The notes beneath the pieces are model-generated. The model had not been told where the DNA came from. It saw only the letters and a program-made list of their open reading frames with translations, and made no database searches. The position numbers and the translations under genes are program-made. Source: Terriglobia bacterium (GTDB lineage Bacteria > Acidobacteriota > Terriglobia > UBA7540). Taken from it: 32,223 bases of DNA. Where the stretch lies: assembly GCA_030037755.1 (NCBI GenBank), contig JASHQD010000244.1, positions 1-32,223 of the forward strand, read 5' to 3'. Shown here one piece after another: positions 1-32,223 of the stretch (positions are counted from its first letter, which is position 1; each line of letters begins with the position of its first letter).

Positions 1-25
1 TATCTCCACCCCGGAGGTCATCGCC

Positions 26-1057
26 ATGCCTTTGCGCCGTTCGCCCGCGCTGACTCCGGCTGCCCTTTGGGCCCGCCGCCTGAATTCCCTCAAATCCACC
101 GGACCCCGTACCGCCCGCGGCAAAGCCTGGTCGTGCCTGAACGCCTTGCGGCATGGTGAACGCAGCCGGCGGCGGACCTTTCGCGACAAGCTCGCCCGCA
201 CCGGCGACGCCGAGGCGGTGTATTTCTTCGACTTCATTTTCGAGGAGCTTCTGAGGTCGCACGAGAACCCCAGCGAGTTCGTGTGGCGGCGTCTGGAGTC
301 CCTGGCGGTGCGCGCGTGGTGCATTGAAAGCGGCCGGCGAGGCCGGAAAGTGGCGAAAACATGCCTACGAACGAAGCTGGAAAGTGGAGTGGGCATATAT
401 AGATACGCGGCAAATTTCGTAGTGCCCCGGCGCCTGACGATCACCAACAAGGCCGGATGGGGCTTTGCACTCATCAATCCGGCGCCGTCGCGCCGGCGCC
501 GGGCGCGTTATGGCTGGGTTCCGGACGTTGAGGACCTGGAAGGGAAGCCGCCGAAGGCCCGGCGGGTGCGGGAGGACTGCAAATCCGGCTCGCAAATCGT
601 ACGCCGCGTGCCGCCGCAGTGTCGGGCCGTTCCTTCTGGTCCCTCCGGAGGTTCACCGCAAGCCGACCGATCACGCTGGGATGCGATCTGCAAGGCCGCA
701 GGCCGGATCGGAAGCGCCATTTTAGGCACACTGGGATGGAAATCGGCCTCAGCTGTAGCGGCCGTGTCCTCACGGCCGGAAGATCTGCGCGCCGAGGCGG
801 CGGTGAGGACACCGCCGAGCGAAAGCTCGATACCTGTAGCGGCCGTGTCCTCAGGGCCGGAAGATCTGCGCGCCGAGGCGGCGGTGAGGACACCGCCGCT
901 ACAGCACGGGTCGTGGTGGCGGCCGCGGGACCCGTTATTAGAAGATCTCGAAGACTACGAATCGGAGTCCCCGGAGGAATTTCTCTTCCGGCACAAGGTC
1001 CTCGCCAGGATCGCCATGGCAGCAGCGCGGCATTCCCGGCGGACTTGTTGGAAGTGA
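26..1057 (+). CDS. hypothetical protein with 'NSLKSTGPRTARGKAWSCLNALRHG' N-terminal motif; C-terminal part encoded by repeat DNA
   Basis: Long ORF; N-terminal STGPRTxxGK...NALRHG motif is recurrent in Acidobacteria-type hypothetical proteins (recalled). The C-terminus contains the duplicated peptide AAVSSxPEDLRAEAAVRTPP, encoded by a palindromic DNA repeat. Confidence 0.5.
   Translation: MPLRRSPALTPAALWARRLNSLKSTGPRTARGKAWSCLNALRHGERSRRRTFRDKLARTGDAEAVYFFDFIFEELLRSHENPSEFVWRRLESLAVRAWCIESGRRGRKVAKTCLRTKLESGVGIYRYAANFVVPRRLTITNKAGWGFALINPAPSRRRRARYGWVPDVEDLEGKPPKARRVREDCKSGSQIVRRVPPQCRAVPSGPSGGSPQADRSRWDAICKAAGRIGSAILGTLGWKSASAVAAVSSRPEDLRAEAAVRTPPSESSIPVAAVSSGPEDLRAEAAVRTPPLQHGSWWRPRDPLLEDLEDYESESPEEFLFRHKVLARIAMAAARHSRRTCWK
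753..904. repeat. two tandem copies (81-bp period) of a REP-like palindromic repeat GTAGCGGCCGTGTCC...GGCGGTGAGGACACCGCCG
   Basis: ctgtagcggccgtgtcctca.ggccggaagatctgcgcgccgaggcggcggtgaggacaccgccg occurs at 753 and again at 834; the second copy ends ccgctacag. Confidence 0.85.
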
Positions 1058-1119
1058 TGTTGATTGACACCGGAATTGGGCCGGGCAATGAACTGTCGAC
1101 TGTCAACTGTCGACTGTGA
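1051..1119. repeat. direct-repeat copy 1 ending in phased heptads ACTGTCG/ACTGTCA/ACTGTCG/ACTGTGA
   Basis: GAAGTGATGTTGATTGA...GAACTGTCGACTGT matches 1244-1296 at about 41 of 53 positions with a constant offset of 193; four 7-bp units at 1092-1119. Confidence 0.75.
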
Positions 1120-1243
1120 GCCGACCGCTCGACGGTCCTCGGGTCGTCCGGCCAGCTATGCTAAAATTTCAAGGTCGGACTTTTTTCACGCGCTCGAGCG
1201 CAGTTCACAACAGCGGCAGCCCGCGCTATCGGGCAAACTGTCA

Positions 1244-1312
1244 GAACTGATGTTGATCGAAACAAGAATCCGGCTCAGCGGTGAACTGTCGACTGTTGAC
1301 GGTCAAGTGTCT
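1244..1312. repeat. direct-repeat copy 2 ending in phased heptads, immediately upstream of rimO
   Basis: GAACTGATGTTGATCGA...GAACTGTCGACTGTTGACGGTCAAGTGTCT; four 7-bp units at 1285-1312. Confidence 0.75.
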
Positions 1313-1319
1313 GTGATCT

Positions 1320-2828
1320 ATGCCTAAAGTGGGAATGGTCAGTTTGGGCTGTCCCAAGAACCTCGTGGACAGCGAAGTGATGCTCGGGCAGCTTGCCGCC
1401 CGCGGATGGGAGTTGGTGTCGGCGCCTGAAGAGGCCGACGTGTTGATCGTTAACACCTGCAGCTTCATCGAGCCCGCCAAGCAGGAATCCATCGAAACCA
1501 TTCTGGAGATGGCGGGGCACAAAACGTCGGGCAAAGCCCGGCGTCTCGTGGTGGCCGGATGCCTCGTGGAGCGTTATCGCCAGGAGATTCTCAAGGAGAT
1601 TCCCGAAGTCGATTTCGTCATCGGCACCAACGAGCTGGAGCGCGTGGTTGAAGCCTGCGAGCCGCGTGCCGATTCGAACTCCGCGCCGGACGGCAACGGA
1701 AAGCACGCCGGGCGCAGCTTGAGCCATCCTTTTGACCCGTATCTCTATACCGAATTCACGCCCCGCGTCCTTTCCACGCCTTCTTATTTCGCTTATCTGA
1801 AGATCGCCGAAGGCTGCGATCATCCTTGCAGTTTCTGCGTGATTCCGCAAATGCGGGGCAAGTTTCGCTCGCGCCGGTTCGAGTCTGTGTTGCGCGAAGG
1901 GGAAAATCTGGCGCGGCAGGGTGTGCGCGAACTGGTCCTGGTAGGACAGGACACCACCAGCTACGGAGCCGATCTCGGCTTGCGCGACGGCTTGGCAATG
2001 CTTCTGGAGGAGCTTGCCCGCATTCCGGAACTGGTATGGGTGCGGTTTCTCTACTGCTATCCGAACCGCCTGACCGATCGTTTGATCGAAGCCGTGGCGG
2101 GATCGCCCAAAGTCGCCCGCTACTTTGATATCCCGCTGCAGCACGCCAGCCGCGCCGTGCTGAAGGGGATGCGTCGAGGCTCCGAGGGCGCCCAATTTCT
2201 GAAGATGCTCGGCAAGATTCGGTCTGCGATCCCCGACGTGACGCTGCGCACCACCATGATCGTCGGATTCCCCGGCGAGACGGATGACGATTTCAGGGCG
2301 CTGTGCGATTTCGTGGAGCAGGCCGAGTTGGATCATCTGGGCGTGTTCACGTATTCGAACGAGGAGTCCAGTGCGGCCTTCGGCTTGCCGGGAGCGGTGC
2401 CGAAACGAGTTGCCGAGAGCCGCCGCCGCAAGATTCTGAGCCTGCAGCGGCGTATATCGCGCCGGAAGCTTCGCAGTCGCATCGGCCAGCGCGTGCCGGT
2501 CCTGGTCGAAGGGCGCGCGGAAGAAACAGACCTGTTGTTCACGGGGCGGCTCGAATCGCAGGCGCCGGAGATCGACGGCCGCGTGTTGATCAACGATTTC
2601 GAGGGTACGGAGCCAGTCGCGGGCGAATTCCGCTGGGCCACGATCACCGAGACGGCGGACTACGACCTGGTCGCGCGGCTTGAAGCCGGCCGTTTTGCAG
2701 ATTTGCTGACGAGAGACGTTACTGCGGAGCCCAGGAGCGTGCCCTCAGGCGCGGGGCGGCTGGTTCAGATCCAGCCTGCTGGCGTCGTCCGCGATGCAGC
2801 GGGTAGTGTCCCGATTTCGACGCTGTAG
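1320..2828 (+). CDS. rimO: ribosomal protein S12 methylthiotransferase RimO
   Basis: MPKVGMVSLGCPKNLVDSEVMLG N-terminus; radical SAM CxxxCxxC (CDHPCSFC); MIVGFPGETDDDF; TRAM-like C-terminus. Confidence 0.95.
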   Translation: MPKVGMVSLGCPKNLVDSEVMLGQLAARGWELVSAPEEADVLIVNTCSFIEPAKQESIETILEMAGHKTSGKARRLVVAGCLVERYRQEILKEIPEVDFVIGTNELERVVEACEPRADSNSAPDGNGKHAGRSLSHPFDPYLYTEFTPRVLSTPSYFAYLKIAEGCDHPCSFCVIPQMRGKFRSRRFESVLREGENLARQGVRELVLVGQDTTSYGADLGLRDGLAMLLEELARIPELVWVRFLYCYPNRLTDRLIEAVAGSPKVARYFDIPLQHASRAVLKGMRRGSEGAQFLKMLGKIRSAIPDVTLRTTMIVGFPGETDDDFRALCDFVEQAELDHLGVFTYSNEESSAAFGLPGAVPKRVAESRRRKILSLQRRISRRKLRSRIGQRVPVLVEGRAEETDLLFTGRLESQAPEIDGRVLINDFEGTEPVAGEFRWATITETADYDLVARLEAGRFADLLTRDVTAEPRSVPSGAGRLVQIQPAGVVRDAAGSVPISTL

Positions 2829-2907
2829 CGGCGGTGTCCGCACCGCCGGAAGATTTGTGATGTGGGCGCGGCGGTGAGGACACCGCCGCTACAGCGTCGA
2901 AATCGGG
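2810..2907. repeat. REP-like inverted repeat, 30-bp perfect arms (2810-2839 and 2878-2907)
   Basis: cccgatttcgacgctgtagcggcggtgtcc is exactly reverse-complementary to ggacaccgccgctacagcgtcgaaatcggg; pairing continues inward after one mismatch. Confidence 0.9.
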
Positions 2908-2934
2908 GAGTACGCGAACGTATGCGGTGTTGTT

Positions 2935-3144
2935 GTGCGTTGTCCGATCTGTAACCGCGAGACTACGTGGGAAGGGAACCGGTGGCGGCCTTTCTGCAGC
3001 GAGCGCTGCCGCCTGGTCGATCTGGACAACTGGCTGGCCGGGCGTTACCGGATCTCATCGGCGGCGAGCGAAGAAGAGGCCGGGAAGCCCGAGGAATCGG
3101 CGGAGAGCGAGGTTGGAGACCGGAACGGCACTGCCGGGGACTAA
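2935..3144 (+). CDS. yacG: DNA gyrase inhibitor YacG, zinc-binding
   Basis: MRCPICNRETTWEGNRWRPFCSERCRLVDLDNWLAGRYRI: CxxC...CxxxC YacG signature; GTG start. Confidence 0.9.
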   Translation: MRCPICNRETTWEGNRWRPFCSERCRLVDLDNWLAGRYRISSAASEEEAGKPEESAESEVGDRNGTAGD

Positions 3145-3616
3145 GCGGCCGGGCTTGGGCGTATGGATCGCTACTTGCGGCGGCCTGGGCTACATTCCTA
3201 TCGCGCCCGGCAGCGCCGGGGCGGCGGTGGGAGCCGGGCTGGTGGTGGCATTGGCGCGGCTTCCGGTGCCGCGCTTCTGGGTTTCGATCGCGATTGCGGT
3301 CGCCGCCCTGGTGATTCTGGCGCTCGGTATACCCTCGGCCACCGCGGCCGAGGCGTACTTTGGCCGCAAGGATCCCGGCCACGTGATCGTGGACGAAGTC
3401 ATGGGCCAGATGATCGCGTTGGTGGCGAGTCCGCGGGCTGGATGGAAATGGCTGCTGGGCGGTTACTTGCTTTTCCGCGTCTTTGACGTGATCAAGCCGT
3501 TTCCGGCGCGGCGTTTGGAGCGCCTGCGTGGCGGCCGGGGCATCATGCTCGACGATTTTGCCGCCGGCATATGGGCGTTGATTGCCCTTAGTCTTCTGAG
3601 ATACGGGCTGAAATGA
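3113..3616 (+). CDS. pgpA: phosphatidylglycerophosphatase A
   Basis: GYIPIAPGSAGAAVG, DPGHVIVDEVMGQMI, FRVFDVIKPFPARRLERLRGGRGIMLDDFAAG are PgpA motifs. Start is uncertain; in-frame TTG at 3113 chosen, ORF open from 2927. Confidence 0.85.
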   Translation: METGTALPGTKRPGLGVWIATCGGLGYIPIAPGSAGAAVGAGLVVALARLPVPRFWVSIAIAVAALVILALGIPSATAAEAYFGRKDPGHVIVDEVMGQMIALVASPRAGWKWLLGGYLLFRVFDVIKPFPARRLERLRGGRGIMLDDFAAGIWALIALSLLRYGLK

Positions 3617-4680
3617 CACTCTGGAAGAAGAACAGCAAACCCGGCACGGGTGGTCAAGGCGCGGCGGCAGGTCGGCCCCGGATCGAGCGCGTGACGCCGC
3701 TCGCGGCCATTTCCGGCGGCGAGATCGCCCTGCGCGGGCACGGCTTCACCGAGAACGGTCATCTGCGTCCGCAGGTCCGTTTCGGCGACCTCGCGGCAAA
3801 TGTGGTGTTCAGCTCGACGAACCACCTGGTGGTACGCGTGCCGGAAGGCGTCACCAGCGGCAACCTGACCGTTGACAACGGCCGCGCCGTGAGCGCGCCG
3901 GTCTCCGTTGCGGTCGGGTTAACGATCGCCGAGGGCCTCCATCCCGTCGCCAATCCCGCGGTGGATGCGGCGGGAAACATCTTCAGCACCTTGAGCGGCG
4001 GACGCGGGCAGAAGACGCCGGTTTCGGTCTTCAAGGTCGACAACAACCGTTCGATGCGGCCGTTCCTGACCGACATCATGAACGCCACCGGCCTGGCCTT
4101 TGACCGCGACGGATTCCTGTACGTTTCCAGCCGGCTCGACGGCGTGGTCCACCAGGTAACCCCCGACGGCCAGCGCGAGACCTATGCCGAGGGCATGGGC
4201 GTCGCCACCGGGCTCGCTTTCGACAGCGACGGCAATCTCTACGTGGGCGATCGCAGCGGCACGATTTTCAAGATCAGTCCGGAGCGGCAGATTTTTGTCT
4301 TTACCACGCTCGAGCCGAGCGTCGCCGCGTACCATCTGGCCTTTGGGCCCGACCGGCACCTCTACGTGACCAGCCCGACCACTTCGAGCTTCGATCAGAT
4401 ATTGCGCGTCTCGCCCGCGGGCGACGTCTCCTGCTTCTATCGGGGCCTCGGACGCCCCCAGGGCTTGACCTTCGACGCCCAGGGAAACCTGTACGTCGCC
4501 GCCAGCCTGGCCGGTAATCGCGGCGTGGTCCGCATGACGCCGCAGGGCCGCGACGCGGAAGTGGTGATCTCGGGGCAGGGTATCGTGGGCTTGGCGTTTA
4601 CGCCGCACCGCTCGCTCGTGGTCGCGACCGGCGACTCGCTGGTGGAGCTGTTTCTGGACGTCGAGGGATTGGGACATTGA
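3613..4680 (+). CDS. IPT/TIG-domain plus NHL/SMP-30-like beta-propeller protein
   Basis: N-terminal IPT/TIG-like segment (ITPLAAISGGEIALRGHGF style) then repeated TGLAFDxDGxLYVxxR propeller blades; start overlaps pgpA end. Confidence 0.75.
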   Translation: MTLWKKNSKPGTGGQGAAAGRPRIERVTPLAAISGGEIALRGHGFTENGHLRPQVRFGDLAANVVFSSTNHLVVRVPEGVTSGNLTVDNGRAVSAPVSVAVGLTIAEGLHPVANPAVDAAGNIFSTLSGGRGQKTPVSVFKVDNNRSMRPFLTDIMNATGLAFDRDGFLYVSSRLDGVVHQVTPDGQRETYAEGMGVATGLAFDSDGNLYVGDRSGTIFKISPERQIFVFTTLEPSVAAYHLAFGPDRHLYVTSPTTSSFDQILRVSPAGDVSCFYRGLGRPQGLTFDAQGNLYVAASLAGNRGVVRMTPQGRDAEVVISGQGIVGLAFTPHRSLVVATGDSLVELFLDVEGLGH

Positions 4681-4814
4681 GAGATTGAGTGATTGAGTCA
4701 TCGAGCGATGGGGTCATTGAGTTCAACGAGGCCATCCGGCGGCTGGGCAAGGGTCATTCACTCAATCGCTCAATCACTCAATGGCTCAATTCTAGCCACT
4801 AGTCACTAGCCACC
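4668..4814. repeat. intergenic 7/8-bp periodic inverted repeat (ATTGAGTG family) filling the gap before cinA
   Basis: ATTGAGTGATTGAG (4684-4697) is exactly reverse-complementary to CTCAATCACTCAAT (4769-4782); followed by GCCACTAGTCACTAGCCACC. Confidence 0.85.
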
Positions 4815-4819
4815 GCCTC

Positions 4820-6055
4820 ATGGACGCCGAAATCATCGCCGTCGGTTCCGAGCTTCTTACCCCTTTCCGGCAGGACACCAATTCGCTTTATCTCACAGGC
4901 AAGCTGAATAGCCTCGGAATCGAGGTGCGGTTCAAGACCATCGTGGGCGACGACCGCGAGCGCCTGGCCGCGTCGCTGCGGCAGGCCATCGAGCGCTCCG
5001 GGCTTGTGATCCTGACCGGCGGGCTCGGCCCCACCGAAGACGACGTCAACCGCGAGGTCGTCGGTGACGTGCTCGATCGCCCCTTGCTCGAGGTGCCGGA
5101 GCTTCGGAAGAGTCTCGAGGAGCGCTGGGCGAAGCTCGGGCGCGCCATGCCCGCCAATAATCTCCGCCAGACGCTGGTGCCGCGGGGCGCGGAGTGGCTG
5201 CCCAACTCGCGAGGTACGGCGCCCGGACTGTGGATCGAGCAGGACGAACGCATCCTCGTGCTGCTGCCGGGTCCGCCGTGGGAACTCGAAGCCATGTTCG
5301 AGGCGGAATGCATACCCCGGCTCGCGAGGCGCGCCGGCGGAACGCGAATCCGCACGCGCACCTACAAGGTGGTCGGATTGCCGGAGTCCGAAGTCGACCG
5401 GCGGATTGCTCCGGCGTTCAAGCAGTACACCAATCCCGAGACCACGATCCTTTCGGTGCTGGGCACGATCGAGGTTCATCTGCGCGCTCACGGATCGAAC
5501 GACGCGGAGGCCGACGCCCTGCTCACGGAACTCGGCGACAAGTTTGAGCTTGCGCTCGGCGACCACATCTTCTCGAGCCGCGGCGAATCGCTCGAGGAAG
5601 TGGTGGGGATGTACCTGGTCATGAAGCAGAAGACCGTGGCCACCGCCGAGAGTTGCACCGGCGGGCTGGTGGCTGAACGCCTGACGCGCGTCCCGGGAAG
5701 CTCGAGCTTCTTCGTTGGCGGCGTGGTCGCTTATAGCAACGATCTGAAGACGCGCCTCGTCGGCGTGCCGGCGGAACTGATCGCCTCCGAGGGCGCGGTG
5801 TCGCAACCGGTGGCGCAGGCGCTGGCGGAGGGTGTTCGACGCCGCACCGGCGCATCCGTCGGCATCGGTATCACCGGCATCGCGGGTCCCAGTGGCGGCA
5901 CGCCGGAGAAGCCTGTGGGATTGGTGTTCATCGCGCTTGCCGATGATCGCTCAACGGAGGTGCGGCGGTTCCAGTTTCCCGGCGACCGCGAACGTATCCG
6001 CACGTGGTCGTCGGTGGCGGCGCTGGAGATGATTCGAAGAAGGGTGAGGGAGTGA
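4820..6055 (+). CDS. cinA: CinA family protein (MoaB/CinA-N domain plus nicotinamide-nucleotide amidase domain)
   Basis: MDAEIIAVGSELLTPFRQDTNS; LTGGLGPTEDDVNRE; C-terminal TVATAESCTGGLVAERLTRVPGSS...GIAGPSGGTPEKPVG. Confidence 0.93.
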   Translation: MDAEIIAVGSELLTPFRQDTNSLYLTGKLNSLGIEVRFKTIVGDDRERLAASLRQAIERSGLVILTGGLGPTEDDVNREVVGDVLDRPLLEVPELRKSLEERWAKLGRAMPANNLRQTLVPRGAEWLPNSRGTAPGLWIEQDERILVLLPGPPWELEAMFEAECIPRLARRAGGTRIRTRTYKVVGLPESEVDRRIAPAFKQYTNPETTILSVLGTIEVHLRAHGSNDAEADALLTELGDKFELALGDHIFSSRGESLEEVVGMYLVMKQKTVATAESCTGGLVAERLTRVPGSSSFFVGGVVAYSNDLKTRLVGVPAELIASEGAVSQPVAQALAEGVRRRTGASVGIGITGIAGPSGGTPEKPVGLVFIALADDRSTEVRRFQFPGDRERIRTWSSVAALEMIRRRVRE

Positions 6056-6072
6056 GAAATCTGCGATCCGGA

Positions 6073-6252
6073 ATCTTGAATCTGGAATCTTGAATCTTGA
6101 ATCTTGAATGGGAAATCGTGAATGGTGAATAGGAAATAGTGAATGGTCAATTGTGAATTGTGATTAGCTGCCGTTCCGCGGAGTAGAGAACACGGGGAAG
6201 GTTCAAAAATCTGGATCATTCACCATTTACAATTCACTATTTACCATTCATC
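6073..6252. repeat. phased heptad array: 13 units ATNNTGA-type (6073-6163) plus 5 inverted-orientation units (6218-6252)
   Basis: Units without indels: ATCTTGA ATCTGGA ATCTTGA x3 ATGGGAA ATCGTGA ATGGTGA ATAGGAA ATAGTGA ATGGTCA ATTGTGA ATTGTGA; then ATTCACC ATTTACA ATTCACT ATTTACC ATTCATC. Confidence 0.9.
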
Positions 6253-6292
6253 CCGTACCACCCCTCTACTCGCTGTTCGGTATTCGCTCGCC

Positions 6293-6868
6293 ATGCGACT
6301 CTTCATCGCCATCGACCTCCCCGATTCCATCCGCGCGGCGCTGTCGCGTGAACAAGCGCGTCTGCGAGCCGCGTGCGCCGGAAACAAGGATATCCGCTGG
6401 ACGCGTCCTGAAGGCGTGCACGTCACGCTGAAGTTTCTGGGCGAGGTCGCGGCGCCGCGTCTGCCCGAGGTTATCGGCGTGTTAAGCAAGTTCGGTTCAT
6501 TCGATTCTTTCGAAATCGAAGTGGCGGGATTCGGATTCTTCCCCAGCGCGCGCCGGCCGCGCGTCTTCTGGGCCGGGTTGGAAGCGCCGCCGGCGCTCGC
6601 CCATCTCGCCGGCAGAATCGAAGCGGCCATGGAGCCGCTCGGTTTTCCGAGGGAAGATCGGGAGTTTCACCCCCATCTGACGCTGGCCCGGATCGAAAGC
6701 CAGCGCCCGCAGCCGGTCCTGCAGGCCGCGCTCGACCAAGGCGGCCCCGCCAACTTCGGACGATTCGCCGCCTCGGAATTCTTCCTCTTCGAGAGCAAAC
6801 TCAAGCCGGGCGGTGCGGAGTATTCCAGGCTGGCGCGCTTCGCAGGCTCTGATGGATCATCGTCATGA
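6293..6868 (+). CDS. thpR: RNA 2',3'-cyclic phosphodiesterase (2'-5' RNA ligase/LigT family)
   Basis: MRLFIAIDLPDSIRAAL; HVTLKFLGEV and HPHLTLARI HxTx-type motifs. Confidence 0.92.
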   Translation: MRLFIAIDLPDSIRAALSREQARLRAACAGNKDIRWTRPEGVHVTLKFLGEVAAPRLPEVIGVLSKFGSFDSFEIEVAGFGFFPSARRPRVFWAGLEAPPALAHLAGRIEAAMEPLGFPREDREFHPHLTLARIESQRPQPVLQAALDQGGPANFGRFAASEFFLFESKLKPGGAEYSRLARFAGSDGSSS

Positions 6869-6935
6869 CCGGACTGCTGAGCGCCGTGGCAGCCTATCTT
6901 ATCGGATCGATTCTTTCGGTTATCTTATCGTGCGC
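6865..6935 (+). pseudogene. decayed 5' remnant of plsY (glycerol-3-phosphate acyltransferase)
   Basis: MTGLLSAVAAYLIGSI in one frame, then FGYLIVR in the next frame after an apparent 1-nt loss at 6913-6914; intact PlsY proteins have AYLIGSIPFGYLIVRL. No downstream PlsY motifs. ATGA overlap with thpR stop. Confidence 0.65.
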
Positions 6936-6972
6936 TGTTCTATGCGATCGGATTTTCGACCTTCGACTTCTC

Positions 6973-7413
6973 TCACGATTTCGCCGCCGCGGCCGCGGGA
7001 GTACAGAACTGATCGAACGCGCGCGTCAAGTCGTCGGCGATCGAGTACGGGTCGCGTCCTTCGATGTCGCGGCGCTCCATCATGAATAGCAGCTTGCCGT
7101 CGCGCAGCAGGGCGATCGAGGGCGAAGACGGCGGATAGCCGGTGAAATAGCCGCGCGCACGGTCCGTAGCCTCGCGGTCCTGGCCCGCAAAGACGGTCGT
7201 CAGGTTGTCCGGACGATTCGCGTTGTTCAGCGCCGCGGCCACGCCGGGCCGGGCTTTGCCTGCCGCGCAGCCGCAAATCGAGTTGACCACCACCAGCGTG
7301 GTTCCCGGGCTCTGGGTCAGGGCCGCGTCCACCTCCTCAGGCGTGCGCAGCTCGCGAAAGCCGATGCTGGTAAGTTCTTCGCGCATGGGCGCGACAAATT
7401 CTTCAGGATACAT
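6973..7413 (-). CDS. BrxA/BrxB family bacilliredoxin (YphP/YqiW)
   Basis: MYPEEFVAPMREELTSIGFRELRTPEEV; CGC motif in VVNSICGCAAGKARPG. ATG at 7413 preceded by aaggag on the minus strand, so this start is preferred over 7479. Confidence 0.9.
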   Translation of the reverse strand: MYPEEFVAPMREELTSIGFRELRTPEEVDAALTQSPGTTLVVVNSICGCAAGKARPGVAAALNNANRPDNLTTVFAGQDREATDRARGYFTGYPPSSPSIALLRDGKLLFMMERRDIEGRDPYSIADDLTRAFDQFCTPAAAAAKS

Positions 7414-7712
7414 TCCGGCACTCCTTGGTCGGATGGATTGGGGGGAAATAAAGCTGTTCTTGATCGAGTCCGTGCTCACGGTTTGAATTCCTCTGGTTTA
7501 TTACTCGCTTGAATCAAGCCCGCCTTCAGTGATTTGATGTGCGGGCACACCGGTTCGATTCTAGGGTCCCGGTCCGTCGGCCGTCAAGGTGCCAGCTCTG
7601 ACAAGAAAACGACATCGCATTGACGAGCATTTCACAGATTCCTGACAACACGGTCCGCACGATGCCATAGCCTCGACATGTAGGACGGCACTAGGTCCTG
7701 CGGAGGCGGTGT

Positions 7713-7817
7713 ATGGAAAGAACAGGGATGCTCGAATCGATTGGCAAAGCGCTGTCGATCATTGCTGCGGCGATGTGTGTGCTGGGACTGCTGGTCGCGA
7801 TCGCCGGTATGCTTTAA
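7713..7817 (+). CDS. small 34-aa single-TM hydrophobic peptide
   Basis: MERTGMLESIGKALSIIAAAMCVLGLLVAIAGML; GGAGG-type RBS (gcggaggcggtgtATG). Below the length cutoff of the ORF track. Confidence 0.45.
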   Translation: MERTGMLESIGKALSIIAAAMCVLGLLVAIAGML

Positions 7818-7965
7818 CGAGGAACTAGGGAATCGGGAGCAGTGAATGGTGGCGCGGCGATCAGGCCGCTGCGGGTCATCTCCCGTTGGCCTTAATGTCC
7901 AGCGGCCCGAAGGCTCGTCTCGACTCAACCGTCCCGGACATGAGTCAACGCCCCGCATCGCTGGC

Positions 7966-8000
7966 ACTCACCATTTACCGTTCACAATTCACCATTTCTA
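7966..8000. repeat. phased heptads ACTCACC ATTTACC GTTCACA ATTCACC ATTTCTA
   Basis: Five in-phase 7-bp units; stop of the ABC gene (7998-8000) is inside the last unit. Confidence 0.8.
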
Positions 8001-9977
8001 CTCCCGGCTTCCGGTCTTGATCTCCTGATCCTTGTACTGAAGCTGGTACAGCTTGAAATAAAGCCCGCGCCGGTCGAGCAGTTCCTGGTGCGTTCCGATT
8101 TCCCGCACGCGGCCCTTGTGCATCACGACGATTTTCGACGCGTTCTGGATCGTGGAGAGCCGGTGCGCGATCACCAGCGCCGTGCGATTTTCAAGCATCC
8201 GGCGCAGCGCCTCGCGGATCAGGTATTCCGTCTGCGGGTCGATGCTCGAGGTGGCCTCGTCGAGAATCAGCACTCGCGGATGATACGCCAGCGCCCGCGC
8301 GAAGCACAGAAGCTGTTTCTGCCCGACTGAAAGTGTCACGCCGCGCTCTTTCACGGGTTCGTCGAATGCAGCCGGGAGATTTTCGATGAATGGCAGCGCG
8401 TTCACTTGCCGCGCGGCCTCGCGAACTTCGTCGTCGCTGATCGGTTTCATTCCGGGCGTGAGGCCCAGCCGGACATTCGAAGCGATGGTGCCCGAGAACA
8501 GGAATGAATCCTGGAGCACCAGGCCGAAGTTACGCCGCAGATCGGCCAGGCGAAGCTGCCGGATGTCGATTCCGTCGAGCAGAATCGCACCTTGCTGTAC
8601 CTCGTAGTAACGCAGCAGCAAGCTGGTGAGTGTCGTCTTTCCTGCGCCCGTGTGGCCGACCACGGCGACGGTCTCGCCGGGCTCGATGGTGAAGTTCACG
8701 TCCTCCACCACGCGGTGCACGCCGTCATAGGCGAACCCGACCTGGCGGAATTCGATCCGCGCGCCCGTGAGCACGCCGTCGCCGTGGCCTTGAGCATGGC
8801 CATTGCCGGCGGCGTGACCATCGCCGGCGAGGCGTCCGTCGTCTGAGGCGACGCCGGCCGCAGCCGTAGCGAGTGCCGGTGCTTCATACCGCGGCAGCGT
8901 CTGGGGCTTTTCGGGATCGGCGATAGTAACAGGCGCGTCGAGCAGCTTGAAAATCCGCTCGGCGCTGGCCATGGCCGCCTGCAGGATATTGTACTTGTCG
9001 CTCAAATCCTGGATCGGCCGGAAAAAGCGCTGCGAGTACTGAATGAACGCGATCGCGGTTCCCACGGTGACGGCGCCGCCCAGGCTCCGCAAGCCGCCGT
9101 AATACAGGATGATGGCCACGGCCGCGACGCCCAGAAATTCGACAGCCGGGAAGAAGAGCCCGTAGGCGAGGATCGAGTCCTTATAAGCTTCCATGTGCAC
9201 GCGATTGATCGCTTCAAACTCGCGGTAGCTCCGGTCCTCGTGATTGAAAAGCTGCAGCACGGCCACGCCGCTCAAATGTTCCTGCAGGTAGGCGTTGATG
9301 CGCGCAATGGCCACGCGAATGCGCCGGTAGCTCTCGCGGACCGCTTTGCGGAACCACATCGTGACGAGCACGATCACCGGCAGCACGGAAAAGGTCAGCA
9401 GAGCGAGCGCCCAATTCACCTTCAGCATGATGGCCACGATGCTGAGCAAGGTGAAGATGTCTCCGAAGATAGCGACCACGCCCGAGGCAAACAAATCGTT
9501 CATCACATCGACGTCCGTGGTGACGCGCGTAACCAGCCGCCCGACGGGATTGCGGTCGTAGAAGCTGAGCTCCAGCCGCTGCAGGTGCCCGAAAATCTGT
9601 TTTCGAAGGTCGTACATCACCTTTTGACCGACGAACTGCATGGCGAAGTCCTGCCCGAATTCGAGCAGGAACGTGAGCACCGCGCTGGGCAGAAAGAGCG
9701 CCAGCGCGATCTGCATGATGCCCACCATAGGATTCGGACTGAGGAAACCGGCCAGGAATTTGGGAATCTGGGCGTGATGAGTGGGATCGAGATACCGGTC
9801 CACCTCCACCTTCATCAGGTAGGGCGGCACCGCCTGCAAGAGGCCGTAAAAGAAGATCGCGATCAGCGCCAGCACCACGACGCGCCAGTACGGGCGCAGA
9901 TAGGTGAGCAGCCGCCGCATCAGGCGGGAGTCGTAGGCCTTGCCTAATACTTCTTCTTCGTGGAAGGCTTCTGCCAT
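7998..9977 (-). CDS. ABC exporter, fused permease/ATPase (catalytic Walker B, variant signature)
   Basis: ABC transmembrane domain; Walker A GHTGAGKTTL; signature LSVGQKQ; Walker B RVLILDEATSSID; Gly/His-rich linker GDGHAAGNGHAQGHGDG. Confidence 0.93.
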   Translation of the reverse strand: MAEAFHEEEVLGKAYDSRLMRRLLTYLRPYWRVVVLALIAIFFYGLLQAVPPYLMKVEVDRYLDPTHHAQIPKFLAGFLSPNPMVGIMQIALALFLPSAVLTFLLEFGQDFAMQFVGQKVMYDLRKQIFGHLQRLELSFYDRNPVGRLVTRVTTDVDVMNDLFASGVVAIFGDIFTLLSIVAIMLKVNWALALLTFSVLPVIVLVTMWFRKAVRESYRRIRVAIARINAYLQEHLSGVAVLQLFNHEDRSYREFEAINRVHMEAYKDSILAYGLFFPAVEFLGVAAVAIILYYGGLRSLGGAVTVGTAIAFIQYSQRFFRPIQDLSDKYNILQAAMASAERIFKLLDAPVTIADPEKPQTLPRYEAPALATAAAGVASDDGRLAGDGHAAGNGHAQGHGDGVLTGARIEFRQVGFAYDGVHRVVEDVNFTIEPGETVAVVGHTGAGKTTLTSLLLRYYEVQQGAILLDGIDIRQLRLADLRRNFGLVLQDSFLFSGTIASNVRLGLTPGMKPISDDEVREAARQVNALPFIENLPAAFDEPVKERGVTLSVGQKQLLCFARALAYHPRVLILDEATSSIDPQTEYLIREALRRMLENRTALVIAHRLSTIQNASKIVVMHKGRVREIGTHQELLDRRGLYFKLYQLQYKDQEIKTGSRE

Positions 9978-10013
9978 TAGTTTTGCCGCCGGACATCCTC
10001 ACTGCGTCGCCAG

Positions 10014-10045
10014 AGTCCGTTGTCCGTTGTCAGTCGTCCGTTGCC
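10014..10045. repeat. left terminal inverted repeat of S23 element (heptad AGTCCGT family)
   Basis: AGTCCGTTGTCCGTTGTCAGTCGTCCGTTGCC; reverse complement matches 10511-10542 at 28 of 32 positions. Confidence 0.85.
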
Positions 10046-10449
10046 TGCGGTTCCTGTCTTGATTCCGCAGCCGGGCCGATGGAACGCAGGTAGGCATTCA
10101 GCTTCGGCGCCAGTTCGTCGATGATCGGCCTTATGTTTGCTACCGCTTCCCTGCTAAGCAAGCCGCGCCGATGCGCCCGCCGCAGCCAGTGTTTCGTCTC
10201 ATTGAGCGAGCCACGGGCGACCCTCACAAAGCGCCGATTGTCCTGGTAGCTGCCCCTGCCAACTCCTTCCGCGATGTTGGCGCCGATGCTGTCGACGGCT
10301 CGTACCAACTGCCGGCCGACGGTGTCTCGTGCAAAATACTCCCACTTGAGTACGACCGCCCAAATCTCGTCGGCGAGCTTCTCCGCTAGTTGGTAGACCT
10401 TCAGCTGCTCGAAATTCGATCGTTGGACCGCCCGGCTCGGCTCTGCCAT
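10030..10449 (-). CDS. four helix bundle protein (23S rRNA intervening sequence protein / S23 family)
   Basis: FEQLKVYQLAEKLADEIW...RQLVRAVDSIGANIAEGVGRGSYQDNRRFVRVARGSLNETKHWLRRA matches the family pattern (FxxLxVWQxA..., SIxANIAEGxGR, GSLxE). Confidence 0.88.
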   Translation of the reverse strand: MAEPSRAVQRSNFEQLKVYQLAEKLADEIWAVVLKWEYFARDTVGRQLVRAVDSIGANIAEGVGRGSYQDNRRFVRVARGSLNETKHWLRRAHRRGLLSREAVANIRPIIDELAPKLNAYLRSIGPAAESRQEPQATDD

Positions 10450-10510
10450 AAGTGCCGCTCAAATACCTGTTCGTGCAGACCATAGTTCGATGGGTAAGCA
10501 ACTAACTACC

Positions 10511-10542
10511 GACAACGGACAACTGACCACGGACAACGGACC
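10511..10542. repeat. right terminal inverted repeat of S23 element
   Basis: GACAACGGACAACTGACCACGGACAACGGACC, 7-bp phased, inverse of the left arm. Confidence 0.85.
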
Positions 10543-10552
10543 AAGGACAAAC

Positions 10553-12304
10553 TCACGCTTCCATTTCGAGCTCCTCTTCAATCAACTGCCTCCGGTACAA
10601 TTCCGCGTAGTACCCCTCGTTCGCGAGCAGTTCGCCGTGCGTCCCCCGCTCGACGATTTCGCCGTCGCGCAGCACCACGATTTCGTCGGCGTTCTGGACC
10701 GTGGACACGCGGTGCGAAATCAGGAGCGTGGTGCGGCCGGCGGCCACGCCCGAGAGTTCCTGCAGGATCTTCTCCTCGGTCCCGGTGTCGACGCTCGAGA
10801 GCGCGTCATCAAGGATTAAAATGCGCGGATCGCGAATCAGCGCGCGGGCGATGGCCGTGCGCTGCTTCTGGCCGCCGGAGAGGGTCAGGCCGCGCTCGCC
10901 GACCATGGTCTCGAATCCTTTCGGGAAGCTCAGAATCTCCGGCAGAATGTTTGCGATAGCGGTGGCGCGCTCGGCCTCGGAGAGCGTCGCCTCGGGCGCG
11001 CCGAACTTGACGTTTTCAAGAATCGATTCACTGAACAGGAACGTCTCTTGCGGCACGAATCCGATGCTGTGCCGCAACTGCGCCAGCGGAATCCGGCGCA
11101 CCGGCACGCCATCGATCAGCAGGCTGCCTTCGGGCGCGTCCCACAAGCGCGGAATCAGCCCGACCAGGGTGGATTTCCCGGCGCCGGTCTCGCCGACAAT
11201 CGCGACCGTACGTCCGGCGGGAATATGCAGGCTGATGTTCTTCAGCACCGGGCGGCCGTTGTACGCGAAGGTCAGGTTGCGGAATTCGATCTCGCCGCGA
11301 ATCGAGGTGATCACATCGGGTGCTGCCGCGCGATCGTCGATATCGGGCTGAGCCGCGAAAATCTGCCACAAGCGCCCCAGCGACGCCAGACCGCGCTGCA
11401 CGAGATTTGTAACCCAGCCCAGCGCGATCATCGGCCAGATCAGGTACATCAGGTAGACGTTGAAGGCGGCGAGCGTGCCCACTGTAATCCGGCCGGCCAG
11501 CACGTGCCGGCCGCCGAACACAAGGATGAGCATGAAGGCGATCGAGAACATCAGGGCGAGGACGGGCCAGAGGAAGCTCGAGATCCAGATCAGCCCTTTG
11601 TTGCGGCGCACCATCTCGCAATTCATGCCGTCGAAAAGCGCCATTTCAGGCTCTTCCTGGCAGAAAGCGCGCACCACGCGGACGCCCGACAGGTTCTCGC
11701 GGACCCGCTCCGTGAGTTCGGAGTAGAGCGCCTGGATGCGCTCGAAGCGATCGTGAATCTTCTGGCCGAAGATCTTGACCAGGACCGAGACGACCGGCAA
11801 CGGGATCAACGCCAGCAACGTCAACTGCCAATCGAGGTGGACCATCAGCGCGATGGTGGCCACACCCACCACGATTGTGCTCGCCGAGTACATGATTCCC
11901 GGTCCGACGAGATTGCGCACGGCGCTGAGATCGTTGGTCAGCTTCGACATCAGGTCGCCCGTGCGCGTTTCGTTGTAATAGCGCTGCGAGAGCTTCTCGA
12001 GATGCGCAAAGAGGTCGTTGCGCAGATCGTACTCGATGTCGCGCGAGATGCCGATCAGGATCCAGCGCATCCAGAACTGGAATACCGCCTTCACCAGCGC
12101 GACACCCAGCATCAGGCCGGCGTAGAAGAGGAGCGTCCGCACGGGCGCCGAGCGGGAGAGTCCGTCGATGCCGGCCTTGATGATCAGCGGCACGATCACG
12201 CCGACCAGTTGTGAGATGGCGAGCGTGAGGAAGCCCGCCACGAAGCGCCTCTTATAGCGGGCGAGATATGGAAAAAGCGGGCTGAGGCGTCGAAGCATGA
12301 GCAA
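10553..12304 (-). CDS. ABC exporter, fused permease/ATPase (degenerate Walker B Asp)
   Basis: ABC transmembrane domain; Walker A GETGAGKSTL; LSGGQKQR; Walker B RILILDDALSSVD. Confidence 0.93.
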   Translation of the reverse strand: MLMLRRLSPLFPYLARYKRRFVAGFLTLAISQLVGVIVPLIIKAGIDGLSRSAPVRTLLFYAGLMLGVALVKAVFQFWMRWILIGISRDIEYDLRNDLFAHLEKLSQRYYNETRTGDLMSKLTNDLSAVRNLVGPGIMYSASTIVVGVATIALMVHLDWQLTLLALIPLPVVSVLVKIFGQKIHDRFERIQALYSELTERVRENLSGVRVVRAFCQEEPEMALFDGMNCEMVRRNKGLIWISSFLWPVLALMFSIAFMLILVFGGRHVLAGRITVGTLAAFNVYLMYLIWPMIALGWVTNLVQRGLASLGRLWQIFAAQPDIDDRAAAPDVITSIRGEIEFRNLTFAYNGRPVLKNISLHIPAGRTVAIVGETGAGKSTLVGLIPRLWDAPEGSLLIDGVPVRRIPLAQLRHSIGFVPQETFLFSESILENVKFGAPEATLSEAERATAIANILPEILSFPKGFETMVGERGLTLSGGQKQRTAIARALIRDPRILILDDALSSVDTGTEEKILQELSGVAAGRTTLLISHRVSTVQNADEIVVLRDGEIVERGTHGELLANEGYYAELYRRQLIEEELEMEA

Positions 12305-12388
12305 ACCGGGTCGAGACGCCCGGTCAGCGAGCCGCGCCGGGGAGTCGATGCGACTCCCTGATTATAACGGCTTCCACCTTTGCCGCGA

Positions 12389-12414
12389 CTGTAGCGGCGG
12401 TCTATGGACCGCCG
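12389..12414. repeat. half-length REP-like hairpin ctgtagcggcggtctatggaccgccg
   Basis: cggcggtc-tatg-gaccgccg stem-loop sharing the GTAGCGGCGGT start with elements at 753 and 2823. Confidence 0.65.
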
Positions 12415-12586
12415 ATTGCCCGACCCACCTTTCGTCCCGGGACCGCATCCTACGCCTGAGGGCCGGGGAACCGCGACTCGCCCGCTATAGGGTCGCTTTT
12501 GCTTTGACGAACGCCTCGGTTTGATGTTGAAATGGGGCAGGTGGGAATCGGGGCTCACCGGCAACGACCCGTTTTCGAGGCAGATA

Positions 12587-13432
12587 ATGGAAAAAAAGCT
12601 CTTCGGATGCTGCATCCTTGCCTTGGCGATGGCGCTCGGTTCGCCGAGCGTGCGGGCGCAGGACCAGCACAATCCGCCCGCCCAGCCTGCTCAAGGGACG
12701 CAGCCCGCTCCGGCGCCGCAATCGGACCAGACGCAGCCCGCGCAGGCGGGCCAGCCGGATCAAGGGCAGGCAGGGCAGGCGGCGCAGCCCACCCCGCCGG
12801 CGCAGCCTCTGGTCGAGGAGCCCGACGCGGCCGCCCAGCCCGATGCGGCCACACCCAACGGCACGCAGCTCGTGATTCCCGAAGGCACTGAATTCAAGTT
12901 GCAGCTTCACAGCAGCGTGAATTCCAAGACCAGTAAGCCCGGAGACCGCGTGCTCACCACCCTGCTCGACCCGGTCAGCGTAGAGGACGAAGACGTGCTC
13001 ACCAAGGGCGTCCGCGTTGACGGACACGTGAGCGAGGTGAAGGAAGCGGCGCGGCGCGGCCGCGGGGGCGACCTGATGGTGATCTTCGACACCATCGAGA
13101 TGCCGAGCGGCGAGAAAGTGGCGATTCAGGGATCGCTTACCGAAGTCTTCTCGGCGTCGAACGGCGGGAGCGAGAAAGTGGGACCGGAAGGCGACCTCAA
13201 AGGGAAAGGCGCCTCCCACAAGGAACAGGCCGCGATGATCCTTGTGCCCGCTGCGGCCGGCGCCGCCGGCGGCCTGGGACCTGGAATCGCGGGCGCCGGC
13301 GCCGGCATCGCCATGGCCTTTCTGATCCCGAAAGGAAAGCAGGCCGCATTGCTCTCGGGATCGCTGATCGGCATGCGGCTCGACCGCGACGTAACGATCA
13401 CGCTGCCAGCACAAGAGTCGAAGTCACAATAG
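12587..13432 (+). CDS. secreted/periplasmic hypothetical protein with Pro/Gln/Ala-rich N-terminal linker
   Basis: Signal peptide MEKKLFGCCILALAMALGSPSVRAQ from ATG 12587; PAQPAQGTQPAPAPQ linker; then EGTEFKLQLHSSVNSKTSKPGDRV domain and Gly-rich hydrophobic stretch. Confidence 0.7.
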   Translation: MEKKLFGCCILALAMALGSPSVRAQDQHNPPAQPAQGTQPAPAPQSDQTQPAQAGQPDQGQAGQAAQPTPPAQPLVEEPDAAAQPDAATPNGTQLVIPEGTEFKLQLHSSVNSKTSKPGDRVLTTLLDPVSVEDEDVLTKGVRVDGHVSEVKEAARRGRGGDLMVIFDTIEMPSGEKVAIQGSLTEVFSASNGGSEKVGPEGDLKGKGASHKEQAAMILVPAAAGAAGGLGPGIAGAGAGIAMAFLIPKGKQAALLSGSLIGMRLDRDVTITLPAQESKSQ

Positions 13433-13546
13433 CGTCGCTCTACCGGCCCTGCGTTGAGACAGCGCATGGCTGCCGTCGAGTGATTCGCACACGCTGCCCG
13501 CCAGCCCTGACCGTCTCAACGCCCTCTTTCCTGCGCCCGCCGCAGA

Positions 13547-15262
13547 CTACTTCGAGAGTTCGGAACCCACCTCAGTCAACACCGCCGTGCCTTCCAGTTT
13601 CACGGCGTCGAGCGCCGTCGGATTCACTCCCAGCGCCTGCACGATCGTCGGCGCCACCTGCGTGGTCGCCACCGGAGTATAGACCGTCAGCGGCGTGAAG
13701 CTCGGGTTTGTCACCAGCAGCACCACGTTGGTGTCGTCGTGCGCGAAGCCGCCGTGGTCGCCCACCATAGTCGTACTGCCCGAATAAGTGACCCCGACGT
13801 TGGGCGTGACGATGATGTCCGGCGTTCTAGGATCCTCGCCCGCATCCCATCCTCCGATGCCGTAGTTCAGCGCCAGGCTCGGGCCGTAGTAGATCTCGCC
13901 CAGGCCGATCTCTGTGGAATCGGCCTCGAGCCGATTCACCGCCGCGATCACGCTTGCTCCCTGTCTCAGCCAGAGCACGGAGACGTCGTCTTCGGTCGCG
14001 CCGATGCCCGAGGTGTTCAACGGCGATTCCGACCAGGGAATCGCGGGCCCGAGCAGCGTGGCCGGCGTGTCGCTGCCGTCGGCGACGTAATGACGTGTGT
14101 CGATCGGCGATTCGCCGTGCTTGGCCGTGACGATCAGCAGCGTGTCGTCATAGATGCCTGCGTTCTTGAGCGCGTTGATGATTTCGCCGACGGAGGCATC
14201 GACGAACTCGATTTCCTGCAGCAGGAATTCGGTTGGCTCGGCCGCCGCGTTCTTATAGCCGCCCGTGCCGAGGCCCGTCTCGTTCAGGCTTTCCCCGATG
14301 TATACCGACTGGAAGTTCATGCCAAAGAGGGTTGGAACCTGGGCGGGGGCGCCGGAATGCGTCTTCCCGGCGATTTGATTCAGCAGGGCATCGACCTTCA
14401 GGGCGTCGTAACACTGGATGTTCGCGAAACTGCCCGTCCAGGACGACAAGCTGCCGATCCGATCGCGAATCGGTGCGCACGGGACGCCTTCGGCCGTCGT
14501 TACCATGGGAAGCGGGATGACGTCCGAGTCCACTTCCGGCGAATAGTAGTCGTCCAGGCCAGTGCCTCCCGGTCCGGCGGTGAACGAGTACGAGGCATGC
14601 TTGTCAATCCAGGCCGTGTAACCGCCGGCGGCATGGACCACGCTGAAGATGGTATTGGTTCGGACGAAGTCCCACGGATACACCGGCGCACAGTTGTTCT
14701 TGGGATCGCGAACCAGGTGTTTCGGGTCGATCGAAGCCTTGCCGCCGTCGGTCGTTCCGGCGCCCGGCGCTCCGCCATTCAGTTTCGTATCATCGTAGTC
14801 GATGCCCTGGTCGTAGTCCGTCGTGGTCCCGATGGCGGGCGCGTTCACTGTACACGGTCCGGGACCCAGGCCAGTACCCGTTTTCTGGGCCGGTGGATCG
14901 AGAGTCCGGTCGTACGCTACGTCGTAGTACAGGCCCGTCGATTTCGGCGAACCACCCGTAACCAGCGCCGCGAGTCCCGGAAACGAGTCCGACGGCCTTG
15001 ACGACGTGGTGGCCATGTAGTTGATCGCCGTCTGGCCCAAGGCTGCCAGATTGGGACAGTAGGGTTCGCCCCCGTGCACACCCGCCATGCCGTGGGAACA
15101 GTTGTAGAGGTCCACGGCGTGCATGCCGTCAATGCTCAACAGCACCACGTGCTTGATTTTTCCCGAGGCCGCAACGTCCGTATTCGCCGTCGTTCCGTGC
15201 GTCAACAAAGCCAAGCCTGCAGCCACCACAGCGCCTGCCAATAACAGTCTGCTCGCCCTCAT
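13547..15262 (-). CDS. secreted alkaline-phosphatase superfamily protein (type I phosphodiesterase/nucleotide pyrophosphatase-like)
   Basis: Signal peptide; KHVVLLSIDGMHAVDLYN, PNLAALGQ, SSRPSDSFPGLAALVTGG, DTLLIVTAKHGESP, VGDHGGFAHDDTNVVLLV. Confidence 0.8.
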   Translation of the reverse strand: MRASRLLLAGAVVAAGLALLTHGTTANTDVAASGKIKHVVLLSIDGMHAVDLYNCSHGMAGVHGGEPYCPNLAALGQTAINYMATTSSRPSDSFPGLAALVTGGSPKSTGLYYDVAYDRTLDPPAQKTGTGLGPGPCTVNAPAIGTTTDYDQGIDYDDTKLNGGAPGAGTTDGGKASIDPKHLVRDPKNNCAPVYPWDFVRTNTIFSVVHAAGGYTAWIDKHASYSFTAGPGGTGLDDYYSPEVDSDVIPLPMVTTAEGVPCAPIRDRIGSLSSWTGSFANIQCYDALKVDALLNQIAGKTHSGAPAQVPTLFGMNFQSVYIGESLNETGLGTGGYKNAAAEPTEFLLQEIEFVDASVGEIINALKNAGIYDDTLLIVTAKHGESPIDTRHYVADGSDTPATLLGPAIPWSESPLNTSGIGATEDDVSVLWLRQGASVIAAVNRLEADSTEIGLGEIYYGPSLALNYGIGGWDAGEDPRTPDIIVTPNVGVTYSGSTTMVGDHGGFAHDDTNVVLLVTNPSFTPLTVYTPVATTQVAPTIVQALGVNPTALDAVKLEGTAVLTEVGSELSK

Positions 15263-15305
15263 CGTAAGCCTCCATTCAGCTGGCGGGATGATAAAAGACT
15301 CGACT

Positions 15306-15388
15306 CATGTCATTCCGGGCGAGGCGAGGAATCTCACAAGTAGTTTATTTTCAGGAACGAGATTCCTCGCTGCGCTCGGAATGGCATG
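15306..15388. repeat. MITE-like palindrome (CATGTCATTCCGGGCGAGGCGAGGAATCTC ... inverted)
   Basis: Arms 15306-15335 and 15359-15388 are reverse-complementary at 26 of 30 positions with a 23-nt loop. Confidence 0.8.
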
Positions 15389-15687
15389 AATCGAAGGCTC
15401 TTTCAAAACCCTTCAGGGTCCCCCACGGAAACAAATATCCGGCTTGCGAGATTACGGCGCGGTTAAAGCTCCGTGAAATCTCATGCGGAGTCACTTTGCT
15501 TGTGTGACAGGATGGGTCAGGTGTTGGCTGGTAGTCCGCGCCCTAGTCGGAGCAAGCGTAGCGCAGGACGTGCTTCTCAATGTCGGCAGTTTCTGTACGC
15601 GGCGGTCACAAAATGAAACGTGATGCCGTTGCCAGCCGCGCTTATCCGCCTAATGACCGCCCCAGGCCCTGTCGCCGGGTTCTGTAA

Positions 15688-17031
15688 TCATGGCCCGAAG
15701 ACATATGCCTCGCCCGGCGCGTTGCTGGCCGGCGCGCCGGCCACCACGCTTGAGCCACTCACCGCTGTCGACGCACCGAAGTTGGCAAACGCCGCGCCAT
15801 CGGACGCTGTGAGTTCCTGCGCATGCGAGCTGTTCTTCCAGCCCGTCGCCGGTTTGACAAATAGATACGCGGCGCCTTGAAACTCGTTTGCGCCTACCGT
15901 TACCCCGGGCGCGCCCACCACCGCGAGACCTCCGCTGATTCCCACGGAGTCGCCGAAGCTCGAGCCCGATACCGCGCCTGGCGCGAGAAGCTCGGCGGTC
16001 TCGGTCATGTTGATCCAGCCGCTGGTCGGCTCCGCGAAGATGTAGGCTGCGCCGCGCCCGTCGCGCGCGTTCACCGCGCCCACAAGGACCGTGTTCCCGG
16101 TGATCGCCGACGAAAATCCGAAGTCGGCGCTGCTGGTCGCATCGGAGGCGCTCAATTCGGCCGTCTGTGTCATGCTCGTCCAGCCGCCTGACGGCTCCGC
16201 GAACACGTACTCCGCCCCCGCGAAGTTGTTGTGGCCGTACGAGCCGGCCGCTACCGTGGTCCCGTTGGTTGCGATCGACGCGCCCAGGTAGTTCAGCAAC
16301 TGGCTGTCGCTGGCGGTGAGTTCGGCGGTTTCATGCAGATTTCCGGACCAGCCGCCGCCCGGGCGCACAAAGACGTAGGCTTTTCCGGCGAAGCTGTTGC
16401 CCGAACTATCGCTCGCGAAGAAGGCTCCGACCGCTATGGTTTTGCCGCTGATGCTCACACTGTTGCCGAACGCATCGCCGTCCTGGCCGTCAGAAGCCGT
16501 CAGCCTGGCGGTCTCCGTCATGTTCGTCCAGCCGGAAGCGGGTTTGACGAATACGTAGGCGGCGCCCGGTCCGGACGCCTGGTCTGCGAATGCTGATCGG
16601 TCTGCGAAATTGGAAGTGTTTGCGGCTCCGACCACGATGGTGTCGCCGCTGATCGCAACCGAAACGCCGAACCCCTGCCCGTTGTCGGACGAACTTAGCG
16701 TCGCCACCTGCGTCATATTCGACCAGCCGCTGGCAGGCTTCACGTAGACATCTACTGTCCCGTAGGACTCGATGTTCGGATCGAAATCTGCCACTACGAC
16801 CGTGTCGCCACTGACGGCGATGGCCGCACCGAACCAGTCGCTCGTGACCCGGGTCGAAGGCGTCAGCTCGGCAAGCTGAACCAGGCTGACCGGCGGTCGT
16901 GCCGCCCTCGCGCCTTCAACCGGGGCCGCCGCGCCCGTTCTGCCTGCAACTGAAAGCAACGCCCAGAGACACGCAGCGCCAACGATCCAGTTCAAAACGC
17001 GCAATTTCGAGATGAAGCCCCTTCCTGTCAT
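15688..17031 (-). CDS. secreted FG-GAP-like repeat protein
   Basis: N-terminal hydrophobic signal; about seven repeats of FGxSVAISGxTIVVGAxx...GAAYVFVKPASGWTNMTETAxLTASDG. Confidence 0.8.
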   Translation of the reverse strand: MTGRGFISKLRVLNWIVGAACLWALLSVAGRTGAAAPVEGARAARPPVSLVQLAELTPSTRVTSDWFGAAIAVSGDTVVVADFDPNIESYGTVDVYVKPASGWSNMTQVATLSSSDNGQGFGVSVAISGDTIVVGAANTSNFADRSAFADQASGPGAAYVFVKPASGWTNMTETARLTASDGQDGDAFGNSVSISGKTIAVGAFFASDSSGNSFAGKAYVFVRPGGGWSGNLHETAELTASDSQLLNYLGASIATNGTTVAAGSYGHNNFAGAEYVFAEPSGGWTSMTQTAELSASDATSSADFGFSSAITGNTVLVGAVNARDGRGAAYIFAEPTSGWINMTETAELLAPGAVSGSSFGDSVGISGGLAVVGAPGVTVGANEFQGAAYLFVKPATGWKNSSHAQELTASDGAAFANFGASTAVSGSSVVAGAPASNAPGEAYVFGP

Positions 17032-17280
17032 CGCAAACCTCCGGCGCAGAAGACCGCGTTTCCTGTGTAACGCCCGGCGATTTTACATCGAAACCGTGAG
17101 TAGCCTGAAGAGGAGAAGTCGAGTGACCAGGTGCCGCTGCGTTTCTGGCTGGGACACGTGATGGAACGTCAAAGGGCGCCCGAGACGGTCGACCGGCACG
17201 CGCGCAGGTCGGCATTCTATTGTTCGGGTATTCCACGAAAGATTAATTATCGGCTTTGGGCAGACTTACGACTGTGCGTT

Positions 17281-17311
17281 GTCGACTGTCAACTAACTGT
17301 TGACTGTCGAC
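17281..17311. repeat. heptad-derived inverted repeat GTCGACTGTCAAC-TAACT-GTTGACTGTCGAC
   Basis: 12 of 13 pairing arms; shares heptads with 1092-1119, 1285-1312 and 24199-24226. Confidence 0.85.
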
Positions 17312-18267
17312 TAATGAAATTCGCCCTGCGGTTGCCCGCCCGGGGCGCCATTCGCTTCAGTGTTAAGCGCGCCCTCCCGCCGATGCTTGTGTTCGCTCGT
17401 GCGGAGTTGCGAGAGACTGGCGAGCGTGGCGGCCACCGCTGGACTGTCAGGCCCGAGCGCGCGTTGTTGGATCGCCAGGGCGCGCTTGAAGAGCTTTTCG
17501 GCCTGCTTTTTGTTGCCCTCCCGCTCGTAAAACGCGGCGAGCCCATTCAGCATGGGCGCCACGGCGGGATGGTCCGGACCGAGGGCCTTCTCGGCGATGC
17601 GCAGCGCGCGCTGGTAGAGTGGCTGCACGTCCAGGCCGCGGTTTTGCATCATCTCGGCCCCAGCCAGGTTCGCAAGACAGGTGGCAAGTACGGGGTCGTT
17701 CGGAGCAAGCGTCGCTTCATCGATATCAAGGGCGCGCCGGGCCAGGCGACCGGCTTCTTCGTAACGGCTGGTCCCGCTGTAAAGCACGCTCAAATTGTTC
17801 AAGGTGCGCGCCACCTCGGGGTCGTTCCGGCCGAGAACGGCCTCCTGATCCGCCAGGGCCTGCTGGAAGAGCGTCTCAGCCTCCGATACTCGCGACTGGA
17901 GTTGATAGAGGGCGGCCAGGTTATCGCGCGTCCGCGCGGCGGGAGCGCTGTGCGCGCCCAGCAGTCTCTCTCGCATCTCGAGCGAGCGACGGAAGAGGGG
18001 TTCGGCCAGGGCGTACTTACCCTCGGCCAGGTAATCCATGGCCAGGTTGTTCAGACTCACGGCCAGACGCAAGTCATTGGGTGGCAACGCCTCCGCCTGC
18101 TGCAAAGCCGCCTGGTGCTGCGTCTCGGCATCGAGATATTTGCCGGATTGGTAGGATGCCGACCCGGCGGAATCCAACTGTTCCCAGGTAAGTTGTTGAC
18201 AATTTAGATAAGGCGGCAGGGTACTGGCAAGGAGTAGCGCCAGTAGACCGAAGCTCCAGCGTCGCAT
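17311..18267 (-). CDS. TPR-repeat protein (kinesin-light-chain-like TPR), secreted
   Basis: Signal peptide; repeated LNNLAxxYxxxGKYxEAExLxxRALxIxExxLGPxHPxVAxxLNNLA motifs. Confidence 0.85.
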   Translation of the reverse strand: MRRWSFGLLALLLASTLPPYLNCQQLTWEQLDSAGSASYQSGKYLDAETQHQAALQQAEALPPNDLRLAVSLNNLAMDYLAEGKYALAEPLFRRSLEMRERLLGAHSAPAARTRDNLAALYQLQSRVSEAETLFQQALADQEAVLGRNDPEVARTLNNLSVLYSGTSRYEEAGRLARRALDIDEATLAPNDPVLATCLANLAGAEMMQNRGLDVQPLYQRALRIAEKALGPDHPAVAPMLNGLAAFYEREGNKKQAEKLFKRALAIQQRALGPDSPAVAATLASLSQLRTSEHKHRREGALNTEANGAPGGQPQGEFH

Positions 18268-18547
18268 CGCGTTCTCCTCTCTGCGATTCGCTTGGAGTCC
18301 GGCCCGCTCCGTGGTCGAATTTGTCGGCAGGTGAGACGCAGTGATCGGGCGAAAGGTTGGCGTGTGGATCGCATTTCTTATCGCGCCGACGTTTAAATAC
18401 TAAAGAAATATCGGGTGGGTTAAGCTGTCGCTCTGCGGTGGCCCCCAAAATCCGGCGTCCGGGAGGGATGGCTTTTCGGCGGCATTGATTTGCCGAGGAT
18501 TATCGAACTATGGGACTTGATTTTCCGTTCAGCATTTGGGCACTCTA

Positions 18548-18563
18548 TGTGACCGGAGTCACA
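18548..18563. promoter_or_regulatory. CRP/FNR-family-like operator TGTGA-N6-TCACA
   Basis: TGTGACCGGAGTCACA, about 100 bp upstream of the GloVer-repeat gene. Confidence 0.45.
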
Positions 18564-18662
18564 CGCGGCAGTGTCCCGGCGGTGAGACAGGCGCAACTTG
18601 CCTGAAGCGATCCGGCCGTGGAATAATCCGCTGGCGTAGTTGTGGCCCTCAAGGAGAGAGGT

Positions 18663-20108
18663 GTGCGAGTGCAAGACAGGCATCCGTGGATGGGTCTACT
18701 TGTGACCACACTCGCTGCGGCGGCTGTATCGGCTCCTTCATTGAGCGCACAGCTGAACTTCAGAACACTTGTGAGCTTCGGTGGGAGCAACGGCGTCAGC
18801 CCGCCTGCACCGCTGGTCCAGGGTCTCGACGGAAACCTGTACGGTACAACGTACGCCGGCGGCGCGAACGGCGGCGGCACGGTCTTCAAGGTCACCACGA
18901 CAGGCACAGTGACCACCCTCTACAGCTTTTGCGCGCAAGCCGGGTGTCCCGACGGGAAGGGGCCGAATGGCGGGGTAGTTCTGGCCACGGACGGCAATTT
19001 CTACGGGACCACCCTGGTTGGCGGCAATGCTGGTAATGGCACCGTTTTCCAGATCACCGCCTCGGGTACCCTGACCAGTCTGTATAGCTTTTGCTCGCAG
19101 CCAGGTTGCAGCGACGGAAAGCATCCCTTCGCCGGGTTGACCCAAGGGTCGGACGGAAACCTGTACGGTACCACTGTACTTGGCGGCACTTACGGCCAGG
19201 GCACGGTTTTCCAGATTACCCCGCAAGGCGTGATTACCGTGCTGCACAGCTTTCAAGGCAGCGATGGCACGGAGCCCTACGGCGGCGTGATCCAGGCTAC
19301 TGACGGCAACTTCTACGGCACGACCTACTACGGGGGCGCAAACCTTGCAGGCACCGTTTTCCAGATCACGACTGCCGGCGCGCTGACCACTCTTTACAGT
19401 TTCTGTGCCGAGCCGAGCTGCGCTGACGGTGCGGAGCCTTACTCAGCCCTGGTCGAAGGCAGCGATGGCCTGCTTTACGGTACAACCGAGCTCCAGGGGC
19501 CGAACTGGAACGGGACGCTATTTAATATCACGACTGCCGGAAGCTTGACCATTCTCTACAACTTTTGTGGCCAGACCGGTTGCCCGGACGGCGGGTATCC
19601 CCACGCCGCATTGATTCAAGGGACCGACGGCAACTTCTACGGCACCACCGACCGCGGCGGCACGAGCGGTTGCGGTACGATTTTCAAACTCAGCGGCACC
19701 ACCCTCAGAACCTTGTATAACTTCAGGCTCAGGAACGGCACTGAGCCCGACGGCATGACCGAGGCCACCAACGGAGTCTTGTATGGAACAACCCTCGAGG
19801 GCGGCATTAACATTCTCTGCCCCTATAATTACGGCTGCGGGACAATCTACACTCTGAACGAGAGTCTCGGGTCATTCGTGGAAACGCTGCCCACTTCGGG
19901 TCCGGTGGGCGTAACTGTGGAGATCCTCGGGACCAACCTGACGGGTGCCACCGCGGTTACCTTCAACGGAGTGGCGGCGGCTTTTACAGTTGATTCGGCA
20001 ACCGAGATCACCACTACCGTGCCCGCCAATGCCACTACCGGCACGGTTCAGGTGACCCTCCCGGCCGGGGTGTTGTCGAGTAACGTGCCGTTTTACGTCC
20101 TCCAGTAA
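18663..20108 (+). CDS. GloVer-type tandem repeat secreted protein with C-terminal IPT/TIG-like domain
   Basis: Repeats LVQGxDGNxYGTTxxGGxxGxGTVFxITxxGxxTxLYSF (GloVer repeat pattern); AAGGAG upstream of GTG 18663 (ORF open from 18642); C-terminal GPVGVTVEILGTNLTGATAVTFNGVAAAF. Confidence 0.85.
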   Translation: MRVQDRHPWMGLLVTTLAAAAVSAPSLSAQLNFRTLVSFGGSNGVSPPAPLVQGLDGNLYGTTYAGGANGGGTVFKVTTTGTVTTLYSFCAQAGCPDGKGPNGGVVLATDGNFYGTTLVGGNAGNGTVFQITASGTLTSLYSFCSQPGCSDGKHPFAGLTQGSDGNLYGTTVLGGTYGQGTVFQITPQGVITVLHSFQGSDGTEPYGGVIQATDGNFYGTTYYGGANLAGTVFQITTAGALTTLYSFCAEPSCADGAEPYSALVEGSDGLLYGTTELQGPNWNGTLFNITTAGSLTILYNFCGQTGCPDGGYPHAALIQGTDGNFYGTTDRGGTSGCGTIFKLSGTTLRTLYNFRLRNGTEPDGMTEATNGVLYGTTLEGGINILCPYNYGCGTIYTLNESLGSFVETLPTSGPVGVTVEILGTNLTGATAVTFNGVAAAFTVDSATEITTTVPANATTGTVQVTLPAGVLSSNVPFYVLQ

Positions 20109-20240
20109 CCCGGCGATGTAAACTGGGTTTTGATTTCGGCGCGGCTCAGACACGCGCGGCCGATTCGAACCGAGTTTCTCGATTCCATAAAATGACCCTC
20201 CGATGGGATCGCCTCGGGTGAACTGCCGCGTCTCCGGCCC

Positions 20241-23200
20241 GTGTTTGGAAGGAGTAACGCACTGCCCAAGAGATTAGGAATCCGGCGCCCGCCCGGGCTG
20301 AGCCGTCGCGATTTCCTGACAGCTTCTCTGCAGTGGACGTCAGCGGCATTGATCGCCGCGCCTCTATGGGGCCGGACCGGTCCTGCGTTCTGTCCTCCTG
20401 CCTCTCGCCCGGATGACGCCGACCCCGGGTCGCCCGGGCTGACGCCCGACAATCGCGTCATACCGCATTACCTTCAGAAGCCTCCGCTTGAGGATCTGCT
20501 GGTGAAGGTCGAGCCCGGTTCTGATGCGTTCATCAGCGAGAAGTACGCCGAACAGGTCGAGACGGTTCTAGGGCGTTGGAGCACCGCGCTACGCCAATCG
20601 CCGCCCAACTTGCGCGTGATTGCGGCGTCGGCAGCCGACGATTTGCGGGCCACGAGCTTTCGTCCCGTCAAGCGTCAGCAACTCCGCCCGATGCCCGATA
20701 ATGCAGGTCTCGAGGTGTTTCGAAGTACCTTCGCTACGGACGCGACGGCCAACCGGGAGGTATTCCTTCGAGAACTGGAAGAGTGGCTTCGGCCGTTTTC
20801 GAGCATCCTCACGGCTGAGTTCAAGCTGACCGCAATCTCCGGCGCCGGCATCGACATCGCGAGCGCCGCACCCTCAGCGGTCCGTACGCGCATTCGCTAC
20901 GACGTGGTTGGCACAGGTTCAGGCTTCTACCGCGGCGAACGTGTCGGCGAGTGGGATCTCGAGTGGGAAAGCGCTGGCGCCGATGCGTGGCGGCTCCGCT
21001 CGTGGCACGCTGACGAGGAGATCGAAAGCCGCGCCACTTATCCGGTCTTCGCGGACGTGACGGAGTTATGGTTTGGCGACCTGCGGTCGTACCGGGACCA
21101 AATGCTGCACGGAATCGATTACTGGCGCACAATTCTTGACGGCGCAAGCCGCATCGATGTCTATGGTAACAACGGCGTTGCCGCGGCCGACATCGATGGC
21201 GACGGCTTCGACGACCTATACGTTTGCCAGCCGGCGGGGCTGCCGAACCGGCTCTACCGCAATCGTGGCGACGGATCGTTCGAGGACGTCACGGACGCCG
21301 CCGGCGTCGGGGTCCTCGACAATTGTCCCTGCGCGCTGTTCGCAGACGTGGACAACGACGGCCGCCAGGACCTGATCGTAGTTCGCGTCGATGGTCCGTT
21401 GCTTTATCTGAATCGGGGCGGCGGGCGATTCCAACTGAAGCGTGATGCATTCAACTTCGCGAGCCCTCCGCAGGGCACCTTTACCGGAGCGGCTCTCGCT
21501 GATTATGATCGCGACGGTCGTTTGGACATCTACTTCTGCCTGTACAGCTACTATCTCGGCCTTGACCAGTATCACTTCCCAACGCCTTACTACGACGCCG
21601 AGAACGGTCCGCCGAATTTCCTGATGCACAACGAGGGTGACGGCACATTTAAGGATGTGACCGCGGCCACGGGAATGAATCAGAACAACAATCGCTATAG
21701 TTTCGCCTGCGGCTGGACGGATTACGACGGTGACGGCTGGCCGGATTGTTACGTCGCAAACGATTTCGGGAAGAAGAATCTGTATCACAACAACCGCGAC
21801 GGGACCTTCACGGACGTCGCGCACCAGGCGGGCGTGGAGGACTTCGGCGCCGGCATGAGCGTGTGCTGGTGGGACTACGACAACCACGGGCGCCAGGACA
21901 TTTATGTGGCCGACATGTGGACGGCCGCGGGCAGTCGCGTCAGCACGCAAGAGGTGTTCATGAAGGAGGCGCCGGCCGAAGTCCGCGCCCTGCTCCAAAA
22001 GCACGCCATGGGGAATTCTCTGTTTCGCAACCAAGGCAATGGGAGCTTTAGCGATCAGAGCGACGTGGCGGGCGTCAGGATGGGGCGCTGGGCTTGGTCG
22101 AGCGACGCCTGGGATTTCGACCACGACGGCTATCCGGATCTTTACATCGCCAACGGGATGATCTCCGGGCCGAATCCGCGCGAGCTTTCGAGCTTCTTCT
22201 GGCGCCAGGTCGTTGCCGAGACGCCCACGGATCCCGTGCCTTCGACCAAGTACCAGCAGGGCTGGAACGCGATCAACGAATTGATCCGAGCAGACGGGAC
22301 GTGGTCGGGCTACGAGCGCAACAACTTTTACGCGAATAATCGCGACGGTAGTTTTTCCGATATCGCGGGTGCGGTTGGGCTCGACTTTATCGAGGACAGC
22401 CGCGCCTTCGCGCTTGCCGATTTCGACCGTGACGGCAGGCTGGAACTGCTGCTCAAGAATCGCAGCGGGCCGCAATTGCGGTTATTGAAGAACGTTCTGC
22501 CTCAGCTTGGCAACGCTATTGCGTTTCGCTTGCGGGGCACGAAGAGCAACCGCGACGCCATCGGGACGCAGGTGACCGTCGAATCGGGGAACGTTCGCGT
22601 CTCGAAGTTTCTTCAGGCCGGTTCGGGGTTTCTCTCGCAGCACACAAAGGAGCTTTTGTTCGGCGTGGGGCAAGCGAGTGGCCCGGTGCGCGCGACCGTG
22701 CGCTGGCCCAACGGTCTTGTTCAGCGGTTCGATGATCTCCCGGTCGGACATCGCGTCTCGATCGAGGAAGGATCAGAACGCTATGGTGCGGAGCCCTTCG
22801 CGACGATTCGTCCGGCCGAGGATCAGGGCGCGCGGGCGCAAATCAGTCCGCCGCCGCCGCCGAAGATCGAGACGTGGCTACTGGCGCGCATAGCCGCGCC
22901 GGATTTTGCCCTGCCGGATACGTCCGGTAAGACTCACAGCCTGGGAGATCTGCGGGGCGGTCCGGCTCTTCTCCATTTCTGGGCCCTGGGTTCGGATGCC
23001 GCCGTCCGCCAACTGGAGTCGTTCCAGAAATGGCAGGCGAGCCAAAGCACGGGCGGAATCAAAGTCGCCGGAATCAATCTGGACGATGCTGCGCGGGCGG
23101 ATAGCGTCCGCGCTTTTGTCCAGAAGAATGGCTTTACATTTCCGGTCTTACTGGGCTCGGAGGAGACGATTGCCGTCTATAACATCCTGTATCGTTACCT

Positions 23201-24158
23201 GTTCGATCGCCGCCGCGATCTGGGTGTTCCCACGGCGTTTCTTCTGAATGACCAGGGGTTGATCGTGAAAGTCTCCCAGGGCGCTTTCGACGCCGATACG
23301 GCCGGGGCCGATGCGCGGCGGATTCCTAAGACGACCGCGGAGCGACGGCGGGTGGCGCTGCCGTTTGGCGGCGACTGGTTTGGCGGCGAGTTCGACCGGA
23401 ACGAATTCACCTATGCGCTGATTCTTATGCAGCGCGGGTATCCCGACCAGGCGCTCGCGTTCGCGCGGCGGGCACTCCAAGCCGATCCGCAGAGTTCTGA
23501 GGCTTATTATTTGACCGGTATGATCTATCTCCAGAAACAGATGCGCGCGGAGGCTCAGCAGAATTTCGAGTCGGCGCTGAAGTACCAGCCGTCTTATCCG
23601 GACACGTGGCCGAACGCGTGGAACAATCTGGGCATGCTGGCCGCACAGGCCGGCGATGACGAGGCGGCAATCAAGAATCTGAACGAAGCGATCCGGCTGA
23701 ACCCCGGCTACGTCATCGCACTCGTTAACCTGGGCAGCATCTATCGTCGCCAGCGGCATTGGGCGGAAGCTCGAAAGGTGCTGGAAACCGCACTGAGAGC
23801 CGATCCCAACGACGCGGACGCGAATTACGGTCTGGGCATGATCTCCGCTGAACAGAACGACGCCGAGGGTGCGCAAAGCTACTGGAAAAGGGCGCTGGAA
23901 CTGCGTCCCGGTTACCCCGATGCTTTGAACAATCTGGGCGTGCTCTACGTCAGGACCGGGCGGCGTGCCGAGGCGGAACGCGCCTTCAGCGACTGCATTG
24001 CAAGCTCGCCCGAGTACGATCAGTGCTATCTCAACCTTGCGAAATTGGACGTGGCCGTGGGACAGCCTGATAAAGCAAAGACGGTACTGCGCCAGTTGCT
24101 GAACCGGCATCCGGATCACGCACTGGCGCAGAGCATGCTGGCACAGCTCGGGGAGTGA
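20241..24158 (+). CDS. multidomain secreted protein: Tat-like signal, FG-GAP/VCBS repeats, ASPIC/UnbV, thioredoxin-fold domain without CxxC, C-terminal TPR
   Basis: SRRDFLTASL; repeated ADIDGDGFDDLYVC/LYRNRGDGSFEDVT; UnbV-like KFLQAGSGFLSQHTKELLFGVG; redoxin-like APDFALPDTSGKTHSLGDLRGGPALLHFW; C-terminal LNNLGMLAAQAGDDEAAIKNLNEAIRLNPGY. Start GTG 20241, or CTG 20262 after GGAAGGAG. Confidence 0.85.
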   Translation: MFGRSNALPKRLGIRRPPGLSRRDFLTASLQWTSAALIAAPLWGRTGPAFCPPASRPDDADPGSPGLTPDNRVIPHYLQKPPLEDLLVKVEPGSDAFISEKYAEQVETVLGRWSTALRQSPPNLRVIAASAADDLRATSFRPVKRQQLRPMPDNAGLEVFRSTFATDATANREVFLRELEEWLRPFSSILTAEFKLTAISGAGIDIASAAPSAVRTRIRYDVVGTGSGFYRGERVGEWDLEWESAGADAWRLRSWHADEEIESRATYPVFADVTELWFGDLRSYRDQMLHGIDYWRTILDGASRIDVYGNNGVAAADIDGDGFDDLYVCQPAGLPNRLYRNRGDGSFEDVTDAAGVGVLDNCPCALFADVDNDGRQDLIVVRVDGPLLYLNRGGGRFQLKRDAFNFASPPQGTFTGAALADYDRDGRLDIYFCLYSYYLGLDQYHFPTPYYDAENGPPNFLMHNEGDGTFKDVTAATGMNQNNNRYSFACGWTDYDGDGWPDCYVANDFGKKNLYHNNRDGTFTDVAHQAGVEDFGAGMSVCWWDYDNHGRQDIYVADMWTAAGSRVSTQEVFMKEAPAEVRALLQKHAMGNSLFRNQGNGSFSDQSDVAGVRMGRWAWSSDAWDFDHDGYPDLYIANGMISGPNPRELSSFFWRQVVAETPTDPVPSTKYQQGWNAINELIRADGTWSGYERNNFYANNRDGSFSDIAGAVGLDFIEDSRAFALADFDRDGRLELLLKNRSGPQLRLLKNVLPQLGNAIAFRLRGTKSNRDAIGTQVTVESGNVRVSKFLQAGSGFLSQHTKELLFGVGQASGPVRATVRWPNGLVQRFDDLPVGHRVSIEEGSERYGAEPFATIRPAEDQGARAQISPPPPPKIETWLLARIAAPDFALPDTSGKTHSLGDLRGGPALLHFWALGSDAAVRQLESFQKWQASQSTGGIKVAGINLDDAARADSVRAFVQKNGFTFPVLLGSEETIAVYNILYRYLFDRRRDLGVPTAFLLNDQGLIVKVSQGAFDADTAGADARRIPKTTAERRRVALPFGGDWFGGEFDRNEFTYALILMQRGYPDQALAFARRALQADPQSSEAYYLTGMIYLQKQMRAEAQQNFESALKYQPSYPDTWPNAWNNLGMLAAQAGDDEAAIKNLNEAIRLNPGYVIALVNLGSIYRRQRHWAEARKVLETALRADPNDADANYGLGMISAEQNDAEGAQSYWKRALELRPGYPDALNNLGVLYVRTGRRAEAERAFSDCIASSPEYDQCYLNLAKLDVAVGQPDKAKTVLRQLLNRHPDHALAQSMLAQLGE

Positions 24159-24198
24159 TTGGAACCTAGCCCGGCAGAGCCGCAACAAAGAGGCTCCA

Positions 24199-24226
24199 AG
24201 TCGACAGTCAACAGTCGACTGTCAAG
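24199..24226. repeat. heptad repeat AGTCGACAGTCAACAGTCGACTGTCAAG
   Basis: 7-bp phased; same GTCGACT/GTCAACT units as at 1092, 1285 and 17281. Confidence 0.8.
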
Positions 24227-24323
24227 AGCTGGAAACTTTCGAGTCGTATGCGCAAAGGGCCAGGGTGAAGTGACAAAAAGGGCGGACCCCTAAGATAGAG
24301 GGCTTGGCGAGGAGAGAATTCTC

Positions 24324-24719
24324 ATGGCGACCGATCAACTGGTGGAAGCGGCCCTGGCAGCGCGGCTGAATGCCGTTGCGCCTTACTCGGATTTCAAAGT
24401 GGGCGCCGCGCTTCTTACGGAAGGCGGCAAGATCTACACGGGCTGCAACATCGAAAACGCGACCTATGGGCTAACCGTGTGCGCCGAGCGGGTGGCGTTG
24501 TGGAAGGCGCTCTCGGAGGGCGAGCGCAAGTTCCGGCGCATCGCGGTCTCGAGCCAGAGCTCCCGTCCGGCAACTCCGTGCGGAGCGTGCCGTCAATTGT
24601 TGTGGGAATTCGCAGGCGATATTGAAATTATCCTCGTGAATCCCGAGGGCCGGCGCGAGACGCACCAGCTCAAGGCGCTGTTTCCTGAAGCCTTCGACGC
24701 GGGTTTCCTCGGCAAGTAG
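24324..24719 (+). CDS. cdd: cytidine deaminase
   Basis: AYSDFKVGAAL-like (APYSDFKVGAALLTEGGKIYTGCNIENATYGLTVCAERVAL) and TPCGACRQLLWEF zinc motif. Confidence 0.95.
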   Translation: MATDQLVEAALAARLNAVAPYSDFKVGAALLTEGGKIYTGCNIENATYGLTVCAERVALWKALSEGERKFRRIAVSSQSSRPATPCGACRQLLWEFAGDIEIILVNPEGRRETHQLKALFPEAFDAGFLGK

Positions 24720-24739
24720 GGGCGAGCGCTATCCCGTCA

Positions 24740-24763
24740 TGCCGACCTGAAGGCCGCCTCTAC
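24740..24763. repeat. 24-bp hairpin repeat copy 1 (TGCCGACCTGAAGGCCGCCTCTAC)
   Basis: 22 of 24 identity to the reverse complement of 27910-27933. Confidence 0.7.
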
Positions 24764-25434
24764 TTCGGAAGCCCCGTGATCCGCAAGCCGGCGCTGTGCA
24801 CCTTGTGCTTGATATTCAGTGTGATCAGCAGCGCAGTGATCTGCTCGACGATGCGGGCGTTTTCGAGAGCACCTGCGTTCACGGCGCGCACTCCCGGGAT
24901 CTTCTCCGCCAGTTCCGATGCGGTCTCGCGAGCTTGCTGATCATCGCTGCAGACCAGCACGTCGCAGTCGACCGGTCCCTCGCCTTTCAGCAGCTCCGCA
25001 GAGACGCTGTGAAACGCGGCTGCCACTTTGACGTGGTCGGGGAGCAACTCTGCCGCCTGTTGAGCCGCCGATCCCTGCCATACGCCAAGAGTACGCGTTG
25101 CGCGTCCGCCGATGCTCGCGGCGAGCGGCACGGTGGCGTCGATCACCACAGCGCCGGGCCGGAACGACGACTTCAGATCCTTGAGTAAGGCCGCTTGTCC
25201 CTCAAAGGGCACGGTGAGCACGACAACGTCGGCGACGGCAACCGCCTCCGCGTTCGTGGCTGCGGTGACGTTGACGCCGGGACCGCATTGCGACCGGATT
25301 TCCTCCGCGGCTCGTTGGGCGCGAGCGGCGTCACGCGAGCCGATCACGATCGTCTCGCCGGCGCGGGCCCAGCGTGAAGCAAGCCCGAGCCCGAGAGGTC
25401 CGGTCCCGCCGACAATGGCAATGGTGACACTCAT
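24760..25434 (-). CDS. npdG: NADPH-dependent F420 reductase
   Basis: MSVTIAIVGGTGPLGLGLASRWARAGETIVIGSRDAARA; VLTVPFEGQAALLKDL; AFHSVSAELLKGEGPVDCDVLVCSDD. Start 25434 overlaps cofE stop (ATGA). Confidence 0.9.
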   Translation of the reverse strand: MSVTIAIVGGTGPLGLGLASRWARAGETIVIGSRDAARAQRAAEEIRSQCGPGVNVTAATNAEAVAVADVVVLTVPFEGQAALLKDLKSSFRPGAVVIDATVPLAASIGGRATRTLGVWQGSAAQQAAELLPDHVKVAAAFHSVSAELLKGEGPVDCDVLVCSDDQQARETASELAEKIPGVRAVNAGALENARIVEQITALLITLNIKHKVHSAGLRITGLPK

Positions 25435-26192
25435 CGAAATAGATCGTGCTCCGGATCGCGAATAAGATCGACGCCGCGGCCGCGGGCGCGCTTGTAATCG
25501 AATCCGCGGATGACGCACGCCGGAATGCGCGAGAGCTTCCCGCAAGCGAGTCCGGCCATCGCGGCCAGTTCGTCGGCCACTGCCTCGCGAGTGACCTGAA
25601 GCTTGTAGCCGTAAGGATCGCGGTGACCGCGCGCGTCGCGAAAGACGGACATTCCCGCGCAGCCGATCGCTACTTCCGTCAGACCTTCGCGCCACGGGCG
25701 ACCGAAGCTGTCCGTGATGATGACCGGCAAATAGATTCCCGCCTCTTTCAGAATGTCGCGATGCAGCCGCGCGGCCGACGCGTCAGGCGCCAGCGGGAGC
25801 AGTGCGGCGCTGCTGCCGCCGTCCACGTTGGAAACGTCAACTCCGCTCTGCGCGCAGATTAGCCCCTTGCGGCCGTGGCGCGTTTCGGTGATCAGCACGC
25901 CATGCCTTTTGCGCACGATGCGGCGGCTCTCCGCAAGCGCGAGTGCGATCACCCTTGGATCGCGCCTGTACTTCCGTCCCCAGCGCCTCATCGCGGCGGT
26001 CGGTTTGATGCTGTCGAGCGCCACGAGACGTCCCTCAGCCTTGGAAACGATCTTGTGGGTGACCACCAGAATGTCGCCCTCGATCAGTTGCAGGCCTTGC
26101 CGCTCGATGGCCGCGAGAAGCACCTGGGCCAGAGCGTCGCCGGGTTTCACTTCGCCGATGCCCAGCACGGGAATAGCGCGAAGTTCGCTCAT
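25431..26192 (-). CDS. cofE: coenzyme F420-0:L-glutamate ligase
   Basis: GIGEVKPGDALA, DILVVTHKIVSKAEGRLV, GVDVSNVDGGSSAALLPLAPDASA, ITDSFGRPWREGLTEVAIGCAG. Start 26192 overlaps cofC stop. Confidence 0.93.
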   Translation of the reverse strand: MSELRAIPVLGIGEVKPGDALAQVLLAAIERQGLQLIEGDILVVTHKIVSKAEGRLVALDSIKPTAAMRRWGRKYRRDPRVIALALAESRRIVRKRHGVLITETRHGRKGLICAQSGVDVSNVDGGSSAALLPLAPDASAARLHRDILKEAGIYLPVIITDSFGRPWREGLTEVAIGCAGMSVFRDARGHRDPYGYKLQVTREAVADELAAMAGLACGKLSRIPACVIRGFDYKRARGRGVDLIRDPEHDLFR

Positions 26193-26890
26193 GAAGTTGC
26201 GGGCGCGCCAAGGGCGGTGGCTGCGCCGCCCGTTGCCAGCCGCTCGGGCAGGTTCCATGAAAGCAGCAGCCGCTGGCTTCTGGTTCGCACTGGCTCGCGA
26301 AGCAACGCGGCGAGATCGGCAGGATTGTCCACGTCCAGACCGATTCCGGGCAGCTGCAACACCGACGACGGGCACCCGGACACCTGCGCCGCACGTTGGT
26401 GTGGCTTGAAGCTGTCGTTGCCGAAGCGCAACGGGAAGAGATCGGCCGGGCGCCGGAGCACGGCGTTTGTTCCGCGTCCGTCGCCGGCGGGTACGAGCAC
26501 CGACCCGCGCTTATGGCTCGGAGGCAGTGCGGCCAGCACGGCCTGGAGTTCGGTCGATGTGACCAGAGGAACGTCGGCGGGGATCACCATGGTGCTGGCG
26601 GCGCCGAGCCCGACGGCTATCGACGTGGCTTCGGCAATCGCCGCCGTCTCGCCGGCGCATTCTCGATCCTCGATGATGTCGAATCCGTGGCTCTGTGCCG
26701 CGCTCCTCACGGCGCTGTCTCCGGTCACCACGGCGACAGCCGGACGATCGCGCCAGCCGGCGAATACTGCCAGCACATCATCGAGCATCGCAGCTGCCAG
26801 GGCCGACCGCTCTTCGGGATCGAGCGCGGGCGAGAGGCGTTGCTTGGCGCCGACGAATCCCTTCATCGGAATGAGAATGATGCAATCCAT
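26189..26890 (-). CDS. cofC: 2-phospho-L-lactate (or PEP/3-phosphoglycerate) guanylyltransferase, CofC/FbiD-like
   Basis: ILIPMKGFVGAKQRLSPALDPEERSALAAAMLDDVL; MVIPADVPLVTSTEL; GTNAVLRRPADLFPLRFGNDSFKPH. Confidence 0.9.
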   Translation of the reverse strand: MDCIILIPMKGFVGAKQRLSPALDPEERSALAAAMLDDVLAVFAGWRDRPAVAVVTGDSAVRSAAQSHGFDIIEDRECAGETAAIAEATSIAVGLGAASTMVIPADVPLVTSTELQAVLAALPPSHKRGSVLVPAGDGRGTNAVLRRPADLFPLRFGNDSFKPHQRAAQVSGCPSSVLQLPGIGLDVDNPADLAALLREPVRTRSQRLLLSWNLPERLATGGAATALGAPATS

Positions 26891-26924
26891 CTCAGTCGTT
26901 GAGCGCGTGCAGGAAAATGCGATG

Positions 26925-27881
26925 TCACACGGTTGCGGAGCGCGCTCTTCGTTTGATCGATCGTGCTGCGGCCAACGCTTCGCGCGCCAGCGATGACTTC
27001 TCGTGATCGGTTCGCATCAGGATGTTGGCTGCGCGAAACTGAACGCCCCAAGCGTTCGATGGCGCCGCGCTCGCGGTGTCCTTCGGCGCTACCAGCAGAA
27101 CATCCAGGAACTCACGATAGGCCTGGGCAACTCCGGAGGTTGACACGGACAGGCCTTGTGCCTGCATCAGGTCGCCCGCCGGACCGGAGACGGCCGCGCT
27201 TCCCACGATAGGGCTCACCGCCACGACAGGTGCGTTCGTGGACGCCAGCGCATCCGCGATCCCGGAGATCGCCAGAATCGGCCCGATGCTTGTGATCGGG
27301 TTACTGGGCGCAACCAGCACCGCCTCGGCTGACCGAATCGCCTCTGTGACCCCTGGCGCGGGTCGCGCGCTCTCCGCGCCCACGAATCGTACGCGCTCGA
27401 CGGCGGGCCGGAAGCGCTCGCGGACGAAGTATTCCTGGAAGCTGAGCTCGCCTCGATCCGTGAGCACACGCGTTTCGACCGGCGAATCACTCATGGGCAG
27501 CACCGCGGAGCGAATGGACAAGCCGCGCGCGATCTCCCCTGTTGCCTCGCTGAGCGAGTGGCCGTGGCTGAGAAGACGCGTGCGCGTCAGGTGCGTAGCG
27601 AGATCCCGGTCGCCGAGTTGGAACCAGACGGACTCACCCAGGCGCGCCATGGCATCGCGGCAGTGAAAGGTGTCGCCGTCCACGCCCCAGCCGCGCTCGC
27701 GGCTCAGGATGCCGGCAAGAGCGTAGGTGATTGAATCAAGGTCGGGTGAAACACGCAGACCCCACCACACGAGGTCATCGCCCGTGTTCACAATGACGAC
27801 GAGTTCTTCGGCCGGCAGAACGTGGCTGAGTCCGAGAACGAACTTCGCGCCGCCGGTGCCGCCTGTGAGAACCGCAATCAT
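26925..27881 (-). CDS. cofD: 2-phospho-L-lactate transferase CofD/FbiA
   Basis: MIAVLTGGTGGAKFVLGLSHVL; VIVNTGDDLVWWGLRVSPDLDSITYALAG; LVAPSNPITSIGPILAISG. Confidence 0.93.
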   Translation of the reverse strand: MIAVLTGGTGGAKFVLGLSHVLPAEELVVIVNTGDDLVWWGLRVSPDLDSITYALAGILSRERGWGVDGDTFHCRDAMARLGESVWFQLGDRDLATHLTRTRLLSHGHSLSEATGEIARGLSIRSAVLPMSDSPVETRVLTDRGELSFQEYFVRERFRPAVERVRFVGAESARPAPGVTEAIRSAEAVLVAPSNPITSIGPILAISGIADALASTNAPVVAVSPIVGSAAVSGPAGDLMQAQGLSVSTSGVAQAYREFLDVLLVAPKDTASAAPSNAWGVQFRAANILMRTDHEKSSLAREALAAARSIKRRARSATV

Positions 27882-27909
27882 AAGGGATCAATACCCTCGA
27901 AGCGCCCTC

Positions 27910-27933
27910 GTAGAGCCGGCCTTCAGGCCGGCA
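27910..27933. repeat. 24-bp hairpin repeat copy 2 (GTAGAGCCGGCCTTCAGGCCGGCA), inverted relative to copy 1
   Basis: 7-bp perfect stem GCCGGCC-TTCA-GGCCGGC; sits between the M24 stop and cofD. Confidence 0.75.
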
Positions 27934-27936
27934 GCC

Positions 27937-29052
27937 TCAGCGCCCGTAAATTCCCCACGGAACTTCGGCCAGGCACTCGCCCTCGTTTTTCCCCACCCGA
28001 TACGTGTCCTGGGTGTAAAGACACACCTGGCCCTGAGGATCGATGACCTGCGGATGAAAGGAGAGGATCATGTTCTCGCGCAGTTCGATATCGCTCCCGG
28101 CTCCGACGGACGGACGCTCGATCATCGTCATGCCGATGGAGTGGCCTGACAGGTGCCCAAGGCTGAATCCCTGACGCTCGAAAACCTCAGCCGAGGCGCG
28201 ATGTACCGCGCTGGCGCGTTCGCCGTCCCGCATCAGCCGGCGGGCGGCTTCGAGAGCTTCCGGATAGAACTTGCTCATCGCCGTGGCTTGCCGGCCCATG
28301 CGGCCCTGAATCAGCGGGCGGGAGAACTCCACCCAGTATCCGTCCTCGCCGGTGATTTCGAGCGAATAGAGCAGCAGATCGTCGGGATGGACCGCCCGGC
28401 CGCCCGGCACCTTGAAATGGGCCTCGGCCTCGCCGTGCGTGCCTGAGAGCACGATGTTCATCATGCGCGGGCCGGCGCCGTGAGCAAAGAAGCACTCTAC
28501 GGCGGGAGCCATGATCTCGGCTTCGGTCCGGCCGGGCTGGTAGGCCTCCACAAGTTTCCGGAATCCCTCGACGATGACCGACATGCTGTCATACACAGAA
28601 TCCAGTTCTTCGTCGCTTTTTACGGCGCGCGCCATGTCGAATTGAAAATCGAAAGGCACCGCCTCGACGCTGCCTGTGGCAAGCTCGCGATAATCGCGCA
28701 CCGGCATGATGTAATCGAGCCCGTATACACCGAGGCGCTTCCAGCCGCGCGACTGTGCCGCATCGCGGAGCCATTTCCCGGGCACATCGGCCCAGACCTG
28801 GTTCTTGACCCACGGCTTGCTCTTGTCGCCGATCCAGCGGGCTTCGCTGGGGAAGAGCAGCGTGGGATCGCCTTCGAGCGGCAGCAGCGTGTATGCATAC
28901 CGATGAACGATCTCGAATCCGGAGACGTAGCGCACGGCGCCTTCGAAGCCGGCGTACTGATTTCCGCAAACCAGCAGGCAGTCGATGCCTTCGGACGCCA
29001 TGGCGTTCCGGAGGTTCCGGTAGCGGCGATCGATCTCGGTTTGGCTTGGCAT
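27937..29052 (-). CDS. M24 (creatinase/aminopeptidase P fold) family protein, degenerate metal ligands
   Basis: Overall M24 layout with GHLSGHSIGMTMIERP and C-terminal ENMILSFHP, but the canonical two-Asp segment reads YSLEITGEDGYWVEFSR. Confidence 0.8.
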   Translation of the reverse strand: MPSQTEIDRRYRNLRNAMASEGIDCLLVCGNQYAGFEGAVRYVSGFEIVHRYAYTLLPLEGDPTLLFPSEARWIGDKSKPWVKNQVWADVPGKWLRDAAQSRGWKRLGVYGLDYIMPVRDYRELATGSVEAVPFDFQFDMARAVKSDEELDSVYDSMSVIVEGFRKLVEAYQPGRTEAEIMAPAVECFFAHGAGPRMMNIVLSGTHGEAEAHFKVPGGRAVHPDDLLLYSLEITGEDGYWVEFSRPLIQGRMGRQATAMSKFYPEALEAARRLMRDGERASAVHRASAEVFERQGFSLGHLSGHSIGMTMIERPSVGAGSDIELRENMILSFHPQVIDPQGQVCLYTQDTYRVGKNEGECLAEVPWGIYGR

Positions 29053-29082
29053 GAGAATATCGTCCGCCGCTTTCGCCGGCGT

Positions 29083-30324
29083 CTAGGCTACCTCGCACAA
29101 TTCCGCAGCCGTGAGGGCATAGATCCTGGTGATGTCAACCAGGGTCCCGATACTTACCTTTTCGCCCTCGGCGTCCCGCGGGCCGCTGGACGGGCCGTAG
29201 TTGACCGTCTCGATCCCGAAGCGCGTCAGCACGGAGGCGTCGGACGACCACAGCACAGTATCCCGCTTCACAGCTTCGCCAGTCACGCGCCGGTGATTCG
29301 ATTCGATCGCTTTCACCATGGGATGGCTGCCGCTGATTTCGGCGCCGGGAACCGAGACGTAGGTCTCTGATTCGATTCCGTAAGCAGGAAACCGGCTGCG
29401 GAGAGTCGCGACAAGACTGTCGATCTCGCGGCGCGCGTCGTTCATGGGGATTGTTGGCGGCACACGCACGTCCAAAAACAGATGGGTGCGCTCCGGGGTC
29501 CGGCTGGCGCGCCAGGCATGGCCGCCGCGGATGCCGCCCAGGTTAACGATCCCACGCTTGTTGCCGTAAGCGGCGCGCTCGCTCCAACCCGGCAACCATT
29601 CGAGCACGGCCGCGACCACGTCATGCATGCGCCGGATCGAATTCTCCTGCTGGCGCCCGCTGCTGAAGCCTGTGTGCATGAACGGGCCGTGGGTGGAGAT
29701 GCGGACCCATAACGACCCGTAGTGCCCGAGGACCAATTGCATGTCCGTGGGCTCGCCGAGAATGCACATGTCGGGAACCACGCCATGGGTCACAAGGTAG
29801 TGGCTGCCGACGCCGTACCCGCGGAACTCGCGGCCCACAAACTCCTCGCCCCACTGGGTCTTTTCAATCTCGCCGACGACCGCCGCCAGGATGATGTCGC
29901 CGCGCAGCCGGACTCCCGCAGCCTGGAGCGCCTTGACAGCTTGAATGTAGCAGACCAGGGCGCCTTTCATGTTGTAAATTCCGAGGCCGTACACGATTCC
30001 GCCTTCGACCACCGCCCTGGGCTTATACCCGCGCCCGGTCAGATGCGGCTCCTCGCCGGAATACGACGTGTCCATGTGCCCGTTGAACATCAGGCTGCGC
30101 CCGCCGCCCGTGCCCTTCCAGCGGCCGATCACGTTGGCGCGTCCCTCCTCGACTTCCTGCCAGCTCACGGCCAGTCCCATACCCTCGAACGTCCGGCGCA
30201 TGTAGCCGCTCATGCCGCTCTCGAAGCCCGTTGGGCTCGGGATGTTGATCACGTCGCGCGACATGGCGACGATATCGTCTTCATTGACCTGGTCCAGGAT
30301 GGCTTGTTCGATGGCAGACTTCAT
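29083..30324 (-). CDS. M20 family metallopeptidase (ArgE/DapE/CPG2-like)
   Basis: LMFNGHMDTSYSGEE (HxD), AAVVGEIEKTQWGEEF, CILGEPTDMQLVLGHYGSLWVRISTHGPFMHTG. Confidence 0.85.
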   Translation of the reverse strand: MKSAIEQAILDQVNEDDIVAMSRDVINIPSPTGFESGMSGYMRRTFEGMGLAVSWQEVEEGRANVIGRWKGTGGGRSLMFNGHMDTSYSGEEPHLTGRGYKPRAVVEGGIVYGLGIYNMKGALVCYIQAVKALQAAGVRLRGDIILAAVVGEIEKTQWGEEFVGREFRGYGVGSHYLVTHGVVPDMCILGEPTDMQLVLGHYGSLWVRISTHGPFMHTGFSSGRQQENSIRRMHDVVAAVLEWLPGWSERAAYGNKRGIVNLGGIRGGHAWRASRTPERTHLFLDVRVPPTIPMNDARREIDSLVATLRSRFPAYGIESETYVSVPGAEISGSHPMVKAIESNHRRVTGEAVKRDTVLWSSDASVLTRFGIETVNYGPSSGPRDAEGEKVSIGTLVDITRIYALTAAELCEVA

Positions 30325-30375
30325 CGACCCTCCCCGGCGCGCGATGAGGACGGGATGAGCGAGCGGAAGCGCCGT

Positions 30376-30948
30376 TTAGAAGCCGGTACGAAAGTCGAAG
30401 AGCTCATGGAGCGTAAGCTGCCAGCCTGGAAACAGAGGTGAGGTCAGGGTCTGATTCCCCGAGAGAATCGAGTGAAAGTAGTACTTACCGTTTTCGAGCT
30501 TTAAGGTCTCGACCGTTTTGGCATCAGGATCCAGGAACCAAACCCAGGGTACGCCGGCCTCGGCGTACAAGGCCAGCTTCGTGGCTCGATCGTGAGCCGC
30601 GGTGGACGGCGAGAGAATTTCAACAACGAGATCCGGCGGACCAGCGATGTTATTAGCTTCAATAATCGCGGCTCGTTCCTTCCTGATGAACATCAGGTCC
30701 GGTTGTAGCGCAGTGTCGGCCGCCAGAACGACGTCCAAAGGGGCGAAATAGAACTGCCCGACATCATGGGTTTTGGAATATAAGCTGAGGCTGGAAGATA
30801 AATTCCACAGTGTCCGTTGATGCTTGACGTTTGGAGATGGTGACACGTGAACCTCCCCATGAACCAGTTCGTAGCGCCTTCCGTCATCGGGGAGCCGGCG
30901 GAACTCGTCGTAGGTCAGCCGGATGATGACTTCGGTTCCCATGGCCAT
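30376..30948 (-). CDS. Uma2 family endonuclease (DUF820, PD-(D/E)XK)
   Basis: LTYDEFRRLPDDGRRYELVHGEVHVSPSP, LQPDLMFI, PPDLVVEILSPSTAAHDRATKLALYAEAGVPWVWFLDP. Confidence 0.9.
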   Translation of the reverse strand: MAMGTEVIIRLTYDEFRRLPDDGRRYELVHGEVHVSPSPNVKHQRTLWNLSSSLSLYSKTHDVGQFYFAPLDVVLAADTALQPDLMFIRKERAAIIEANNIAGPPDLVVEILSPSTAAHDRATKLALYAEAGVPWVWFLDPDAKTVETLKLENGKYYFHSILSGNQTLTSPLFPGWQLTLHELFDFRTGF

Positions 30949-30950
30949 GA

Positions 30951-32129
30951 TTATACACGCCGGAAATCGTCGGGATAAGAGCACAGCTTCTCGCTCGGGC
31001 CACCGCCGATGAGGAAGTTGTCCTCGACGCGCAATCCTCCGCCGCCCTCCCAGTACGCCGCGGGCTCGATCGCAAGCACCATGCCCGACCGCATCACTCC
31101 GCCGCCGGCTTGATGCGCGTAGGGCGGCTCATGGCCGCGCGCGCCGACGCCATGCGCGATCGGATGCGACGGCTGGCCTGGGTACCCTCCGGCCTCGATT
31201 CGTGCGCGGACGAGCCGGTCGAGTTCCGCAAAGCTTGCACCGTCGCGCGCGAAATCTGCGGCCTCGCGCATCGTCGCCAGCAAAAGATCGAGCAGCTCGG
31301 AATAGCGCGGCGTCAGAGTGCCGGGGCACAAGTTCTTCGTCAGATCGGTCCAATAGCCGTCCGCGCAGACCCATAGCTCGACGAGGGTCGGCTCATGCTC
31401 CTGCACCGGACGCGATCCGGTAGCCGTAAACGTGGCGATCCCCGGTCCTGACCACACCAGGGTGAACGCTCGGGCCATTTCCACCACGCCCCTGTAGCCT
31501 ACGCCGACGGCATGAATGTGTCCCTCGATCATGGCGCCGACCTCGCTCTCCTTCATGCCCGGCTGTATGCGGTCACGGGCGTATTCCATGCCCAGCGTAG
31601 CGAGTTCGTTCGCCATCCGCATGCGCTCGACTTCCTGTTCCGTCTTAATGGCGCGTGCCTCCGAAAGTAGCGGTGTGGCATCGATGACTTCTCGGGCGAC
31701 GATGCGGAAGGCGTCGAAATAGCCCTGCGTGTAGACGGTTGGCTCGCCCACCATGCGATCGCAGCCTTGCGAGAAATTCGAAAGCTCGATTCCCACGCGT
31801 CTCATGAGCCGCCGCTCGCGCAGAACGTCCAGGCACAGGTCGAGCGAGCGCGCGACCGGCGGCCGCGGGTCGGACGGATGATAGCCGGCGAAGGTTCGGA
31901 TGTCGCCTGTCCACGCGTTGCGTTGCGCGTCTTTCAATTGCGGATCGAGGGCGATCAGGGTGGGCTCACCATCCGCCGGGAAGACGGCCGCGGCGTAGCC
32001 TTTCATCGGCCAGTAGTTCGTGAGGTAAAGGACGTTGTCCGGCGCGCGCGCCACGATGGCATCGAGGTGCTGCTCCCGCAGCATCCGGCGGACGCGCTCG
32101 AGTTTTGGACGATCGACAGGGTAGGGCAT
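30951..32129 (-). CDS. M24 family peptidase (Xaa-Pro aminopeptidase-like)
   Basis: DNVLYLTNYWPMKGYA; DGYWTDLTKNL; HPIAHGVGARGHEPP; GMVLAIEPAAYWEGGGGLRVEDNFLI. Confidence 0.88.
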   Translation of the reverse strand: MPYPVDRPKLERVRRMLREQHLDAIVARAPDNVLYLTNYWPMKGYAAAVFPADGEPTLIALDPQLKDAQRNAWTGDIRTFAGYHPSDPRPPVARSLDLCLDVLRERRLMRRVGIELSNFSQGCDRMVGEPTVYTQGYFDAFRIVAREVIDATPLLSEARAIKTEQEVERMRMANELATLGMEYARDRIQPGMKESEVGAMIEGHIHAVGVGYRGVVEMARAFTLVWSGPGIATFTATGSRPVQEHEPTLVELWVCADGYWTDLTKNLCPGTLTPRYSELLDLLLATMREAADFARDGASFAELDRLVRARIEAGGYPGQPSHPIAHGVGARGHEPPYAHQAGGGVMRSGMVLAIEPAAYWEGGGGLRVEDNFLIGGGPSEKLCSYPDDFRRV

Positions 32130-32148
32130 CAGGCTCTCAATTCCGCCC

Positions 32149-32223
32149 CTACGATTGCAGCGCCCAGGACGCTTCCTTGCCCCTCACCAGCCGCCACATC
32201 GCCGCATGCAGGGGGGCGGAGAC
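32149..32223 (-). CDS. 3' end of a truncated upstream CDS (...LHAAMWRLVRGKEASWALQS*)
   Basis: Open minus-strand frame to the window edge, stop 19 bp before the M24 start; family not recognised. Confidence 0.35.
   Translation of the reverse strand, partial: VSAPLHAAMWRLVRGKEASWALQS

What the first reader, a model, noticed from the sequence alone, without database searches (positions are those of the whole stretch)
10014..10542. IVS-like cassette: S23/four-helix-bundle gene bracketed by ~32-bp heptad inverted repeats, inside an ABC exporter operon
Seen: AGTCCGTTGTCCGTTGTCAGTCGTCCGTTGCC (10014-10045) and GACAACGGACAACTGACCACGGACAACGGACC (10511-10542) pair at 28 of 32 positions and enclose a 139-aa S23-family ORF. 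Removing the element would leave the two same-strand ABC genes about 45 bp apart. Established: S23/IVP proteins are encoded in intervening sequences of 23S rRNA genes (e.g. Leptospira), whose inverted termini form a stem cut by RNase III. The same layout in a protein-coding intergenic spacer suggests a stand-alone IVS-like element that may spread between operons or process the polycistronic mRNA. Its TIRs use the same 7-bp periodic architecture as ORF-less loci here, so the S23 protein could act on that wider repeat family (inference).
Basis: partly seen in the sequence, partly recalled or inferred. Interest (0 to 1): 0.82.

Follow-up and report, generated by a model that had tools for sequence, protein, structure and literature searches.

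The report
S23 genes with matching heptad repeats
A small gene for a ring-forming protein sits between two mirror-image arrays of a 7-letter DNA repeat, inserted between two transporter genes; the same arrangement recurs around such genes in about a dozen bacterial phyla, with a repeat that changes in step with the protein, which points to an undescribed mobile element and may explain the 7-letter repeats scattered through many bacterial genomes.

Summary
In detail: a 139-aa S23/23S_rRNA_IVP gene (PF05635) lies between inverted heptad arrays (28/32 pairs; extended, 38 nt at 84%) between two ABC-exporter genes. It is not a one-off. In the same GTDB family 105 of 118 S23 genes (89%) have such arms, against 10 of 662 other genes (1.5%); 68 of 79 named S23 loci from about 12 phyla have them too. 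The unit differs between loci but tracks the protein: among S23 pairs at 55-88% identity the arrays are conserved while the DNA between array and gene is at background, also between phyla. Array density follows S23 copy number across 21 genomes (rho 0.77), and this genome's gene-less arrays match its own S23 units (74% against 22-27%). The ABC junction is empty (6-45 bp) in 15 relatives; others hold gene-less hairpins or a different S23 element. S23 genes lie in sense within operons (70 vs 5). No transposase or RT lies inside or tracks S23 number; no target-site duplication was found. Best reading: a mobile, REPIN-like/IVS-like element whose pentameric S23 protein recognises its own heptad unit. 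Recognition and mobility are strongly implied; the chemistry, and RNA versus DNA, are unknown.

The parts
10499..10553 (-). Upstream (5' in S23 sense) heptad array, unit GTCCGTT / GTCAGTT
   Evidence: Period-7 scan; inverted match to 10015-10052
10030..10449 (-). S23 / 23S_rRNA_IVP four-helix-bundle gene, 139 aa
   Evidence: PF05635 E 5.6e-28; AlphaFold2 model pLDDT 88.9 matching 2gsc
10009..10047 (-). Downstream (3' in S23 sense) heptad array; holds the last codons and stop of the S23 ORF
   Evidence: Period-7 scan; inverted match
10553..12304 (-). Upstream ABC exporter gene of the host operon
   Evidence: ABC_membrane and ABC_tran
7998..9977 (-). Downstream ABC exporter gene of the host operon
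   Evidence: ABC_membrane and ABC_tran; orthologues in 36 of 39 family genomes
6059..6252 (.). Gene-less heptad arrays forming an inverted pair (unit TTGTGAA / ATTCACC), a dispersed relative of the element
   Evidence: the same unit flanks an S23 gene in this genome (L011)
24196..24228 (.). Short gene-less palindromic heptad array (GACAGTC)
   Evidence: the same unit flanks the S23 gene in L001
1086..1123 (.). Single gene-less heptad array (ACTGTCA)
7965..7997 (.). Single gene-less heptad array (ATTCACC), just after the end of the downstream ABC gene

Best explanation
The feature is one copy of a widespread mobile element made of an S23 four-helix-bundle gene between two inverted arrays of a 7-bp unit. 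The S23 protein is the cognate, unit-specific nucleic-acid-binding protein of the element: its pentameric ring reads the repeated unit, perhaps one heptad per subunit (arms hold a median of about 4.6 heptads). The element inserts into short spacers inside operons, in sense, here just after a stop codon, so that the gene can be expressed by read-through and the transcript can fold into a long hairpin, as in rRNA intervening sequences. Gene-less heptad hairpins scattered through the genome are non-autonomous derivatives or targets served in trans by the same S23 proteins, as REPINs are by RAYTs. Shown by sequence: the architecture and its generality, empty and re-occupied sites, the match between unit and protein clade, array density tracking S23 number, sense orientation, purifying selection on S23. 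Inferred: binding, S23's part in the spread, one heptad per subunit. Unknown: the catalytic step, and whether the substrate is RNA, ssDNA or dsDNA.
For: 105/118 S23 genes with inverted heptad arms vs 10/662 other genes; 68 of 79 named S23 loci from about 12 phyla reach the 95% level of cross-locus pairs. Unit tracks protein identity (Mantel p 0.001); arrays conserved while the array-gene spacer is at background, also between phyla (49% vs 2%, spacer 3%). Array density vs S23 per Mb rho 0.77, p 4e-5. Gene-less arrays match the genome's own S23 units, 74% vs 22-27%. ABC junction empty in 15 of 30 genomes, re-occupied by other units or another S23 in others. Sense orientation 70:5. Purifying selection: 64% of differences on third codon positions. 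Fold equals the pentameric 2gsc.
Against: No nuclease, transposase or RT in the element; RVT_1 absent from this assembly, and neither RVT_1 nor Y1_Tnp tracks S23 number. No target-site duplication. In G012 the gene-less arrays fit G000's S23 set as well as its own. Some heptad units (AGATCGT) have no S23 partner in the assemblies searched. About 11% of S23 genes of the family lack clear arms. No binding data.
Confidence: 0.62

Rival explanations
1. RNA-level IVS: the inverted arrays matter only as a hairpin in the polycistronic mRNA, cut by RNase III as in 23S rRNA intervening sequences; S23 binds or shields the hairpin or the cut RNA, and the element is tolerated because it is removed from the transcript.
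For: Same protein family and layout as rRNA IVS (PMC4990558: 28-bp terminal stem, RNase III cut); sense orientation 70:5; the transcript folds with the arms paired, z -4.1.
Against: G-U-compatible mismatches not significantly favoured (126 vs 98, p 0.07); the order of heptad variants is only weakly mirrored between the arms; gene-less hairpins show no significant sense bias (16 vs 9).
Confidence: 0.2
2. Heptad arrays are ordinary slippage repeats of the host and S23 genes are neutral passengers that happen to lie in repeat-rich spacers.
For: Heptads are also abundant away from S23 genes; bacterial heptanucleotide repeats have been ascribed to polymerase slippage (Mrazek, as cited in PMC4679880).
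Against: Other genes of the same genomes have such arms in only 1.5%; the unit tracks the protein and not the spacer, even between phyla; arms are inverted to each other, not direct; density tracks S23 number.
Confidence: 0.04
3. Host-domesticated regulator: S23 binds heptad hairpins in mRNA or DNA to control stability, termination or translation of many operons (a regulon), and mobility is incidental.
For: Hundreds of gene-less hairpins per genome matching own S23 units in G000; S23 under purifying selection; hairpins rare between divergent genes, 3 of 43 classed pairs.
Against: S23 number ranges from 0 to 23 within one family; broken S23 copies are common; the same junction is empty or differently occupied in relatives.
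Confidence: 0.1

Closest known systems
23S rRNA intervening sequences (IVS) of Coxiella, Leptospira and others
   Same: S23 ORF between inverted termini that form a long stem; sense orientation within a transcribed unit; suspected selfish element (PMC4990558)
   Different: Here in an operon spacer, not in rRNA; termini are heptad arrays with a clade-specific unit; many gene-less relatives; RNase III cut untested
REPIN-RAYT system
   Same: Dispersed intergenic hairpins of two inverted repeats plus a cognate gene flanked by the same repeats (PMC3116915)
   Different: The gene is S23, not a Y1 tyrosine transposase; repeats are heptad arrays; Y1_Tnp does not track S23 number
Bacterial heptanucleotide repeats: cyanobacterial STRR, Beggiatoaceae TAACTGA (PMC4679880), Xanthomonas GGGNATC (PMC4692102)
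   Same: Intergenic arrays of a 7-bp unit; inverted pairs noted in Xanthomonas; TAACTGA is the reverse complement of the AGTTATC unit seen around S23 genes here
   Different: Never linked to S23 in those papers; here the unit is tied to a specific S23 clade
Avd of diversity-generating retroelements
   Same: Same four-helix-bundle fold (4dwl, DGR ribonucleoprotein 8ub7); an RNA/RT partner protein
   Different: No RT in this assembly; an S23-like gene close to an RT in G014 (L369) has no heptad arrays

Membership tests
23S rRNA IVS | S23/IVP ORF | tested here: met
   PF05635 97.7 bits, cut-off 33.8
23S rRNA IVS | Inverted termini forming a stem | tested here: met
   38 nt at 84%; arms pair in the fold
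23S rRNA IVS | Location inside a 23S rRNA gene | tested here: not met
   Between two ABC genes; no Rfam family in the window
23S rRNA IVS | Excision by RNase III | not testable with these tools
   Needs RNA-end mapping
REPIN-RAYT | Dispersed inverted-repeat hairpins | tested here: met
   54 gene-less pairs, median 112 bp
REPIN-RAYT | Cognate Y1 tyrosine transposase flanked by the repeats | tested here: not met
   Gene inside is S23; the Y1 genes of this genome have no heptads nearby; no correlation with S23 number
IS element / MITE | Transposase in the element or its full-length relative | tested here: not met
   Only S23 lies between the arms
IS element / MITE | Target-site duplication | tested here: not met
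   Longest direct match in the outer flanks 4.0 vs 3.94 in cross pairs; array ends are fuzzy, so a short one could be missed
Diversity-generating retroelement (Avd) | Reverse transcriptase with template and variable repeats nearby | tested here: not met
   No RVT_1 in the assembly, which is 86% complete
Diversity-generating retroelement (Avd) | Avd-like four-helix-bundle fold | tested here: met
   4dwl TM-score (target) 0.76-0.82
Ordinary simple-sequence (slippage) repeat | No systematic gene partner | tested here: not met
   89% of S23 genes vs 1.5% of other genes bracketed

The most novel reading that the evidence does not exclude
A new class of mobile element, found across about a dozen bacterial phyla, in which a pentameric S23 ring protein without any known catalytic domain reads a clade-specific heptad code, one heptad per subunit (as TRAP reads its spaced triplets), and spreads both its own gene and many gene-less heptad hairpins; this would be the common origin of bacterial heptanucleotide repeats (cyanobacterial STRR, TAACTGA, GGGNATC) and of rRNA intervening sequences.
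Probability: 0.35. Interest if true: 0.95.

Novelty: categorically new. Interest (0 to 1): 0.87.

Why it matters
Stand-alone S23 or 'four helix bundle' genes are common and unexplained in environmental bacteria, and heptanucleotide repeats have been reported piecemeal, from the STRRs of cyanobacteria on, without a cause. The data tie the two together with a test that can fail: each S23 should bind its own heptad unit and not that of another clade. If true, it gives S23/Avd-fold proteins a sequence-reading role, explains a large class of bacterial intergenic repeats, and offers a natural series of matched protein-repeat pairs from which a recognition code could be read.

Tried and rejected
RVT_1 or Y1_Tnp as catalytic partner: no correlation with S23 number. 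Target-site duplication: none above cross pairs. Exact inverse-copy arms: heptad-order shuffles score nearly as well (21.0 vs 19.6). RNA-pairing signature by G-U excess: p 0.07. Sense bias of gene-less hairpins: not significant. S23 partner for the AGATCGT hairpins in G014: not found. Rfam: no family at the window or in 19 other loci. Other genes between arms: one 873-bp case is an ABC ATPase between what look like two separate hairpins; one 497-bp case holds no recognisable gene. Specificity residues: a weak exploratory signal around residues 63-68, the tip of helices 2 and 3 (r 0.12-0.22), not relied upon. Literature: ten full-text searches found no paper linking S23 with heptad repeats; most subscription papers are not held.

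Full report
Observation. The window is one contig (C40) of a 6.7-Mb, 86%-complete assembly. Between two minus-strand ABC-exporter genes (10553-12304 and 7998-9977) lies a 139-aa minus-strand ORF (10030-10449) that is a clear member of PF05635, 23S_rRNA_IVP, and TIGR02436. The quoted inverted repeats are there, pair at 28 of 32 positions and extend to 38 nt at 84%. Both arms have a 7-bp period. The ORF runs 16 bp into the downstream array, which supplies its stop codon, so 'encloses' is not quite exact.

It is general. The same genome has 17 PF05635 matches, and nearly all have heptad arrays on one or both sides, inverted to each other, with a different unit at each locus. PF05635 occurs in 37 of 39 genomes of the GTDB family, with 0 to 23 matches each. 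For 118 S23 genes with both flanks, the best inverted match between upstream and downstream 250 bp has median 19, against 8.5 for flanks paired across loci and 9.0 for random windows. At a threshold of 14, 105 of 118 S23 genes pass, against 3.6% of cross pairs and 10 of 662 other genes of these genomes. The best autocorrelation lag is 7 or 14 in 97 of 105 arms; the upstream arm in gene sense is purine-rich, and its consensus holds AG in 78% and CT in 17%. Y1 transposase genes of the same genome have no heptads near them.

It crosses phyla. A scan of GTDB genomes with a 14-sequence S23 alignment returned 80 named loci from Acidobacteria, Cyanobacteria, Planctomycetes, Chloroflexi, Verrucomicrobia, Bacteroidetes, Proteobacteria, Omnitrophota, Gemmatimonadetes and others. 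Of the 79 with usable flanks, 68 reach the 95% level of cross pairs (12.5); the period is mostly 7, but 8 in some Chloroflexi and 10-11 in several Bacteroidetes. The scan was limited to one conserved motif and to the best 80 loci, so it leans towards the window's own clade.

The unit follows the protein. Within the family, pairs of S23 proteins below 50% identity share 6 or more of 7 unit positions in 1-4% of cases, pairs at 70-85% in 56%; Mantel p 0.001 with pairs above 70% excluded. Shared descent of the whole element does not explain this: in pairs at 55-65, 65-75 and 75-88% identity the upstream arrays score 8.3, 11.1 and 14.2 (background 4.4), while the DNA between array and gene scores 5.0-5.3, its background. 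Between phyla, pairs above 65% identity share arms in 49% (2% for distant pairs) and spacers in 3%. The window's clade uses GTC[C/A][G/T]T-type units in Chloracidobacterium, Planctomycetes, cyanobacteria and an Anaerolineae MAG. The nearest S23 in the same genome (L009, 68% identical) has GTCCTTN/GTCATTN. S23 coding sequences are under purifying selection: 64% of differences fall on third codon positions.

Gene-less copies. In 288 kb there are 120 period-7 arrays against 1-20 for other periods from 4 to 12. Inverted gene-less pairs have a median length of 112 bp. Across 21 genomes, array density on contigs chosen for the ABC gene follows S23 per Mb (Spearman 0.77, p 4e-5); period 9 does not. 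Gene-less arrays of the window's genome match its own S23 arms in 74%, and those of two other genomes in 22 and 27%; with equal set sizes 60 against 21 and 24%; reversed arms give 26%. G018 agrees (70 against 42 and 60%); G012 does not clearly (49% own, 56% G000, 25% G018). Some units have no S23 in the assemblies searched.

Insertion history of this site. Orthologues of the downstream ABC gene were found in 36 of 39 genomes; in 30 of them the junction was read. In 15 the site is empty: the ABC genes are 6-45 bp apart with no repeat. The same-genus genome G014 has a 141-bp gene-less hairpin with unit AGATCGT; G034, G025, G001 and G019 have gene-less heptad arrays of other units; G003 and G018 have inverted repeats of roughly 8-bp period. 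G016 has a 574-bp S23 element whose S23 is 37% identical to the window's and whose unit is AAGTCAG; an 80%-identical relative of that S23 with the same unit lies beside the ABC gene in G012. So the spacer was entered several times by different members, and the empty form is common. No target-site duplication was detected.

Orientation and RNA. Among S23 genes with co-directional neighbours, 70 are in sense with both and 5 against both (crude ORF calling). Gene-less hairpins show 16 against 9, not significant. The minus-strand transcript folds with the arms paired, z -4.1. An excess of G-U-compatible mismatches is not significant (p 0.07). The data fit expression by read-through, as in rRNA IVS, but do not decide between RNA and DNA as the substrate.

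Protein. The AlphaFold2 model (pLDDT 88.9) matches X. campestris XCC0516 (2gsc) and B. thetaiotaomicron BT_0352 (2rld), both deposited as five chains, and more weakly the Avd protein of DGRs, free and in the RT ribonucleoprotein. [quoted passage not shown]). Arms hold a median of 4.6-4.7 heptads, mostly with 3-5 invariant columns. A ring reading one heptad per subunit, as TRAP reads its spaced triplets, is an inference from these numbers and from general knowledge of TRAP; it was not tested.

Comparison with what is known. In layout it is an IVS outside rRNA; in population structure it resembles REPIN-RAYT; in each case a defining feature fails (no rRNA location; no Y1 transposase). RVT_1 is absent from this assembly, and neither RVT_1 nor Y1_Tnp tracks S23 number. 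The units coincide in kind with published heptanucleotide repeats: TAACTGA in Beggiatoaceae (PMC4679880) is the reverse complement of the AGTTATC unit, and Xanthomonas GGGNATC repeats with 70-75 inverted pairs per genome (PMC4692102) resemble the GGGATTC and GGGACCG arms of the two S23 genes of X. codiaei. Neither paper mentions S23. That S23 is the partner of these published repeats is therefore a prediction for those strains, not a result.

Verdict. Architecture, generality, unit-protein matching and site occupancy are established here by sequence. Specific recognition by S23 is the most economical cause (about 0.75). That S23 is needed for spread is likely but unproven (about 0.45-0.5). The chemistry is unknown. 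Novelty is judged against the open-access literature that could be searched; the class 'categorically new' rests on every tested known kind failing at least one defining feature, and a reader who counts any S23-plus-inverted-repeat unit as an IVS would call it a new variant.

Noticed in passing
L369 (G014:C436, about 4221-5345): An RVT_1 gene lies next to a weak S23-like match without heptad arrays; possibly a DGR with its Avd, which would make the Avd branch free of heptad termini.
   Followed up: partly
L078 16056-16637, L082 11170-11367, L096 junction: Hairpins of unit AGATCGT/GTTCGTG are frequent in this genus but no S23 with that unit was found in G000 or G014; the unit is a near variant of GTCCGTT.
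   Followed up: partly
L110 and L112 junctions; L280, L281, L288, L290; L291, L294-L297: Some lineages use periods other than 7: about 8 bp in some Chloroflexi and at two ABC junctions, 10-11 bp in Bacteroidetes.
   Followed up: no
L013/L016, L015, L341, L342, L344-L346: Broken or frameshifted S23 genes that still carry heptad arrays, in this genome and in a Nostoc genome.
   Followed up: no
L332: A Thiodictyon genome has a very long heptad array (about 196 bp, some 28 units) beside an S23 gene, far beyond the usual 4-6 units.
   Followed up: no
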